From Zhongshania aliphaticivorans (lineage in GTDB: Bacteria; Pseudomonadota; Gammaproteobacteria; Pseudomonadales; Spongiibacteraceae), in contig NZ_CACSIK010000001.1 of NCBI RefSeq assembly GCF_902705875.1, forward strand, positions 2,599,166 through 2,663,165: DNA of 64,000 bases, written 5' to 3'. Positions 1-64,000 of the stretch are shown here, one piece after another (within the stretch, counting starts at the first letter, position 1; each line of letters starts with the position of its first letter). Below the pieces are notes generated by a model. That model was not told where the DNA came from. It saw only the letters and a program-made list of their open reading frames with translations, and did no database searches. The translations under genes and the position numbers were made by a program.

Positions 1-72
1 CAATGACAATTAAACGAGGGGCTCAAATTTAACCTTAGCCCCATACGCTATATCAATCCATCTACGCTGATA

Positions 73-1893
73 TTACGGTGCCACACACATGACACAATAA
101 GCGTATACACCACGACTGTCTTTCAACTTCAGCATATCGTCCCAGGCCGGCAATACACTATTTAAAACAGATAGCAGCGGAGACGATGTGCTTAGTGCCG
201 ATTTCACTAAACCCGAGCCCAACATCATACGCATCAGCTCTTCTTGTGGGCTAAGTGGTAAAGCCAACAACCGTGTATTTACTGCCTCTAAGCCGACTAA
301 GTTAGCCGCAGAATTCACCGCTTGCTGCAAGCCACCCAGCTTATCTACCAAACCTAACTGCTGCGCATCCATTCCGCTCCAAACACGCCCTTCGGCTATG
401 GGTTCTACTTGCTCAACCAACTTCTTTCTACCGTTGGCAACAATATTAATAAACCGTCGGTAGCCGTACTCCACACCAGATTGAATCGCGCTCGCTAACA
501 CGGGATCTAAAGGTAAATCAGGACGCAGCTTACCTGCAATCGCTGTTGTACCCACCCCATCAGTGCTGACTCCCAAGCCTTGCAACATATTGTCTACTGT
601 TGGAAAGGCGCCAAAGATGCCAATTGACCCTGTCAAAGTTGCCGGTGTCGCCCATATTTCATCTGCACCCGCAGCAATCCAATACCCACCGGATGCGGCC
701 ATACTACCCATAGATACCACCAAGGGTTTGCCGTCTTCTTGTAGCTTTTGTAGCTCAGCGCGAATAACCTCAGAGGCAAACGCCGAACCACCGCCACTAT
801 CAATACGCAAAACGACGGCCTTAATATTGTCGTCATGACGTGCCTGCCGAATTAATTTTGCCAAACTGTCACCGCCAATCGTGCCAGCGGGCTGCTCTCC
901 GTCAACAATATTACCACTCGCAACAATAATACCGACGGCATCTTTCTCTTCAATAATGAGAGGCTGATTTAGCATTAAATAATCACGATAGTGACTTTGC
1001 TTAAAGCTCCCGTTGCCATTGTTACCCACACGCTCAATTAACATTTCACGCAACATTGGTTTACTGACAATACCATCTACCAAGCCGTAATCTAGGGCTG
1101 CTTGGGCGGCATCGCCTGCCACCTCGGTCATTACCTGGTCTATATGATTTGTGTAATGATCAAATTGACTTACTGTGATGCTGCGGCGCTCGACCACCGT
1201 ATCGCGGTACAGGCTCCAGAGTTGTTCCAACCACGCCCTATTCGCTTCTTTGGCCGCATCAGACATATTATTGCGAAGCAAAGGCTCTACCGCAGACTTA
1301 AAATTACCCACTTTAAAAACATGGAAGCGTATATTTAATTTATCGATGGCTTCGCTAAAATAATTACGAATAACGGCAAAACCTTCAATACCGACCCCAC
1401 CCATATTATGGACAAAAATTTGATCTGCAAAACTCGCCAGTAAATACTGATCTTGATTGTAGTGACTAGCACTAGCCACCACGGTTTTACCGCTTTCACG
1501 AAATAACTTGATCGCCGCAGATAATTCCAGCGTCTTACTCATTCCAATATGATCAAGCTCATCCAGCTGGAGCAATAAAACTTCTATTCGTGGGTCATCC
1601 GCCGCAAGCTCAACGGCCTCAATTAAATCGACTAGTCGAGTCTCACTAGCAACCCCTTGATCACGAAGCTGAGTGAATGCATCTACGGCTGATAATTCAT
1701 CCACTACAACCCCTTTCGGGGCAAGGACTAATACCGCGCCATCCGGAACTGAAATTTCCTGTACCGAATAAAAAAAGGTCATACCAAGTGAAACGACAAT
1801 CACCAAAAAAAGAATATTCAATGTCCAGCGTCTAGTAGCATCTATAAAGCCACCAAGCCGTGAAAAAAATCCGCGCTTTTTTTGCTCACTCAT
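73..1893 (-). CDS. sppA: Signal peptide peptidase SppA (protease IV, 67K type)
   Basis: Membrane-bound serine protease that digests signal peptides left in the inner membrane after secretion. The 606 residues match the double-domain (67K) form of SppA. One transmembrane helix lies at about residues 27-45, and the bulk of the protein would face the periplasm. The Ser/Lys dyad is readable: Lys199 in the GNFKSAVEP context and Ser401 in SMAASGGYW, corresponding to E. coli Lys209 and Ser409. A glycine-rich segment (RIDSGGGSA, about 364-371) precedes the nucleophile, as in the family. The start codon overlaps the stop of the upstream DUF2069 gene by 4 bases (ATGA), so the two are translationally coupled. 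The last residues (about 595-606, with two Cys) look lineage-specific. Confidence 0.96.
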   Translation of the reverse strand: MSEQKKRGFFSRLGGFIDATRRWTLNILFLVIVVSLGMTFFYSVQEISVPDGAVLVLAPKGVVVDELSAVDAFTQLRDQGVASETRLVDLIEAVELAADDPRIEVLLLQLDELDHIGMSKTLELSAAIKLFRESGKTVVASASHYNQDQYLLASFADQIFVHNMGGVGIEGFAVIRNYFSEAIDKLNIRFHVFKVGNFKSAVEPLLRNNMSDAAKEANRAWLEQLWSLYRDTVVERRSITVSQFDHYTNHIDQVMTEVAGDAAQAALDYGLVDGIVSKPMLREMLIERVGNNGNGSFKQSHYRDYLMLNQPLIIEEKDAVGIIVASGNIVDGEQPAGTIGGDSLAKLIRQARHDDNIKAVVLRIDSGGGSAFASEVIRAELQKLQEDGKPLVVSMGSMAASGGYWIAAGADEIWATPATLTGSIGIFGAFPTVDNMLQGLGVSTDGVGTTAIAGKLRPDLPLDPVLASAIQSGVEYGYRRFINIVANGRKKLVEQVEPIAEGRVWSGMDAQQLGLVDKLGGLQQAVNSAANLVGLEAVNTRLLALPLSPQEELMRMMLGSGLVKSALSTSSPLLSVLNSVLPAWDDMLKLKDSRGVYAYCVMCVAP

Positions 1894-2282
1894 ACCGTCG
1901 CATTCCTCTGCTCTGTCTTTTCACGCCACGCACCTGCCTGCCAGCGAATAAATACTGTAGAGCTACAAAACAGCAACACAACCATGGCTAATTCAACGTA
2001 ATTAAACCAAATAGCCAGTGACGATAATGCCTCTGTCACGGCCATGACAAAGTACAATAAGCTGGCAAAGCACATCCATGCAATCGGGCGCAATTGCGCT
2101 TTAAAGATACCCGGTGCAAACATGAGCATAGGGGCAATGCGAATAACCCAAATCGTAATACTCGGCTGTCGCCCCTCTTGTACCCACACCCAAGTACCCA
2201 AGGTCAGTGTGAGTAAGAACCCGATATAACTCGCTTTCATTAACGTGCTGGCGAAAGCTGCGCGTTTTTCTAATGCCGTCAT
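1890..2282 (-). CDS. DUF2069 family inner-membrane protein
   Basis: Small integral membrane protein of 130 residues with four predicted hydrophobic segments, at about residues 18-35, 44-59, 67-87 and 92-112, and a short charged C-terminus. Size, topology and position beside WrbA and ArsC genes match the DUF2069 family of gammaproteobacteria, which has no established function. It sits between the wrbA-like gene (7 bases from that stop codon) and sppA, with a 4-base overlap with sppA, so it is likely cotranscribed with both. The family assignment rests on pattern recognition of the helices and synteny. Confidence 0.8.
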   Translation of the reverse strand: MTALEKRAAFASTLMKASYIGFLLTLTLGTWVWVQEGRQPSITIWVIRIAPMLMFAPGIFKAQLRPIAWMCFASLLYFVMAVTEALSSLAIWFNYVELAMVVLLFCSSTVFIRWQAGAWREKTEQRNATV

Positions 2283-2289
2283 TACTACC

Positions 2290-3259
<970 letters not shown>

Positions 3260-3346
3260 ATGACTCTCTATCTAATTTGGTAATTTAACCAGTTTGCCGG
3301 CATTATACACGCCCATTACTGTCGTGAACCTGAATAGAGCATTTCC

Positions 3347-3805
3347 ATGAAAACGCCGACCTTGCCGTTAATCGCCACACTGCTTGTTATCTTCTTGGCT
3401 GGCTGCAGCAAACCAGATTTCGACACCACTTCAGGTAGTGGTGGTAACTTCTCCCAAGGTAAGTGGTTAATTATTAATTACTGGGCAACATGGTGCGGGC
3501 CCTGCCGTGAAGAAATACCAGATCTTAATGCCCTTGCAACTCAGCGTGATGACATCAAAATTTATGGCGTGAATTACGACAATTTACGTGGTTATGCATT
3601 AAAAGACGCCATCACTGAGATGGGCATTCAATTTGATTCCATTCTAGTTGATCCATCGCCCCAACTGGCAGTTCCCCGCCCAAAAGTCTTGCCTACCACC
3701 TTATTAATCAGTCCGGCCGGGGCCGTTAGCGAGACATTAACCGGCCCACAAACCACAGAGATGCTGAACGCCGCCCTATTGAAAGCCAAAGCATTACAGC
3801 CATAG
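3347..3805 (+). CDS. TlpA-like thioredoxin-fold lipoprotein
   Basis: Membrane-anchored periplasmic disulfide reductase-like protein of 152 residues. A lipoprotein signal peptide ends in the lipobox LAGC, with acylated Cys20. The thioredoxin domain follows with an intact WCGPC redox motif (Cys50 and Cys53) and a cis-proline region near LPTTLLISPAG. Members of this family reduce apo-cytochrome c cysteines or supply electrons to other periplasmic proteins. The partner here is unknown, because no cytochrome maturation gene is adjacent. It is transcribed alone and divergently from arsC, sharing an 87-base promoter gap. Confidence 0.9.
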   Translation: MKTPTLPLIATLLVIFLAGCSKPDFDTTSGSGGNFSQGKWLIINYWATWCGPCREEIPDLNALATQRDDIKIYGVNYDNLRGYALKDAITEMGIQFDSILVDPSPQLAVPRPKVLPTTLLISPAGAVSETLTGPQTTEMLNAALLKAKALQP

Positions 3806-3967
3806 AAGTCCACTATTAAGCCCGCACTCCTCAGCTTTAGATTCTGGGCACTAGGTTTTGGGCAATAACAACGCCCGCGAAGAAAAACCTTGCGCACCGC
3901 CCCTCTATAAAGCCGATAAGCATCCAATAATAGGCAATTTATCGTGGTGTTCTGCTGCCCATGAGGC

Positions 3968-4507
3968 CTAATCGTAACACCAGCGAATCCCCGAGTGCGT
4001 TAACGCTGATTGCCAGTGCACTCGCATGCTATCGCTGAATGCGACCAAACTAATTTCTTTTATCTGCTCAGTACGCTCGTCCATTGCAATGCTATCTCGT
4101 AATGTATGAACAGCAATACGAGTGGCAGCCTCATGGGGATAACCATAAACGCCACAACTTATTGCAGGAAACGCAATGCGCTCAATATCATGTTCACGAG
4201 CAAGTTCAATACTACGACGATAACAAGACGCTAATAGTTGTGCTTCGTATTCACAGCCGTCCCGCCATACTGGGCCAACGGTATGAATAACAAACCGCGC
4301 TGGCAACAAAAAACCTGGGCTGAGCTTTGCATCACCCGTTTCGCATCCCCTTAAAGTCCGGCAGTAGGCAAGTAATTCAGGGCCTGCAGCATGATGTATG
4401 GCACCGTCAACACCGCCACCACCCAATAGGCTGTTGTTTGCAGCATTAACAATTGCATCCACTGCCAAACGACAAATATCACCCTTAACGATTACGAATT
4501 TAGTCAT
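3968..4507 (-). CDS. Macrodomain protein (O-acetyl-ADP-ribose deacetylase, YmdB/MacroD type)
   Basis: Single macrodomain expected to hydrolyse O-acetyl-ADP-ribose or mono-ADP-ribosyl groups in the cytoplasm. The MacroD signature is complete: GDI near residue 9, [26 protein letters not shown] for adenine and diphosphate binding (read as two adjoining motifs), and the distal [11 protein letters not shown] loop. I prefer the ATG at 4507, since the protein then starts at the first strand ([11 protein letters not shown]). A TTG five codons upstream is the alternative. A 25-base gap separates it from the upstream hydrolase gene on the same strand, suggesting cotranscription. Confidence 0.92.
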
Positions 4508-4532
4508 TAGCCCACTGCCCAATAAACAAGAC

Positions 4533-5810
4533 TTATTCCTCTCCCTCGCGGTGACGCATAAACGCTAATAGTACGCGATACACTTCTGCATCATTCAGTA
4601 AATCCATATGATTGATACCGCGACCTACCCAGCAATTTCCAGCGGGGTAGTCGAGATTGAATCTTGGGTCGACATGATGCCCAAGGGCACTATCAACCGC
4701 TACTAAGCCATCGCCAAGAAAGCTATCGCCAATGTTTTCTTCACGGCCAACTGTACTAGCAGCAATGGCATAATTGAGCACATCAATTGGCAATCTCTGC
4801 ATGTGACGCTGATCCCCCACCATGGCAAAACGATCAACGTTATTCCAATCTTCATCAACAATATTGCCGTAACGCAAATCAGTAATACCACTGCTGCGAA
4901 GCCGCGCCAAACGCGCAAAGGGTGAGCTATACGGGTTACTATCTAAAATAAGGTCAAGCCAATTGCCACCTCGCTCTAGCATCGCTCCGTGATGAGGGGT
5001 GCCTAAACAAATCATTTTTTGCAGCCGCGACGGCCAATCGCAAGCGTTATTCATCGCATAGTGGCAGGCGCTTCGCGATACTAAACCTCCCATACTATGC
5101 GCAATAATATAAAGCTCTGTGGATTCAGAGGAATGCGAAACCAAGCCCTGCAGCAGTGCTGCCAGTTGACGACCATTTTCCGATATATGCAGACCAGTAT
5201 TGTATTTAAGATATAGGGGAGTCAGCCCAAGGTCACGAGCTAAAGCCTGACCATGATCATGCCCCCGGCGCAGCCATTGTTCGTCATTCATACACAGGCC
5301 GTGAACAAACACTGCAACACGATCGTTGGCCTTGGCCATAAAACCTGCAAGTTCGTCTTCAGATAATGACCGCCCCTCACTTCGAAAACTCATGGTAATA
5401 GCAAGCGGGTTTTGTTTGGTTTGCAAATGGTCGCCCAACACGCCATTTAGTGCAGACACCAGCGCATTCCTAGCAAGGGATTCAGGGCGTTCATCAACTG
5501 ACCTCGTCAATTGGCGTATTAATGCGTCCAAACCCAAGCCCACTAGGCCGTTGACACCTCGAACACTGTCATAAACGAGTCCTGTAATACCCTGTGTACG
5601 AGGTAGAGGCTTAGGGTTTTGACCTTTAATAATCGCTTGCGCGGAATCTTGTAAGGAATACTGCTGAGGCGATGACGTTAAAACACCGCCCAAATTAATA
5701 ATGGCGTGATGAAGACCTTCCGAAATTTCAGAAACACCGGCAACAGCATCAACCGCTAAGCGCCCCGCACCGAGAATATCTGAAGCATGTTTTACAAGCG
5801 GGTGAGTCAT
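4533..5810 (-). CDS. PGAP1-like alpha/beta hydrolase (lipase/esterase)
   Basis: Predicted serine hydrolase of 425 residues. An N-terminal helical region (about 1-160) of unclear role precedes an alpha/beta hydrolase core. The core has the oxyanion strand [15 protein letters not shown] (about 167-181), the nucleophile elbow [12 protein letters not shown] (A-H-S-M-G), and a C-terminal His in the region following [10 protein letters not shown]. This arrangement resembles PGAP1-like/triacylglycerol lipases. No secretion signal is evident, so it is probably cytoplasmic or intracellularly membrane-associated. Its substrate cannot be inferred. It lies upstream of the macrodomain gene in the same orientation. 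Confidence 0.85.
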
Positions 5811-5948
5811 GAAATTTTACCGTGGTTAGGCAGCGCGTCAGATATTGCAATAGCACGTTGTCTGCCAAAGAAGGTGGATACTAAAAATTAAGCGCTATGC
5901 TCGGCAAAGCACCAAGCACAAGCAAGAAGGATGATGAATAAAATTCAT

Positions 5949-6215
5949 TTAAACACCAATACTGGCCAACTTCACCATGATGTCTTTTAAAATACCGGCC
6001 ACAGTCGGGTGCTCTACCTCAAACCCTGACACTAACTCCTCAAGCCGGTCCTGCAAGCTGCTATCTTCAAGCACAAACTGTGGGCCGGAACCTAGCTCAC
6101 GGTCAATATCATCAACCAAAGCATGTAGTTTTGCTCTATTTCCGTCATCAACGGCGAGTTCGTCAATTTCAATTTGAAGCTGATTTAATTGCTCGTGCAA
6201 ATGTTTTGGGTCCAT
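5949..6215 (-). CDS. DUF4404 family protein
   Basis: Acidic 88-residue protein, almost wholly helical, with heptad-like spacing in the first half (LHEQLNQLQIEIDEL) and a C-terminal hydrophobic helix ending in IMVKLASIGV. It matches the DUF4404 family of gammaproteobacteria, for which no function is established. An opposite-strand frame over the same region is compositionally implausible. It is flanked by the PGAP1-like hydrolase gene and the Fur-box gene, both on the minus strand, but gaps of 138 and 66 bases leave operon membership open. Confidence 0.75.
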   Translation of the reverse strand: MDPKHLHEQLNQLQIEIDELAVDDGNRAKLHALVDDIDRELGSGPQFVLEDSSLQDRLEELVSGFEVEHPTVAGILKDIMVKLASIGV

Positions 6216-6281
6216 TACTAGTCTCCACTATGTTCACCTTGAGCATAGCAAGTCTTAAGCAATACGCACAGCCAGTAGAAC

Positions 6282-6758
6282 TTAATGGCAGCGATGTTTC
6301 AGTAATCGTGTCGTCTCTTGATAGCAAGCATGTAAAGTCTCCTCCTCTCCCGCCGCCTCGTAATGACGCGCCAGCATCTGCAAAGAGATTTCCACATTGC
6401 GCTGCAAAGATAAACCTAGCCCCTGGGGGCTGCGCAAAAGTTTTAATAAATGGTGATGTACCGCCAATAAGCAGTGCCGCTGTAAACAGTTTTCATGGCA
6501 GCGAGCAAAGCACTCAGCCAAAAAGTGACCTGACACCATATACCGATCAATATTGCTTAAAGACGGCAAATCTTCATTACTTAATAACATTTCACTCAAT
6601 TCAAAACTGCAGCCCAAATATTTTAACGCTGACTGCCAATCTCGCTGAGCAAAAGCCTCTCGCCCTGCCTCCATCCATTCATCCCAGCGATTTTCTGCAA
6701 CCACTTTACTGCGTTTAAGCTGCTGTCTGTGTGCCGAACATAAAAATTGCATCGCCAT
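6282..6758 (-). CDS. Cys/His-rich protein of unknown function under a Fur box
   Basis: I do not recognise a family with certainty. The product is 158 residues from the ATG at 6758, chosen because GGGAGG lies 5 bases upstream. The longer frame starting at 6809 would read through the Fur box. The protein is helical, with a TPR-like stretch (AGREAFAQRDWQSALKYLGCSFELSEML) and an unusual density of Cys and His: LCSAH near the N-terminus, ECFARCHENCLQRHC in the middle and HRCH at the end. This could bind metal or heme. The upstream Fur site implies expression under iron limitation. A role in iron handling is therefore an inference from regulation and composition only. Confidence 0.75.
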   Translation of the reverse strand: MAMQFLCSAHRQQLKRSKVVAENRWDEWMEAGREAFAQRDWQSALKYLGCSFELSEMLLSNEDLPSLSNIDRYMVSGHFLAECFARCHENCLQRHCLLAVHHHLLKLLRSPQGLGLSLQRNVEISLQMLARHYEAAGEEETLHACYQETTRLLKHRCH

Positions 6759-6790
6759 ATCCACCTCCCAAATTGTATGAGAGAAATAAT

Positions 6791-6811
6791 AAATGATAAT
6801 GATTATCATTT
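6791..6811 (-). promoter_or_regulatory. Fur box
   Basis: The 21 bases form a near-perfect palindrome containing TGATAATGATTATCA, an exact match to the 7-1-7 Fur consensus. It lies 33 bases upstream of the chosen start of the Cys/His-rich gene (6758), in position to cover its promoter. The divergent SDR gene starts 134 bases away on the other side, so control of that gene is less likely. Confidence 0.88.
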
Positions 6812-6944
6812 AAAGGGTTGGATGTGAATTATTTATACCGCCTGCCTACATGCGAAAAACATCACAATAAAGACCGTTTTCGCCATTGACCCAATAACAA
6901 GGACTTAGCGAGACTATAAAAAATCATAATAACTAGGACAATGT

Positions 6945-7739
6945 ATGAACATCCAACAATTGTTTTCATTACAAGACGATGTCGCCTTAGTCACCGGCGC
7001 CGGTCGTGGCATTGGTCGCGCGATTGCCATTGCCTTTGCCGAGGCCGGCGCTTCCGTCATCTGTGCAGCCAGAACCCAAGAAGATGTCGACGAAAGTACT
7101 GCCTTATGTAATGCCGCCCTACGTGAAAATCACCCGAACAGCAAAGCCAAAGCTATCGCAATAAGCTGTGATGTTAATGACGAAAGCGCCTTAGAATCAC
7201 TCGTCGATACGAGTTTAAACACCTTTAGCAAGCTCACTATTCTTGTCAACAATGCCGGTGGCGCTTACCCAAATGACCCACTTAATACGACGTCTAAAAC
7301 ATTGAATCGCGATTTTAACTTTAATGTCACCAGCGCCTTTAATCTCACTCGCCTTTGTCATCCACACCTTCAGCAGCATAAAGGGAGGGTTATCAACATA
7401 ATTTCAGCTTCGTCACGCTACTCTCAGGCAGGGTTTAGTAGCTACGGCACCGCAAAAGCCGCCCTTGAACAACTTACTAAGCTACTCGCTGCCGATTTCG
7501 CCCCCACCATTCGCGTTAACGGTATTTCGCCAGGAACCATTCTCACCGACGCACTAAAGCAATACCTTAACGAAGAAATTCAAGACAAAATGTCAGCCCT
7601 TACCCCAATGAAATCGCTAGGTGAGCCACAAGATATAGCCGCCGCCGCGCTCTATCTTGCCAGCCAAGCTTCTCGCTGGGTGACAGGCAAAATTATTGAA
7701 GTTGACGGCGGAGCAGAGTCCACAACGTGGCCATTTTAA
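6945..7739 (+). CDS. Short-chain dehydrogenase/reductase (SDR)
   Basis: NAD(P)-dependent oxidoreductase of 264 residues, the usual length of a classical SDR. It has the cofactor motif TGAGRGIG (about 17-24), NNAGG (about 101-105), a catalytic Ser in ISASSRYSQ, and the Tyr-x3-Lys pair in SSYGTAKAALEQ. The C-terminal PGTILTD and VTGKIIEVDGG motifs resemble 3-oxoacyl-ACP reductase or 7-alpha-hydroxysteroid dehydrogenase-like enzymes, but the substrate is not predictable. It is transcribed divergently from the Fur-box gene and followed by mscS after 172 bases, probably as a separate unit. Confidence 0.9.
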   Translation: MNIQQLFSLQDDVALVTGAGRGIGRAIAIAFAEAGASVICAARTQEDVDESTALCNAALRENHPNSKAKAIAISCDVNDESALESLVDTSLNTFSKLTILVNNAGGAYPNDPLNTTSKTLNRDFNFNVTSAFNLTRLCHPHLQQHKGRVINIISASSRYSQAGFSSYGTAKAALEQLTKLLAADFAPTIRVNGISPGTILTDALKQYLNEEIQDKMSALTPMKSLGEPQDIAAAALYLASQASRWVTGKIIEVDGGAESTTWPF

Positions 7740-7911
7740 ATAATAGTGACATAGCGTGCGCAATTTAGCATACAAAGCAAATCCGCCTTAACTCTAACCA
7801 TTGTGATTAGTCGATGGTCCATGTTTATAATTACGCACCCACTCAACAACCAATAAGAAAGAATCAGCGTATACCCTAACTTTCCTAGATAACTCACCAA
7901 GGTAGACTTAT

Positions 7912-8736
7912 ATGGATTCGAAAGCATTAGAAGAACTCATCGCTCAATACGGTCCAGATGCCATTAGCATCGGTATTCGTGCAGCAAGCGCACTCGCCAT
8001 GTTGTTAATTGGCTATTGGGTGGCCAAATTCATTTCTGGCATTGTCCGTAAAGCAATGACCAACCGCGGCACCGACGCAACATTGACCAACTTCCTAGCC
8101 AAGCTAGTCTTTTTCATTATTTTTGCCCTAGCCGCCATCCCTGCCCTTGCCCACGCAGGTATTCAAACTGCATCGGTGATTGCTGCATTAGGTGCCGCCG
8201 GTTTAGCGGTAGGTTTAGCATTACAAGGTTCACTGGCCAACTTTGCTGCCGGCGTGCTGCTGATTGCCTTCCGCCCCTGCCGAGTCGGTGACTGGGTTGA
8301 CGCGGGTGGCTGTTCAGGAACGGTTGAAAGTATCAGTTTATTCTCAACCATTTTGCTTACCGGTGACTATAAACGCATTGTGATCCCCAACTCACAAGTC
8401 ATGTCTGATGCGATTACCAATTACAGTGTAATGCCCCGCCGCCGCATTGATTTAGTGGTCGGCATTTCCTACGATGCTGATATGCGTGTCGCAAAAGATA
8501 TTCTCAAAAAACTAGTTGACGCTGACGAGCGTATACTTAAAGATCCAGCGCCTACCATTGCGGTCTCTGAATTAGGTGACTCATCGGTAAATTTGGTTTG
8601 TCGCCCTTGGGTTGCCACTGCAGATTACTGGGCAACACGCTGGAAATTAACCGAAGATATTAAAACCGAATTTGATGCCGCCGGTGTTGGTATTCCTTAC
8701 CCACAGATGGATGTGCATTTTCACAAAGAGGCTTAA
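7912..8736 (+). CDS. mscS: Small-conductance mechanosensitive channel MscS
   Basis: Inner-membrane channel that opens under osmotic downshock. The 274 residues match E. coli MscS in length. Three transmembrane helices occupy about residues 15-35, 55-80 and 85-115. The Gly/Ala-rich pore helix (ALGAAGLAVGLALQGSLAN) leads into the MscS signature FRPCRVGDWVD, followed by a cytosolic beta domain and a C-terminal alpha/beta domain ending near YPQMDVHFH. An AAGGTAG ribosome-binding region lies just upstream of the ATG. It is followed by a hairpin and then the DUF481 gene. Confidence 0.95.
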   Translation: MDSKALEELIAQYGPDAISIGIRAASALAMLLIGYWVAKFISGIVRKAMTNRGTDATLTNFLAKLVFFIIFALAAIPALAHAGIQTASVIAALGAAGLAVGLALQGSLANFAAGVLLIAFRPCRVGDWVDAGGCSGTVESISLFSTILLTGDYKRIVIPNSQVMSDAITNYSVMPRRRIDLVVGISYDADMRVAKDILKKLVDADERILKDPAPTIAVSELGDSSVNLVCRPWVATADYWATRWKLTEDIKTEFDAAGVGIPYPQMDVHFHKEA

Positions 8737-8752
8737 TACCCTTTATAATGTT

Positions 8753-8778
8753 AGAGTAGCGCGAAGTCACGCTACTCT
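8753..8778 (+). terminator. Hairpin between mscS and the DUF481 gene
   Basis: A perfect 9-bp stem (AGAGTAGCG pairing with CGCTACTCT) with an 8-base loop starts 16 bases after the mscS stop. No clear T run follows, so it may be a weak terminator, an attenuator or an mRNA-stabilising structure rather than a strong stop. Confidence 0.5.
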
Positions 8779-8819
8779 GCTTTACTCCCCCGTTTATCAA
8801 TCTCCAATTAAGGGACACA

Positions 8820-9554
8820 ATGAGATATTTCAATAACACTCTGGTAGCCGTCGCTGCCACCGTGGCGGCCAATGGCGCATTCGCCCAAGATGCAGCAACT
8901 AAGCTCTGGAAAGGCGATATAGAATTTGGTTATTACCAACAAGAAGGCAATACCGATGAATCTAGTATCATCGGCAAAGCCAACGGCAAACGCAGCAACG
9001 GCCAATGGACTTACGACATTAACGCCGAGGCTCAAAATAGTGAAACATCTGGCATTCGCTCTGCTGAACGGTATTTCCTTAGCAACCGTTTGGCCTACGA
9101 CTTTAGCGAATCCAACTACAGTTTCGGCTACGCCTCTGCGGATAAAGACCGCTTTAGTGGCTATGTTTACCAAGCCACACTGACCGGTGGCTATGGGCGA
9201 CGCCTACTAAAAAATGAAAAAATGACATGGGATGCTGAAGTCGGCCCCGGTATACGTGTCAGCGAATTTGAAACTGCTAGCGATTCCGGAGACGGTCAAA
9301 TTACCGAAGCTATTTTACGCTTATCTACCGAGTTTGCCTTTGCAGTGTCGGAAACGGCAACCTTTGAACAAAAGCTCTCTGTTGAAAGTGGTGACGAAAA
9401 TACGGTATCCAAATCAGTGACATCCCTTAAAACAAAAATTGTGGGTGGACTAGGTTTAAAGCTCAGCTACACCATGGAATACAACGAAATTGTGCCCAAT
9501 GACACCGTTCACCTAGATCGGGAAACGGCGGTTACTGTGGTTTATAATTTTTAA
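8820..9554 (+). CDS. DUF481 (YdiY-like) outer-membrane beta-barrel protein
   Basis: Putative salt-induced outer membrane protein of 244 residues. A signal peptide (MRYFNNTLVAVAATVAANGAFA) precedes a mature part of alternating polar/hydrophobic beta strands such as GDIEFGYYQQEGNTDESS, which matches the DUF481 start (GxxxxGxxxxxGNT). The chain ends in the terminal phenylalanine (VVYNF) expected for Bam-dependent outer-membrane insertion. It lies 83 bases downstream of mscS, which may reflect a shared osmotic theme. It is closed by a strong terminator at 9616-9651. Confidence 0.9.
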   Translation: MRYFNNTLVAVAATVAANGAFAQDAATKLWKGDIEFGYYQQEGNTDESSIIGKANGKRSNGQWTYDINAEAQNSETSGIRSAERYFLSNRLAYDFSESNYSFGYASADKDRFSGYVYQATLTGGYGRRLLKNEKMTWDAEVGPGIRVSEFETASDSGDGQITEAILRLSTEFAFAVSETATFEQKLSVESGDENTVSKSVTSLKTKIVGGLGLKLSYTMEYNEIVPNDTVHLDRETAVTVVYNF

Positions 9555-9615
9555 TACGCGCTCAACAATCCAATCTTTACGTAGGTATTTCTATTATTGA
9601 AGAACCACTGAAGAT

Positions 9616-9651
9616 AAAAAAGGCCGGTGCAATGAAGCCACCGGCCTTTTT
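9616..9651 (+). terminator. Bidirectional rho-independent terminator
   Basis: A 9-bp GC-rich stem (AGGCCGGTG pairing with CACCGGCCT) is flanked by an A run on the left and a T run on the right. It can therefore terminate both the plus-strand DUF481 gene and the convergent DUF4870 gene that ends at 9670. Confidence 0.92.
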
Positions 9652-9669
9652 GGGTTTAAAGGCTAAACA

Positions 9670-10056
9670 TTAACCAAAGAACCAAGAGCTAGGGTCTGCA
9701 ATTGGTTTTTTCTCAGAAAGCAGTATCAATCCCTTAATGGTTCTCACCAAGTACCAAATAGCGGTAAACAGTAAGACAAAATAGCCGATAAACACGAACG
9801 ATAAAATAATACCAATTAAGCTATAAAGCAGCCCTATCCAAAAGGTTCGAATAATAAATTGGAAATGTGATTCCTCCAATTTCGACGCTTTATCTTTCTT
9901 TAAATAAGCAACCACCAAACCGGCAATACCAGCAAAAGGGACGACTAAGCCCACCAAGTACAATATATATCCAATCTTAGCCATTCCGGTATCAGCCAAA
10001 ATCACGTCACCTTCTGGGTTTTTCGCCTCAGGCGCAACCACCACATCATCAACCAT
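9670..10056 (-). CDS. DUF4870-like small membrane protein
   Basis: Protein of 128 residues with a short hydrophilic N-terminus and about three transmembrane segments (about 25-50, 66-90 and 90-112). The central motif ESHFQFIIRTFWIGLL is typical of the DUF4870 family (a conserved His-Phe-x-Phe before an amphipathic stretch). The function of the family is unknown. The gene is alone on the minus strand, converging on the DUF481 gene with a shared terminator and followed upstream by a 394-base gap. Confidence 0.8.
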   Translation of the reverse strand: MVDDVVVAPEAKNPEGDVILADTGMAKIGYILYLVGLVVPFAGIAGLVVAYLKKDKASKLEESHFQFIIRTFWIGLLYSLIGIILSFVFIGYFVLLFTAIWYLVRTIKGLILLSEKKPIADPSSWFFG

Positions 10057-10450
10057 ATTTAATTCCTTTTAAGTCTCAGTCAGCTATTGGTCTCTATATT
10101 GAACACCAAAAAAACAATGAAAACTATAAAAAATATAGTAGTGCCGATCACTTGAATCAGTGATCTTTTGACCCTAAGGATCTCTACTCACATCCACAGA
10201 AATCAACGCCAATGCTAAATACAATATTGATTCAATAATTTATTAGACCCCATAACATCGTGCAAAAATGTCAAAATGTTGCTATAAATACCTTGCAAGT
10301 TACTCTTCTCATTACCGTTTTCTCTTTAAACAAGATATTAGCTTTTCATAATGACCCGTAACCTGCACCCTATATGCACCAAAGGTAAAATAAGTATACA
10401 GGCGCGGCTGACTTCACCGCATTTAGCAACGATGCTAACCGACAGGCCTC
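10057..10450. other. Intergenic region between DUF4870 and FHA-EAL genes
   Basis: No credible gene is visible. It contains a hairpin at 10146-10165 (GATCACT pairing with AGTGATC, 6-base loop) followed by TTTT. The region presumably carries the divergent promoters of the two flanking genes; no clear operator was recognised. Confidence 0.5.
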
Positions 10451-11527
10451 ATGGACAATAGTTATTATCTTGAATGCTGCATCGCCGGTAGCGATATTCC
10501 GCAGCGAATACTACTCAACACCCTGCCAATCACGATTGGCCGCGGCAGTGATTGCTCGGTGATTATCAACACCTCCGCTTTGTCACGACGCCACGCCTGT
10601 ATAGAATACAATCACTCAGAGATAATACTTCGCGACTTAAATAGTACTAACGGCTGCTTTATAAACCATCAGCGAATAGCGGGTCATTCCGCGATAAAAC
10701 CCGGTGATGTTGTCCATTTTGGTGATATTGAGTATTGCCTCAAAGATGATCAAGACATTGTCGACGACGATGAACGTACACGCATTCAGATGCAAACACT
10801 TCCCAAGCATTTCTCACTTAAGCGCAAAGAGCTGTCAGAACTAATAGATCAACAATTGGTGACAACCTTTCAACAAGTCATCACGCTGGGAAATGGCGAT
10901 GTTTATGGTCACGAATTGTTAGGCCGTGGCGAGCACCCGACATTAGGCTCCAGTCCTTTCGAGCTTTTTCAAATTGCTCAGTCACTTAACAAACATGTAG
11001 AACTTAGCAGATTATTTCGACAGCGTGGCTTTGCTCAAGCAGAGCTTGCCGGTATGAACAAACCGTTATTTTTTAACTCCCACCCCGAAGAATGCCACAA
11101 CCCTGACATGCTGTTGCTGGAATTAACAAGACTTCGCAAATTACACCCTGGACTACAGTTGATGTTTGAGGTCCATGAAGCCGCCGTCACTGACATAGGC
11201 GCCATGACTGAAATTCGCAATGAATTAAACGCCTTAGATATTGGCCTTGCGTATGACGATTTCGGTTCAGGGCAGGCACGTTTACGCGAACTCGCTGAAG
11301 CGCCACCCGATATTGTAAAATTTGATATTAGCTTAGTGCGCGGCGTCGGCGATCCGCAATCACCACGTTACAAGCTTCTCTTATCCCTAAACAAGTTAGT
11401 CCAGGAAATGGGCATTGCCACTTTAGCCGAGGGCGTGGAGTCAGAAGATGATGCCCTAGCCTGCAAAGAAATAGGGGTTAATTATTTTCAAGGTTATTTT
11501 TACGGTCGCCCAGCTCCTATTCATTAG
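10451..11527 (+). CDS. FHA-EAL domain protein (putative c-di-GMP phosphodiesterase or sensor)
   Basis: A 358-residue fusion of a phosphothreonine-binding FHA domain (about 20-95; GRGSDCS, SRRHA and LNSTNGCFIN motifs) with a C-terminal EAL domain (about 135-355). The EAL signature is the variant ELLGR, keeping the metal-binding Glu and the Arg. Other catalytic landmarks are present: FFNSHPEE, MFEVHEAA, YDDFGSG, VKFDISLVRG and LAEGVESEDD. Phosphodiesterase activity is therefore plausible but not certain. The FHA domain suggests control by a Ser/Thr-phosphorylated partner. It faces the convergent diguanylate cyclase response regulator 50 bases downstream, supporting a local c-di-GMP circuit. Confidence 0.88.
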   Translation: MDNSYYLECCIAGSDIPQRILLNTLPITIGRGSDCSVIINTSALSRRHACIEYNHSEIILRDLNSTNGCFINHQRIAGHSAIKPGDVVHFGDIEYCLKDDQDIVDDDERTRIQMQTLPKHFSLKRKELSELIDQQLVTTFQQVITLGNGDVYGHELLGRGEHPTLGSSPFELFQIAQSLNKHVELSRLFRQRGFAQAELAGMNKPLFFNSHPEECHNPDMLLLELTRLRKLHPGLQLMFEVHEAAVTDIGAMTEIRNELNALDIGLAYDDFGSGQARLRELAEAPPDIVKFDISLVRGVGDPQSPRYKLLLSLNKLVQEMGIATLAEGVESEDDALACKEIGVNYFQGYFYGRPAPIH

Positions 11528-11577
11528 CACGCAGAGAGTTTTCTACTACTCCAAGCTACTGAGCGCGTTCAAGCTAA

Positions 11578-12537
11578 CTACAAACAAGCCCCCTCAACAC
11601 GATTACGTCCCCCCTCTTTTGCCTTGTATAATTGTTCATCCGCACGTAATAACAAAGTTTTAAAATCGCTATCATTGGGAACAACACACGCCGCACCAAT
11701 ACTAATGGTGACTCGATCAGCCGTATCAGAAGCGGCATGGGGTAAAGCAAGGTCAAAAACACGCTGCCGTATCATTTCTGCTTTCTTGATCGCATCGTCT
11801 AAATGGGTCTCTGGCATTAGGCACACAAACTCTTCGCCACCATATCGAGATACAATATCCCGACCGCGCCACTGATCTTCGGTCAGAGCGTGAGCAACCA
11901 TTTTTAAACAACCATCGCCTTCGAGGTGCCCATAGTGATCGTTATACTTTTTGAAATGATCCACGTCCATCATAATGATCGACAAGGGTTGTTCTGTGCG
12001 CCGACAGGCCCGCCATTCAGCATCAAGTCGTTCATCAAAACGACGACGGTTAGCAATCCCAGTTAAGCCATCTACCGATGCCAACTCTCGCAATGCATCG
12101 GCTTGAATTTTTAACATTAAGTGGGTTTTTACTCGCGCTTTAACAACGGCGGGATTAACCGGTTTAGTAATAAAATCAACCGCACCGACTTCTAAACCCA
12201 ATGTCTCTTCTTCTGGGCTATCTTGTGACGTAACAAAGATAACCGGAATATCACGTGTCTCCACTTCCGACTTTAATCGGCGACACACCTCAATACCGTC
12301 CATTTCTGGCATAACTACGTCAAGTAAAATTAAATCAGGGTTCTTTTGCGAGCAGACCTCTAGCGCCTGCTTCCCGCTGGTTGCCATAAACACATCGCAA
12401 CTGGCACTAAATACCTGATACAACACCTGAATATTGACCGGCTGATCATCAACAACCAACAGCGTCGGCCTATCCGGAATTGTCGCCCCAGGAATTAAAT
12501 CAGAGGCAAACAAAGAATGAGCTTCACTCATATTCAA
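11578..12537 (-). CDS. Response regulator with GGDEF domain (diguanylate cyclase, PleD-like)
   Basis: A 319-residue two-domain regulator. The receiver domain (about 22-140) carries the acidic pair DD, the phospho-acceptor Asp in LILLDVVMPEMDG and the conserved Thr/Lys region (FVTSQD, ITKPVNP). The GGDEF domain (about 155-315) has an intact GGEEF active site and a RGRD inhibitory I-site five residues upstream, so a c-di-GMP-synthesising, product-inhibited enzyme is expected. It lies 59 bases downstream of the hybrid histidine kinase on the same strand, its likely phosphodonor, and converges on the FHA-EAL gene. Confidence 0.94.
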   Translation of the reverse strand: MNMSEAHSLFASDLIPGATIPDRPTLLVVDDQPVNIQVLYQVFSASCDVFMATSGKQALEVCSQKNPDLILLDVVMPEMDGIEVCRRLKSEVETRDIPVIFVTSQDSPEEETLGLEVGAVDFITKPVNPAVVKARVKTHLMLKIQADALRELASVDGLTGIANRRRFDERLDAEWRACRRTEQPLSIIMMDVDHFKKYNDHYGHLEGDGCLKMVAHALTEDQWRGRDIVSRYGGEEFVCLMPETHLDDAIKKAEMIRQRVFDLALPHAASDTADRVTISIGAACVVPNDSDFKTLLLRADEQLYKAKEGGRNRVEGACL

Positions 12538-12596
12538 ACCTTAATAAATATAATGTCATAACATATTCTCACACGTCTATTTCAGCCAATACAGAT

Positions 12597-15500
12597 TTAA
12601 GAGCTGAGAATCGCAGTGAGAATGTCGTCGGCTTTGGCAAAATCTAGCATTGAAATCGCATCACTCAACGCGGACGCCTGCTCCCCGTAGACCGCTAAGC
12701 CAGGCTGTAAATGGGCATGAACTTCCATCGCTCGCATATTGCTATCTTTTAATAGCAGCTGCAGCTCCTGTAGCTGTTCAAGTTCTATTTCAGGCTCGTC
12801 TGTGGCATCGTCATTAGCAACAGGCGAAGGAGAAAGTACTTCAGCGAGATCAAGCAGTACCTCGCATGCTTGCTGCAATAAACTTTCTGAAGAGCCCAAA
12901 ATAGTTTCAATTACCGCAATTTCAACCACACTTTTAGCCGCCATTTCGGCTTCTGACAGCGAGGAAGACAAGGCTTGTGCGCCTAATGTTCCTGACACTC
13001 CCCGTAATGTGTGTAATTCCCGCACCGCACCTGGTCTGTTATTGTTACGCAACAGATCTAATATTACCTGGATATCCTGCTGATGCCGCTCTGCAAATTT
13101 TCTCGCTTGACTAGCATATAATTCGCGGTTATTCCCCATTCTCAACAACGCTTCTTTAAACGCAAACCCCGCTGGCGAAGGAGGTAACGCTTCATTGTCA
13201 GCATTATTTACAGGGGGTGGCATCACTACCTCAGTGCGCCCGCTAGCCTTCAATAAAGCACTAACCAGTTCAGCTAGCTCAAAGGGTTTACCTATATGGT
13301 CATTCATGCCTGCGGCCAAACATGCTTCTTTATCAGCAGGCATTGCATTAGCCGTCATTGCGATAATTGGTAGCTGTGAAAGACCCAAATTATTACGAAT
13401 TTCATGGGTTGCTTGGTAGCCATCCATGACTGGCATTTGTAAATCCATCAACACAACATCAAAGGGTTTGACGGCATCGCGAACACGCTCAACACCTAGC
13501 TTGCCGTTATCAGCAACCTCAATTTCTGCTCCCTCAATCGCCAATAGCTCCCGCGCCACCTGCTGATTAGTGAGGTTATCTTCAACTAATAAAATTCTAA
13601 GACCAGATAAAGCATTATCCGCAGTTTGAGCGTCCTTTATATCTTCAGAAAATGACAGTGACTTACCTGCCTGCGCATCCATAACAGAATTGTAAATATC
13701 TGATGCCGTGACCGGCTTCATAAGGAAACCGTCCAAGGGTGAGCTTTCTGCATCTACACGCTGATCAAACACTTCTTTGGCATGGGCCGTTACCATTACC
13801 AAGCGAGGCCGGCCTATTTCGATATTCAAATTTCGAATTTCTTTTGCCGCTTGCCAGCCATCCATACCTGGCATCATCCAATCTATAAACGCGATATCAA
13901 AGTACTTTTCAGTGCGAAGACTCTCCTCTACCTGACGAATAGCTTCTTCACCAGACGCCGCTTCTTCAGTCGTCCAACCTAAAGACTGACAAATACCACT
14001 GATAATTTGTCTTGCACTACTGTTATCGTCAACAACCAAAATATGTAAATGACGACACTCTGGCGCAACCACTCTTCGTCCAGCGTCGATTAATTTCTGA
14101 TCTTTAACTTTGTTGACTATCAGTGAGAATGAAAAAGTGCTGCCCTTATTTAATTCACTCTCAACTTCAAGCTCTCCGCCCATAAGTCGAATAAGGCGCT
14201 GGCTAATCACCAGCCCTAAGCCGGTGCCACCAAAGCGCCGGTTAGTACCTGCTTCAGCTTGGGTAAAAGAAGCAAAAACACGCTTTTGTTGCTCTTCACT
14301 CATACCGATGCCGGTATCACGTACACTAAACCCCAATACCAAGCTGTCCTTTCGCTCATGCTGAACATATAGCGACAACATTACCTCACCCTTTTCGGTA
14401 AACTTAACAGCATTACCGGCAAGGTTTATTAGGATTTGTTTCATTCTTAGCGAATCGCCCAAAACCACTTTGGGAACCGCCGGGTCAATATTGAACAATA
14501 TTTCGACATTTTTATCGCTTAAATTCATACTAAGAATCACTGCGATATCCCGTAAAACATTATCAATAATGACGGGCTGGATATCTAGAAGTAGCTTACC
14601 CGCCTCGATCTTAGAGAAATCGAGAATATCGTTGATAATGCCAAGTAGTGCTTCGGCGGCGCCACCTGCCTTACGGACATAGTCTGACTGACGATCTGTC
14701 ATCTCGGTATATTTAAGCAAATTCAACATACCTAATATGGCATTCATTGGCGTTCGAATTTCATGGCTCATATTCGCCAAAAATTCACTCTTCGCCTTGC
14801 TGGCATCCTCGGCAATTGCCTTGGCAGCTTCTAATTCTGACTGTTGCTGCTTCTGAACTGTTAAGTCGCGTGCAATACCTAGGTAACCAATGACGTTGCC
14901 ATCATTTCCGTACAAGGTATTACTTTTCAACATCACCGGAAAGCGTGTTCCATCCTTACGTATAAAAGTCCATTCACGCTCATAATTTACATTGCCTAAT
15001 ACCGTCTTGCCCTCTTCGCCTGATTTACTCAATCGTTCTAATTCAGGAAATATTTCATTAGGGTCAAACAACACCCACATCGGTTTTTTATTGACGATTT
15101 CATCGGCGCGATAACCCAGCATCCTTTCCGCTGCAGGATTAAACAAGGTAATAATGCCATCAGGTTGATTTGCAAAAATCGCATAACCTGCATTCGCCAA
15201 AATCCCATTTTGTAAGACCGATGCGGTTTGTAGTTCACGGGTACGCAACTCAATTTTTTGCTCTAAACTTTCATTTAGAAGCACCAGATTTTCTTCTGCA
15301 GCTTTCATTTCTGAAATATCGCGCACAATATTCGCAACACCAAAAATTTCGCCATTCGCACCCTGTACGGGTGATACCGTAATCGCTACATCGATTAATT
15401 CGCCATTTTTATGCTGCCGCTGCGTAACAATCCCTGGTAAGGTCTCCCCATCCGATACACGCTTAAAAAAGTCTTGATCCTCTGAAGCCAGCGTGTCAGG

Positions 15501-16742
15501 TACAATCAAACTCACCATACGCTTACCTATCGCTTCATCGATGCTATATCCAAACATCGCCTCAGCTGCACGATTCCAGCTACGAACCACACCATTTAAG
15601 TCTTTACTAATTACTGCATCATCAGTGCCATCAACAATGGCAGCCATTATCGCATTTTGTTGATCGGCCTGAGCTCTGCGACGGAGGTTTCCTGCAATCA
15701 AATAAAGAAACACCAAGGAAAAGCAGATAAAGCCGAATAAAATATACAAATTAAATACTCGCGCTTTAGCCACTGCGGCACCCACAATATCATCGGGTGC
15801 CGTCACCACGATATTTACAGATTGCGCTTCATCATATGACACAGGGCTAAAAGCGGCGTGTATAAGTTGCTGATTGTCTAAGCGAGCAAAAACGGAGTCA
15901 TTACCTTGGTCTTCACTCTGACCAAATTCATCTGACCACCGATAACTATCTCCAAATTCAAAACCGAAGGTTCTTTCCTCAACTGGGTGTAAGAGAAAAT
16001 CTCCATCACTATTTAGTATATAAATATTTTCACCTTCCCCTAGCTCTGCACTTAGGGCTTTGAAAATTTCCTTCATATTCAAATTAATAATTAATATACC
16101 AAACACGTGTTGACTCTCATCAACAATAGGCGTGGCCAAACGTAAAGTAGGAACGTGAGGAACCTCAACCTCACCAAACTCTCGGTTTAAGTTAATTTCA
16201 GAGACATAAACATCGCCGGGTTGACGTGCTATGGTTTTTTGAAAATATTCCCGCTCAGCTTTCTGTTGTAAAGAGCTTGAGCCAATAATACGAATTTGAC
16301 CCTCTTTTCTATCTACACGGACCAGTTCACGGCCGCCATCTGCAACACCAATATAACGAAGCTGTATCGCTGAAGGGTGTGTTTCTAAATAACCTGTAAA
16401 TATTTCCTGCAACCGTGTAGACCACAGTCTCTCAGTACTCTGCTCCTGCTCGTCAAAGCCACCGTTACGTTTTGCGCGAATCAGTCCAGCTATGGGGGGG
16501 GTATTGGATAAAAAATAGGCATCTTTTTTTAATCGGTCCAAAGTTGCCAGCATCGCTTTACCTCGAGCCTCAGCAACACTGTCAAGATGCCGTTCTAGCA
16601 CCTCTATTTGGTTTTGCCTTACATTGTAATCTGAGATTGGAACCATGACCGTCGCAGCAACAACAAAGACAAGCAGTACCACTAAGAGGTATCGGCTTTG
16701 AATGGTACTCAATAGCGATTTAAAACCTGAAAACACTGACAA
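12597..16742 (-). CDS. Hybrid sensor histidine kinase (Cache-PAS-PAS-HisKA-HATPase-REC-REC-HPt)
   Basis: Inner-membrane phosphorelay kinase of 1381 residues. Transmembrane helices at about 17-37 and 328-350 bracket a periplasmic dCache-like sensor. Two PAS domains follow (about 361-484 and 510-627), then HisKA with phospho-acceptor His660 in MSHEIRTPMN, and an HATPase domain (about 770-890) with GTGLGL. Two receiver domains are at about 900-1018 and 1046-1164, with FIDWMMPGMDG and LMDLQMPVMDG. The C-terminal HPt domain carries His1244 in ELHTLRGVSG. The architecture is BarA/EvgS-like, so the final phosphoryl transfer probably goes through the HPt to a separate regulator. The REC-GGDEF gene directly downstream is the obvious candidate. 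The signal sensed is unknown. Confidence 0.95.
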   Translation of the reverse strand: MSVFSGFKSLLSTIQSRYLLVVLLVFVVAATVMVPISDYNVRQNQIEVLERHLDSVAEARGKAMLATLDRLKKDAYFLSNTPPIAGLIRAKRNGGFDEQEQSTERLWSTRLQEIFTGYLETHPSAIQLRYIGVADGGRELVRVDRKEGQIRIIGSSSLQQKAEREYFQKTIARQPGDVYVSEINLNREFGEVEVPHVPTLRLATPIVDESQHVFGILIINLNMKEIFKALSAELGEGENIYILNSDGDFLLHPVEERTFGFEFGDSYRWSDEFGQSEDQGNDSVFARLDNQQLIHAAFSPVSYDEAQSVNIVVTAPDDIVGAAVAKARVFNLYILFGFICFSLVFLYLIAGNLRRRAQADQQNAIMAAIVDGTDDAVISKDLNGVVRSWNRAAEAMFGYSIDEAIGKRMVSLIVPDTLASEDQDFFKRVSDGETLPGIVTQRQHKNGELIDVAITVSPVQGANGEIFGVANIVRDISEMKAAEENLVLLNESLEQKIELRTRELQTASVLQNGILANAGYAIFANQPDGIITLFNPAAERMLGYRADEIVNKKPMWVLFDPNEIFPELERLSKSGEEGKTVLGNVNYEREWTFIRKDGTRFPVMLKSNTLYGNDGNVIGYLGIARDLTVQKQQQSELEAAKAIAEDASKAKSEFLANMSHEIRTPMNAILGMLNLLKYTEMTDRQSDYVRKAGGAAEALLGIINDILDFSKIEAGKLLLDIQPVIIDNVLRDIAVILSMNLSDKNVEILFNIDPAVPKVVLGDSLRMKQILINLAGNAVKFTEKGEVMLSLYVQHERKDSLVLGFSVRDTGIGMSEEQQKRVFASFTQAEAGTNRRFGGTGLGLVISQRLIRLMGGELEVESELNKGSTFSFSLIVNKVKDQKLIDAGRRVVAPECRHLHILVVDDNSSARQIISGICQSLGWTTEEAASGEEAIRQVEESLRTEKYFDIAFIDWMMPGMDGWQAAKEIRNLNIEIGRPRLVMVTAHAKEVFDQRVDAESSPLDGFLMKPVTASDIYNSVMDAQAGKSLSFSEDIKDAQTADNALSGLRILLVEDNLTNQQVARELLAIEGAEIEVADNGKLGVERVRDAVKPFDVVLMDLQMPVMDGYQATHEIRNNLGLSQLPIIAMTANAMPADKEACLAAGMNDHIGKPFELAELVSALLKASGRTEVVMPPPVNNADNEALPPSPAGFAFKEALLRMGNNRELYASQARKFAERHQQDIQVILDLLRNNNRPGAVRELHTLRGVSGTLGAQALSSSLSEAEMAAKSVVEIAVIETILGSSESLLQQACEVLLDLAEVLSPSPVANDDATDEPEIELEQLQELQLLLKDSNMRAMEVHAHLQPGLAVYGEQASALSDAISMLDFAKADDILTAILSS

Positions 16743-17172
16743 CCCCTAACTATAATACTAAGTTCCGATCCGAATGACCTATCATCCGTAGAGGGGCTTA
16801 GCATTTAAAAAACACTCATTATCTACTTTAACATCCCACCTTATATACTATAGAGAGTATGCGACAAAGTCCCACTTACAATGGCACCCAAACACATTCA
16901 GAGACACTAGAGAACACCACCTCTTAGTATACATATATAGCAATACGGGTAATTAGAGTGCCTTATTGCTAGCCTAGGCGGCAACAAAAACAGTAGAACA
17001 AGTCATAGGAAACTATTAGGAGGGGTATCTTATCAGCACGTACAAAAATAACGCCATCTTGATCGGAATGGAATCAAGAAGTACAAAGCTAATCAATAAG
17101 GTACAGAATGCGCCTCATTCACATATACGGCGGTTAGATCCTGAGCAGTAGCAACAAGAGCGCGCTGTTGGC
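16743..17172. other. Intergenic region upstream of the hybrid kinase
   Basis: About 430 bases without a credible gene, RNA or strong hairpin. It is AT-rich and presumably holds the kinase promoter. Nothing else specific could be recognised. Confidence 0.5.
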
Positions 17173-17451
17173 CTAAGCCAAGGCCACCTTCAAGCCGAGA
17201 TCCGGCGCATTTTCACCATCGTCCCATGAATGATCAATCAAAAATGCCTTCCCGCCGCAGCCATTTTCCAGCATGACAGATTTAATATCGTTTATAGTGC
17301 GGCGACATAGCGGCTTACTGTCAGCTTCGTAAATTTTAAGCAAACGTCCGCCCAAAGCCACAAACGCGATATACATGCCGCCCTCAATAGCACGAATGAT
17401 TACTTCTGAAATCGGTAGGGCTGCTAACTGATCCGTAAATACTTTTGTCAT
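17173..17451 (-). CDS. Small cytoplasmic protein, DUF6482-like
   Basis: A 92-residue protein from the ATG at 17451, preferred over the upstream in-frame ATG because AGGTG lies 6 bases before it. The pattern of an EGGMYIAFVALGGRLLKIYEAD strand pair followed by a helix near TINDIKSVM resembles the DUF6482 family of gammaproteobacteria (function unknown). That assignment is tentative. It is a single gene with no obvious operon partner. Confidence 0.6.
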   Translation of the reverse strand: MTKVFTDQLAALPISEVIIRAIEGGMYIAFVALGGRLLKIYEADSKPLCRRTINDIKSVMLENGCGGKAFLIDHSWDDGENAPDLGLKVALA

Positions 17452-17717
17452 GATTTCACCTGTTATTATATGCAAAGCAAATGCAGCACATAATTAAAAC
17501 CTTCAATACTCTATCTCTCTACGCTTAATCGACTTGAACAGATTTACGCTCAAAGAAAAATATCGTTAATTCCGTCGTGCCGCCTCTACGTAAAAGCAAA
17601 AACAAGGCCAGCTTGAGAGTGACATTAAAAAGTAATTCCATTACATTTTAGCACCCTGTTTGCATTCCGTAAGCTTGTTATAATCTCTCTTCTTTTCAGC
17701 CACGGAAATTGCCTCCT

Positions 17718-18533
17718 ATGACCGCAGTACCTAGCCTTCAAGATGCCACACTGACTGTCACAAATCGTTACGCCACCTTGATACTTGAACGTGACGATGT
17801 ACGAAATGCGCTCACCGGAACGGCGCTAATTGATGATATTTGTAGCGCCATAGAATGGACTAACGCTAATAAAGAGGTGTCTTGTCTCATTATTACAGGT
17901 GCTGGATCTGCATTTAGCTCCGGCGGTAATATTAAAGACATGCGCGATAAAGTCGGTATGTTTGGTGGCAGCCCTGCTGAAATTAGTGAGAGTTACAAAA
18001 AAGGCATACAACGTATTTCACGCACAATGTTTGAAGCAGAAGTAGTCACTATTGCGGCCGTTAATGGTGCAGCCGTAGGCGCTGGATTTGACTTATGCTG
18101 CATGGCAGACATCCGCATAGGCTGTGAGAATACCCGGTTTGGCGAGACATTTATTAACCTCGGCATTATCCCTGGTGATGGTGGTGCTTGGTTCCTGCAA
18201 CGCTTAGTTGGTTATCAACGCGCAGCGGAGCTTACCTTTAGTGGCAGAATCATAGAAAGCGCCGAAGCATTGGATCTTGGACTGTTACTTGAATGTGTAC
18301 CAAAAGAAACACTTTTAGAGACCGCTGAGCGCTATGCCGCAGGCTATGCCAGCAAACCCCCTCAAGCATTAAGGGCAACTAAGCGTCTAATGAAGCTGGC
18401 ACAGCGACAAGAGCTGGCAGATTTTCTGGATGTATGTGCCGATGTTCAAAGTCAATGTCACCACAGCAAAGATCATCAACGGGCTTTAAACGCTTTCATT
18501 AACAAAACAGACGCCCAATTTGAGGGCAATTAA
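17718..18533 (+). CDS. Enoyl-CoA hydratase/isomerase (crotonase family)
   Basis: Crotonase-fold enzyme of 271 residues from the ATG at 17718; a TTG three codons earlier is less likely. It shows the oxyanion-hole motifs ITGAGSAFSSGGNIKDM (about 60-76) and AAVNGAAVGAGFDLCC (about 112-127), and IIPGDGGAWFLQRLVG, where the Glu seen in hydratases is replaced by Asp/Gly. This suggests an isomerase, or a hydrolase/lyase variant, rather than a classic hydratase. It stands alone, converging with spoVR across a shared hairpin, so no pathway can be assigned from context. Confidence 0.88.
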   Translation: MTAVPSLQDATLTVTNRYATLILERDDVRNALTGTALIDDICSAIEWTNANKEVSCLIITGAGSAFSSGGNIKDMRDKVGMFGGSPAEISESYKKGIQRISRTMFEAEVVTIAAVNGAAVGAGFDLCCMADIRIGCENTRFGETFINLGIIPGDGGAWFLQRLVGYQRAAELTFSGRIIESAEALDLGLLLECVPKETLLETAERYAAGYASKPPQALRATKRLMKLAQRQELADFLDVCADVQSQCHHSKDHQRALNAFINKTDAQFEGN

Positions 18534-18561
18534 TATCCCACGCACCGAAATAAATAAAAGG

Positions 18562-18594
18562 CTGTCGCCTCACATGCCAATACGATGGCGACAG
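18562..18594 (-). terminator. Convergent terminator between the crotonase gene and spoVR
   Basis: An 8-bp stem (CTGTCGCC pairing with GGCGACAG) with a 17-base loop. On the minus strand it is followed by a T-rich tract, so it best fits termination of the prkA-yeaH-spoVR transcript, although it also lies 29 bases after the crotonase stop. Confidence 0.75.
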
Positions 18595-18597
18595 TTT

Positions 18598-20115
18598 CTA
18601 AGCCGGGCAGACTTCCACTGTATCCAACACACCCCGGCCTTCCTCATAAATTTCCATTTTTACCGTGAAACCCCATAAACTACTGAGATGCTTTAATACT
18701 TCTTTCGCATCCGCGCTCAAAGGCCGATCACGCAGCTGGTTATATCGCAATGTCAAAGAGCGGTCGCCCATGTGCTCATACCGTAAAATCTGAATATCAG
18801 GCACTAACACATCGCGATTATATTGTTTAGACAACAGGCGCCTAACCTCCCGGTAACCTGCTTCATTATGAATAGCATCAACTCTTAGGTGGTCAGCTTT
18901 GTGCTCATCGGCAATGGCAAATAAATGGAACTCCCGGATCAATTTGGGCGATAAGTACTGCGCAATAAAGGACTCATCCTTGTAATTACGCATCGCAAAA
19001 TCAAGCACTTGCCGCCAGTCTTTGTTTACTAGGTCTGGAAACCACGCTCGGTCTTCATCATCAGGCTCTTCACAAATTCTGCGTATATCCCGCATCATGG
19101 CAAAACCCAAGGCGTAGGGGTTAATACCCGAATAGGCCGGATGGTCAAAGCCTGGCTGCATGACAACATTGGTATGAGATTGCAGTATCTCAAACATAAA
19201 CCCGTCGTCAACCAAGCCCCTGTCATACATTGTGTTTAATAAGGTGTAATGCCAAAAAGTAGCCCAGCCTTCGTTCATCACCTTTGTTAAACCTTGAGGG
19301 TAAAAGTATTGTGCGAGCTTGCGCACAATACGCACGATTTCACGTTGCCAAGGCTCCAATGACGGTGAATATTTTTCAATAAAGTAAAGCAAATTCTCTT
19401 GAGGCTCAGGTGGAAACGAGTGTTTCTTTTGCTTTTCTCCGGTTTTTTTATTCGCTTTTTGTGGCAGTGTTCGCCAAATATCATCGTATTGCTTCCAGGC
19501 ATGCTCTTCACGATCATGCTGCCGCTGTAACTCTTCTTTTGCCGATAATGGTGATGGGCGATGAAAACGGTCAACACCGTGATCCATTAGCGCATGACAG
19601 GCGTCGATCGTCTCTTCAACTCGCTGTTGGCCAAACCGTTGCTCACAATCAAAAATATATTTGCGCGCAAACACCATGTAATCGACAATCGCGTCAGCAC
19701 TGGTCCACTGTTTAAAAAGGTAATTCCCTTTAAAAAAGGAGTTATGGCCGTAAGAGGCATGCGCAATCACCAAGGCTTGCATGGGCATGCTATTGTCTTC
19801 CATCAGATAGGCAATACAAGGATCAGAATTAATAACCAATTCATAAGCCAGCCCGCGCATACCACGCCGATACGCCTCTTCGTTCTGAATAAACTCCTTG
19901 CCGTAACTCCAGTGATTATAGCTAATGGGTAAACCTACCGACGCGTAGGCATCTAGCATCTGCTCAGAGGCGATAACTTCAATCTGATTAGGGTAGGTAT
20001 CGAGACCATATTCTTTGGCAATGACCGCAATTTCTTGGTCATACCGCTGTAACAACTCAAAATCCCAGTCACCTCCCCGAGATAAAATACTGTCCTTTCG
20101 TGATAATGCCGTCAT
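18598..20115 (-). CDS. ycgB: SpoVR family protein (YcgB)
   Basis: A 505-residue cytoplasmic protein of the SpoVR/YcgB family. Diagnostic stretches include ISYNHWSYGKEF, NSDPCIAYLMEDNS, SYGHNSFFKGNYLF, NEGWATFWHYTLLN and the ARYNRD-like region near the C-terminus (SKQYNRDVLVPD). The biochemical activity is unknown. In E. coli, ycgB is RpoS-dependent and belongs functionally with yeaG and yeaH. Here it is the third gene of prkA-yeaH-spoVR, overlapping the yeaH stop by 4 bases, so it is certainly cotranscribed. Confidence 0.95.
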   Translation of the reverse strand: MTALSRKDSILSRGGDWDFELLQRYDQEIAVIAKEYGLDTYPNQIEVIASEQMLDAYASVGLPISYNHWSYGKEFIQNEEAYRRGMRGLAYELVINSDPCIAYLMEDNSMPMQALVIAHASYGHNSFFKGNYLFKQWTSADAIVDYMVFARKYIFDCEQRFGQQRVEETIDACHALMDHGVDRFHRPSPLSAKEELQRQHDREEHAWKQYDDIWRTLPQKANKKTGEKQKKHSFPPEPQENLLYFIEKYSPSLEPWQREIVRIVRKLAQYFYPQGLTKVMNEGWATFWHYTLLNTMYDRGLVDDGFMFEILQSHTNVVMQPGFDHPAYSGINPYALGFAMMRDIRRICEEPDDEDRAWFPDLVNKDWRQVLDFAMRNYKDESFIAQYLSPKLIREFHLFAIADEHKADHLRVDAIHNEAGYREVRRLLSKQYNRDVLVPDIQILRYEHMGDRSLTLRYNQLRDRPLSADAKEVLKHLSSLWGFTVKMEIYEEGRGVLDTVEVCPA

Positions 20116-21335
20116 ACCGACTCCTTCTGAAACAGCTCCCGCAACACCGGATACACACCACTGCGATCCAGCACTGTGCTCATTGCAAATGTTTCATCTC
20201 GAATCTGGCTATACGCTGCTGCCAGTGGCGTCATTGTTGACGAGCTATCAGGCACTTCTACATAAGCAAAATACTTACAAACAGGTAATATATCTTTTGC
20301 TAACCGTGCCGCGCTGCGCTGAGGGTCACTGCCAAAGGCGTCTCCATCAGACACCTGTGCACCATAGATATTCCAGTCATTTGGAGAGTAGCGCTCTTGC
20401 TGAATGTCGATCATTAAATTTAGAGCCGACATCACCACCGTACCCCCCGTTTGTGGATCATGAAAGAAGGCGTGCTCATCCACTTCTTCTGCATTAGAAG
20501 TATGGCGAATAAAAACCAACTCAACCTGTTCGTATTTACGACTTAAGAAAAGGTATAACAAGGTATAAAAACGTTTTGCTAAATCCTTTTTTTCTTCAGA
20601 CATAGATGCAGAAACATCCATCAAGCAAAACATAACAGCGCGACTAATCGGTTTAGGTTCTTTAACTCGGTGACGAAACCGTAAGTCGTACTCATCTAAG
20701 AAGGGAATTCGTGCAATTCTTTTCTCCAACGCGGCGATGTCCTCGGGAGCTGCACCTGACTGCATCAACTCCGCTAACTCACGTTTAAGGGGTGCCGTTA
20801 ATGCAATCCGACGCGCCATCGCGTTGCGCACAGAGCGAGACACTGACAAGTTGGCGGGAACACCGCTGGGTGTATAACCCGCGCGACGATAGGTAAACTG
20901 CTGAGAGTCCCCCAGTACGGTACGCGCCATTCTCGGCAACTCAAGATCGTCAAAAAACAAGTTCATGAACTCTTCTTTCGATAGAGTAAACATGAAATTG
21001 TCCTGCCCCTCGTCTCCTTGACCTTCGCCGCCGGAACCCGTTCCGCCACTACCACCGGAAGGAGGCTTGGCGATTTCATCACCCGCATTAAATGCTTTAT
21101 TACCAGGATGGACCATTTCACGGTCACCCCCTTGGCCAATACGAAACCTAGGCTCTGAAATATCTTTTGTAGGAATACCTACTTCACCACCACGAGACAT
21201 ATCAGTGATAGATCTGTCTGCCACAATATCTGCTACAGAACGTCGTAATTGTGCCTTATACCGCTTGATGAAACGCTGGCGATTGGTCGCATTTTTATTG
21301 CGATCATTCAGGCGGCGGTCAATAATCATTGACAT
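20112..21335 (-). CDS. yeaH: DUF444 / YeaH family protein (von Willebrand A-like)
   Basis: A 407-residue protein of the YeaH family. It starts with the conserved IIDRRLNDRNKNATNRQRF and has a Gly-rich linker (GGSGGTGSGGEGQGDEG, about 94-110). The C-terminal von Willebrand A-like domain carries the metal-ion motif MDVSASMSEEKKD. It is the partner of the PrkA kinase in stress and starvation responses. Spacing is 27 bases from prkA and a 4-base overlap with spoVR, a conserved operon order across proteobacteria. Confidence 0.95.
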   Translation of the reverse strand: MSMIIDRRLNDRNKNATNRQRFIKRYKAQLRRSVADIVADRSITDMSRGGEVGIPTKDISEPRFRIGQGGDREMVHPGNKAFNAGDEIAKPPSGGSGGTGSGGEGQGDEGQDNFMFTLSKEEFMNLFFDDLELPRMARTVLGDSQQFTYRRAGYTPSGVPANLSVSRSVRNAMARRIALTAPLKRELAELMQSGAAPEDIAALEKRIARIPFLDEYDLRFRHRVKEPKPISRAVMFCLMDVSASMSEEKKDLAKRFYTLLYLFLSRKYEQVELVFIRHTSNAEEVDEHAFFHDPQTGGTVVMSALNLMIDIQQERYSPNDWNIYGAQVSDGDAFGSDPQRSAARLAKDILPVCKYFAYVEVPDSSSTMTPLAAAYSQIRDETFAMSTVLDRSGVYPVLRELFQKESV

Positions 21336-21362
21336 AATACGCCCCTTTCATTGGCCGTAGAT

Positions 21363-23285
21363 TTAACCTGCCTTTCTGACTCGCAGATACCACTCAGATA
21401 ACAAACGCACCTGTTTAGGCGTGTACCCTTTCTCTACCATCCTAGTAACGAAATTCTCGTGCTTTTGTTTATCTTCCACTGACGCTTTGGCATTAAACGA
21501 AATAACAGGCAATAACTCTTCAGTGCTAGAGAACATTTTTTTCTCTATTACCTCACGCAATTTCTCATAACTTGTCCAGCTAGGATTGCGACCTTCATTC
21601 TGTGCGCGAGCACGTAATACAAAGTTGACAATTTCATTTCGAAAATCTTTGGGATTAGCAATACCTGCGGGTTTTTCAATTTTTTCAAGTTCACCATTCA
21701 ATGTGCCGCGATCAAAAAATGCCCCTGTTTCAGGGTCGCGATAATCTTCATCTTGAATCCAGTAATCAGCAAACGTCACATAGCGATCAAAAATATTTTG
21801 ACCATATTCAGAATAGGATTCTAAATAAGCCGTTTGAATCTCTTTGCCAACATACTCGGCATATCGCACTGCCAACCAGCCCTTAATAAACTCAAGGTAC
21901 ACTCGCTGAGTATCTTCAGGTAATTGTTCACGGAGAATTCGCTGCTCCAACACATACATTAAATGCACGGGGTTTGCCGCAATTTCTGAATTATCGTAGT
22001 TGAATACCGCCGACAACACTTTAAATGCAAACCGAGTAGACATGCCGGTCATACCTTCATCAATACCAGCGTAATCGCGATATTCTTGAAAGGACTTAGC
22101 GGCTGGATCGGTATCTTTTAAGGATTCACCGTCATACACCCGCATCTTAGAATAGATACTGGAATTTTCTGGCTCGCTCAGGCGAGATAACACCGAGAAT
22201 TGCGCCAGCATATCTAATGTGCCCGGCGCGCACGGTGCCGTTGCTAGAGAGCTACTTTTCAGTAGTTTCTGGTATATTTTAACCTCTTCGGTTACCTGCA
22301 AGCAGTATGGAACCTTAACAATATAAACACGATCCAAGAAGGCTTCATTATGCTTATCATTCCGAAAGCTCTGCCATTCCGATTCATTGGAGTGCGCAAG
22401 AATCACCCCCTGAAAAGGGATAGCTGAAAAACCTTCTGTTCCTTTGTAATTTCCCTCCTGAGTCGCTGTTAGCAAGGGGTGCAACATTTTAATCGGGGCT
22501 TTAAACATCTCGACAAACTCAAGCAGGCCTTGATTGGCAAGACAGAGGCCGCCAGAGTAGGAGTAAGCATCTGGGTCATCTTGAGCAAATGCCTCTAACT
22601 TTCTAATATCAACCTTACCAACGAGCGTGGATATATCTTGATTGTTTTCATCACCGGGCTCAGTTTTTGTCACCGCGACTTGCTTCAGCACTGAAGGCTG
22701 TACTTTTACAACGCGAAATTGACTTAGATCACCTTCATATTCATCTAAACGCTTAATTGCCCAAGGGGACGACAAACCAGTCAAGTAACGCTGTGGAATA
22801 CCGTACTCTTCTTCTAGTTGCTTGCCGTCTCTCCCTGGGTCAAACAAACCCAGAGGTGATTCATTAATTGGCGACCCTTTAAGAGCGTATATGGGCGACG
22901 CTTCCATTAATTTTTTCAAACGTTCAGCAATAGAAGATTTACCACCACCAACTGGGCCCAGCAAATACAAAACCTGCTTACGCTCTTCTAAACCCTGCGC
23001 AGCATGCTTAAAGAAAGCAACTATCTGGGCAATGACATCTTCAAGGCCATAGAATTCTTCAAATGCGGGGTAACGAGGAATAAGACGATTCGAAAAAATA
23101 CGAGATAAGCGTGGATCTCGACGTGTATCTATTAACTCAGGCTCACCGATAGCAGCAAGCATACGCTCAGCGGGGGTAGCGTAAACAAGAGGATCTTGGC
23201 GACAGAGCTCAAGATAATCCTCGAGGGACATTTCTTCATCTCGCCCTCTTAGGTATTGCTCACGAACATTATCAAGTATGCCCAT
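21363..23285 (-). CDS. yeaG: PrkA family serine protein kinase (YeaG)
   Basis: A 640-residue AAA-type protein with a C-terminal kinase-like domain, matching E. coli YeaG in length. The Walker A motif GPVGGGKSSIAERL lies at about 110-123, with a Walker B-like region further on and the PrkA-specific SPINESPLGLFDP and LAHSNESEWQSFRNDK motifs. In other bacteria it acts in sustained starvation and stress adaptation. First gene of the operon with yeaH and spoVR. A 293-base AT-rich gap upstream, bordered by a same-strand SDR gene, holds the promoter. Confidence 0.96.
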   Translation of the reverse strand: MGILDNVREQYLRGRDEEMSLEDYLELCRQDPLVYATPAERMLAAIGEPELIDTRRDPRLSRIFSNRLIPRYPAFEEFYGLEDVIAQIVAFFKHAAQGLEERKQVLYLLGPVGGGKSSIAERLKKLMEASPIYALKGSPINESPLGLFDPGRDGKQLEEEYGIPQRYLTGLSSPWAIKRLDEYEGDLSQFRVVKVQPSVLKQVAVTKTEPGDENNQDISTLVGKVDIRKLEAFAQDDPDAYSYSGGLCLANQGLLEFVEMFKAPIKMLHPLLTATQEGNYKGTEGFSAIPFQGVILAHSNESEWQSFRNDKHNEAFLDRVYIVKVPYCLQVTEEVKIYQKLLKSSSLATAPCAPGTLDMLAQFSVLSRLSEPENSSIYSKMRVYDGESLKDTDPAAKSFQEYRDYAGIDEGMTGMSTRFAFKVLSAVFNYDNSEIAANPVHLMYVLEQRILREQLPEDTQRVYLEFIKGWLAVRYAEYVGKEIQTAYLESYSEYGQNIFDRYVTFADYWIQDEDYRDPETGAFFDRGTLNGELEKIEKPAGIANPKDFRNEIVNFVLRARAQNEGRNPSWTSYEKLREVIEKKMFSSTEELLPVISFNAKASVEDKQKHENFVTRMVEKGYTPKQVRLLSEWYLRVRKAG

Positions 23286-23578
23286 CTTTGCAATCTCCTT
23301 CTGTGCTGTACTTTTACGTTCAGTTTCGCTTGCTAAAACGATAAATTAGAACGCCATAAAATTGTGCAAGCCTCTTCACTCTACGCTTATACGCCAGCAT
23401 CATCTAGTTAGTTAATGATTTTTTTTGATAAAAAATTAAAAAACACAGTTAGTATCTAAAAATAAAAATACTAAATGATGACGTAAAAATAATCTGACAA
23501 AAATTTCTTAAACACTATATTGGATACTACCTATACACCTGCATCGCGCACATAAACGTATATAGGTAGATAGTGACT

Positions 23579-24283
23579 CTAACGCTCTATTTGACCAAGG
23601 TTGGCATGAATAACACTGCCATTTATAACCGGGTTGTGTGCGCAAAAAAATAAAGTATCTACAATTTCTCTAGGCTCAATTAATCGCCCGTAGCTGACCA
23701 TCCCGGTTACCATGCTCATCACCGCAGGGTCATCACCAAGATTCCCCCTCAACATCGCAGTGTCAGTAAACCCAGGACAAATACACGCTGTGTGAATACC
23801 ACGCCCGATCAAATCTTGAGTCGTTGCCCGCATTAAGCCGACAACACCATGCTTGCTTGCTATATAAGAAGCGCAGCCAGCCACCGCTTTTTCACTCAAG
23901 GTAGAGCCCATGTACAAAACAGCTGACCCTGGCTTCATATGAGGAAGCAACAGCGTATTTAATTGCTGTGGCGCCACCAAATTTACCTGCAAGACATTGG
24001 CAAAATTCTCTGCTGATAAATCTCTAACACTATCACTATCATGGCGGGCTGCATTGTGAAGCAACACCACACTATCGGCTGACTTAACACATGCTTGTAA
24101 TTGATCTTTGCAATTATCTAGCCAATCACGCTCTTGCATATCAATACAGACCTGTTGAACACCCTCGAGTTCAATAGCGCGACGAGACAGATTCAAAACG
24201 GTATAACCCTCAGCCAGAAAGCGTTTCGCGGTTGCAAAACCAATTCCCTGACTGCCACCACTAAGTATTAAAACTTTATTCAT
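23579..24283 (-). CDS. Short-chain dehydrogenase/reductase linked to a pterin-synthase homologue
   Basis: A 234-residue SDR with the NADP motif SGGSQGIG (about 8-15), a variant HNAAR in place of NNAG, a catalytic Ser in MGSTLSEKA, and Tyr/Lys in SYIASKHG. The Ser-Arg-Arg after beta-2 (NLSRRA) suggests NADPH preference. It is slightly shorter than typical SDRs, as seen in sepiapterin/dihydropteridine reductase-like members, but the sequence alone does not fix the substrate. It follows a PTPS-family gene by 97 bases on the same strand and may act in the same pathway. Confidence 0.85.
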   Translation of the reverse strand: MNKVLILSGGSQGIGFATAKRFLAEGYTVLNLSRRAIELEGVQQVCIDMQERDWLDNCKDQLQACVKSADSVVLLHNAARHDSDSVRDLSAENFANVLQVNLVAPQQLNTLLLPHMKPGSAVLYMGSTLSEKAVAGCASYIASKHGVVGLMRATTQDLIGRGIHTACICPGFTDTAMLRGNLGDDPAVMSMVTGMVSYGRLIEPREIVDTLFFCAHNPVINGSVIHANLGQIER

Positions 24284-24380
24284 GAAATTTTCTCAAATCG
24301 TAAAAATTGGACACCCACACCATGACCAAGGCATAGAGAACCAACTTAGTGCACCAAATTGGCATGGTGATTTAATAACA

Positions 24381-24887
24381 TTAATCACAAGTCCAGCTTG
24401 CCGATCCCCACTGACCTGGTCCAGATGACACCTTCATCACTAACTCACTGATTTCATTACCTTCAATAAAAGGTGCATCGGTGAGCAATAACTCAAGTAA
24501 ATAACGAGCAAATTCTTCAACCGTCGTATTACGCACTGGCAGTACCAATGTATCTGTTTTCAGGAAAGGGATTTCTTCACCATTAAATTCCGCAATATAA
24601 AAATTGCCTCGCTCAACCACCCGCATATGTGGAGATTCCGCAGGTAGCAAGGTGTACTCATCAAGGCTTGCACATAATTTCCGTAGCCGAGATTTAATTT
24701 CAACATAGCTAAAGCACATGCCGTTATCACCGACATTGGCTGTGAGTAACAAACTCACTTTAAAGTTATGGCCATGTAGCCTTTCTCGGTCTGTAGCAGA
24801 GAAAATAGTGAAATGTGCCCCAGAGAATTTCAGGTCTTCTTTACATATTTCTATACATGTATAGGCTTTTACAGGCATCTCACTCAC
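24381..24887 (-). CDS. 6-pyruvoyl-tetrahydropterin synthase/QueD-superfamily protein with altered active site
   Basis: A 168-residue T-fold protein. The three zinc-ligand histidines are present (His25 in FSGAHF, His38 and His40 in RLHGHNF). The catalytic Cys that precedes HGH in QueD is absent: DRERLHGH replaces CGRLHGH. The usual Asp-Phe region reads MCFSYVEIK, and the C-terminal catalytic Glu segment is replaced by SSGPGQWGSASW. It is therefore unlikely to be a standard QueD. It may belong to a PTPS subfamily with another pterin or non-pterin substrate. It is flanked by the SDR and a shikimate-kinase-like gene on the same strand. Confidence 0.8.
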   Translation of the reverse strand: MSEMPVKAYTCIEICKEDLKFSGAHFTIFSATDRERLHGHNFKVSLLLTANVGDNGMCFSYVEIKSRLRKLCASLDEYTLLPAESPHMRVVERGNFYIAEFNGEEIPFLKTDTLVLPVRNTTVEEFARYLLELLLTDAPFIEGNEISELVMKVSSGPGQWGSASWTCD

Positions 24888-24992
24888 GATTCCTTATTAG
24901 TATTAGTACTGGACAGTAGAGATTCATCACAAAGGTAATGACTTACAAACCCAGTAAAGTTTAAAGTAAGTCGCTAGCTTACCTGAGCAAAC

Positions 24993-25529
24993 CTAGCCTG
25001 ACACCCCAAAAAAAGTCGTTTCTGACAACGCCCTTTGTACCGCTGCCAACAATTCGGCTTCATTCAAACCTGCACCGTTCACGGTAATATCTGCATACCG
25101 ACGATATAGTGGTAGACGCTCTTGATATACGGCGTGAAAATCCTGCCCTATTGGCCCCGCAATGCCTCGTTCGGAAAAATTCTGAACTCGTTTAATTAAG
25201 CTATCGAGCGGTATATCAATAAAAAGGCAGGGGCCAAAACGCTGTAGATGCTCCATAGCATCGTGGCTATAGACAGCACTCCCCCCCGTGGCGACAACCT
25301 TATTAGAAAAATCATGCTCAAGCAGCACTTCAGCCTCAATCGCCCGAAGATACTCATAGCCGTTGGTGTCCAGCAATATCTGCAGACTCAATCGTTCTCG
25401 CGCTTCGATTAAATGGTCAGTATCAACAAACGACTTGCCACAACGCGAAGCTAGTGCTCGCCCAATGGTTGATTTACCCGCACCAGGCATACCAATAAGA
25501 ATAACGCCGCAGGGAATATTTTCAGACAT
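24993..25529 (-). CDS. Shikimate kinase-like P-loop kinase
   Basis: A 178-residue small-molecule kinase of the AroK superfamily. Walker A is GMPGAGKST (Lys19). The Asp of VDTDHLIE and Arg of YLRAIEAE correspond to shikimate-contacting positions. The ATGGSAV motif has Ser in place of the third Gly of GGG. The LID region reads SERGIAGP instead of the Arg-Pro of AroK, and the adenine loop QERLPLYRRYAD is present. True AroK is normally encoded beside aroB, which is not here. I therefore suspect a paralogue acting on a related polyol or cofactor substrate. The next gene downstream is the PTPS homologue, 105 bases away. Confidence 0.82.
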   Translation of the reverse strand: MSENIPCGVILIGMPGAGKSTIGRALASRCGKSFVDTDHLIEARERLSLQILLDTNGYEYLRAIEAEVLLEHDFSNKVVATGGSAVYSHDAMEHLQRFGPCLFIDIPLDSLIKRVQNFSERGIAGPIGQDFHAVYQERLPLYRRYADITVNGAGLNEAELLAAVQRALSETTFFGVSG

Positions 25530-25605
25530 GAACCGGTTCCGAGTCTCAGCTTACTTAATCAAAACCTCACAGTGCCATAAAACCCGAGCAATCAAAATAC
25601 AGTAC

Positions 25606-25648
25606 TAAAAACAAAAATGGCGACACCTATACAACAGGCGTCGCCATT
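25606..25648 (-). terminator. Rho-independent terminator of the valine catabolic operon
   Basis: A 9-bp stem (AATGGCGAC pairing with GTCGCCATT), extended by inner CCT/AGG pairs, with a T-rich tract on the minus-strand side. It lies about 60 bases after the mmsB stop codon and separates that operon from the shikimate-kinase-like gene. Confidence 0.9.
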
Positions 25649-25709
25649 AAGTCGGCTCTCGTAGTTATTTGCCGGTTTTAAACGGCAAAACCTGCAAGAT
25701 CTGCGAGAG

Positions 25710-26594
25710 CTATGACTGAAACATCTCTAAAATCGAGGAGAAATCCCGCTGTGCATTGCCCTTTGACGAAAACGAGGCATAGAGACTCCGCGCCAATGCC
25801 CCCATCGGCACCGAACTTTGCGTAGTAAGACTGTTTTCCATAGCTAAACCAAGGTCTTTTAGCATCAGCTGCACCATGAAACCGGGTTGATAGTCATTTG
25901 ATGCAGGCGCGCTCTGCATGACATCAGGGTAGGGATTATAATTTTCTAAAGACCAGTTTTTACCAGAGCTGTTCAGCATAATCTCTGAGAGTACTTTCGG
26001 ATCTAGGCCGTTGTTAGCACCCAGTTGAAGCGCTTCAGCTGTGCCCACCATATGCACCGCTAACAACATATTGTTACAAATTTTAGCAATTTGACCTGCG
26101 CCGTGATCACCGGCATGGAAGATATTTTTACCCATACCTTCCAATATCAGCTTGCCCCGTGCAAAAGCGTCAGCACTGCCGCCGCACATAAAGGCTAACG
26201 AGCCCGCTTGCGCAGCCTTAACGCCGCCAGAAACCGGGGCATCAAGCATTTGTAAACCACGCGCTTCGGCGGCTTCACCCACTCTACGCGCCGTGTCTGC
26301 ATCAATGGTACTGCAGTCCATAAACAAGGTGCCCTCGGCCGCCTTCGCCACAAGCCCATCATCACCCAGATACAAACCCGCTACGTGCTTACCTGCCGGC
26401 AACATAGTAATAACCGTATCGGCACCCGCCAAGGCATCAAGCGCGCTACTCGCCTTGCTTGCGCCTTGCGCAACCACCGAATCCATAGCAGCTTCAACAA
26501 GATCAAACACCGTTACCTCATGGCCTGCTTTCACTAAGTTGGCCGCCATTGGCCCACCCATATTACCCAAACCGATAAATGCAACTTTAGCCAT
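25710..26594 (-). CDS. mmsB: 3-Hydroxyisobutyrate dehydrogenase MmsB
   Basis: NAD-dependent oxidation of 3-hydroxyisobutyrate to methylmalonate semialdehyde in valine degradation. The 294 residues have the N-terminal Rossmann motif GLGNMGGPMAANL, the substrate loop DAPVSGGVKAAQAGSLAFMCGG, and the catalytic Lys in GAGQIAKICNNMLL, all diagnostic of beta-hydroxyacid dehydrogenases. It is the last gene of the operon, 116 bases after the hydrolase gene, and is followed by a terminator. Confidence 0.95.
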   Translation of the reverse strand: MAKVAFIGLGNMGGPMAANLVKAGHEVTVFDLVEAAMDSVVAQGASKASSALDALAGADTVITMLPAGKHVAGLYLGDDGLVAKAAEGTLFMDCSTIDADTARRVGEAAEARGLQMLDAPVSGGVKAAQAGSLAFMCGGSADAFARGKLILEGMGKNIFHAGDHGAGQIAKICNNMLLAVHMVGTAEALQLGANNGLDPKVLSEIMLNSSGKNWSLENYNPYPDVMQSAPASNDYQPGFMVQLMLKDLGLAMENSLTTQSSVPMGALARSLYASFSSKGNAQRDFSSILEMFQS

Positions 26595-26710
26595 AACAAT
26601 TACCTATTTACTAGATTTTCGCTATTCGCGAAAACACGGTGAAATAAAAAATGAGACGACCGAAACCGCCTCAAAACCTGCCGCCAAACACCCACTACGT
26701 GGGTGCAAGA

Positions 26711-27829
26711 CTAAAGATCGTTGAGTGGATTCTCAGCCCAAGGAGCGGCAAAGTGTTGCTCAATTAATGAATCAGGCACTTCAGCCGGCGAACTGTGTTG
26801 CCACTTCGGGCTCTTATCCTTATCAATTAATAATGCTCTTACGCCCTCGGCAAATTCTGAATGACGAATAATCGAGGTAGATAGCAGTACTTCGGCCTGA
26901 AACGCTGCCTTTAATGACAAACCCTTGCAGCGCCGCAGCTGCTCAGCGATCAGGCGGGCACTGAGTGGCGAACCGGAGGCCAATGTAGCCGACGCCTTTT
27001 GTATCCAAGGATTTTCAGATTGCACCGCAATAATATTATTGATGGTGTCGAGATCATCATCGCTGCACAACGCATTAATTTCTGCCGCCGCCGCTTCAAC
27101 ATTACCCGCAGGCAAAGCTTCTTTAGAACGCGCAACAAACTCCGCCATCACTTCAAATACGCGCTCTTGGTTGTCACCAACCCCTGTAGACCACGCCACA
27201 TTCGTCAAGGCGTTCAACACCTCGCCAGCATATTGATGCTCAATAAAGCCTTCGGCCAATCCAAGGTACAAGGCATCCGCCGCATTAAACGAGGCACCAG
27301 TGAGGGCCAAGAATAAACCGGTGTTATCAGGCATGCGATTTAGGAAATAGCTCCCGCCCACATCGGGATACAAGCCAATTGTGATCTCAGGCATCGCCAA
27401 GCGGGTTTTCTCAGTCACAACGCGATAGCTTCCCGCTGCGAAAACACCCATACCGCCGCCCATGACAATACCGTGGCCCCATACGATCACCGGCTTATCA
27501 AATTTATGAAGCAGATAATCGACGCGATATTCCTGCTCAAAAAACGCCTCTGCGTATTCACAAGGGCCACCCGGCTGACTGATAGAGGATTTATACAGCG
27601 CCTGCACATCTCCGCCAGCGCACAAGGCTTTTTGCCCAGCGCCGTGAATAAATACACAGGCGATATCGCTGCGCTCACGCCATTCGCGAAGCTTTGCCAA
27701 CATCAGCTCAACCATATTGAGGGTGAGAGAATTCAAGGTTTTCTCAACACTCAGGGTAATCACCCCAACCGCTGGGCCACTCGCTGAGCGACGTTCTTCA
27801 AATACAACTTCTTCAAATAACTCGGTCAT
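26711..27829 (-). CDS. 3-Hydroxyisobutyryl-CoA hydrolase (crotonase family)
   Basis: Releases free 3-hydroxyisobutyrate from its CoA ester, the step before MmsB. The product is 372 residues from the ATG at 27829, which overlaps the stop codon of the preceding gene by one base (TAATG); a start five codons earlier is less likely. Motifs typical of HIBYL-CoA hydrolases rather than hydratases are FIHGAGQKALCAGGDVQALY, WGHGIVMGGGMGVF, PEITIGLYPDVGGSYFLNR and the downstream GLAEGFIE. It is translationally coupled to the enoyl-CoA hydratase gene. Confidence 0.93.
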   Translation of the reverse strand: MTELFEEVVFEERRSASGPAVGVITLSVEKTLNSLTLNMVELMLAKLREWRERSDIACVFIHGAGQKALCAGGDVQALYKSSISQPGGPCEYAEAFFEQEYRVDYLLHKFDKPVIVWGHGIVMGGGMGVFAAGSYRVVTEKTRLAMPEITIGLYPDVGGSYFLNRMPDNTGLFLALTGASFNAADALYLGLAEGFIEHQYAGEVLNALTNVAWSTGVGDNQERVFEVMAEFVARSKEALPAGNVEAAAAEINALCSDDDLDTINNIIAVQSENPWIQKASATLASGSPLSARLIAEQLRRCKGLSLKAAFQAEVLLSTSIIRHSEFAEGVRALLIDKDKSPKWQHSSPAEVPDSLIEQHFAAPWAENPLNDL

Positions 27830-28620
27830 TAGGCGTTCTTCCACTCTGGGCTGCGCTTTTCAAGAAAGGCATTCACCCCTTCTTTTTGATCTAAGGTGTC
27901 AAACAGCTGAATAAAGCGCTCACGCTCCAGCAACAAACCCTGCGGCATAACTGCTTCACGCGGTTTATGAATTAGTTCTTTACAGAAAGTCACCGACACT
28001 GGGCTTTGTTGCGCAACCTGCGCAGCCAGAGCTAGGGCCACAGTTTTAGCGGTTCCCGAATCCACCACTTCTTCAACTAAGCCCAAGCTCAAGGCTTTCT
28101 CGGCTTTTATACGCTCGCCACACAAGATTATGCGCTTCGCCCAACCAGGGCCAACTAGAGCTGTTAGGCGCTGAGTACCGCCCGCGCAAGGCAGTAAACC
28201 TACTTTTGCTTCTGGCAGCGCCATCTGCGCATGGGATTCAGCGATGCGAATATCACAGGCCAACGCACACTCCAAACCGCCACCCATTGCAAAGCCATTA
28301 ATGGCTGCAATAGAAACACCGCGAAAATCCGCTAAGGCTTCAAAGGCCTGACCAAACTTTAAGCCGATATCCTGGGCAACGGCCTTGTCGCCACTGGCAA
28401 ACATTTTTAAATCTGCGCCCGCCGAGAAAAATTTCTCACCCGCACCGGTGATCACTAAGCTGTAGATATTTTTGTCAGCATTAAGATTAGCCACCAAGTC
28501 ACGCATGCCACTTAATGACTCGGCATCCCAAGTATTCGCGCCGGGGTTGTCTATGGTGATCAATGCCGTATGGTCGATGATCTCTACTTTTAACTTTTCT
28601 GTGGGACTGTAGTTATTCAT
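27829..28620 (-). CDS. Enoyl-CoA hydratase (probable methacrylyl-CoA hydratase)
   Basis: Crotonase enzyme of 263 residues. Context suggests hydration of methacrylyl-CoA to 3-hydroxyisobutyryl-CoA. The first oxyanion motif is ITGAGEKFFSAGADLKMF, the second AINGFAMGGGLECALACDIR with the catalytic Glu, and the third PEAKVGLLPCAGGTQRL, in which the second catalytic Glu position reads differently (Leu-Pro-Cys-Ala). It overlaps the acyl-CoA dehydrogenase stop by 4 bases and the hydrolase start by 1 base, so all three are one translational unit. Confidence 0.92.
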   Translation of the reverse strand: MNNYSPTEKLKVEIIDHTALITIDNPGANTWDAESLSGMRDLVANLNADKNIYSLVITGAGEKFFSAGADLKMFASGDKAVAQDIGLKFGQAFEALADFRGVSIAAINGFAMGGGLECALACDIRIAESHAQMALPEAKVGLLPCAGGTQRLTALVGPGWAKRIILCGERIKAEKALSLGLVEEVVDSGTAKTVALALAAQVAQQSPVSVTFCKELIHKPREAVMPQGLLLERERFIQLFDTLDQKEGVNAFLEKRSPEWKNA

Positions 28621-29777
28621 TTTATTACCTCCAGGGCGCCTTCCATCAATAAACGTCGGCCAATAATGACCCGCATAATTTCATTCGTACCTTCCAGAAT
28701 CTGATGCACACGACTATCGCGAACATGCCGTTCCAAGGGGTATTCTTTTATATAACCATAACCGCCGTGTAGCTGGAGTGCATCATTACAAATGTTAAAA
28801 CACACGTCCGTTACAAAACGCTTAGCCATTGCACAATAGGTGCTGGCTTCTGGGTCACCAGAATCTAGTTTAAATGCCGCCAAACGCACCATTTGCCGCG
28901 CAGCCACTAAGTCAGTGGTCATATCAGCTAGTTTAAACTGAGTGTTCTGAAAGTCAGCGATAGCTTGGCCAAACTGCTTACGCTCTTTCACGTATTCAAT
29001 TGTTGTTTCTATAGCCGCCTGCGCGGTGCCAATAGAGCAAGTGGCGATATTGATACGGCCGCCATCTAGGCCCTTCATAGCTATCTTGAAGCCCTCGCCT
29101 TCACTGCCCAACATATTGGCTGCGGGCACCACAACGTCTTCAAATGTCACGGTTCGAGTGGGCTGACTATTCCAACCCATTTTCTCTTCTTTCTTACCGT
29201 AGCTGATACCGTCAGCATTGGCGGGAATCGCAAAGGCGCTAATTCCTTTTGGCCCCGCGGCACCAGTGCGCAACATCACCACTAAAATATCAGTGGAGCC
29301 CGCGCCAGAAATAAACATTTTGCTGCCGTTAACAATAAAATTGTCACCCTCGGCACGGGCCGTGCTGCGGAGACTGCCAGCGTCAGAACCCGCGCTAGGC
29401 TCGGTTAAGCAGTAAGAAGCCAATTTTTCACCGGTCACCAAGTCGCCACACCACTCGTTAATCAAGGCTTGCTTCCCATAGGTGCCAATCATGCTCGTGG
29501 CCATATTATGGATCGTCAAAAATGCCGCTGTAGAAGTACAACCCCGCGCCAATTCTTCGACTATGACACTGGTATCTAAACGACTCATACCTAAGCCGCC
29601 AGCCGCCTCTGGCGTATAAATACCCATAAAGCCCAGCTCACCTGCCTGTTTTAACGCTTCTTTAGGAAAAATATGTTCGGCATCCCATTGCGCCGCATTG
29701 GGCTTGAACACGCCGTCGGCAAATGACCGCGCACTCTCGGCATAGGCGTTCTGATCGTCGGTAAGGTTAAAGTCCAT
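28617..29777 (-). CDS. Acyl-CoA dehydrogenase (probable isobutyryl-CoA dehydrogenase)
   Basis: FAD-dependent alpha,beta-dehydrogenase of 386 residues. It shows AYCLTEPSAGSDAGSL-type FAD/substrate binding (read as CLTEPSAGSDAG), the FQNTQFKLADM helix, LHGGYGYIKEYPLERH, and the catalytic Glu in ILEGTNEIMRVIIGRR. The operon (hydratase, HIBYL-CoA hydrolase, MmsB) points to isobutyryl-CoA as substrate, yielding methacrylyl-CoA. The electron acceptor would be ETF, which is not encoded nearby. Confidence 0.93.
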   Translation of the reverse strand: MDFNLTDDQNAYAESARSFADGVFKPNAAQWDAEHIFPKEALKQAGELGFMGIYTPEAAGGLGMSRLDTSVIVEELARGCTSTAAFLTIHNMATSMIGTYGKQALINEWCGDLVTGEKLASYCLTEPSAGSDAGSLRSTARAEGDNFIVNGSKMFISGAGSTDILVVMLRTGAAGPKGISAFAIPANADGISYGKKEEKMGWNSQPTRTVTFEDVVVPAANMLGSEGEGFKIAMKGLDGGRINIATCSIGTAQAAIETTIEYVKERKQFGQAIADFQNTQFKLADMTTDLVAARQMVRLAAFKLDSGDPEASTYCAMAKRFVTDVCFNICNDALQLHGGYGYIKEYPLERHVRDSRVHQILEGTNEIMRVIIGRRLLMEGALEVIK

Positions 29778-29847
29778 ATTATTCTCTATTGATTATCACT
29801 AAACTCAATCACAGCGCCGCAGTATTGGCGGCGCTTAACACAAAGGT

Positions 29848-31266
29848 TTACTTGAACTTATCCATCACTTTGCCAAACAAGACTTCATCTGAAGGAATCT
29901 CCTTGGTCACCGCCAAAGGCTTAGAAACCCAAGTCTCGTTAATCAAATCACGCCAAGTAATATTGTTGTTAGTGCTATTCCCACCCCAAGAACCACAACC
30001 TAGCGAGAAAGTTTGGCGCATGCCGTTCCACACATTACCACTATTAGAAGGGGCTTGGGGTTGGTTAACCATGACCCGCGAGGTCTTTGTCGCATAGGCA
30101 AACTTCATAATATTCTCATCGTTATAAGAATAAATACCACAGGAGTGGCCTTGGCCTTGATAAGCCTGAATCGCATTGGTCATAGCAATCGCACCGTCGA
30201 TATCTTTAACAGTATAGAAGGCCATAACCACTGACATTTTTTCGCCAGAAAAGGGGTGCTCAGGTCCCGCTCCAGTTTCTGGGACAATGAAAAACGTTTT
30301 CCCCTCTGGTAGGTCTATGCCAGCCATCTCTGCAAGTACGCTTGCCGGCTGAGCCACAATACGCGGGGCAATGTGGCCATCTTCCCAAATAATATTCTGT
30401 AATTTGGCTTTTTCTTCTGCATTACAAATATAACCGCCCTGCGCTTGCAGCTTCTCTAACAAGGCTTCAACATTTGATTCAAAGGCAATAACCGCATTAT
30501 CAGAAGAGCACGATGCGGCTAAATCTAGGGTTTTAGAAATACGAATTTTCTCAGCAGCCTCGTCTAAATCTGCTGTGTCGTCCACAGTAATCACGGCGTT
30601 CCCTGCCCCTACACCCAAGGCAGGTGTACCGCTAGAATAAGCTGACTTCACCATTGGTGCGCCGCCGGTAGCCAAGATGCGGTCACACTGTTTCATCAAC
30701 TCCGACGTGCCTTCCATTGACGGGCTGTCGATGGAAATGACCAAGTCTTCTGGCGCGCCGCAGGCTTTTAGTGCTTCACGCATCAAATCGCAGATCATTT
30801 TATTGGTTAATTTTGAGCGCGGATGGGGCGCAATTATAATCGCGTTCCGACCTTTAACCGCAGAGATCGCCTTTATCACTGGCGTTGCCTCAGGGTTGGT
30901 GCAGGGTGCTAAGGCACCGATAACACCCACTGGCTTAGCAATTTTAACGATATTGCGCTCTTTGTCTTCTTCGAGCACACCGACAGATTTGTCGTTAATA
31001 ATATCGAATAAGGTTGCGCGGGTTTTTCTAAATATTTTTAGAAATTTACCGTCATAATTTCCTAACTGTGTCTCTTCTACGGTAAATTTGGCAATCTTCT
31101 CTGCCACGTCCTGACGCGCTACCGACCACACCATAGCGGTAATCAGCTCATCGACTTGTTCTTGGCTATAGTCAGCAATTTGCGCCTGCGCTTTACGCGA
31201 ACGTGCAACGAGCGACTGTATAAAGACGGCTTCTTCGGAAGTGGCGACGGCGGATTCTGCGGCCAT
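29848..31266 (-). CDS. CoA-acylating aldehyde dehydrogenase (AdhE/SauS type) at the MmsA position
   Basis: A 472-residue NAD(P)-dependent acylating aldehyde dehydrogenase. I start at the ATG at 31266, with GGAG 7 bases upstream. The active-site Cys253 lies in LAASCSSDNAV, resembling the acetaldehyde dehydrogenase domain of AdhE and sulfoacetaldehyde dehydrogenase SauS. It does not have the GQRCMA motif of MmsA. Other supporting motifs are KPVGVIGALAPCTNP and LGVGAGNAV. As first gene of the valine operon, divergent to an MmsR-like regulator, it occupies the place of MmsA and may convert methylmalonate semialdehyde to propionyl-CoA or another acyl-CoA. Substrate is inferred only from position. 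Confidence 0.88.
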   Translation of the reverse strand: MAAESAVATSEEAVFIQSLVARSRKAQAQIADYSQEQVDELITAMVWSVARQDVAEKIAKFTVEETQLGNYDGKFLKIFRKTRATLFDIINDKSVGVLEEDKERNIVKIAKPVGVIGALAPCTNPEATPVIKAISAVKGRNAIIIAPHPRSKLTNKMICDLMREALKACGAPEDLVISIDSPSMEGTSELMKQCDRILATGGAPMVKSAYSSGTPALGVGAGNAVITVDDTADLDEAAEKIRISKTLDLAASCSSDNAVIAFESNVEALLEKLQAQGGYICNAEEKAKLQNIIWEDGHIAPRIVAQPASVLAEMAGIDLPEGKTFFIVPETGAGPEHPFSGEKMSVVMAFYTVKDIDGAIAMTNAIQAYQGQGHSCGIYSYNDENIMKFAYATKTSRVMVNQPQAPSNSGNVWNGMRQTFSLGCGSWGGNSTNNNITWRDLINETWVSKPLAVTKEIPSDEVLFGKVMDKFK

Positions 31267-31372
31267 GGTGTATCTCCAAGTTATTTTTAGGTTTGCAAAC
31301 GGTGCACCCATGTATTCGCATGCACCTATATTAGGGCAACTATATAAACACAACTCTTGATAGCGTAGGATT

Positions 31373-31404
31373 GACTATATTGCCGACTTGATGGACTATA
31401 TTGC
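31373..31404 (-). promoter_or_regulatory. Direct repeats, putative AraC/MmsR-type operator
   Basis: Two identical 11-base copies GACTATATTGC start at 31373 and 31394, exactly 21 bp apart (two helical turns), the spacing typical of AraC-family half-sites. They lie between the acylating dehydrogenase operon (start 31266) and the divergent AraC-type gene (start 31471). A partial copy (ACTATAT) occurs at about 31340. Confidence 0.75.
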
Positions 31405-31470
31405 GTAAACTAAAACAGAAGAAAACCAACACTAAAACACAAAAAAAATGATATAAATCAATGTATTAAT

Positions 31471-32343
31471 ATGAAAATAACCTCTGACTGGCCACTCCCA
31501 CCGCTAGGAATACGCTTCCTATTACCGCAATTTATACAAACGCAACTAGCAGGGCACCCACTGACAGAAGGTTTATTCCCCCTAGCAATGGGCTACTACC
31601 CAGCGGCATTTGGCCACCGCATGCAACGGCAGCAGCAAGACAGCTATCTGCTTATTTACTGCATAGACGGAAAAGGCACGCTAATGTGTGACGACAAACG
31701 CTATCGCATCCGCAGTGGCGACATAATTTTATTACCACCCAAGCACCCCCATGCCTATAAAGCAGACACCAAAGACCCTTGGACCATATATTGGCTACAC
31801 TTTAACGGCCGCCTTGCAGATCATTTCTATCAGCATATTCAACTGAGTACACCCACACTAAACATTGGCGTCCAACCTCGGGTTGTACGCATCTTTGACG
31901 GGCTCTCAGAATTGCGTCGCAGTGGTTATCAACTTGCGGAGTACATTCAAGGCGGTCACCAGCTACAAGCGCTATTAAGCTATATAGCACTGCTGGTTCG
32001 GCAAGAGCGCCCCCAAAGCGGAAAAATAATTAATTGGGAAAGACTGCGCGCAACCATGCAGGAACATATTCACGGCCAATTAAATCTTGATGAATTAGCT
32101 GCCATTGCAAAACTTTCTAAATATCACTTCACAAAGAAATTTAAAGCCCACACCGGCCAATCACCGATACAGTATTTTATTAATATGAAAATTCAGCGTG
32201 CTTGTTATTTGTTAGATAGCACCAGCCAATCTGTAAAACAAATCGCATCTGCGGTTGGTTATGATGACGCTTATTATTTTTCTCGAATATTTAAAAAAAC
32301 CATCGGTATGGCGCCCAATGATTATCGCCACCACCGACGTTAA
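31471..32343 (+). CDS. AraC family transcriptional regulator (MmsR-like)
   Basis: A 290-residue regulator. An N-terminal cupin-like ligand domain (about 35-150; HRMQRQQQDSYLLIYCIDGKG and a PPKHPHAY metal/ligand segment) is followed by two helix-turn-helix motifs at the C-terminus (LDELAAIAKLSKYHFTKKFK and VKQIASAVGYDDAYYFSRIFKK). Its divergent placement next to a valine/isobutyrate operon parallels mmsR-mmsAB of Pseudomonas, so it most likely activates the operon in response to a branched-chain intermediate, using the repeats at 31373-31404. Confidence 0.9.
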   Translation: MKITSDWPLPPLGIRFLLPQFIQTQLAGHPLTEGLFPLAMGYYPAAFGHRMQRQQQDSYLLIYCIDGKGTLMCDDKRYRIRSGDIILLPPKHPHAYKADTKDPWTIYWLHFNGRLADHFYQHIQLSTPTLNIGVQPRVVRIFDGLSELRRSGYQLAEYIQGGHQLQALLSYIALLVRQERPQSGKIINWERLRATMQEHIHGQLNLDELAAIAKLSKYHFTKKFKAHTGQSPIQYFINMKIQRACYLLDSTSQSVKQIASAVGYDDAYYFSRIFKKTIGMAPNDYRHHRR

Positions 32344-32615
32344 AACACTTTCACCTCAGACAACAACTTTCTCGACCATACTCAAGCACCCAAGCCATCA
32401 ATAAAGTGCGAAACTTTAGTTGTCCCGCCGCAATTCTCAGCCGCTAACTTCGGCGTGATTGTTATACATACTCACCGCCATTAGAGCGACAATTACTCGC
32501 AAATAGGCGACAAATCTTCATCTAGTCCAAGAAACCCACCATCTTTGCTAGCCTGAAATTCTGCAATATTTTCGGTATACATTCCGTCCGCGCTCATTTC
32601 TCTCACCGACACGTT

Positions 32616-33083
32616 TCATGACACCACGAAAGGACGAGACTCATTAACTTCTACCTCGTAAGTAAAGCTATCACGTGTTTGAAACTGAAAATATCGATCG
32701 CCACTCATCCTTGTACCAATACCATGAATATCAAAACCTGCTTTTATTACAACAAGCCTAACCGGTAGCTTTCCGACTTTGGAGCGATCTGCCTTTGAAA
32801 CGCATATTTCTCCTATCGGTTCTGCTTCTTTATAAGCCTCGCCAAAAATAGTTTTCCGCTTTTCACAAACATCATCGAAGTCATAAACTTTCAAGAATGC
32901 CAATCCAGAGTTCAAGGGTGGCTTATGGATAGCCGAAAGGTTAGGCGCGCTTAATGTGACACCCACATATTGATCATCTTTGCCGTCTAAGTATCGACTC
33001 TCAGGGGCGGGAGAAGAGGCACAAGCTGCCACCAAAGACAGAACAAAAATAGATACTAGTTTCCTTGTTATTTCAAAACATAC
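32616..33083 (-). pseudogene. Lipoprotein gene lacking an in-frame start codon (possible frameshift)
   Basis: The frame encodes a lipoprotein: a hydrophobic leader RKLVSIFVLSLVAACASS, with lipobox VAAC, is followed by about 135 residues ending in NESRPFVVS. I do not recognise a family. No ATG, GTG or TTG lies in frame between the upstream stop (33084-33086) and the signal peptide; the only in-frame TTG (33035) sits inside the leader, four residues before the Cys. An ATG at 33080-33082 is one frame off, and removing one T from the TTTT run at 33075-33078 would join it to the leader. Either a single-base insertion has broken the gene or a rare start codon is used. Confidence 0.6.
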
Positions 33084-33188
33084 TTAAGTCATAATATTGT
33101 CAGCACAAGCGAAGCCGTCCGACCAACCTAGGCGATACCACCTTTACTTCTTCGCGCTTTATTCAAAATTTTATATGTCAGCAAAGCG

Positions 33189-33764
33189 TTAAAACGGTAT
33201 TGTAAGATTTAACGTTGTCGAATTTATTTTAATTCCGTCTTCGTCACCCTGCTGTAACCATTCAAGCTGAAACCAACGCGCAACTCTTACACCGAAGCCA
33301 TATCCGAAATCTTCGATTGATGTCGATGTGCTACCGTTACCTCCGTCAAAATCCAGCTTGTTATAGCTATACCCCGTTAGCAGATACGGAGTGAGCCAAG
33401 TATCGTTAGGCAATGATGTTCGCAGGTACAATGCTCGCGACTTGCGTCCATCTAGATCAGCTGGATCTCCGTCACAGTCATTTTCACCGCCTCCATACGA
33501 TTGGATGATCACTTCACAGGCAAATTCGTCAAATTCAAAAAAACCGCCGGTGCCCTCACCAATCTGAGCCTCAATAGAAAAATAATCATTGATTTCTACA
33601 CCAGCCCTTAGAACCATTTCTAGAGTCACATCATCTTGACTCTCGCTACCCAGCGAAATATCAACAGTGGCCACCCCCGAGCCCACGCCAAGCCAATACC
33701 CGGCTTGAGCAGCTGCACTGAACATGAAAAGCAGCGACAAAAACAATCTTTTAAATTGGTGCAC
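33189..33764 (-). CDS. Small outer-membrane beta-barrel protein
   Basis: A 191-residue protein with a clear signal peptide (MHQFKRLFLSLLFMFSAAAQA), then short amphipathic beta strands (YWLGVGSGVATVDISLG, DVTLEMVLRAGVEINDYFSIEAQIG) and a terminal phenylalanine (LNLTIPF). It matches the OmpA-N/OmpW-like eight-strand barrel class in size. A Cys pair in an acidic loop (ACEVII and ENDCDGDP) may form a disulfide. No specific ligand or function can be assigned. It is a single gene downstream of the GrpB gene on the same strand, with a 113-base gap. Confidence 0.78.
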   Translation of the reverse strand: MHQFKRLFLSLLFMFSAAAQAGYWLGVGSGVATVDISLGSESQDDVTLEMVLRAGVEINDYFSIEAQIGEGTGGFFEFDEFACEVIIQSYGGGENDCDGDPADLDGRKSRALYLRTSLPNDTWLTPYLLTGYSYNKLDFDGGNGSTSTSIEDFGYGFGVRVARWFQLEWLQQGDEDGIKINSTTLNLTIPF

Positions 33765-33877
33765 TTCGAAGCCTCCTAATCAATCTACTGAAAGTGCTGC
33801 CAGTAACAGCCATAAATACTATTACCCAAAACGGCTACCAAAAAAGGCAGGGCGATTTGGCTGTCCCGCCGCGCCTT

Positions 33878-34411
33878 TTAGCAGTTAACTGCACGCCCTT
33901 CATTTTGCCACCAGATTAGAGCAAGTGTTTGATGCTTGGATACAAAAGCATCTTTGCCTTCGCAATAATTATTTATATCGCCGTTGCTAGTTGCTGCTGC
34001 GGATTTCTTTAAGGATTCATACTCCACGGCTATGTCAGGATGTGCGCGAATGTAGTCTCTGAATGCAAGGTGCCGCCGTGCTCCGATGGAGCCTGTTTCA
34101 AACACATGAATATGATGCGAGGGTCTCGGGTGTCCCTTTCGATAGAATCTCCTTCTCGAAAGGCCATACTCGCCCATGCACTCATAACCTAACGATGCAA
34201 AACAATCATTTTCAGAATCCATTGTTTCGAGGTCATCAACTTCTATAAGAATGTCTATTACCGGTTTGGCCGAAAGCCCAGAAACACTTGTGCTTCCAAT
34301 ATGGTGTATGGCATAGAACGGAATCGCTACCGCCGACAAAATGACATCGCGTTCCTCTTGAAATAATTGAGGCCAATGCTCATCGTATTTATCAATTGTG
34401 ATCTCAGTCAT
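33878..34411 (-). CDS. GrpB family protein (UPF0157, nucleotidyltransferase-like)
   Basis: A 177-residue protein with the GrpB signature: Tyr-Asp-x-x-Trp near the N-terminus (YDEHWPQLFQEE), IHHIGSTSVSGLSAKPVIDILIEV (about 35-58) resembling the nucleotidyltransferase GS-x(n)-DxD core, and the histidine-rich HPRPSHHIHVFETGS loop with HLAFRDYIRAHP. The family is often found in accessory regions; its substrate is unknown. The surrounding region has long gaps and damaged genes, consistent with accessory DNA. Confidence 0.9.
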   Translation of the reverse strand: MTEITIDKYDEHWPQLFQEERDVILSAVAIPFYAIHHIGSTSVSGLSAKPVIDILIEVDDLETMDSENDCFASLGYECMGEYGLSRRRFYRKGHPRPSHHIHVFETGSIGARRHLAFRDYIRAHPDIAVEYESLKKSAAATSNGDINNYCEGKDAFVSKHQTLALIWWQNEGRAVNC

Positions 34412-35169
34412 GACTTATGCGTAACGTCGCTGTACTTTGCTATGCATGTTAATTTATCACTCACTTAAACCGATTTTATGCTTAGTTACCCCTAACCAAT
34501 TCCATACTAAAGGCGACTCGCATTCTTGATACGTACTTTCCCATTTCTTTGCTCAGAGAAACAACTCACCAAAACTAGCTCAACTCATTAATTTATTTGA
34601 GGAAAAAATAATTAACACAGGGGCACGTTTCGACAAAAATGGCATGCGCACATGTAATTCTGGAGGGGCTCATATGTATAATCTCACTTCCCTATGCTCT
34701 TGCTTTTAAATCCATTTATCAAGATTCCGCTAAAACAATACAATTAGCTAAGCGGAAATATGAGCATATATCTTGTTACAATAAAAATATACTGCATTTT
34801 ATTGCAACACACACAAGGTTAAAACGACCTAGGTTTCGAGCTGCTGTTTGGTAGTGAGTTATGTATTACTGAGTGCTTGCGTATTTGAGTAAAAGATATC
34901 GACCAAAACGGCGTTCACTAAACACTTGTAATATTATGGGCCATAAAGATCGACAAAAACTGATAAGCCACAACGGTACATCTTACGCTTATCCCTCAAT
35001 AAATAACCGAAGTCAAAAGTTGAATTATCTAATAAATACTTTAAGAGGATGGCGTATGAAAGTACCCCGGTATTCCCGCATCAAAACATGGCTCATCTCA
35101 AACAAGCTGACGAACCAATTATTTGATACTAACCGCTCTAGTGCTAGTCGCAACAACAGCTTCCAAACT
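34412..35169. other. Long AT-rich intergenic region
   Basis: About 760 bases with no convincing gene. Two plus-strand open frames exist (34639-34854 and 34873-35217) but have no recognisable domain, no clear ribosome-binding site, and in the second case run into the 3' end of the opposite gene. A GGAGGGG box precedes an ATG at 34673, giving only an 11-codon frame. The stretch may be decayed coding DNA. Confidence 0.5.
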
Positions 35170-36588
35170 TTATTGCTGCCTCACTTCAGTTCCACCCGTG
35201 TGTCCGCGTGCACATAGACACTGGTACTCATATGCTTCCTTTGTAATTCTTTTATATTCTTTTGAAAACATTAGCTCATTTAAGCCATTCTGTTCTCTGC
35301 GTTCAAGGACCTCAGTGTTAAGTTGGTAGGGCGCCCCAGATATCAAATCAAAGGTCGAATCCTTAGGGCACTTTTCCGGTTCGTGGGGGAAATTTCCCTC
35401 CCACACTTCCCAGCCCTCTACGGTCTTTTCCGCTACCCGAAACGGCCCTGCGCAGACACCGCTAGCCGATCCTGAGCGGCCGGCTGACGTTGCCGAGGTT
35501 GGTGTACGCTTAAGCGTGCGCTCTTCCGCCAGTTGCATTGTCAGCTTTTCTGACACAAACGCATTGCTGCCCCCCATCTGACGCCAACACAAGTGATCTT
35601 CTTCATAAAGAATACCTCCAGAAGACGCGCAGGCCTCTCGACGCTCAGCAACACTTCGCTCCAATGTACAGACTCGACGTGCAGCGTCCCATTGCGCTCC
35701 TCGGGCAAGGCACCGCTGACCGGCAGTGTCAGCTGATAGCTCGGAGCTCTGTGCTGACTCAGGCAGAGACAGTACTGGCGAGGCTCGAGCAGCAGATACA
35801 TTCTGCTTTTCCAAATCACGAGCTAGTACGCCTGCATCCTTGTTGTTTGCGTCGTAGATCATGGCTTGCAGTCGCGCTGAGCGGGCATAATTCTGGCGAC
35901 TCAATTCGTTGAGCTCATCGCCCGCAGAAGTGATTTTTTGATTCAGCGCGGCGGAAAAGCGTGGATCCCCAATGATCTTAAGCCCCGAACCAATAGCACT
36001 GCCCACGGCCTTACTGGTATCAATCAGACTATTACCAACCGCATAGAATGCGCTGATACCCGCGGAAGGTTTGTCTTGAGGTGTAGACATATCATGCTCG
36101 AGCACAGCCAATTCATCGCTAATATTCTGTCCATCAAGGGCTTTGAAAAAGAGCTCTATTCGACGGGAAACAAAACCCGGCAAGTTTTTATCGGGGTCAG
36201 GATAATAGGCTACGGCTTCAAACATGACCTTATTAATTGACCGAAGCGGCACCACACTAACGGCTAGGTCTTCTTTATCTGGTCGATAAAGAGACAGCTT
36301 AAGTGTTAAAGAATAGAAATGCGTAGCCACACCGGGAGAAGGTGCTTTGGACCGGCTCATCTGCTTTACGACATTTACCTCTCGCAACAGCAGGTCAAGT
36401 CGGTAAACCCTCTCCCTATTACCGCTAAAATGCGGCGAAGATAAGCTGCGAGCCTGTGATTGTATATCTTGCCTTACAGATCCGGCCACATCCTCCAGTT
36501 GCAGTCTCATTGGTCCAAGAACACCATCGATTTCTGCCATCAGCGAACAGGGTGAAACCATAAGCAAAAATAGTACAAGCTTTTTCAT
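35170..36588 (-). CDS. Secreted/periplasmic protein of unknown function, paired with a lipoprotein
   Basis: I do not recognise a family. The 472-residue product has a signal peptide (MKKLVLFLLMVSPCSLMA) and a mixed alpha/beta N-terminal domain of about 170 residues (strands TLKLSLYRPDKEDLAVSVVPLRS and VMFEAVAYYPD). A long helical region (about 180-270) comes next. The Cys-rich C-terminal half has Cys residues in RCLARGAQW, RRVCTLER, EACASSGG, HLCWRQ, GVCAGPF, EKCPKDS and YQCLCARGHTGG, suggesting disulfide-bonded repeats in the periplasm or outside the cell. It starts 11 bases after the stop of the lipoprotein gene, so both are one operon and probably one complex. Confidence 0.75.
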   Translation of the reverse strand: MKKLVLFLLMVSPCSLMAEIDGVLGPMRLQLEDVAGSVRQDIQSQARSLSSPHFSGNRERVYRLDLLLREVNVVKQMSRSKAPSPGVATHFYSLTLKLSLYRPDKEDLAVSVVPLRSINKVMFEAVAYYPDPDKNLPGFVSRRIELFFKALDGQNISDELAVLEHDMSTPQDKPSAGISAFYAVGNSLIDTSKAVGSAIGSGLKIIGDPRFSAALNQKITSAGDELNELSRQNYARSARLQAMIYDANNKDAGVLARDLEKQNVSAARASPVLSLPESAQSSELSADTAGQRCLARGAQWDAARRVCTLERSVAERREACASSGGILYEEDHLCWRQMGGSNAFVSEKLTMQLAEERTLKRTPTSATSAGRSGSASGVCAGPFRVAEKTVEGWEVWEGNFPHEPEKCPKDSTFDLISGAPYQLNTEVLERREQNGLNELMFSKEYKRITKEAYEYQCLCARGHTGGTEVRQQ

Positions 36589-36599
36589 GGTGAACTCTT

Positions 36600-37343
36600 T
36601 TAAAACAGGTAGATGTTTTGTAAATGCTGAGCCTCTTGGTTCACCATAGAATCAATCGCCTTCTTCACTCCATTGACGTCCATTCCCTTCGGAAATGCCC
36701 ACCAAAGCAAAGAGCCACAACGGCGGGCATGTAGTTCAAAGCTTTGGGTATCAATTGGGTTTTCTAAATCGTCGGTCGCGAACACGGAAAATGCCAAGCT
36801 AGTGGGATAAGCAGGACAGTCAAAAGGGAAAAAACCCAAACTAGGTACCATCAGGAATATCCCCGTCGGCGCAACTAAGAACACGTTCACCTTCATGCCA
36901 ATTCTAAAATCATGCGGTACCAAGATAAAATCCACCTCAGCCATCGCTTCTTTAGGAAGATACCTTGATGATCCCGACGGGCTCAAAATCGAGTCATCGA
37001 CAACGGCGACACCCGCATCACTAAGAGCACTACTCATTGAGCTCTTCACGTAACCGGGCAACTTCGTTTCCATAAACTCACTCCTGCTAGACGAGCCATA
37101 GGAGTTGAATTTACCGATCTTTTTGTAGTGTTCCTTTTGCGCCCACGTCAATGATCTTGAGTCACCCTCAGTAATGTCGAAAACAGTATGAAGCAGTGTT
37201 CGATTAAATTGCTCAGACTCCAATACAAGAACCCGGGAAGCACTATCAATCGAAACTTCAGTAAATTCAGACACCTTGGGCATGTAGGTTGTACACGCCG
37301 ATAACAAGCCGCTTGTTAGGACAAGCAAAAGTAAAATACGCAT
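36600..37343 (-). CDS. Outer-membrane-type lipoprotein of unknown function
   Basis: A 247-residue lipoprotein with signal MRILLLLVLTSGLLSAC and acylation at Cys17. Residues +2/+3 (Thr-Thr) do not carry the Asp retention signal, so transport to the outer membrane is expected. The mature domain has alternating strands and helices, including the hydrophobic stretch VNVFLVAPTGIFLMVPSLGFF (about 151-171) that could insert in or lie on a membrane. No family is recognised. It is the first gene of the pair with the Cys-rich secreted protein, and a 642-base gap lies upstream. Confidence 0.78.
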   Translation of the reverse strand: MRILLLLVLTSGLLSACTTYMPKVSEFTEVSIDSASRVLVLESEQFNRTLLHTVFDITEGDSRSLTWAQKEHYKKIGKFNSYGSSSRSEFMETKLPGYVKSSMSSALSDAGVAVVDDSILSPSGSSRYLPKEAMAEVDFILVPHDFRIGMKVNVFLVAPTGIFLMVPSLGFFPFDCPAYPTSLAFSVFATDDLENPIDTQSFELHARRCGSLLWWAFPKGMDVNGVKKAIDSMVNQEAQHLQNIYLF

Positions 37344-37985
37344 AAAATTACAACACTTAACGGGGAAAAAGAGATTCTAGCAGCGCAGCGCGCGGCGACC
37401 CCCCCCAATTTTGGGGAGAGCGTAAGATTAACGGGCCTTTTCGTTGTGTTTCTCTGGCTTTTTACCTAGCTTTATTAAAATACACTAAGTTTTAAGTGTT
37501 TTTCTTTAGCATTAACGGTTATCGAAACAATGCTTAAGCATTATTTTAGCGTCATCAGGGCTTTGTCATCATCCTTGTATCACTAAACTAAGCCGGCACT
37601 GCGGTAGAAAAGCTATAAAGCTATAAAGCTAACTATAAAAAATGCTAGTAGCTCGAAGGCGGATATATGCCCCACCCAGACTCCCATCTGCGACTTACTT
37701 ACTTACTCACCCAACGGTAGCGAGATATAAAGCCCCTTCAAGAACCGCGCGCACAACAAGCCTTATTAAAACCTAGGAAATTAGAGGTGAATGTCTGATC
37801 TAATGACGCCAAGCCATTAAATTTCAATTAAGATCGGCTGGTGGCAAACACCAGCCAGATGAGAAAGTGTTAACCATGGTCTATATGTTGTTTTCCAGCT
37901 GATATCTGACCCTAATTGCGTATATTCAGATACCAGCCAAAAGCAGCTATTTTCAAGCTTAACTCAGTGAAACAAGCTCACTTAC
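37344..37985. other. Long intergenic region
   Basis: No gene recognised over 642 bases. It contains a C-run/G-run hairpin near 37399-37420 (CCCC-AATTTT-GGGG), a short tandem repeat of GCTATAAA at about 37611-37630, and ACTT repeats at about 37694-37707. It lies downstream of the broken acyl-CoA synthetase gene and could be decayed coding DNA plus the promoter of the lipoprotein operon. Confidence 0.45.
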
Positions 37986-39607
37986 TCACTCCTCCCAAAT
38001 CAATTTTCCGCTCACAGACTGCTCCACAAGTATTTTCGTGGCTGCTTCAATCTCATTTCGCTTAAGTTTCATCGTGGGAGTTAATAAACCATTTTCAATG
38101 GTCCAAGGTGATTTTACGACAATCAATCTATCCAATCTTTCATGTGACTCTACCGCAGCATTTACCGAGTCCAATGTCGCTAACAAGGTTTTTTCAACCG
38201 CAGCCTTGGACTGCCCATGCTGTGCATTCAACACCACCAAGGCCACCGGCTGAGGCATACCTGAGCCGACTACGCAAGATTGCTCAATATAAATATTTGC
38301 TTCTACAAGCGACTCAAGAGGCACCGGCGCAACATATTTACCCTTCGCTGTTTTAAATTGCTCCTTCACTCGCCCGGTAATACGCCAAGAGCCATCGGCA
38401 TTCTTTATTGCCTTGTCACCGGTTTTAAACCAGTCGCCCTCAAACGAGGATTCGGTCGCCTCGGGATTGTTGTAGTACTCCTTAAACACGGGTTCTCCGC
38501 GAACCATTAATTCACCTTCCGCCGACAACTTCAGTTCCAGCTCATCAAAAGGTGTACCAATCGTGCCCAAGTGTGCAGCTTGAAAAGGCGAGTTACCCGT
38601 GGCCGCACCAGACAATTCGGTCATTCCCCAGCCTTCACCAATATTTACCCCCAAGCGCTGCCACCACGTTAATAAACTAGGCGAAATAGGAGCCGTGCCG
38701 GAGCCAAAAGAACCACAACAGCTAAAGCCAAGCTGCTGCCGAATGCGTTTCGCAAATAACTTGCCCAAAACCGGAATCGACAATATTACTTGTAAACGAT
38801 GATCTGGGACTTTTGCGAGAATCTGGGCTTGGAATTTTGCCCATAACCTTGGCACTGACAAAAATACCGTCACCTTGGCGTACTTCAAGTCGCTTACAAA
38901 TGTCTCTAATGACTCATTAAAAAATATTTGAATGTCATCGCCATTGTCACCAAACTACGCTCTGTAATATGCGCCATTGGCAAATAGGACAGTACTCGGT
39001 CACCTGAATCACTATACATCACGGACAAGGCCGAAGCCGCAGACTCTAGATTTCGCCCCGTTAGCACCACGCCCTTAGGCTGCCCCGTGCTACCGCTGGT
39101 GTAGACTAAGGTGTAAACATCGTCCAACTCAGGAACACAGACATCGTCAAGCGGCTGAAACTCCGATAACCAATCATTCCACTGAATGTCGGCCTTCACC
39201 ATATCATAAGGAAAGCCAATGGTTGGCAAGTTCGGATTGCCCGCCTGCAAGGCGCTATAATCATCTAGCTTGCCAACAAAAATCGCTTTACTCGCACTAT
39301 GCTCCAACACATAGGCAATAGTGCTCTCCCCTGCGGTGTAGTAAATAGGCACGCTAATGTAGCCCGCCATAGCAATGGCTATATCAGCGATAATCCATTC
39401 AGCTGAGTTTTTCGCCAATATTGCAATCTTGTCACCGCGTTCATAGCCCTGACTTTGCAGTCCGGCAGCGATTTTTCTGGCCTGAGTAGCAACATCAAGC
39501 CAGGTATAGGCAGTCCATTCACCACCCTTAGCTTGATGCAAATACAGCGCATTTGGCTTGGATTCAACTCGATTCAAAAACTGCCTGACTGGGTGCACTG
39601 CACTCAT
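37986..39607 (-). pseudogene. Frameshifted long-chain acyl-CoA synthetase (AMP-binding)
   Basis: Two adjacent frames make up one adenylate-forming enzyme. The N-terminal part runs from an ATG at 39607 (AAGGA 6 bases upstream) and contains YTSGSTGQPKGVVLTGRN and SYLPMAHITERS. The C-terminal part contains SVPRLWAKFQ, GEGWGMTELSG, WFKTGDK and TAKGKYVAPVPLE. Near 38940 the first frame ends after the sequence diverges into FKYFLMSH. The +1-shifted frame continues correctly as GDDIQIFFNESLETFVSDL and joins the second part. The family normally has a few more residues here, so a small out-of-frame deletion is likely. The gene is probably inactive unless this is a sequencing error. Confidence 0.85.
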
Positions 39608-39853
39608 ATTCATTCCTTGTTTATTATAAAAAAATGAGATCATCGCCAATGCGACAATTGTCCATTAATCAGGACTGTATGGTCTGAAGCCAAAATAAAG
39701 CTTCTTTAGATGCAATACAACACACTTACAGCGAATTAATGATGACGAGGTGCCCAATTCATTGCGCAAATCTTTATCTACAACAAGCAAGGGAAAATCA
39801 TAAGGCCAGACATAAAGCTTGTATTTTCGTCCAACACCAATGCCGCTATAAAT

Positions 39854-41254
39854 TTAATGAGTATTAGATAAGAGAAAAGCCGGTTGATCAATAATATCCG
39901 CTAGCTGCTGCAAGCCTTCCTCCCAGGTATCACGGCTGATTGGCCCGCCATAACATACGCGCAAGGCCTCTGGGGGATTGTTATCAGTACTAAATGCGGC
40001 GCTGGCAACTGCGCTCACACCCACAGAGCGAAGATGTACAGCCAATTCGGAGGGATTCCAGTTGGAGGCCTTAGATAATTTAAGCCACAAATGAAACGCT
40101 CCCTTGGCACCAGAAATCCGATTGCGGCCCAAGTATTTCTCTGCAAGCTTAAGGCGAGCGGCGCCTTCATTACAGACCGCTTTTAGCATCATTTCTGCAG
40201 TGCCATCCATAATCCAGGCGGTGACCAAGGCGTCTGTCAGCGGGCTGGACATAACCGATAAGGCTCGCATTGCGCCCGCCACCCGCTGGGCCTGGCGCTT
40301 ACTGGGGGCATGCAAGAACGCTGAACGCAAACCTGGGCCAAAGCATTTGGCCGTGCCGGTAATGTAATACGTTAATTCAGGCGCGAGATCTGCAAAGGGC
40401 GTTACCGGCTCATTGGTCAGCATGGTATAGGCATCGTCTTCAACAATCGGAATGCTATAACGCAGGGCGACGTCCGCTAAACTCTGACGACGACTTAAGG
40501 GGATAGTGGTCGTAGTGGGGTTGTGAATGGTGGGGTTTAGATACAGCACAGCGACTCGGCCCTTCTTGCAGGCCTCTTCAAATGCCCTTGGCAAGGGTCC
40601 GTGCATATCGCGCTCGAGGGAGTGCAGGGTTAGGCCCAGCTGCGCCGCGATCGCTTTCATTCCCGGATACACCAAGCTTTCGACACACACTAGCTGCCCC
40701 GGCAAGACCAATTGTGTCATCAGCCCAACCAGCGCACTGTGAATACCTGGGCAAATAAGCACCTGCTCTAGTCGCGCATTGCTAAGGCGTCGATCCAGCC
40801 AAATCAGCGCCGCTTCCCGGTCGTGCCGCCCGCCGCCAAAGGATTGATAACGAAGCAAAGAATACAGGTCGCGCTGTGCCAAAACCGCAATAGCGCTGTC
40901 CCGGACTTGCTCTATCAAGGTGGGGATCGCCGGTTCAATTAACAAATTCATCGTCATCTCATAGCCGCCTTTAACGGGGCCAAGAGACACTGTCTTACCT
41001 TTGACAAAGCTACCGGAACCGGGGTGCGACTCTATTAAACCTCGACGCTTGGCTTCATTGTAAGCCCGCGCGGCGGTGGTGTAATTGATACCGAGTGCCG
41101 CCGCCAAATCACGTAAGGTCGGTAACCTATCTCGAGCCTGAAATCGGCCCGACTCGACGTCTTCATCAATTAAATCAGCAATTAGCAGATACGCTGGCCG
41201 ACCTTTTTCTTTCTCTAGGGTTTTTGCCCAGCGTTGAAGTTCTGTCTCATTCAT
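39854..41254 (-). CDS. MocR-type regulator (GntR HTH fused to aminotransferase class I domain)
   Basis: A 466-residue PLP-dependent transcription factor. The N-terminal winged helix (about 15-85; LPTLRDLAAALGINYTTAARAY and LIESHPGSGSFV) is followed by a fold-type I aminotransferase domain, with VEDDAY for PLP binding and the Schiff-base Lys in GTAKCFGPGLRSAF. Divergent placement to the Nit1C operon, with 344 bases between, and the repeated elements there make it the likely regulator of that cluster. The effector would be an amino acid- or amine-like nitrogen compound, by analogy with other MocR proteins. This differs from the sigma-54-type NitA regulator that I recall for the Pseudomonas Nit1C cluster. 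Confidence 0.93.
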   Translation of the reverse strand: MNETELQRWAKTLEKEKGRPAYLLIADLIDEDVESGRFQARDRLPTLRDLAAALGINYTTAARAYNEAKRRGLIESHPGSGSFVKGKTVSLGPVKGGYEMTMNLLIEPAIPTLIEQVRDSAIAVLAQRDLYSLLRYQSFGGGRHDREAALIWLDRRLSNARLEQVLICPGIHSALVGLMTQLVLPGQLVCVESLVYPGMKAIAAQLGLTLHSLERDMHGPLPRAFEEACKKGRVAVLYLNPTIHNPTTTTIPLSRRQSLADVALRYSIPIVEDDAYTMLTNEPVTPFADLAPELTYYITGTAKCFGPGLRSAFLHAPSKRQAQRVAGAMRALSVMSSPLTDALVTAWIMDGTAEMMLKAVCNEGAARLKLAEKYLGRNRISGAKGAFHLWLKLSKASNWNPSELAVHLRSVGVSAVASAAFSTDNNPPEALRVCYGGPISRDTWEEGLQQLADIIDQPAFLLSNTH

Positions 41255-41598
41255 AAATCGATAACTCAGTTCTTAGATCAAATTGCAAAATTGATCGTAT
41301 CATTTAATAAAATTGATTGCATTACGCGGCCGTACCTAACGCCTTTGCCCCACCGGCTTGCACACAAGCACAAATACAGTGCATAGCAAGCACCCCATCA
41401 ACAAACGCTATTGCGGCAGCAAATCCAGACTAAAAATTATTTTTAACAAATATCCAATTAGTGAGCCGGACTTGATTGCATATTGATTGCAATCAAAAAT
41501 AAATTGATTGGCATATTGATTGCAAAATTAAAATCGCATCACTGAACAATATAGCAGTGATCATTACTTTCAAATAGTCCAACTGGAGAGACGCAGTC
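41255..41598. promoter_or_regulatory. Divergent promoter region with TTGATTGCA repeats (putative MocR operator)
   Basis: Copies of TTGATTGCA start at 41472, 41483, 41504 (with one inserted G) and 41516, plus one at about 41313 and a partial reverse copy near 41283. The copy at 41483-41496 forms a perfect 14-bp palindrome, TTGATTGCAATCAA. Offsets of 11, 21 and 12 bp place the copies on one face of the helix. Direct or inverted repeats of this sort are typical of MocR operators. The cluster of sites is 75-127 bases upstream of nitB. Confidence 0.78.
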
Positions 41599-42081
41599 AT
41601 GCCAAAAGTAACCCATGAAAAGCACAAAGCGGGCGATTTTTTTGTTGATTACGAGGAAAAGGTATTCGAGGACGTAAAAGCGGAAGCCGGCCAAAAAGCA
41701 CTGGTCACCTTTCACACCGTCGCCTTCGAAGGCTCAATCGGCTTCGTTAATATGCTGCAGGCCACCCGCCTACTGCGCAAAGGTTTTGAAACCTCAATAT
41801 TGTTATACGGCCCTGGGGTAACGCTAGGACTACAAAGAGGCTTTCCCACACTTGGCGACGAAGCGTTTCCCGGCCATCTCAACTTCAACAATCAGCTGAC
41901 TAAATTTATGGCTGAGGGCGGCAAAGTCTATGCCTGTCGCTTCGCGCTGCAAGCACTTTACGGTCACGGTGAGCCCTCACTTATTGACGGCATCTGCCCG
42001 ATCAACCCTTTAGACGTGCTTGATCTGAAGCTGCTTCATATCAAAGACAATGCCGTAATTATCGATACTTGGACTGTGTAA
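41599..42081 (+). CDS. nitB: NitB: MSMEG_0572/Sll0783 family nitrogen starvation response protein
   Basis: A 160-residue cytoplasmic protein, first gene of the Nit1C cluster. It has no catalytic motif I can identify, but the sequence around [33 protein letters not shown] and [13 protein letters not shown] is characteristic of the MSMEG_0572/Sll0783 family (DsrE-like fold is possible). GGAGAG precedes the ATG. It is followed after 8 bases by the nitrilase gene. The biochemical role of the family is unknown. Confidence 0.92.
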
Positions 42082-42089
42082 GGAGCACA

Positions 42090-43118
42090 ATGATGGCGCA
42101 GTGTAAAACGATACGCGCCGCGGCTGTTCAGCTCTCTCCAGATTTGGGGAGCGCTGAAGGTACGCTGGCTAAAGTGCTAAACACCATTGACGACGCTGCC
42201 GCAAAGGGCGTTGAGCTTATTGTGTTTCCAGAAACCTTCGTTCCCTATTACCCCTATTTTTCATTCGTATACCCACCCGTGGCCTCTGGCCCCGAGCACC
42301 TGCGCCTTTACGAAGAGGCCGTGCTGGTTCCCGGCCCAATAACCCGCGCTGTTGCGGAACGCGCTCGGGCAAGAGAGATGGTGGTGGTACTCGGCGTCAA
42401 CGAACGCGACAACGGCAGCCTGTATAACACCCAATTAATTTTTGACGCTGACGGACAGCTGGTACTAAAGCGTCGCAAACTAACACCCACCTTTCACGAG
42501 CGCATGATCTGGGGGCAAGGCGATGCCTCTGGCTTGAAAGTCGCGGAGACTCGGGTAGGACGTGTCGGCGCATTAGCCTGCTGGGAACACTACAACCCGC
42601 TAGCGCGCTACGCGCTGATGACCCAACACGAACAGATTCATTGCAGCCAATTCCCTGGTTCACTTGTCGGCCCAATTTTCGCTGATCAAATAGAGGCCAC
42701 AATACGTCACCACGCATTAGAAGCGGGCTGCTTTGTTGTCAACTCCACCGGCTGGTTAAGTGATGAGCAAATAGCATCCATCACCTCGGACCCCAAATTA
42801 CAGCGCTCACTCCGCCACGGCTGCAATACCGCCATTGTTTCGCCAGAGGGCGTGCACCTGGCAACACCGCTGCGCGAAGGTGAAGGGCTCGTCATTGCCG
42901 ACCTCGACTTCAATTTAATTACCAAGCGGAAACGCATGATGGATTCCGTAGGCCATTACGCCCGCCCCGAACTCCTTAGCCTGTTGATTAACGACAAGCC
43001 CAGCAGCTACAGCCAAGCCATGCCTAGCACCACCCACACCATAACGGGAGAACTCTGCGATGAAGCCGAAGCCAAGCTCGATGCCCACAAGCCACTCACC
43101 ACAGCGGATGATTACTGA
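42090..43118 (+). CDS. nitC: NitC: nitrilase of the Nit1C cluster (Nit6803 family)
   Basis: Carbon-nitrogen hydrolase of 342 residues, starting at the ATG at 42090 with AAGGAG just upstream. The catalytic triad is complete: Glu in [12 protein letters not shown], Lys in [17 protein letters not shown], and Cys in [17 protein letters not shown]. These motifs match aliphatic nitrilases of the Nit6803 type, which hydrolyse nitriles to acids and ammonia. In cyanotrophic Pseudomonas the homologous NitC is needed for growth on cyanide. The 3' end overlaps the start of nitD. Confidence 0.94.
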
Positions 43119-44175
43119 GCTACAAACCCAAGGTTTACGACTAGCAAGTGGCAAGAGCACACAGTTACGACGCAAAGGTGGCGCCGGCCCCAGCGATCAC
43201 CAAGCTATTACCATTGGCGACACCACCGTCATGGTGCCGGTTTACAGCGACAGCGCTTGGGAGTCTCCCTTTTCAGTGGATGAGTCCAATGACCGCAACT
43301 CACTGAACCAAGATGGCATCCCGCTAGCCGACATCACTTTTGTGAATAACCCAAAATTTTATGAGCTGCATACTGCTGACGGTATTCCCTACTCCCATAT
43401 CGCCACGCTCCACAGCCGCGACGTGTTGGCAACTACGGTACTGCAAACCTGCATTCGCTATGAGAGTCGTCGCAAGGCCTGTAAATTCTGCTCAATTGGT
43501 CAATCGCTAAGAGCCGGGCGCACCATTGCCCACAAAACGCCGCAACAACTTGCCGAGGTCGCCAAAGCTGCCGTGGAGCTGGACGGCATTCAACACATGG
43601 TGATGACAACAGGCACACCCGCCACACCGGATCGTGGCGCGGCGGTACTTTGCGACAGCGCCCTTGCGATTAAGGCCGCCGTTGACCTGCCCATTCAAGG
43701 TCAGTGTGAGCCGCCAAAAGACCCCATTTGGTATCAACGCATGAAAGATGCTGGCATCGATGCCCTGGGCATGCATTTAGAAGTAGTGACCCCAGCACTG
43801 CGCGATGAACTGATGCCCGGCAAGGCAGAACTGACGATGGACGTCTATATGCAGGCCTTCGCTGATGCGGTTGCAGTCTTTGGTCGCGGCCAAGTTAGTA
43901 CCTATATTTTAGCGGGACTGGGCGACAGTGCTGAGGCGATTACAGCGTGCTGCGAAAAACTGATCGCCTTAGGTGTTTACCCCTTTGTTGTGCCCTTTGT
44001 ACCGATCCGCGGCACTCCTTTAGAAGACCACCCAGCACCTACCGCCGATTTTATGGAACCGCTGTTAGAGACCATTGCTGCCCAGCTCGCTAGCGGCCAA
44101 TTGCGCTCAACGGATATTAAAGCTGGCTGCGGACGCTGCGGAGCCTGCTCAACCTTATCCAAGTACGAGCACTGA
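43108..44175 (+). CDS. nitD: NitD: MSMEG_0568 family radical SAM protein
   Basis: Radical SAM enzyme of 355 residues. I choose the ATG at 43108, overlapping the nitC stop by 11 bases, because the family begins with [11 protein letters not shown]; starts at 43060 or 43081 are possible. The [4Fe-4S] cysteines are in [18 protein letters not shown] (spacing Cx9Cx2C). A C-terminal Cys cluster, [11 protein letters not shown], may bind an auxiliary cluster or stabilise the fold. The early [14 protein letters not shown] motif is typical for this biotin-synthase-like family. The reaction is unknown. Confidence 0.93.
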
Positions 44176-44189
44176 GGAGGCGAAAAGCC

Positions 44190-44876
44190 ATGACTAGCAG
44201 CCAAGACCCAAAACATCTGCGCGCGCATTTAGCGGATCACACGCAATCTTACAGTGGCTTTACCATCAAATGGGCCAGCTTACCCTGGGAAGTAAATGAA
44301 GCTCAGGCATTGCGGCGCAGAGTCTTTTGCGAGGAGCAAAGGCTGTTTGAGCGCGACGACCTAGATGTCTTAGACCAGCGAGCGACGGTTGATACATCGA
44401 CAGATCAACAAGCCCGAATCCTTGTGGCGCTGGGCAGCCTATGTGGCTGGCATGAACAAATTGTTGCCACGGTGCGCATTCACCAAGAAGCCCCCGGTGT
44501 TTGGTACGGCTCTAGGCTGGCGGTAGATAAGCATTTTCGACGTCAAGGCAAGCTTGGCGCCAGTCTAATCAAACTTGCGGTGTCCAGCGCCTACGCCCTT
44601 GGCTGTGAATGCTTTTTAGCCAATGTGCAATTGCAAAACCAAGCGTTATTTGAACGCCTGCATTGGCAACGTATTGGCAGCAATGTGGTTCGTGACCAAG
44701 AGCACGCGCTCATGCAGGCCAACTTGGATTTTTACCCACCCTTCACCACCCCCTACAGTGGATTTATTGTTCGCAACCAACACCGCCGGAGACCCCAGAA
44801 AGAGCTTGCGCCAAACCTACTATTACCGATGCAGGAACTTGAGGGCAGCGGGCAGATAGGAGCGCAATCGCTATGA
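44190..44876 (+). CDS. nitE: NitE: GNAT acetyltransferase (MSMEG_0567/Sll0786 family)
   Basis: A 228-residue GNAT-fold acyltransferase. The acetyl-CoA binding region is SRLAVDKHFRRQGKLGASLIKLAV, with the Q/R-x-x-G-x-G/A variant RRQGKLGA. It is preceded by the strand IVATVRIHQEA and followed by CFLANVQLQNQALFERLHW. In mycobacteria this domain is fused to the following AIR-synthase domain; here, as in cyanobacteria, they are separate genes overlapping by 4 bases (ATGA). The acceptor substrate is unknown. Confidence 0.92.
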   Translation: MTSSQDPKHLRAHLADHTQSYSGFTIKWASLPWEVNEAQALRRRVFCEEQRLFERDDLDVLDQRATVDTSTDQQARILVALGSLCGWHEQIVATVRIHQEAPGVWYGSRLAVDKHFRRQGKLGASLIKLAVSSAYALGCECFLANVQLQNQALFERLHWQRIGSNVVRDQEHALMQANLDFYPPFTTPYSGFIVRNQHRRRPQKELAPNLLLPMQELEGSGQIGAQSL

Positions 44877-45880
44877 ATCTGCGCCAATTATTAGATCAGG
44901 TTTACCGGCATTCAGGTATCGACCACAAACGCGACATCAGCCGCTTAGCACCGTATATGCCGCCCCTAGCCAGTGGCCTGCACCCCAACGGCGACGATGC
45001 CGCCGCACTCCCCAGCCCCGATGGCTACACCCTGTTGGCAATGGAGGGGTTTATTGAAGAGTTTGTCGAACACGACCCCTGGTTTGCAGGCTGGTGCGGC
45101 GTCATGGTGAATGTCAGCGACATAGCCGCAATGGGTGGCCGCCCCAGTGCCATCGTCAACGCTATTTGGGACAAGGGCGGGGACAAGGCCGAACGCATCA
45201 TGCAGGGTATGCACGACGCGGCCACCTGCTTCGGCATTTCCTTAGTCGGCGGCCACACCAACCTCCATGCCAATAACACGCAATTGGCGGTCGCGATTAT
45301 GGGCCACGCTAAACAGTTACTCAGCAGCTTTGCCGCCCGGCCAGGCCAAGCTCTGGTGGCCGCCATTGATTTACGCGGCGAATATCGCGCGCCATTTCTT
45401 AATTGGAATGCTGCCACTGGAGCACCGCCAGCAAGACTGCGCGGAGATATCGCACTACTAGCAGAAATTGCCAACAAAAAATTAGCTACCGCCGCAAAAG
45501 ACATTAGCCAAGCAGGATTACTTGGCACCACCGTAATGCTACTTGAAAGCTCTGGTGTTGGCGCAGAAATAGACTTAAGCGCGATTCCGCGCCCCCAAGA
45601 ACCAAGCTGGGCCGACTGGCTTTGTAGCTTTCCCAGCTTTGGATATTTGCTCACTTGCGACCACGACCAATTACCAGCACTGCTAGAAAAATTTCACAGC
45701 CGTGATATTGCCGCCGCTGAAATTGGTCAAATAACGCAAGAACAAAACCTTTTTGTTCATCACCAAGAACAGAGGGAGCTGTTCTGGAATTTAGCCACTT
45801 CCAGCTTAACTGGACTAGGGAAAGTCCCCCGCCATTCACTTCCCGTACAACAACAGAAGGTACAGCCATGCCCGCTCTAA
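44873..45880 (+). CDS. nitF: NitF: AIR synthase-like protein (MSMEG_0567/Sll0787 family)
   Basis: A 335-residue ATP-dependent enzyme of the PurM/SelD/ThiL superfamily. Motifs include GDDAAALP (metal and ATP), GVMVNVSDIAAMGGRPSAIVNA and SLVGGHTN. These enzymes activate an amide or similar oxygen by phosphorylation before attack by a nucleophile, so this may form or activate a C-N bond in the Nit1C product. Overlaps nitE by 4 bases and nitG by 13 bases. Confidence 0.92.
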   Translation: MNLRQLLDQVYRHSGIDHKRDISRLAPYMPPLASGLHPNGDDAAALPSPDGYTLLAMEGFIEEFVEHDPWFAGWCGVMVNVSDIAAMGGRPSAIVNAIWDKGGDKAERIMQGMHDAATCFGISLVGGHTNLHANNTQLAVAIMGHAKQLLSSFAARPGQALVAAIDLRGEYRAPFLNWNAATGAPPARLRGDIALLAEIANKKLATAAKDISQAGLLGTTVMLLESSGVGAEIDLSAIPRPQEPSWADWLCSFPSFGYLLTCDHDQLPALLEKFHSRDIAAAEIGQITQEQNLFVHHQEQRELFWNLATSSLTGLGKVPRHSLPVQQQKVQPCPL

Positions 45881-46155
45881 ATTTCACAGTCCGCTGGCCA
45901 GACAACAGTGTCGATATCTGCTACTCGCCGTCTACGGTACTGCTCGAGCATCTTAAGGAACACCAGCATTACCCGCTCAACGATTTTTTGCATCGTACCC
46001 AGCTTGCGCTAAACAAAGCCAGCGACCGCGTCGAGCAAAAATACGGCTACCAATGCAGCAGCGCAATGGATCAACTCGCCCGTATCAAGACCAAAGCCAA
46101 ACACTTTGGCCAGCACGACAATGAAACCGTCGAAGTTATCAGCATCACCCCCTGA
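45868..46155 (+). CDS. nitG: NitG: MSMEG_0570 family nitrogen starvation response protein
   Basis: A 95-residue protein with the family start (NFTVRWPDN, then ICYSPSTVLLEHL), a central helical segment LNDFLHRTQLALNKASDRVEQKYG, and a C-terminal tail with conserved CSSAMDQL. No catalytic motif is identifiable; it may be a small partner protein. Translationally coupled to nitF. Confidence 0.9.
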   Translation: MPALNFTVRWPDNSVDICYSPSTVLLEHLKEHQHYPLNDFLHRTQLALNKASDRVEQKYGYQCSSAMDQLARIKTKAKHFGQHDNETVEVISITP

Positions 46156-46211
46156 CATGTTGACGCCAACATTTTGTAATAAACGACTTAATATTTTAAG
46201 AGGCACATAAA

Positions 46212-47498
46212 ATGAATACCCAAACTACGCCAAAACAGCATTTGCCTGTCATTATCGTTGGCGGCGGCCAAGCCGGCCTGTCGGTTAGTTATTACTTACA
46301 AGAACAAGAAATCGAGCACTTGGTACTCGAGCGCAAAACCCTGATGCACAGCTGGCAAAGTCAACGCTGGGATTCGTTTACCTTAGTAACCCCAAACTGG
46401 CAGTGTAATTTACCCGGCCATCCCTATGATAGCGACGAACCAAAGGGCTTTATGCGCCGCGACGATATCGTCGCCTACCTCAAACGCTTTGCCGACAAAG
46501 TAAAGCCGCCGGTACGCGAAGGCGTCACCGTCAATCGCATTAGTATCGCCAGCGACGGCAGTTACGAAGTGACGACCAGTGACGGCAATTACAGCTGCGA
46601 TCAAGTCGTGATTGCTTCAGGTGGCTACCAAGCCCCCATCATCCCCCGCATGGCAGAAAAACTACCCGACGACTTATTCCAAATGCATTCCGCGCAGTAT
46701 AAAAACCCAGAGCAACTCCCCGACGGGGCAGTGCTAGTGGTCGGCTCGGGTCAATCGGGCGCGCAAATCGCCGAAGACCTTCATCTCGCAAAACGCAAAG
46801 TGATTCTTGCCACTGGCGACGCACCACGTGTCGCTCGTCAGTATCGCGGTAAAGACGTGGTGGAATGGCTGCACGACATGGGCTATTACGATATTTCTGT
46901 TGAGCAACACCCTCTGCGCGAAGGTGTCCGCGACAACACCAACCACTATGTCACCGGTCGCGACGGCGGACGCGAAATTGACTTACGTCGCTTCGCTCAA
47001 GAAGGCATGGAACTGTATGGCCTAATGGAAAATTATGACGGAGAAAATTTACTATTTAAAGATAACCTCGCTGCCAATCTAGATCACGCAGACAAGGTCT
47101 ACCGGAATATCAACACTCGCATCGATACTTGGATATCAGAACAAGGTATTGAAGCTCCTGCTGCCACCGAATACAAAGCGGATTGGCAACCTTCTGAAGA
47201 GCGCGGCAAACTGAATTTAGCAGACGCTAACATTGGCAGTGTGCTTTGGTGCATAGGCTACCGCCCCGATTTCGCCTGGCTAGATGCTCCCGTATTCAAC
47301 GGCATGGGACACCCCCAACACACGCGTGGCGTTAGCGCCCAAACCGGCTTATATTTCATTGGCCTACCGTGGTTGCACACTTGGGGCTCAGGGCGCTTTT
47401 CCGGAGTCGCCCGTGATGCCGAATATATTGCTCAACAGATAAAATCACAGGCGGCAGGCGAAGAAGTAAAGAGTGAATTTGCTAGCATTGAAATATAA
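46212..47498 (+). CDS. nitH: NitH: MSMEG_0569 family flavin-dependent oxidoreductase
   Basis: A 428-residue flavoprotein monooxygenase-like enzyme. It has an N-terminal FAD motif (IVGGGQAGLSVSYYL), a second Rossmann motif for NADPH (VVGSGQSGAQIAEDL, about 176-190), and the intervening HSWQSQRWDSFTLVTPNWQCNLPG segment typical of class B flavin monooxygenases. It is the last gene of the Nit1C cluster, 56 bases after nitG. In cyanotrophs the homologous flavin enzyme has been suggested to act with the radical SAM and nitrilase steps; the substrate is unknown. Confidence 0.94.
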   Translation: MNTQTTPKQHLPVIIVGGGQAGLSVSYYLQEQEIEHLVLERKTLMHSWQSQRWDSFTLVTPNWQCNLPGHPYDSDEPKGFMRRDDIVAYLKRFADKVKPPVREGVTVNRISIASDGSYEVTTSDGNYSCDQVVIASGGYQAPIIPRMAEKLPDDLFQMHSAQYKNPEQLPDGAVLVVGSGQSGAQIAEDLHLAKRKVILATGDAPRVARQYRGKDVVEWLHDMGYYDISVEQHPLREGVRDNTNHYVTGRDGGREIDLRRFAQEGMELYGLMENYDGENLLFKDNLAANLDHADKVYRNINTRIDTWISEQGIEAPAATEYKADWQPSEERGKLNLADANIGSVLWCIGYRPDFAWLDAPVFNGMGHPQHTRGVSAQTGLYFIGLPWLHTWGSGRFSGVARDAEYIAQQIKSQAAGEEVKSEFASIEI

Positions 47499-47786
47499 AT
47501 CTGCAAACTAAATATGCCCAGAGGTGCTGGCTTCATGCCTGGCCTCATACCTTGTAAACGCTTTAGTTCATTTTACCTAAAGCGTTTGCAAGCACCATAA
47601 AAATCAGCACGAAAAGGTGTATCACCTTAAAGCAATTCACCCGATAATAACTAGCTAAGCTCGACATTATCAACAACGATGCAGTTAAAAACCAAAGCTA
47701 ATAATGAGTACAAGCATAACTAATTATTTTGACTCATTATTATTTTTAATAAGCCATGCCGTACTCTGTGTTATTCGCTCTGCATT
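47499..47786. terminator. Convergent intergenic region with two long inverted repeats
   Basis: Between the ends of nitH and the first TonB receptor gene. At 47551-47592 a 16-bp stem with one mismatch (CTTGTAAACGCTTTAG pairing with CTAAAGCGTTTGCAAG) surrounds a 10-base loop. At 47700-47741 a 10-bp AT-rich stem (AATAATGAGT pairing with ACTCATTATT) is followed by a T run. The second fits a rho-independent terminator for nitH; the first has no T run and may be a different element. Confidence 0.5.
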
Positions 47787-50105
47787 CTACAGAGCATAAC
47801 GGAAGTTTAACGTGTACATGCGCGGGTCTTCTAAGTTACCACAATACTGACAGGGAACAAGAACAGACTGGCCACCAAAATTGATCGTGCGCTCATCTGT
47901 TATATTGAGCGCACTCAAACTAACACCCCAGGAATTTTCCAGATTGCTTATACCGACATTCGCATTAAATTTCCAAAACGCATCTTGGATTGTCGCGGCT
48001 TCATGGATTGAATCAAAATAGTATTGATCAGAATATTTAGCGTCGAGTCGCGCATTAAACATAAAGCCGCCAAAACCTTTGGTGTAGTCAATAAAAGCAC
48101 TACCGCTGGCATCTGGGGCTGCTAGTAACGGCTCTCCATTAAAGTCCTCTGTGCCATCAGCGCTGTTTTGACACTCCACAGATTGTGCGTTGACATTCTG
48201 CGGACAAGTTCCCTGGAACTCAGTATACCTCGCTCGCAAAACAGCAGCGTTTAGACCAACCATGATATCTTCTGATACAAGGTAAGTTAACTCCACCTCA
48301 AGCCCTTTGCTCTCTGCTTCACCAGCATTCTCGACGACAAAAGCCGTTTCGTCGAGGGTAGAGACCTGTAAATTTTCAAACTCGGTATAGAATAATGCCG
48401 TATTCAGACGTAAACGCCGATCGAACAACTCCATCTTCGCACCAATTTCATAATTTCTGGCACGCTCTTCGTCATACTCAAAACCATCTATATTTCCAGT
48501 AGATTCGGTAGCATTAAATCCACCACCTTTAGTCGCTCTTGCATGAGTGAAGTACAAATTAACATCATCGTTAACTACCCACTGCAAGTTAAAAGTGCCA
48601 TCTGTATTGGCCTCTTTGCGGGTTTGCTTGTCATAGTCATAAGCCCCCGTACCAGAGGAAGTCGCAAGCGCCAGAACGGCAGGGTTAGTTTCAGGCTCAT
48701 CAGTTTGATACTGATTAATCTCTTGACTGGCTTTGGCTGATTTTTCTTCCACCGAACGACGCACACCAAGAGTTGCACTAATGGCATCTGTTATATTCCA
48801 CGTGCCCTGCACAAAACCAGAAAACGCCTCTGACTCCTCATAATAATCAATCGCTGTCGAGTAATGGAAATCAAGTGCAGGTGGCACTGACAATTGCAAA
48901 TCAATATCTCTTCCCGAGCCCCTTAAATCTAAGGTTCGATCTAAATAATACAAACCACCCATATACACAAAACGTTCACCCACCGGCGAGGTAAACCGCA
49001 GCTCATGAGACACTTGCTCGAAGTTTTCGGGGACATATTCAACGACTAAATCTGCACCGCTAAAGTCACCATCACTGGCACTAAAACGGTCATAGGCAGA
49101 GTAACCGCCAGTGTAGCTCACTTCAAAATCACCAACTTGCTGCGCAACATTAAGGGTCACACTATCACTATCTTGATCTAAGAAAGTATCACTTGATTTT
49201 CCATCCTGATAATTGGTCGTATTAAAAGTATAATCTTCGCCCGCCGCATCTTGCGCCGCCACAATTGACGCAGTTATAGGCGCAAGAATAGGATCCGTTT
49301 GCGGCGCAGTACGGTCATAACCAATTATCTGAAACTTACTTCCTTCTTCGTCATATTTACTATGCTCAACTTTCAACAAAACATCGGTGGTATCACTAGC
49401 AGCCCAGTCCACGCTTAAACGCACAGCCTGCCCGTTCCCACTTTGATCTGGTTCACCGGGACCATCACCACTGTAATGATTTTCTATAAACGATTCATCC
49501 CTAGACTCGCTAACTACTAAACGTGCACCCAAGCCCGAATCCAAAATTGGTCCAGATAATATTCCAGTGAGCACACTACTACCGTACTCAAATTCGTAGC
49601 TACCCTGGATTTCCGCTTCAAATTCATCCGACGGCTTTTCACTGTGAATACTAATCGCCCCAGCAATGGAGTTTTTACCAAATATAACGCCCTGTGGGCC
49701 ACGCAATACTTCAACACGCTGCACATCTAGAAAGGGGATTTGAAATTGTGCTGATCGTCCGGCGTAGATACCATCAACGTACAAACCTACGCTTTGTTCA
49801 AATGAGGGGTTTGCTGCACCGGATCCCAAGCCACGCATGACAATAACATTGGCATTGGGCGAGTCACTGATATTAAGATTAGGTACCAGCGATGACATTT
49901 CTTCTAGATTACCAATGCCATTTTTTGCCATTGTATCTGCCGATACCGCATTAATGGATACCGGTACATCCTGAATACTCTCAGTTCGTTTTTGAGCTGT
50001 CACTATCACTTCTTCAAGCTGTGGCGCGCTGAAAGCAGCCATAGAAGTAATTGAAAGGGTGACCGAGGCCAGAAACTGAGCAGGTGTTTTTGGTGCAATT
50101 CTCAT
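47787..50105 (-). CDS. TonB-dependent outer-membrane receptor
   Basis: A 772-residue receptor from the ATG at 50105 (a TTG one codon upstream is the alternative). The signal peptide ends near AAFSAPQ, and the TonB box region reads LEEVIVTAQKR. The plug domain carries VMRGLGSG, VGLYVDGIYAG, VEVLRGPQGVIFGKNSIAGAI and HSEKP. A 22-strand barrel ends in NFRYAL with a terminal Leu. The lack of a Fur box and the presence of a catabolic regulon suggest uptake of an organic compound rather than a siderophore. It is closely related in its N-terminal 130 residues to the receptor starting at 62932. A FadR-class palindrome lies 65 bases upstream. Confidence 0.95.
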   Translation of the reverse strand: MRIAPKTPAQFLASVTLSITSMAAFSAPQLEEVIVTAQKRTESIQDVPVSINAVSADTMAKNGIGNLEEMSSLVPNLNISDSPNANVIVMRGLGSGAANPSFEQSVGLYVDGIYAGRSAQFQIPFLDVQRVEVLRGPQGVIFGKNSIAGAISIHSEKPSDEFEAEIQGSYEFEYGSSVLTGILSGPILDSGLGARLVVSESRDESFIENHYSGDGPGEPDQSGNGQAVRLSVDWAASDTTDVLLKVEHSKYDEEGSKFQIIGYDRTAPQTDPILAPITASIVAAQDAAGEDYTFNTTNYQDGKSSDTFLDQDSDSVTLNVAQQVGDFEVSYTGGYSAYDRFSASDGDFSGADLVVEYVPENFEQVSHELRFTSPVGERFVYMGGLYYLDRTLDLRGSGRDIDLQLSVPPALDFHYSTAIDYYEESEAFSGFVQGTWNITDAISATLGVRRSVEEKSAKASQEINQYQTDEPETNPAVLALATSSGTGAYDYDKQTRKEANTDGTFNLQWVVNDDVNLYFTHARATKGGGFNATESTGNIDGFEYDEERARNYEIGAKMELFDRRLRLNTALFYTEFENLQVSTLDETAFVVENAGEAESKGLEVELTYLVSEDIMVGLNAAVLRARYTEFQGTCPQNVNAQSVECQNSADGTEDFNGEPLLAAPDASGSAFIDYTKGFGGFMFNARLDAKYSDQYYFDSIHEAATIQDAFWKFNANVGISNLENSWGVSLSALNITDERTINFGGQSVLVPCQYCGNLEDPRMYTLNFRYAL

Positions 50106-50169
50106 CAAACTCTACCTATATATTATTAGTTCAAACGCTAGGGCGTATGTAGAAAAGTATTATGACTAC

Positions 50170-50180
50170 TTGTAATACAA
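50170..50180 (-). promoter_or_regulatory. FadR-class palindrome upstream of the TonB receptor
   Basis: The 11-base sequence TTGTAATACAA is a perfect 5-1-5 palindrome fitting the GntR/FadR-subfamily consensus t.GTa.tAC.a. It sits 65 bases upstream of the receptor start. The same core occurs at 50295, 54669 and, with one mismatch, 62284. Confidence 0.78.
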
Positions 50181-50294
50181 TAATACTATCACACTTTAAA
50201 AACAACTACGGCAACTAGACTTTTTAATTATCTGTCGGCTCAGCTTGCAAAATAAGTATGACCAACTCATAGAGAATCTTGATTTTATGTATTA

Positions 50295-50305
50295 TTGTAT
50301 TACAT
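50295..50305 (+). promoter_or_regulatory. FadR-class operator upstream of the alpha/beta hydrolase
   Basis: TTGTATTACAT differs from the palindrome at 54669 in one position and sits 30 bases upstream of the hydrolase ATG. Its flank ATTATTGTA mirrors the right flank TACAATAAT of the site at 50170, so both sites face each other across the divergent promoter. Confidence 0.75.
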
Positions 50306-50334
50306 TATAGAGAGATACCATTTGGAGATAAATA

Positions 50335-51162
50335 ATGAAAACCGAATCCCACATTGTTAATGACTTGCATGCCACCAGATACACCCCGGAAGACCAAGAA
50401 GCAAAATACGCGCTCGTGATCTCTCATGGCCTGGGTGGCCACGGCGGAATATATAATGCCTTCTGTGCACACCATGCTGCCAAAGGGGTAGAAATCTGGA
50501 GTTTTGACGCACCAGGACATGGCCTTTCTACTAGCACTCGCCCACGCGGCCAATTCACAATGGAAGAGTGGGCGCAGGGTACTCGTGACTTCGCCGCCCA
50601 CGTTAAAGCCAAAACTGGCCTACCTGTCTTTGCACTGGGCTCCAGTCTTGGTGTTTCTGCAGCTATCTCTGCCATAGACTCGCCCGACCTGTCTGGCGTC
50701 ATCTGTATGGGCTCTGTAGCCGTCCCCGGCAGCCCGACCATCAAAGCTATGACCGAAGCATGGCGCAGTGAGCCTGTACAGGAATTACTAACGCAATTCG
50801 GCCGGGCCCTGCGCTTGGATTTACCCCTGTTTTTTGATTTTGACGAAGACTATGGCTTCAAAGGTGCCTACGAAGCCAAGAAACAAGACCCCTTGAACAC
50901 CTGGTCTTACGATCTAGCTTCTTGGGCATCTATATTGAACTACGTTCCGCCCATCCCCTTGAGCGAAAACACCAAGCCGGTGCTGTACACCGCAGGCTCA
51001 AAAGACCCCAACATTCCCGAGGGCGCCTTAGAGCTTATCGTTGCTGAGATTGCCGGCCCGGTAACTCTCAAAATTTTTGAAGACGCCACTCACCAGCTTA
51101 TGTTGTTTAATACTGAAGAGTACTCAGACTGCGTACACACCTTCTGTCTAGAGAACGCATAA
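50335..51162 (+). CDS. Alpha/beta hydrolase (monoglyceride lipase-like)
   Basis: A 275-residue serine hydrolase. It has the oxyanion strand VISHGLGGHGGIY, the lid-proximal motif FDAPGHGLST, the nucleophile elbow LGSSLGVSAA (G-S-S-L-G), and a C-terminal His in EDATHQLML preceded by YTAGSKDPNIPEG with the acidic residue. The fold resembles monoacylglycerol lipase/lysophospholipase. In this island it may cleave an ester or lactone of the imported compound. A GGAG box precedes the ATG, and the gene is divergent from the TonB receptor. Confidence 0.9.
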   Translation: MKTESHIVNDLHATRYTPEDQEAKYALVISHGLGGHGGIYNAFCAHHAAKGVEIWSFDAPGHGLSTSTRPRGQFTMEEWAQGTRDFAAHVKAKTGLPVFALGSSLGVSAAISAIDSPDLSGVICMGSVAVPGSPTIKAMTEAWRSEPVQELLTQFGRALRLDLPLFFDFDEDYGFKGAYEAKKQDPLNTWSYDLASWASILNYVPPIPLSENTKPVLYTAGSKDPNIPEGALELIVAEIAGPVTLKIFEDATHQLMLFNTEEYSDCVHTFCLENA

Positions 51163-51236
51163 ACACAGACCTAAAACAGCTTTTAAACGATGACAGATTT
51201 GGCCATTCTCTCAATGAACGGCCAATTTGCAGTACC

Positions 51237-51272
51237 CACCTAGCTGAATGTAACAAAGCTTTCAGCTAGGTG
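51237..51272 (+). terminator. Hairpin downstream of the alpha/beta hydrolase gene
   Basis: A perfect 12-bp stem (CACCTAGCTGAA pairing with TTCAGCTAGGTG) with a 12-base loop. An upstream smaller hairpin (TTGGCC/GGCCAA) occupies about 51199-51224. There is no strong T run, so termination efficiency is uncertain, but both are well placed after the hydrolase stop at 51162. Confidence 0.55.
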
Positions 51273-51391
51273 TAATGCAACATAGACAGGTAGTCACTAA
51301 GAGGGCTGGCTGCTTTTAACTGTACTAATGTATACTAATATAATTATATTGCATTGATAAAAGCAGTAGCGGCAACGGATAACCAACTCAT

Positions 51392-52129
51392 ATGAGCAAA
51401 CAACAAGCCTTCAAGGCAGTCACCAAAGTCCCAGCTTACCAATTGGTGGAAGAATCAATCCGTGGCATGATTATGGGCGGAGAGCTTTCTCCCGGAGACC
51501 TTCTCCCCCCCGAGACCGAACTGGCAGTGCAACTAGAAGTAACTCGACCGACGGTTCGCGAAGCTTTCCGCTCATTAGAAGGTGCCGGCTTACTCAAACG
51601 CGGCCCGCGCCGCCGGATGGTAGTGACCGCTCCCTCACCCCGCATTGTCCACAATGCAATGCACGAAGCCATTATGCTTCACGGCGTCACTTATCGTGAA
51701 CTCTGGGAAATCAATATGGCGCTGGAGCCAACCGCAGCCGCGTTAGCTGCCAGCAAGATAACACCAGAGTTACTTGACGAAATTGAAGCTAATCTGGCGC
51801 GCACCGCTGAGTGCTTGGACAATCCCGCTAAATTAGTAGAATGCGATGTAGAGTTCCATGAACTCATTGCTAAGGCCGCCGACAATCACGCCCTATTACT
51901 GGCAAAAGAACCTTTGGGAGAGTTATTTTTCCCAGCTTACGGCACGGTAATTAGCAATATTGGACCAGGCGAGCGCTTGTTCGAAGCACATACAAAAATC
52001 TTTCAGGCCCTTAAAAAAGGTAATGAAAAACAAGCCCAAATCTGGATGACTAAGCACATTCGAGACTTTCTAAGAGGCTGCGAGCTTGCCGGTGTTAATA
52101 TCGACGCGCCAGTTAATAGCAACGTCTAG
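51392..52129 (+). CDS. GntR/FadR family transcriptional regulator
   Basis: A 245-residue regulator. The N-terminal winged helix is at about 15-78 (GGELSPGDLLPPETELAVQLEVTRPTVREAFRSLEGAGLL, read as adjoining motifs). An all-helical FCD ligand domain follows, with VECDVEFHELIAKAADN and EAHTKIFQALKKGN, containing the His residues that coordinate metal in this class. It most likely binds the TTGTA-N-TACAA sites that precede the TonB receptor, the hydrolase, the SDR and possibly the arylsulfatase. Its own upstream region has ACTAAT direct repeats at about 51323-51338 but no clear copy of that palindrome. Confidence 0.93.
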   Translation: MSKQQAFKAVTKVPAYQLVEESIRGMIMGGELSPGDLLPPETELAVQLEVTRPTVREAFRSLEGAGLLKRGPRRRMVVTAPSPRIVHNAMHEAIMLHGVTYRELWEINMALEPTAAALAASKITPELLDEIEANLARTAECLDNPAKLVECDVEFHELIAKAADNHALLLAKEPLGELFFPAYGTVISNIGPGERLFEAHTKIFQALKKGNEKQAQIWMTKHIRDFLRGCELAGVNIDAPVNSNV

Positions 52130-52298
52130 CACCCATAGCTGCATTACGGCTTTTGACGTGAATAGTGCAAATCACATCATATTTTCGCGCTTTAATAACA
52201 ACATGGAAAAGCAGGCCAACTCACCCCGTACTATCAGCCTTAACCGGCCTTAGTAATGAGTCAAACAGGGGCATACCTTAAAACTGGAGCGATTAGCC

Positions 52299-53336
52299 TT
52301 GGACCTCACATCCATCTTATCAAAACATAGGGTGCTGGTTGCGGGTCCAATCGTGCTTGTAGACTTTCTCAAAGAGAAAGGCTTTAGCTACGAAGATATC
52401 CTCGCCCCAACCAGAATAGACTCCTCACTACTTGAAGATATTGATAACCAGCTAAACTGCCTGCAGTTTGTTCAACTCATTAAACAAGCGATGGTACTTA
52501 CTGATAATCAGGCATTAGGCTTAGAGTTTGGCCAACGTTACAATTTCACCGGCGGCGGCTTACTCAGCCTTGGCGCTATGGCCGCCCCCACATTTGAGGA
52601 ATCCATTCAATTTGCGACCCAAACCGCAAAGGTCCTAAATCCTCTGCTAAGCACCGAGCTTGTACACACAGAAACCACGCTTGAAATAGAACTAATTGAA
52701 AAGCTTCCCTGGGGAGATACCAAAGCATTTATTGTAGAAACCATGTTTTCGATTATCACCATGGGCGTAAAACAATTATCACCTCACTCGCTAAAAGAAA
52801 TAATATTTGAATTCAATTACACACCGAATAATACCGAACTCTATCAACAATACTTTCTGCCAGCACAGCTCAGGTTTGGCGCAGAGCATAACCGCCTTAC
52901 AATGCCACTTAGCCTTGCCCGAAAGAAGCAGCTCACCTTTAACCCAACAACTATGCGGCAAGCCCAAAAGTTATTGGACGAAAAAATCACAACCATTCAA
53001 GACAAAAAGACGGCCGTGGTAACGCCAATCAAAATGTTTATCCTCGCCAACGAAGGCAGAATACCATCCATCGACGAAGCCGCAGCAAAGTTGAATATAT
53101 CGGCGAGCACACTAAAACGCCGCCTTAAATCCGTCGACACGTCTTACAGCACCGTTGTCTCCGACGTCCGAAAAAGTCTCGCCCGTGAATACCTTTTACA
53201 TAGCACTGACTCTATTGATCAAATCGCGTTTCGGCTTGGTTATCAAACTGCCTCTAATTTCAGTACGTCCTTCAAAGGCTGGTACAAACTAACCCCTTCA
53301 CAATTTAGAACTGAAGGCCAAAAACAAAAAACTTAA
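52299..53336 (+). CDS. AraC family regulator with arabinose-binding-like N-terminal domain (ArgR/OruR/QhpR type)
   Basis: A 345-residue regulator starting at a TTG with GGAG 9 bases upstream. The N-terminal 200 residues (LVAGPIVLVDFLKEKGFSYEDILAPTRID, GLEFGQRYNFTGGGLLSLGAMAAPTFEE) match the arabinose-binding domain family common in lipid- and sterol-catabolic AraC regulators. The C-terminal HTH pair is IPSIDEAAAKLNISASTLKRRL and IDQIAFRLGYQTASNFSTSFKGW. The 21-bp-phased CATAGATGACA repeats at 59038 and 62634 are plausible targets. Confidence 0.92.
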   Translation: MDLTSILSKHRVLVAGPIVLVDFLKEKGFSYEDILAPTRIDSSLLEDIDNQLNCLQFVQLIKQAMVLTDNQALGLEFGQRYNFTGGGLLSLGAMAAPTFEESIQFATQTAKVLNPLLSTELVHTETTLEIELIEKLPWGDTKAFIVETMFSIITMGVKQLSPHSLKEIIFEFNYTPNNTELYQQYFLPAQLRFGAEHNRLTMPLSLARKKQLTFNPTTMRQAQKLLDEKITTIQDKKTAVVTPIKMFILANEGRIPSIDEAAAKLNISASTLKRRLKSVDTSYSTVVSDVRKSLAREYLLHSTDSIDQIAFRLGYQTASNFSTSFKGWYKLTPSQFRTEGQKQKT

Positions 53337-53460
53337 GCCTCCCCATTTGAATGAACCTATCCCACAGTAATTTGACCTCCAGGCAATGGCGCGCACATCA
53401 CATATTCGTCAAACTGCTATAGTAATAAATGATGTAAGCCAAACAATAAGAGGCAAAAGC

Positions 53461-54558
53461 ATGACAGACGTAATCAGTGCCATTCGTGACACCCAAACTT
53501 ATATCGGCATACCATTACTGCATGAGCATTGGTATGTGGCAGGGCTCTGTGAAGAGTTCGGCCGCGATCTTACGTCAAGAACCTTACTTGAGAAATCCGT
53601 GGTATTCTATCGCACCGAAGCTGGCGAATTAATCGCTTTACAAAACCGCTGCCTACACCGCTCTTTTCCATTATCTGAAAGCAAGTTACAGGGCGACAAT
53701 ATTGTCTGCGGCTATCACGGTATTGAATACAGCCCAGAGGGCGAAATTCAAAACGTTCCCTGCCAAACACAGTGCCCAAGTGGAAAACTTAGAAAATACC
53801 CCATCAAAGAAGTTGGACCCTTTGTGTTTATTTGGATGGGCAACCCAGAAAACGCCGAGCAGGGTTATATTCCTGAATTACCGTACTTGGAAAACCCGCA
53901 AAAGGTTTCTTTCTACGGTGAAGAGTTTCTAGTTGATGGCAGCTACCTGCTACTGCAAGAGAACTTGAATGACCTGACCCATTTTACTCACCTTCATGCC
54001 AACACCTTTGGCGCCACCGTGGACTCCCTTGACGAATCCTTTATTAAGCTTCCACTAGATTTTGCGGAAACTAACGGTATCCCCGGTTGCTATCGCACCG
54101 ACGACAATAGTGACCGCATCAAACTTGGGCTGCCACCCGAAGTACTTGCCGAGATTGGCGACCGCAAGGTGGTTAACCGCAATGGTGGTATTACCGTGTC
54201 TCCCGGTGTCTGGCTAGGAGAGAACTTTTTCCATGTAGAAGATCCGGCACCGGGCAAGCCTGAAACCTATAAAATCTACATAAACCATTACTTAACGCCG
54301 AAAACCCACAACAGCTGTCACTACTGGTACTCAGTCACCACTGACTTTATCGAGCCAACGCCCGAGAATTCAGCTGGTATGAGCGCACTATTCCGAGCCG
54401 CATTTGAGGAAGATGTGGTTGCCATCAATCACATGCAAAAGCTGCTCGAGGAAGATACCACTGACTACAAAGAGATCAATGTATTTGGCGACAAGGCCGG
54501 CGTGCTAATCCGTCGCAAAATGTTGGAATGGGTAGCCAATGAATACCCTGCAAACTAG
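53461..54558 (+). CDS. Rieske non-heme iron oxygenase, alpha subunit (VanA/phthalate type)
   Basis: A 365-residue oxygenase starting at the ATG at 53461 (AGAGG 8 bases upstream). A longer frame to 53386 lacks family-like sequence. The Rieske cluster ligands are Cys64-x-His66 (NRCLHRSF) and Cys83-x2-His86 (VCGYHG). The mononuclear iron site is in NLNDLTHFTHLHANTFG, with the third ligand probably Asp in EEDVVAINHMQ. Such enzymes hydroxylate or O-demethylate aromatic or steroid-like substrates. No ferredoxin or reductase gene is adjacent, so an electron donor must be encoded elsewhere. A strong terminator follows. Confidence 0.93.
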   Translation: MTDVISAIRDTQTYIGIPLLHEHWYVAGLCEEFGRDLTSRTLLEKSVVFYRTEAGELIALQNRCLHRSFPLSESKLQGDNIVCGYHGIEYSPEGEIQNVPCQTQCPSGKLRKYPIKEVGPFVFIWMGNPENAEQGYIPELPYLENPQKVSFYGEEFLVDGSYLLLQENLNDLTHFTHLHANTFGATVDSLDESFIKLPLDFAETNGIPGCYRTDDNSDRIKLGLPPEVLAEIGDRKVVNRNGGITVSPGVWLGENFFHVEDPAPGKPETYKIYINHYLTPKTHNSCHYWYSVTTDFIEPTPENSAGMSALFRAAFEEDVVAINHMQKLLEEDTTDYKEINVFGDKAGVLIRRKMLEWVANEYPAN

Positions 54559-54603
54559 CAACTAGTCGATGTATCGCTAAGTCTTAGCAAACATCACCTT
54601 TTG

Positions 54604-54637
54604 GCCGACTCCAGTGACTACTGGGGTTGGCTTTTTT
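54604..54637 (+). terminator. Rho-independent terminator after the Rieske oxygenase gene
   Basis: A 12-bp stem with two G-U wobbles (GCCGACTCCAGT pairing with ACTGGGGTTGGC), a 4-base GACT loop and TTTTTT directly after. It lies 46 bases downstream of the stop codon. Confidence 0.93.
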
Positions 54638-54665
54638 ATTTAATTGCGTTCAATATATTTTTGAC

Positions 54666-54682
54666 ATATTGTATTACAATAT
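54666..54682 (+). promoter_or_regulatory. Perfect FadR-class palindrome upstream of the SDR gene
   Basis: ATATTGTATTACAATAT is a perfect 8-1-8 palindrome, the best version of the operator seen at 50170 and 50295. It lies 64 bases upstream of the SDR start codon. A TTGACA box at 54661-54666 directly precedes it, so binding would block or overlap the -35 region. Confidence 0.82.
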
Positions 54683-54745
54683 CAAAAACACCCACATCCC
54701 CCTCTCCGTACTGACAATACTCCCACCAAAAACTAGGAGCAAAAA

Positions 54746-55549
54746 ATGAGTCGTTTCGATAATAAAACCGCATTAATCACCGGTGGAGCTTCCGGGATTG
54801 GAGCGGCCTCTGTTAAACGCTTTTTCTCCGAAGGCGCAAACATCGTCATTGCAGATATGGATACCGTAAGTGGCGAAAAGCTAGTTGCAGAGTTAGGAGA
54901 AGAGCGTGTCGCCTTTGTTAAGACAAATGTATCTGATTGGGCTTCGGTTCAAGCTATGGTGGCATTTTCCGTAGAAAAATTTGGCCGCATTGATGTGCTG
55001 TTCAATAACGCCGGCATCGACAATTACGGCCTAACACCTGATCTCGATGTCGAACAATGGCGCAAAGTCATCACCATTGACCTGGACTCGGTTTTTTATG
55101 GCTGCAAGGCCGTGATCCCAGTAATGCGAGAAAATGGTGGCGGCGCTATTATCAATACCGCATCTGCGTCAGGGCTCGCTGGCGACTACGGTATGACGGC
55201 CTACAACGCCGCCAAAGGTGGTGTTGTAAACTACACCCGAGCTGTCGCGGTCGATCACGCAAAAGAGAATATTCGCGTCAATGCGATCTGCCCCGGACCA
55301 GTGGCAACACCGATTATCGCAAAGGCTCAGCAAATACCCGGTCTTCAAGAAGCATGGGACGCTGCCGTGCCTATGGGACGCTTCGCAAAAGCAGACGAAA
55401 TAGCGGCAGTGGTGGTGTTTCTGGCATCTGATGATGCCAGTTATGTGACAGGCAGTATCATGTCAGTCGACGGCGGTCTCACGGCACATACTGGTCAACC
55501 CAATATCACCAATATTATCGCTAATGCGAAAGAAGTGAATAAAATGTAG
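54746..55549 (+). CDS. Short-chain dehydrogenase/reductase in the catabolic island
   Basis: A 267-residue classical SDR. The cofactor motif is TGGASGIGAAS (about 12-22), with NNAGIDN, a catalytic Ser in TASASGLAGDYG, and Tyr-x3-Lys in AYNAAKGG. An Asp after beta-2 (IADMD) indicates NAD preference, so oxidation of an alcohol is likely. Preceded by AGGAG and by a perfect FadR-class palindrome. Confidence 0.93.
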   Translation: MSRFDNKTALITGGASGIGAASVKRFFSEGANIVIADMDTVSGEKLVAELGEERVAFVKTNVSDWASVQAMVAFSVEKFGRIDVLFNNAGIDNYGLTPDLDVEQWRKVITIDLDSVFYGCKAVIPVMRENGGGAIINTASASGLAGDYGMTAYNAAKGGVVNYTRAVAVDHAKENIRVNAICPGPVATPIIAKAQQIPGLQEAWDAAVPMGRFAKADEIAAVVVFLASDDASYVTGSIMSVDGGLTAHTGQPNITNIIANAKEVNKM

Positions 55550-55639
55550 TTGATTTTTGTCGCTAATAGCAGAGCGGTTACGACAAGCCAGCGATAGCTG
55601 GACTGGCCGATTACCTACTTCATCAAGCCACTAAGGCCG

Positions 55640-56098
55640 TCATTTAACCATCTGCATCATGATCCACTCGGCTTTAAGCGCAGGTTTATTATCGCCTTCA
55701 ATCTCCACTTCGACATCATAGGTCAACATAAACTGGCCGGGATTTTTCTCAACAAGATCAAGCACCTTGGCGTGGCAGCGAATACGACTACCCACTTTAA
55801 CGGGAGAAATAAATCGCACTTTGTTGAAACCGTAGTTAATCCCCATGTACAGACCCTCGATTTGTACACCAAAGGTTTCGGCAAAATATGCCAGCATAGA
55901 CAGGCTCAAAAAACCGTGGGCAACCGTAGATCCAAATGGGGTCTCTTTTGCTTTTTCTGGGTCAACGTGGATGAACTGATGATCCAAAGTACAGTCCGCA
56001 AACTGGTCGATTTGTGCTTGGTTAACAGAAAACCAATTGGTGCTTTCAAGTTGAGCACCAATAATATCGCGAGTACTTTCACGAGCTACACTTTCCAT
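55640..56098 (-). CDS. MaoC family enoyl-CoA hydratase/dehydratase
   Basis: A 152-residue hot-dog fold enzyme from the ATG at 56098 (AAGGA 7 bases upstream). The hydratase-2 motif is intact: QIDQFADCTLDHQFIHVDPEKAKETPFGSTVAHGFLSLSML, read as adjoining motifs, with the catalytic Asp/His pair in DHQFIHVD. It hydrates an enoyl-CoA, suggesting a side-chain beta-oxidation step. It lies 26 bases downstream of the tyrosine phosphatase gene, so these two are cotranscribed. Confidence 0.92.
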   Translation of the reverse strand: MESVARESTRDIIGAQLESTNWFSVNQAQIDQFADCTLDHQFIHVDPEKAKETPFGSTVAHGFLSLSMLAYFAETFGVQIEGLYMGINYGFNKVRFISPVKVGSRIRCHAKVLDLVEKNPGQFMLTYDVEVEIEGDNKPALKAEWIMMQMVK

Positions 56099-56124
56099 TT
56101 TTATTTCCTTCAACTTAGATCTAA

Positions 56125-56937
56125 CTACTCACTGATTCCACATAAAATATTTGCCAGTGCTTCGCGTTTTTTTGCATCCATTTTCTGTTCACTTTGCAGA
56201 TAGGCATCGATAGAACCATGAGCACGCTCAATGGTTAAAAAAGCCTCACCCAAATACTCAGGGTGCACCTGCAACAAGGCAGTCAAGCCCTCTAAGGCGT
56301 TACTCAGCGTTGGCCGCTTGCCCAGTAAATGCTCTATAAGAGCTTGAGTACTGTGACCTGTTGCCAGGTAATCATGAAAAATAACATCATGCGACGCACC
56401 CAAATTCATCAACACAGATGCCGCAGCAAAACCTGCACGGTCTTTACCGGCAGCACAATGAAAAACCAGAGGATAGTTGTCAGGGTTCATTAATAACGCC
56501 ATGAAGTCAGCGTATACCTGAGAATGCCGGCTGATAAAACCCGCATTGGCTTTGATTAAATACGAACGAGCACTCTCAGCATCTAACTCCCCACCCTCGA
56601 TGGCTTTCCACACATTAAATACATCGGTGCCCTTTTCGACGACCGGCAAACTAATATGATTAACATCAGGATTGATAGGGTGATTTGGAGACTTACCACG
56701 TTCATTACTACGTCTAAAATCAACAACGGTTCTAATACCAATCGCATTTAGTACATCAGCATCAGAGTCAGTGAGGTCACACAGCTGATCAGAACGATAA
56801 AGTTTACCGAACTGTATTGTGCGGCCATTGGCCACAGAATAACCGCCCATATCTCGAAAATTACGAGCACCTTGTAGTTCAATTCGCTTTGGCAATTGAC
56901 TCAACATTTTTTCCACTACCTTTTGTTCCGTTGTCAT
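56125..56937 (-). CDS. Tyrosine-specific/dual-specificity protein phosphatase (Y_phosphatase3 type)
   Basis: A 270-residue phosphatase with the active-site loop FHCAAGKDRAGFAAA (HCx5R) and the upstream motifs ARNFRDMGGYSV and LYRSDQL, as in bacterial LipA/PtpB-like enzymes of this family. These hydrolyse phosphotyrosine or phosphoinositides. Such a gene next to MaoC, Rieske and SDR genes is unusual but recurrent in lipid-catabolic islands, where its role is unknown. First gene of a two-gene operon with maoC. Confidence 0.9.
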   Translation of the reverse strand: MTTEQKVVEKMLSQLPKRIELQGARNFRDMGGYSVANGRTIQFGKLYRSDQLCDLTDSDADVLNAIGIRTVVDFRRSNERGKSPNHPINPDVNHISLPVVEKGTDVFNVWKAIEGGELDAESARSYLIKANAGFISRHSQVYADFMALLMNPDNYPLVFHCAAGKDRAGFAAASVLMNLGASHDVIFHDYLATGHSTQALIEHLLGKRPTLSNALEGLTALLQVHPEYLGEAFLTIERAHGSIDAYLQSEQKMDAKKREALANILCGISE

Positions 56938-57138
56938 TTACGAACCACAACAAAAGAACCGACCGGGAAGCATACCCGCCGTCGCACTTTCGCCACCACC
57001 TAGGTGGTCAAGTATTCGCAGATTCATACAGCCTTGCTGATAGTTTAATAATCATTTTCGAATGCAAACTAGAAAATAATATTTTTAATCCATAGCATCT
57101 ATAAACTGATTGTTGATCTGCATTTTCGCACCATTGGG

Positions 57139-57176
57139 AAAAGTAGAATAGTTATTATTTCTGCTATTCTACTTTT
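57139..57176 (-). terminator. Inverted repeat terminator of the azoreductase gene
   Basis: A perfect 13-bp stem (AAAAGTAGAATAG pairing with CTATTCTACTTTT) with a 12-base loop lies 28 bases after the azoreductase stop on the minus strand and ends in TTTT there. It also separates this gene from the phosphatase-maoC operon. Confidence 0.8.
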
Positions 57177-57203
57177 AGCCTTGAGTGTTTGATTTTTCTA
57201 ATG

Positions 57204-57824
57204 CTAAAACCGCTGGGCCGCTTCCTTAGCATCACCATCAAATTTTGTAAGATAAGCCTCAGTATTTTCCCTGCTGGCTTGCGTTGTATTTGATGCAGTG
57301 ATAACCCGAAGGTCACGGATACCAATAGCGCCAAAAATAAATTTAAGATAAGGAAGTTGGAAATCGCTGTAATCACCCGCCATGGTTGAGGAACGGGTTA
57401 AAATAAACTGAAGCGGTCGATTTCTGAGCAAACCAACATGATCCATCTTTTCAAAATCATAACCAAAGGTTTCAATCGGCTGCACTAGGCAATCTATATA
57501 TTGCTTTAATCGCCAGGGAACAGAATAATTCCACATTGGGCAAGAAAGCAAAATCTTATCTGCCTCGTCAAAAAAACGAATTTCTTCCTTAATTCTAGCC
57601 CAGGCTTCCTCCTGTTCAGAGTTACGTACTTCCCCCATAATCGGGGCGAATTTCGCAAGCGCTTCGATTTTCCCGAACTCAGGTAAATCACGCTCAAACA
57701 CATTCAATGTTCGGATTTCGTCGTCAGGATTCTTTAATTTATACTCATCCAAAAAAGACGTCGCCAGTCGACTAGAATACGAATGATCCCCTTTGGGGCT
57801 CGCCTCTACATGTAATAAAATCAT
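57204..57824 (-). CDS. FMN-dependent NADH-azoreductase (flavodoxin-like)
   Basis: A 206-residue quinone/azo reductase from the ATG at 57824 with GGAG upstream. Characteristic motifs are LLHVEASPKGDHSYSSRLATSFL at the N-terminus, CPMWNYSVPWRLKQYIDCL (FMN contact and substrate lid), and LTRSSTMAGDYSDFQLPYLKFIFG. Enzymes of this kind reduce quinones and azo dyes using NADH; here it may detoxify quinones from aromatic substrates. It is monocistronic by context. Confidence 0.92.
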   Translation of the reverse strand: MILLHVEASPKGDHSYSSRLATSFLDEYKLKNPDDEIRTLNVFERDLPEFGKIEALAKFAPIMGEVRNSEQEEAWARIKEEIRFFDEADKILLSCPMWNYSVPWRLKQYIDCLVQPIETFGYDFEKMDHVGLLRNRPLQFILTRSSTMAGDYSDFQLPYLKFIFGAIGIRDLRVITASNTTQASRENTEAYLTKFDGDAKEAAQRF

Positions 57825-57948
57825 ATTATTATCGCTCCACAATTAACAAACATAAGTTCTAAGCAAACCACTTCTATACCAACTTTTATCGCAAAGTCAC
57901 ACTGAGCAAGGTCACAAAATTAAGCGACATTAAACAGACTAAGTAGAT

Positions 57949-58974
57949 CTAGCTGGTTGCTGACATTTTTACTAATTGGGTACCGAAGTTCTTGCCATCC
58001 ATTACTCGTAGCAATGCAGCAGGCGCGTGTTCTATCCCCTCCAGCACATCTTCTTTAAATTGCAACTTGCCGGCCTTGAGCAAAGGTACTAGACGCCCAA
58101 TCACAGCTGGAATCTGCTCCATGTAATGGAATATATGAAATCCCCGCATTGTGGCTTCATTGTGAACCAGATCGAAATAGTTTGATGGGCCTTTGAATGG
58201 CGATGCGTCGGTATACTGCGAGGTCGCGCCGCACAATACCACTCTCGCATGCATCGCAAGATTACTGAGTGCGGCTTCCAAAGTGCTACCGCCGACATTA
58301 TCAAAATACACATCTACACCATTCGGGCAGACCTCTGCAATTCGGGCACTTATGTCTTCGCGCTTATAGTTAATGACATGTTGCACGCCCAGTGAACTCA
58401 ACCACTCACCTTTTTCATCTGAGCCCATAATACCCACAACCGTGCATCCTGCCGCCAAAGCCAGCTGGCACACTAAGCTGCCCACCGTTCCCGCAGCGGC
58501 AGAAACCAATACGGTATCACCCAGCTTGGGCTTACCGTGCTCAATTAAGCCAAGGTAAGCGGTTGGCCCCGACGCACCCAGCACATGTAGCGCAAGGGTT
58601 GCAGGTACCTCTGCGGGCAAATGATTTTGCCGAAGTTGCGCTAACTCCGCACCAGTAAATACTCGGTACTCAGACCACCCCAACGGACCGACCACACGGT
58701 CGCCAACTGAGAAAGATTCGTTTTTAGAGGCCACAACCGTGCCCACTCCCTGCCCCCACATTACACTGTCGACAGGCACGGGCGGCTGCTTCGCCACTCC
58801 ACGATTCAGTGCAACCACAGCGGGAGGATTCACCATAACACTACCGGTTTGCACCAACACATCGCCATCAACAAGATCAGGCATGGCAACGGTTTCTAGG
58901 CGAAAATTTTCAAGTGTTACCGACTGTTCAGGGCGTGATGCGACAACACACTGACGATACTTATTAGGAATCAT
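57949..58974 (-). CDS. MDR-type NADP-dependent oxidoreductase (LTB4 dehydrogenase/curcumin reductase-like)
   Basis: A 341-residue zinc-free medium-chain reductase. The nucleotide-binding motif AAAGTVGSLVCQLALAAG is followed by VVGIMGSDEKGEWL, and motifs such as GATSQY and MRGFHIFHYME are typical of prostaglandin reductase/curcumin reductase-like enzymes. They reduce alpha,beta-unsaturated carbonyls. Its promoter region contains the CATAGATGACA repeat block, linking it to the receptor promoter at 62.6 kb. Confidence 0.92.
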   Translation of the reverse strand: MIPNKYRQCVVASRPEQSVTLENFRLETVAMPDLVDGDVLVQTGSVMVNPPAVVALNRGVAKQPPVPVDSVMWGQGVGTVVASKNESFSVGDRVVGPLGWSEYRVFTGAELAQLRQNHLPAEVPATLALHVLGASGPTAYLGLIEHGKPKLGDTVLVSAAAGTVGSLVCQLALAAGCTVVGIMGSDEKGEWLSSLGVQHVINYKREDISARIAEVCPNGVDVYFDNVGGSTLEAALSNLAMHARVVLCGATSQYTDASPFKGPSNYFDLVHNEATMRGFHIFHYMEQIPAVIGRLVPLLKAGKLQFKEDVLEGIEHAPAALLRVMDGKNFGTQLVKMSATS

Positions 58975-58997
58975 AATTTTTATTCTCCGAGATATAT

Positions 58998-59074
58998 GCT
59001 TTGTAAAATCGCTTAATTCAGCGTCTTACATAGTAAGCATAGATGACAATATAAGCAACATAGATGACATTATT
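58998..59074 (-). promoter_or_regulatory. Shared promoter block with 21-bp-phased repeats (copy A)
   Basis: CATAGATGACA occurs at 59038-59048 and 59059-59069, exactly 21 bp apart, as for AraC-type half-sites. The whole block, including the flank toward the MDR gene, is strongly similar to 62591-62667. The first repeat is 64 bases upstream of the MDR start. Confidence 0.75.
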
Positions 59075-59204
59075 GTAAGCATCATTATTATTATGGACGC
59101 ACCTAATACCGTGAACTTTTCATGCCATATCAAAACCCAGCATAAACGGTGGGGCGAAGCACTATGGCGTCAAGCTATTGGCGATAGCCGCATGTGCAAT
59201 ACTG

Positions 59205-60194
59205 CTAGTTAATATCTTTTACCAGACGAAATCCGACGTGATTACTACTGCTATTAGGATCACCTTTGCCCCTTGCACCTGGACGATATCGCGCGCAGTA
59301 ATCATCTGTGCAAAGAAATGATCCGCCTTTTTGCACTCTAAAACCTGTTAGCTTGCTATTTGCCTTCGGTCCCTTTGGGTTGTCGATAACGTTTCCTTGT
59401 AGCTGCTGATAATAGGTGGGGTCATACCAGTCTTGCACCCATTCCCACACGTTGCCCGCAACATCGTAGAGACCTAAGCCGTTAGCAGCAAAAGTTGCTA
59501 CGGGGGATGTGGTAAAAAATCCGTCTTCATTTGTGTTTTTGTGAGGAAAAATCCCTTGGAATATATTGGCTAAAAAGTTGCCCCTGCCCTGCTGCTCGCT
59601 TCCCCATGAAAACTCAGCCTGCGACAATCCCCCACGAGCAGCTAGCTCCCACTCAGCTTCTGTTGGAAGTCGTTTATTTACCCAGCTTGCATAAGCGGAT
59701 GCATCTTCCCAGGTGACATGAACAACGGGGTGATTCATTCGTTTCGAAATTGTCGATCCCAGCCCCTCTGGGTGGCGCCAACTGGCGCTGGGGATAAAAC
59801 TCCACCATTGAGTGTAATCACGCTTACTAACCGGCTTTTTGGGTGAGTTAAAGACTAATGAGCCAGGAACAAGTAATGCAGGGTCAACGCCTGGGTAATC
59901 TTTTGGATTTAAGGGTCGCTCTGCAGTGGTTACATAGCCAGTGGCTTTTACAAATTCTTGAAATTCGGCGTTGCTTACCTCGGTTTTATCAATATAGAAA
60001 GCATTGACGCGAACTTTATGAAGCGGCATGGCATCTGGTGTCATGGGGTGGTCAAGACCCATGGTAAACACCTGCGCGGGAATGAAAACCATTCCCTCAG
60101 ACGAGGGTTGAGCAGTGCTTAATCTGAATACGTATAAAGCTATTAGCGCCAAAATTATAAGTAGTGGAATAGAAACTCGTTTTGTCATTTTCAT
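59205..60194 (-). CDS. Formylglycine-generating enzyme (sulfatase maturase, SUMF1/EgtB fold)
   Basis: Oxidises the active-site Cys of sulfatases to formylglycine. The 329-residue protein has an N-terminal membrane anchor (about 8-23) and then the FGE fold. The C-terminal motif GGSFLCTDDYCARYRP contains Cys295 and Cys300 in the C-x4-C spacing of the active-site pair of true FGE (human Cys336/Cys341), followed by HVGFRLVKD. General SUMF1 proteins such as EgtB lack this pair, so a genuine maturase is likely. It lies 132 bases downstream of the arylsulfatase gene, its obvious client. Both are membrane-anchored and presumably periplasmic. Confidence 0.92.
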   Translation of the reverse strand: MKMTKRVSIPLLIILALIALYVFRLSTAQPSSEGMVFIPAQVFTMGLDHPMTPDAMPLHKVRVNAFYIDKTEVSNAEFQEFVKATGYVTTAERPLNPKDYPGVDPALLVPGSLVFNSPKKPVSKRDYTQWWSFIPSASWRHPEGLGSTISKRMNHPVVHVTWEDASAYASWVNKRLPTEAEWELAARGGLSQAEFSWGSEQQGRGNFLANIFQGIFPHKNTNEDGFFTTSPVATFAANGLGLYDVAGNVWEWVQDWYDPTYYQQLQGNVIDNPKGPKANSKLTGFRVQKGGSFLCTDDYCARYRPGARGKGDPNSSSNHVGFRLVKDIN

Positions 60195-60326
60195 AATATC
60201 TTGCTTATCTATCTTGTAGTAAATGCAGTGCTGATAATATGACCGGTCACGACAGTTGATTGAAACCTATCGACTCGCTAATTAAGAACTTGGGCGCTGC
60301 ACAACCTCTCTGAATGAAGCTATTTT

Positions 60327-62063
60327 TTAGTATGTCCACCACATTTTTCCGGGTAGAACGATATTGGCATTGTCTTTGTATTCTTCCCATTTCTTGATCA
60401 TTTTCTGCAGCATTTCAGGTTCAGTGCTTGCGAGATTATTCCCCTCAGAAGGGTCTTTCGAAAGATCATAGAGCTCCCACTGGTTTTCTCCATAGGGTGG
60501 GGGCATTCTTAACAGCTTCCATTCGCCAAAACGTACGCTATGTTTTCCAAAGAGCTCCCAGCCCATCATCTCTTTGTCATTATGAACCGTGTCGCTTTGT
60601 CCAGATAACATCTCCAGCATGGACACACCTTCCAACGGATGCACTTTGCGCCCGCCATAGAAACTACCGTGGTTTTCTATGCCTGCGTATTCAAGCAAAG
60701 TTGGAAAGACATCTTTTACACTGGCAAATTCGTGGAATTTCTTATTCTTTTCAACCCCATTACCACTAATAAACGCGGGGGCGATTATCCCCCCTTGAGT
60801 AGGAAATCCCTTGTAAATTCGATGCGGCCCGATTGAAGCGCGGACCCAATGTGGTCCCAAATCAATAAAGGAGCTTGCCTCACCGATATTCTCGTAACTG
60901 TTATCGCAACACTCAATACCGAATAGCGTGCTCAGCTCAACTAACGACGCCATAAAGTCCATTTGGTGACCTTCTGCGCCATTGTCAGAAAGAAAAACAA
61001 AGAGCGTGTTATCGTATTTTTCTACTTCCTTTAGATGCGACACAAATCGACCAAACGCGTTATCCATATCGTCGATCATGGCTGCGTAAACAGCCATCCG
61101 CCGCGCTTCGTATTGCTGTTCTTCTTCTGTGAGGCTGTCCCATCGCTGCAGGTCATCGTTTATATAGGGCTGAGCTTCTGAGGGTTTATCCAAGAGGCCT
61201 TTTTCGACAAGAGACTGAATCCGTTGCTGGGCTAAGCGCTCATAGCCCAATTTATATTTTTCTTCATATTTATCAATCGTCTCTTTTTTGGCTTGCAGGG
61301 GCCAGTGCGGTGCGGTGTAAGCGAGAATGGCGAAAAATGGGCGTGTTGATGAGTTGTCTTGATCAATATAGCTAATGAGCTTATCGGTGTAAAAATCACT
61401 AGAATAGAAATTTTCTGGCAAGCTGACTCGTCGGCCATCTTCGCGGTAGTTCGCTTTGCGCTGGAAAGGGAGCACCGGTAATTCGTTGAAATGACCTGCC
61501 CCACCTTCTAATTGTACAAATGAGCGCTGAAAACCAAACGCTGGTGGGCTACTTTCTGCGTCATAGCCTAGATGCCACTTCCCTGAGATGTAGGTATGGT
61601 AGCCAGAGTCGAGAAAAACTTCGCTCAATGATGCGGCGCTTTTGTTTAATTTTCCCTCATAGCCAGGAATGCCTTTTTGATTTGATGCGATGGTTTTCTC
61701 ATTAAATACCCCAAGGCCAACGAGGTGGTTATCCACACCCGTCATTAGCATTGCGCGACTGGGTGAACATGCTGCGCCAACATGAAACTGCGAAAACTGT
61801 ACGCCGCTTTCGGCGATGCTATCAAGGTTGGGCGTTTCGATTTCGCCGCCATAACTACCCAAATCGGTGTAGCCGAGGTCATCGGCAACAACAATGACAA
61901 TATTGGGTTTATTCTCAACGTCAGATACGGGGCTACTTGGTGAGGGGACTTTTGGTAATGCTTCTTCACCGCTTTGGGGTTTAACCATTATTTGAAAAAT
62001 AGCGACGACCGCAGCTAGGATAAAAACAAGGAGTAAGATCTTTTTCCAGCTAAATTTCAACAT
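60327..62063 (-). CDS. Membrane-anchored arylsulfatase
   Basis: Hydrolyses sulfate esters. The 578 residues comprise an N-terminal transmembrane anchor (about 8-26), the metal-binding DDLGYTDLGSYGG, and the sulfatase signature CSPSRAMLMTG with Cys99 as formylglycine precursor. SGKWHLGY, FLSDNGAEG (metal/sulfate) and a C-terminal subdomain with GEWKLLRMPPP and WELYDLSKDP complete the arylsulfatase A/B type. Anchoring would place the catalytic domain in the periplasm, so desulfation could occur before import across the inner membrane. It is followed by its maturase gene. A FadR-class site lies 220 bases upstream. Confidence 0.95.
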   Translation of the reverse strand: MLKFSWKKILLLVFILAAVVAIFQIMVKPQSGEEALPKVPSPSSPVSDVENKPNIVIVVADDLGYTDLGSYGGEIETPNLDSIAESGVQFSQFHVGAACSPSRAMLMTGVDNHLVGLGVFNEKTIASNQKGIPGYEGKLNKSAASLSEVFLDSGYHTYISGKWHLGYDAESSPPAFGFQRSFVQLEGGAGHFNELPVLPFQRKANYREDGRRVSLPENFYSSDFYTDKLISYIDQDNSSTRPFFAILAYTAPHWPLQAKKETIDKYEEKYKLGYERLAQQRIQSLVEKGLLDKPSEAQPYINDDLQRWDSLTEEEQQYEARRMAVYAAMIDDMDNAFGRFVSHLKEVEKYDNTLFVFLSDNGAEGHQMDFMASLVELSTLFGIECCDNSYENIGEASSFIDLGPHWVRASIGPHRIYKGFPTQGGIIAPAFISGNGVEKNKKFHEFASVKDVFPTLLEYAGIENHGSFYGGRKVHPLEGVSMLEMLSGQSDTVHNDKEMMGWELFGKHSVRFGEWKLLRMPPPYGENQWELYDLSKDPSEGNNLASTEPEMLQKMIKKWEEYKDNANIVLPGKMWWTY

Positions 62064-62283
62064 ATTATCCTAACCAAGATTTTCAATTATAGAATCATGA
62101 AAATAAAATTTACACGAAGTGCACTTTATTTGGTGTACGGTCGTCAGTCTCGAGTATGCTCGAGCAAGCGGCCCCTTCTCGTCTTATTCTAAGTATGATT
62201 TAGCTCTTTCTATGCTTTAACTATTATAAATCTTATACACCTCAGAATAGATATAACCCACCACTCCCCGCAAGTATGACATA

Positions 62284-62294
62284 TAGTAATACAA
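62284..62294. promoter_or_regulatory. FadR-class operator, one mismatch
   Basis: TAGTAATACAA matches 10 of 11 bases of the palindrome TTGTAATACAA at 50170. It lies about 220 bases upstream of the arylsulfatase start and 640 bases upstream of the TonB receptor start, so it would more naturally serve the sulfatase. Confidence 0.6.
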
Positions 62295-62590
62295 TCGCAC
62301 AATTACCCGTATTTTCATAGTTGAAAGGCGTCCTATTCCCTAAATCTAGCCCCCGTGCTTATCTTCAGACACCCCATCAATAAGCAATACTGCCACACCC
62401 AGAATACTCTCCGCGTGCTGTTGAGCGCTAATCACAAGCTTTTAATCTGCTCTTACTTTACGCCCTCCACAAAGTTTCCGAGAAGGTGTTTGAAACACAA
62501 CTCGCCTATAGCGTTACCGCCTTTTAGGACGTAATGGGAGCAGATTCGAGCGGATCTCATCATGGACAATAGTTTTACTTCAAGATAATT

Positions 62591-62667
62591 GCTTTACAAA
62601 AAAACGCTCAATCCAGCGTTGACATATAGTAAGCATTGGTGACAATATAAGCATCATAGATGACAAA
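62591..62667 (+). promoter_or_regulatory. Shared promoter block with 21-bp-phased repeats (copy B)
   Basis: CATTGGTGACA at 62634-62644 and CATAGATGACA at 62655-62665 are 21 bp apart, and the block matches copy A at 58998-59074 over its whole length. A TTGACA box at 62619-62624 could serve a plus-strand promoter for the TonB receptor 267 bases downstream. The orientation of the block relative to the gene is opposite to copy A. Confidence 0.65.
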
Positions 62668-62931
62668 ATAATCAATACCGATCTATATAAGAGCTCAATA
62701 CCAACCCCGGTGAACGCTCTCAATAGGCAAGACAACTTACAACTACGATGCTCAGATACTGGGTCGCTCAATCTATGCCGTCGGCGATATAAATTATAGA
62801 TGTAACACCTTGCTTTTTTATGGCCAATATTTCCCAAGTAACTGGCTAATGATTAGAAATAATAAATATAAATTCCTAAGTTTTAAAACATAAATTAGTA
62901 GAGAAAACCCAAAAATAATAAAGGTGAGCAA

Positions 62932-64000
62932 ATGATGAAACTAACTCGATGTAAGCTAGCGTTAACGAACCTGCTGTTATTAACAATACCTCCGGCCATT
63001 GCCGCCCCTCAATTAGAAGAGGTAATAGTAACGGCCCAGAAGCGCGCAGAAAGTGCTCAAGATGTACCTATTTCCGTTACGGCCATGTCCGCGGAATCCC
63101 TTGCAAGAAACGGCCTGACCAATTTAGAAAGCATGTCAGAGATGATTCCCAATTTAAATATGGGATCATCGCCCGATGACAAAAAAATTGTTATGCGAGG
63201 AATCGGCTCGGGGACTGGCACACCCAGCTTTGAACAGTCTGTTGGCTTGTATATAGACGGTATCTATGCCGGTCGCGCAGCGCAATTTCAGGTACCTTTT
63301 TTAGACGTTGCGTCTGTGGAAGTGGTACGTGGCCCGCAAGGCGTGCTATTCGGCAAAAACAGCGTCGCTGGCGCGATTAGTATTATTACCCAAAAACCCG
63401 GCGATGAGTTTGGGGGCTATGTGAATGCCGGTTACAACTCCTTCTCACAACACGACGTTACGACGGTCATTAACTTACCGCTAACTGACAAGCTAGGTGC
63501 AAGGTTCATTGCCAAAAAACAAACCACCGGTGGTTATTTGGAAAACCCCGTGCAAGATACCGACGGCATGAATGCCGACAATGAGGTATTCCGCCTAAGC
63601 TTTAAATGGGATTTAAGTGACCATATATCGATATTTTTTAAGGCTGAGCACGCGGACCAGAATGACGAAAGCAGCAACCTTCAACTAGTGGATTACGACG
63701 CCGACGCACCAGCAAGCGCGCCAACTGGCTCTGCGGCCCCTCCAATCGCGCTAGATCTCATCGCTGAAACGATATACGCGCAGCAAGACGCCGCAGGCGA
63801 GGACTACACAGCCAATGAAACCACTTACAGTAACAAAGCTGACGGCCGACGGCTTATCTCTGACAGCTATACGTTTAAATTAACCGGTATGGTGGGCGAA
63901 CACGAATTGACCTGGCTCAGCGGTTATTCAGAATATGAGAAAAAGAATGACACAGATGCTGATTTTTCAGCCTCCAACTTTGTCCAACTCTACAGCGATG
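62932..64000 (+). CDS. TonB-dependent outer-membrane receptor (5' part, runs off the window)
   Basis: The reading frame is open from the ATG at 62932 (AAGGTGAG upstream) to the end of the window, about 356 codons. The signal peptide ends at AIAAPQ. TonB box LEEVIVTAQKRAES, then the plug domain with VMRGIGSG, SFEQSVGLYIDGIYAGR, VEVVRGPQGVLFGKNSVAGAI and ITQKPGDEF, followed by the first barrel strands. It is a paralogue of the receptor at 47787-50105. Its position beside the arylsulfatase suggests import of the sulfated substrate or its product. Confidence 0.95.
   Translation, partial: MMKLTRCKLALTNLLLLTIPPAIAAPQLEEVIVTAQKRAESAQDVPISVTAMSAESLARNGLTNLESMSEMIPNLNMGSSPDDKKIVMRGIGSGTGTPSFEQSVGLYIDGIYAGRAAQFQVPFLDVASVEVVRGPQGVLFGKNSVAGAISIITQKPGDEFGGYVNAGYNSFSQHDVTTVINLPLTDKLGARFIAKKQTTGGYLENPVQDTDGMNADNEVFRLSFKWDLSDHISIFFKAEHADQNDESSNLQLVDYDADAPASAPTGSAAPPIALDLIAETIYAQQDAAGEDYTANETTYSNKADGRRLISDSYTFKLTGMVGEHELTWLSGYSEYEKKNDTDADFSASNFVQLYSD

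Follow-up and report, generated by a model that had tools for sequence, protein, structure and literature searches.

A divergent MocR-type regulator probably gates an NtrC/sigma-54 promoter of the Nit1C operon in Zhongshania aliphaticivorans

The Nit1C operon in the window (the whole 64-kb stretch analysed, 64,000 nucleotides) faces a divergent MocR-type regulator that probably gates an NtrC/sigma-54 promoter ahead of nitB. We draw this reading from the predominance of MocR regulators beside Nit1C in the sampled genomes, the conserved boxes between mocR and nitB, and a predicted sigma-54 element before nitB. Sequence comparison brought out the operon, the divergent MocR and, within the searched samples, its exclusive association with Nit1C, as well as the boxes, the sigma-54 element and a spacing that is fixed in many, not all, loci.

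Judged from its gene families, the locus is an intact Nit1C operon with a predicted role in cyanide/nitrile assimilation (Table 1). As the sequence-only reading had stated, the cluster is complete: all seven proteins scored above their NCBIfam cut-offs, and the genes lie in the order B-C-D-E-F-G-H on the + strand (41599-47498). The overlaps which it described were present at nitC/D, nitE/F (4 bp) and nitF/G (13 bp); short gaps separate nitD/E, nitG/H and, if nitC starts at ATG 42090, nitB/C. NitE also matched FeeM, slightly below the FeeM cut-off.

Table 1. Features of the mocR-nitB-H locus, in coordinates of the window.
Feature	Position	Strand	Basis or remark
mocR, putative Nit1C regulator	39854..41254	-	GntR HTH PF00392 and fold-type-I aminotransferase domain PF00155
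MocR box ATTGATCGTAT, mocR-proximal cluster	41290..41300	+	box search
MocR box ATTGATTGCAT, mocR-proximal cluster	41312..41322	+	box search
NtrC-like palindrome GCAC-N7-GTGC, 141 bp upstream of sigma-54 element	41368..41382		weaker than other elements
MocR box CTTGATTGCAT, first of 11-bp direct repeat	41471..41481	+	box search
MocR box ATTGATTGCAA, start 27 bp ahead of -24 element	41482..41492	+	spacing analysis
MocR-like box over -24 element	41503..41513	+	box search
Predicted sigma-54 -24/-12 promoter TGGCATATTGATTGCA	41509..41524	+	exact match to presumed consensus
MocR-like box over -12 element	41515..41525	+	box search; such overlap in 10/75 regions
nitB	41599..42081	+	TIGR04044, 286 bits
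nitC nitrilase, ORF; likely start ATG 42090	42069..43118	+	TIGR04048, 565 bits; PF00795
nitD radical SAM protein; start may be further 3'	43060..44175	+	TIGR04043, 572 bits
nitE GNAT acyltransferase	44190..44876	+	TIGR04045, 191 bits
nitF AIR-synthase-like	44873..45880	+	TIGR04049, 420 bits
nitG	45868..46155	+	TIGR04042, 117 bits
nitH flavin-dependent oxidoreductase	46212..47498	+	TIGR04046, 664 bits

The divergent gene encodes a protein of 466 aa with the MocR architecture (PF00392 + PF00155). Its predicted PLP lysine, Lys303 (K303), aligned with the catalytic-lysine motif of solved aminotransferases and was invariant in 82/82 Nit MocRs, as were Asn245 and Arg432, and the invariant R135, E107 and F139 were specific to the clade. 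The residue comparison and the tree covered 82 Nit MocRs and 16 outgroup proteins picked by us; L143, with mocR broken across two reading frames, was left out of the tree. There, the Nit1C MocRs formed one clade of 82 rows (the window and 81 others) with support 100. The nearest named family was EhuR/EnuR (NF052286), whose cut-off of 480 bits the MocR did not reach (346 bits). The tree ruled out MpaR and the MocR of the cio cluster, with MpaR-like proteins as stand-ins. Those located beside some Nit1C loci sat on a separate distant branch with 21% identity to the window MocR; they were assigned via neighbours and residue numbering, on which the non-orthology to MpaR rests. A search of Pseudomonas-family genomes for MpaR and for the cio MocR, by way of the genes around ccoN and cydA, gave no clear case in 31 stretches; weak MocR matches occurred in two of these (26% in L299, 22% in L323), neither directly adjoining ccoN or cydA.

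In the sampled Pseudomonadota, MocR is the majority Nit1C regulator and NitA the minority one, and the sequence-only reading, which had treated a MocR here as a departure from the usual, did not stand. Of the 80 named Nit1C loci nearest to the window's, 68 had a divergent MocR; Cupriavidus necator (L089) is one named species of the MocR type. In the locus counts given here, near-identical loci (e.g. L137/L143, L076/L077, L094/L096) were counted separately and related loci are not independent; the upstream genes of two loci are hidden or partly hidden (L144 begins 264 bp before nitB, L119 ~1.8 kb before). Nit1C was found in 14 of 359 genomes of the phylum sample, with MocR in 13/14 and the NitA sigma-54 activator in 1/14, and in 24 of 390 genomes of the order sample, with MocR in 19/24 and NitA in 5/24. 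The MocR searches of class and order scored the best candidates per genome, 4 at most. Among the matches listed for the order, all those with at least 42% identity adjoined Nit1C (19/19), the next best reached 35%, and the 19 genomes with MocR-type Nit1C were exactly those with such a match. The association of this clade with Nit1C thus looks exclusive in the searched samples. Other neighbours of the MocR gene in relatives, which the sequence-only reading had named as its own refutation, did not turn up among these matches, and its belonging to other genes is rejected on that basis.

The mocR-nitB intervals contained boxes of the consensus ATTGATYGCAT, mostly as direct repeats at 11 bp spacing, which represent a conserved putative operator. 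They were analysed in 75 regions, i.e. 86 MocR loci minus 5 duplicates of named contigs and 7 loci with >800 bp between mocR and nitB (looked at separately), plus the window; L137 and L143, which have the same interval, were each counted. At least two boxes were present in 75/75 regions, with 438 sites in total vs 64 in shuffles. In cross-validation between MocR groups, at least two boxes were recovered in 16/16 and 18/19 test regions, and in 12/19 in the worst split. No boxes were found in the five NitA-type regions. The repeat array ascribed earlier to the window's regulator was borne out by six TTGATYG boxes within 344 bp. In the whole genome, TTGATYG-N(4-16)-TTGATYG matched nine times, four in the mocR-nitB interval and five elsewhere, and the backwards control pattern gave 0 matches. 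In Massilia, two separate units each had boxes close to the promoter.

A conserved sigma-54 -24/-12 promoter is predicted ahead of nitB, with transcription starting near 41535. The element was recognised only after viewing the conserved columns, and was scored against what we take to be the -24/-12 consensus: 43/75 regions had an exact match (0.2 expected) and 73/75 a match with at most one mismatch (4.9 expected). Ten phylum loci were first taken as held out (7 exact, 10 with at most one mismatch); two, L355 and L357, are the same contigs as L138 and L142, and in the remaining eight the element was exact in 5/8 (0.03 expected) and within one mismatch in 8/8 (0.28 expected). In 49 of the 70 regions having an upstream box, the nearest one began exactly 27 bp before the TGG, and the named loci gave 51 matches at this spacing vs 0-6 at ten other spacings. 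The combined module was absent from both strands of control loci of 1.06 Mb and 0.44 Mb, and occurred in the window at a single place, ahead of nitB. The spacing is not universal: it was seen at the nitB promoter of just 1/8 held-out loci and was absent in several of the 75, alphaproteobacterial ones among them. Three Methylophilaceae loci carried an inserted porin-like gene with its own second copy of box and promoter. The NitA-type loci had a looser -24/-12 element at a similar distance. The view of sigma-54 and MocR as alternatives, taken in the sequence-only reading, is not supported, as the MocR-type promoter itself resembles a sigma-54 promoter.

Further upstream, palindromes resembling what we presume to be the NtrC consensus were observed at -190..-125 in 34/75 regions (4.7 expected) and were missing in 41/75 within the tested window of positions. 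Allowing at most 2 mismatches, 1/10 phylum loci had such a site (0.4 expected). The genome itself encodes eight long NtrC-family matches, of which one scored above the family cut-off, so that an NtrC gene is present.

On balance, we favour a two-input Nit1C promoter, which sigma-54 and NtrC would open and from which a cyanide-derived ligand would lift the MocR gate. RNA polymerase with sigma-54 would occupy the -24/-12 element (41509-41524), and the promoter would be opened from upstream by an enhancer-binding ATPase, for which NtrC, acting when nitrogen is limiting, is the likeliest candidate. The divergent MocR would sit on the directly repeated boxes with 11 bp spacing, at roughly -64 to -43 relative to the predicted start, and also on the second box cluster close to mocR, and would gate the promoter by whatever its PLP-bearing domain has bound. 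In the likeliest case, it would keep the promoter shut and repress itself until a cyanide-derived ligand binds, the candidates being an adduct of cyanide with PLP and a cyano/amino compound formed from cyanide. We infer here NtrC as activator, repression over activation, ligation by PLP and the identity of the ligand. MocR is not an AAA+ activator, and in consequence the way in which it would control transcription by sigma-54 is a puzzle. More tentatively, and with the odds somewhat against it, we propose that a PLP-dependent MocR directly gates a sigma-54 promoter, that this dual logic of nitrogen starvation and PLP-captured cyanide, not NitA, is the standard control of cyanide assimilation in Pseudomonadota, and that in many beta-/gammaproteobacterial loci the MocR lies between the NtrC-like enhancer and the -24/-12 element at a fixed helical phase.

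The part given to MocR could be read differently. It may directly activate nitB, as GabR and TauR do on their targets, with the sigma-54 promoter opened by an enhancer-binding protein other than NtrC; we regard this as less likely than not. MocRs often activate the divergent target and repress themselves (PMC5320631), and the 41 regions without NtrC-like sites and the several NtrC-family matches of the genome point the same way. Nevertheless, EnuR is a repressor (PMC8739950), the MocR of the cio cluster is a putative one (PMC8567248), and two more boxes of the window overlap the -24/-12 element, a repressor position, although over the -12 part this holds in 10/75 regions only. That MocR is a hitch-hiking neighbour, its boxes serving autoregulation alone, is very improbable: autoregulation is indeed common among MocRs (PMC5320631), but most regions with an upstream box keep it at exactly 27 bp from the sigma-54 element of nitB, module copies recur at the porin-like gene and boxes at the two Massilia units, and the association with Nit1C is strict. 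We give equally little credence to the view that the -24/-12 element merely accompanies conserved boxes or reflects common descent, with nitB on a sigma-70 promoter. A box of sequence ATTGATTGCAA does overlap the -12 part in the window, and related sequences have sites in common; yet 65/75 regions lack a + strand box over the -12 part while 43/75 have exact elements, and the opposite strand of the 75 regions gave 1 exact match (0.4 expected) and 10 with at most one mismatch (4.3 expected). The held-out loci and the looser element of the NitA-type loci also argue against it, and a consensus scan of the + strand revealed no sigma-70-like match.

The inducing signal was weighed separately. The sequence-only reading took a MocR to imply a signal other than cyanide, and we consider it doubtful that the regulator responds to an amine or amino acid with no link to cyanide, with Nit1C serving another metabolite. 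The inducers of EhuR/EnuR, the nearest named family, are amines reacting with PLP (PMC8739950); the pocket retains residues of amine-sensing relatives (invariant Lys303 and Arg432, together with Asn245), and an amine would suit it no less well than cyanide. Against this, the score lies below the EhuR cut-off, the clade-specific residues suggest a ligand of the MocR's own, and known MocRs are linked to cyanide: MpaR of P. aeruginosa controls genes in response to cyanide (PMC10790758), and the cio/nit4 cluster of strain CECT5344 has a MocR as its putative repressor (PMC8567248). Moreover, genes of a cyanide-respiration-type module adjoin 9/81 MocR-type Nit1C loci; none were found in the fetched stretch of the other 72/81. 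For four of the outgroup MocR loci, the first residues of the neighbouring proteins were listed and gave no hint of a ligand. Cyanide is favoured as the signal, from these neighbouring genes and the known cyanide-responsive MocR, and a neighbouring MocR should not be taken as the mark of a non-cyanide pathway.

As far as the available parts of the sources go (PMC5333837, PMC11049912, PMC10138600), Nit1C control has so far been described from Pseudomonas with NitA as regulator, and nit1C of CECT5344 (Pseudomonas pseudoalcaligenes/oleovorans) responds to cyanide or a cyanide-containing residue by induction and is linked to cyanide assimilation. The sigma-54-type NitA of Pseudomonas, mentioned in the sequence-only reading, agrees with what is given in PMC11049912. 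The nitABCDEFGH cluster of CECT5344 has the same seven structural genes in the same order and a divergent regulator, but that regulator is the sigma-54 activator NitA; the NitA-type proteins in our survey were PAS-PAS-AAA+. The common solution in the sampled Pseudomonadota appears instead to be a MocR operator near a sigma-54 promoter, a combination for which a partial search of the literature found no earlier case. With nitrogen-control NtrC/sigma-54 promoters, by their presumed consensus, it shares the -24/-12 element and, at some loci only, upstream palindromes of the NtrC-like form GCAC-N7-GTGC, and differs by the putative operator of a ligand-binding MocR between enhancer and promoter. 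The window MocR resembles EnuR/EhuR in its PLP lysine and an arginine at the carboxylate-type place, and differs in its operon (theirs serves ectoine catabolism) and clade-specific invariant residues. With MpaR it shares the architecture, whereas the published MpaR motif, ATCTGAT, is unlike the window boxes (PMC10790758). The locus offers a compact testable promoter of 344 bp, and its MocR is a candidate for biosensing as a transcription factor that may respond to cyanide. In CECT5344, the cio MocR adjoins a sulfite-reductase haemoprotein and cioAB, and its putative targets are cyanide-insensitive respiration and Nit4, not Nit1C (PMC8567248); a cio-like gene set was observed beside Nit1C in Marinomonas and Marinobacterium.

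The Nit1C operon of the window is intact, as the sequence-only reading had proposed: nitB to nitH are complete, and each scored above the curated cut-off of its own Nit1C family. The divergent gene was also correctly recognised as a MocR, its product combining GntR-HTH and aminotransferase domains. The top named model was EhuR, the ectoine regulator (346 bits, where the cut-off is 480); the protein is therefore a relative of EhuR and not a member. No second match to it was found at E 0.001 in its own 3.98 Mb genome (10 candidates scored). Among the matches listed, the closest named relatives at the nit locus belong to Zhongshania. The AMP-binding (acyl-CoA-synthetase-like) gene adjoining mocR is broken over two open frames, both halves of which match PF00501, and a TonB-dependent receptor gene is convergent to nitH.

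At the family level, NitD was above the cut-off in six of 21 genomes, and MocR is present in four of the six: that of the window and three relatives. In the three relatives, MocR is 80-88% and the adjoining NitB 92-94% identical to the window copies; in the remaining two of the six, Nit1C is more distant (NitB 73-74%) and lies next to a protein of 637-643 aa, which in the one copy scanned (locus L015) is a PAS-PAS-sigma-54-activator, i.e. NitA-like. The regulator and the structural genes thus travel together. In the order and phylum samples, which share part of their genomes with other samples, NitB was above the cut-off in 24 of 390 genomes (MocR in 19, NitA in five, none of the 24 with both or with neither) and in 14 of 359 (MocR in 13, NitA in one). 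The sequence-only reading had asked whether MocR keeps other neighbours in relatives; a MocR search of the 390 order genomes returned 19 matches at ≥ 42% identity, all at the same 19 Nit1C places, and the next match was 35% identical. In the class sample (369 genomes), NitD was above the cut-off in four, three of them with MocR. The fourth locus, L343, had neither MocR nor NitA; a PAS-GGDEF-EAL protein reads away from its nitB, and its nitD contains an internal stop.

A scan of named genomes yielded at least 524 NitB relatives. Among the best 80 of these, MocR reads away from nitB in 68 loci, seven of which have genes inserted between mocR and nitB, and the 12 loci lacking MocR are from ten cyanobacteria (one of these loci is cut by the end of its contig), one member of the Eremiobacterota, and Agaribacter marinus. 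The latter is the one gammaproteobacterium of the 80 in which Nit1C has no MocR near it; upstream of its nitB lies a gene matching the major-royal-jelly-protein family, not a regulator. In Paraburkholderia elongata, mocR is split over two frames on one of two near-identical contigs. In a quick tree, with SH-aLRT support only and a long-branch warning among the non-Nit proteins, a branch with full support separated the 82 Nit-associated MocRs from 16 other MocRs and three MpaR-like proteins.

When words were counted in 75 mocR-nitB intervals with no pattern given beforehand, TTGATTGCA/TTGATCGCA came out as the most enriched, and the word TGATTGCAT was present in 46 of the intervals (1.6 expected). 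A matrix for the predicted MocR box, ATTGATYGCAT, trained on the same 75 intervals, found 438 sites versus 64 in shuffles, with at least two in every interval. Because the matrix scored the intervals on which it was trained, we cross-validated between MocR groups, and two or more boxes were present in 16/16 (twice) and 18/19 test intervals, and in 12/19 in the worst split, with means of 2.2-4.9 boxes per interval versus 0.21-0.36 in shuffles. The boxes form two clusters, one before nitB and one before mocR; on the same strand they are most often spaced by one helical turn, 11 bp (43 pairs; next 10). None of the five NitA-type intervals contained a box. In 11 loci that have neither MocR nor NitA, the 499 bp scanned contained one or two weak matches in six cases and none in five, which is about the shuffle level. 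All eight phylum loci unused when the promoter element was recognised (held-out loci) had one or more boxes no further than 400 bp from nitB; in two, the nitB strand carried none close to the promoter.

Aligning the intervals on their box pair revealed further fixed columns downstream, TGGCA-N6-TTGC, which we take to be the sigma-54 -24/-12 consensus. On the nitB strand, the exact element occurred in 43/75 intervals (0.2 expected from shuffles; one on the other strand) and, allowing one mismatch, in 73/75 (4.9 expected; other strand 10 versus 4.3), at a median of 88 bp upstream of nitB. The held-out loci gave 5/8 exact (0.03 expected) and 8/8 within one mismatch (0.28 expected). In NitA-type loci the element is looser and stands 76-100 bp upstream of nitB, within one mismatch in 1/5 and within two in 5/5 (0.3 expected), so sigma-54 is probably served by both regulator types. 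In cyanobacterial loci, the element was within one mismatch in 1/9 (0.4 expected).

Where a box lies upstream, the nearest starts exactly 27 bp before the element in 49 of 70 intervals. This spacing recurred in only 1/8 held-out loci, and the distance is mostly larger in the alphaproteobacterial loci of the 75-interval set, so it looks like a beta- and gammaproteobacterial feature. On both strands of the named loci, box plus promoter gave 51 matches at 27 bp, and 0-6 at each of ten alternative spacings. The window (64 kb) has a single 27-bp match, at the nit promoter, and the combination was absent from 31 control stretches of the Pseudomonas family and from 14 loci of other MocRs. With genes inserted between mocR and nitB, the predicted module can occur twice: three Methylophilaceae loci have it before both nitB and a porin-like gene (89-115 bits, below the model's cut-off of 150). 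Two Massilia loci have a sigma-54 element (≤ 1 mismatch) at both units, with boxes over or near it, and two Marinomonas loci with inserted genes have the element at nitB only. As for the activator, NtrC-like palindromes (GCAC-N7-GTGC, at most one of 8 positions mismatched) lie 125-190 bp before the promoter in 34/75 intervals (4.7 expected), were not found there in 41, and are rare in phylum loci, so NtrC is the likeliest candidate, not a proven one. The window has such a palindrome, and NtrC is encoded in its own genome.

Nit1C, NitA and MocR are each already known. In the main-text portions of the Nit1C and MocR-nitrilase literature covered, we found no description of MocR beside Nit1C, nor of a MocR operator at a sigma-54 promoter, papers on MocR and RpoN being covered in small part. 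The main text of a MocR regulon survey (PMC5320631) contains none of the terms nitrilase, cyanide, sigma54 or RpoN.

We lean slightly towards a cyanide-derived ligand for MocR. According to excerpts of the respective reports, endogenous cyanide is the cue to which MpaR, a MocR predicted to bind PLP, responds in controlling genes, and its authors proposed a PLP-cyanide adduct (PMC10790758). For the cio MocR of CECT5344, a putative role as repressor of the cio cluster with Nit4 was based on how mutants grew and on proteomics that the authors had not published (PMC8567248); this MocR has cioAB and a sulfite-reductase haemoprotein as neighbours (PMC10138600). Several genera have a comparable gene set next to MocR-type Nit1C (NirA-family haemoprotein 6, CcoG 4, cytochrome bd genes 3, MpaR-like 8). 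Cyanide-respiration-type neighbours or MpaR-like regulators together occur in 9/81 distinct MocR-type loci, and in none of the NitA-type or cyanobacterial loci (106 sequences searched). The MpaR-like assignment relies on neighbouring genes and residue numbering, not on comparison with MpaR's own sequence: four of the MpaR-like proteins (start set) have a lysine and a tyrosine at, or within one residue of, the published numbers, and in two of them two phenylalanines match as well.

An amine unrelated to cyanide would be a less probable ligand, although K303, N245, D273, Y276, R310 and R432, invariant in 82/82 Nit MocRs, are by position (placed by motif and not through an EnuR alignment) the PLP- and amino-ligand-binding residues given for EnuR in the part of the source covered (PMC8739950). 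R135, E107 and F139 are also invariant in Nit MocRs and occur in 1, 0 and 0 of the 16 outgroup proteins, so the clade probably has a single ligand of its own. Loci L085, L094 and L096 have a NirA-like haemoprotein, an MpaR-like MocR and cytochrome bd upstream of mocR-Nit1C, with CcoG also upstream in L094 and L096 and not in L085, possibly an island for respiration in the presence of cyanide and for its assimilation.

In several families, amounting to about one in five sequences, the operon is extended, usually directly 3' of nitH, by an LnmK-family acyltransferase/decarboxylase (TIGR04099; 22/106) and a methylmalonyl-CoA-mutase-like gene (21/106). Seven enterobacterial loci and Oxalicibacterium have an AMP-ligase in that place; a ninth match is weak. 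The window NitE matches the N-acyl amino acid synthase FeeM just below the cut-off, and together with the acyltransferase-type extensions this hints that acyl transfer may belong to Nit1C chemistry, a lead and not a result. An MSMEG_0565-type glycosyltransferase occurs in 22/106 sequences. In Vreelandella and Marinomonas, a second nitrilase adjoins mocR, related to the Nit6803 family and under its cut-off in the two copies scanned (L085, L080).

Features of the window and of fetched loci (L-numbers)
Feature	Sequence	Positions	Strand
Split AMP-binding gene	window	37986-39649	-
NtrC-like palindrome	window	41368	
TonB-dependent receptor	window	47787-50108	-
Gene upstream of nitB, A. marinus	L150	8627-9715	
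Nit1C locus without MocR or NitA	L343	1154-2836	
Split mocR, P. elongata	L143	8259-9651	
Possible cyanide island	L085	779-6944	
Possible cyanide island	L094	55-7228	
Possible cyanide island	L096	34-7212	
Porin-like gene between mocR and nitB, own box and promoter	L081	8467-9690	
Porin-like gene between mocR and nitB, own box and promoter	L082	8245-9510	
Porin-like gene between mocR and nitB, own box and promoter	L113	8327-9580	
Second nitrilase beside mocR	L080	7101-8180	
Second nitrilase beside mocR	L085	8695-9618	
Second nitrilase beside mocR	L086	2896-3819	
LnmK-family/mutase-like genes after nitH	L081, L082, L085, L094, L096, L089, L104, L123, others
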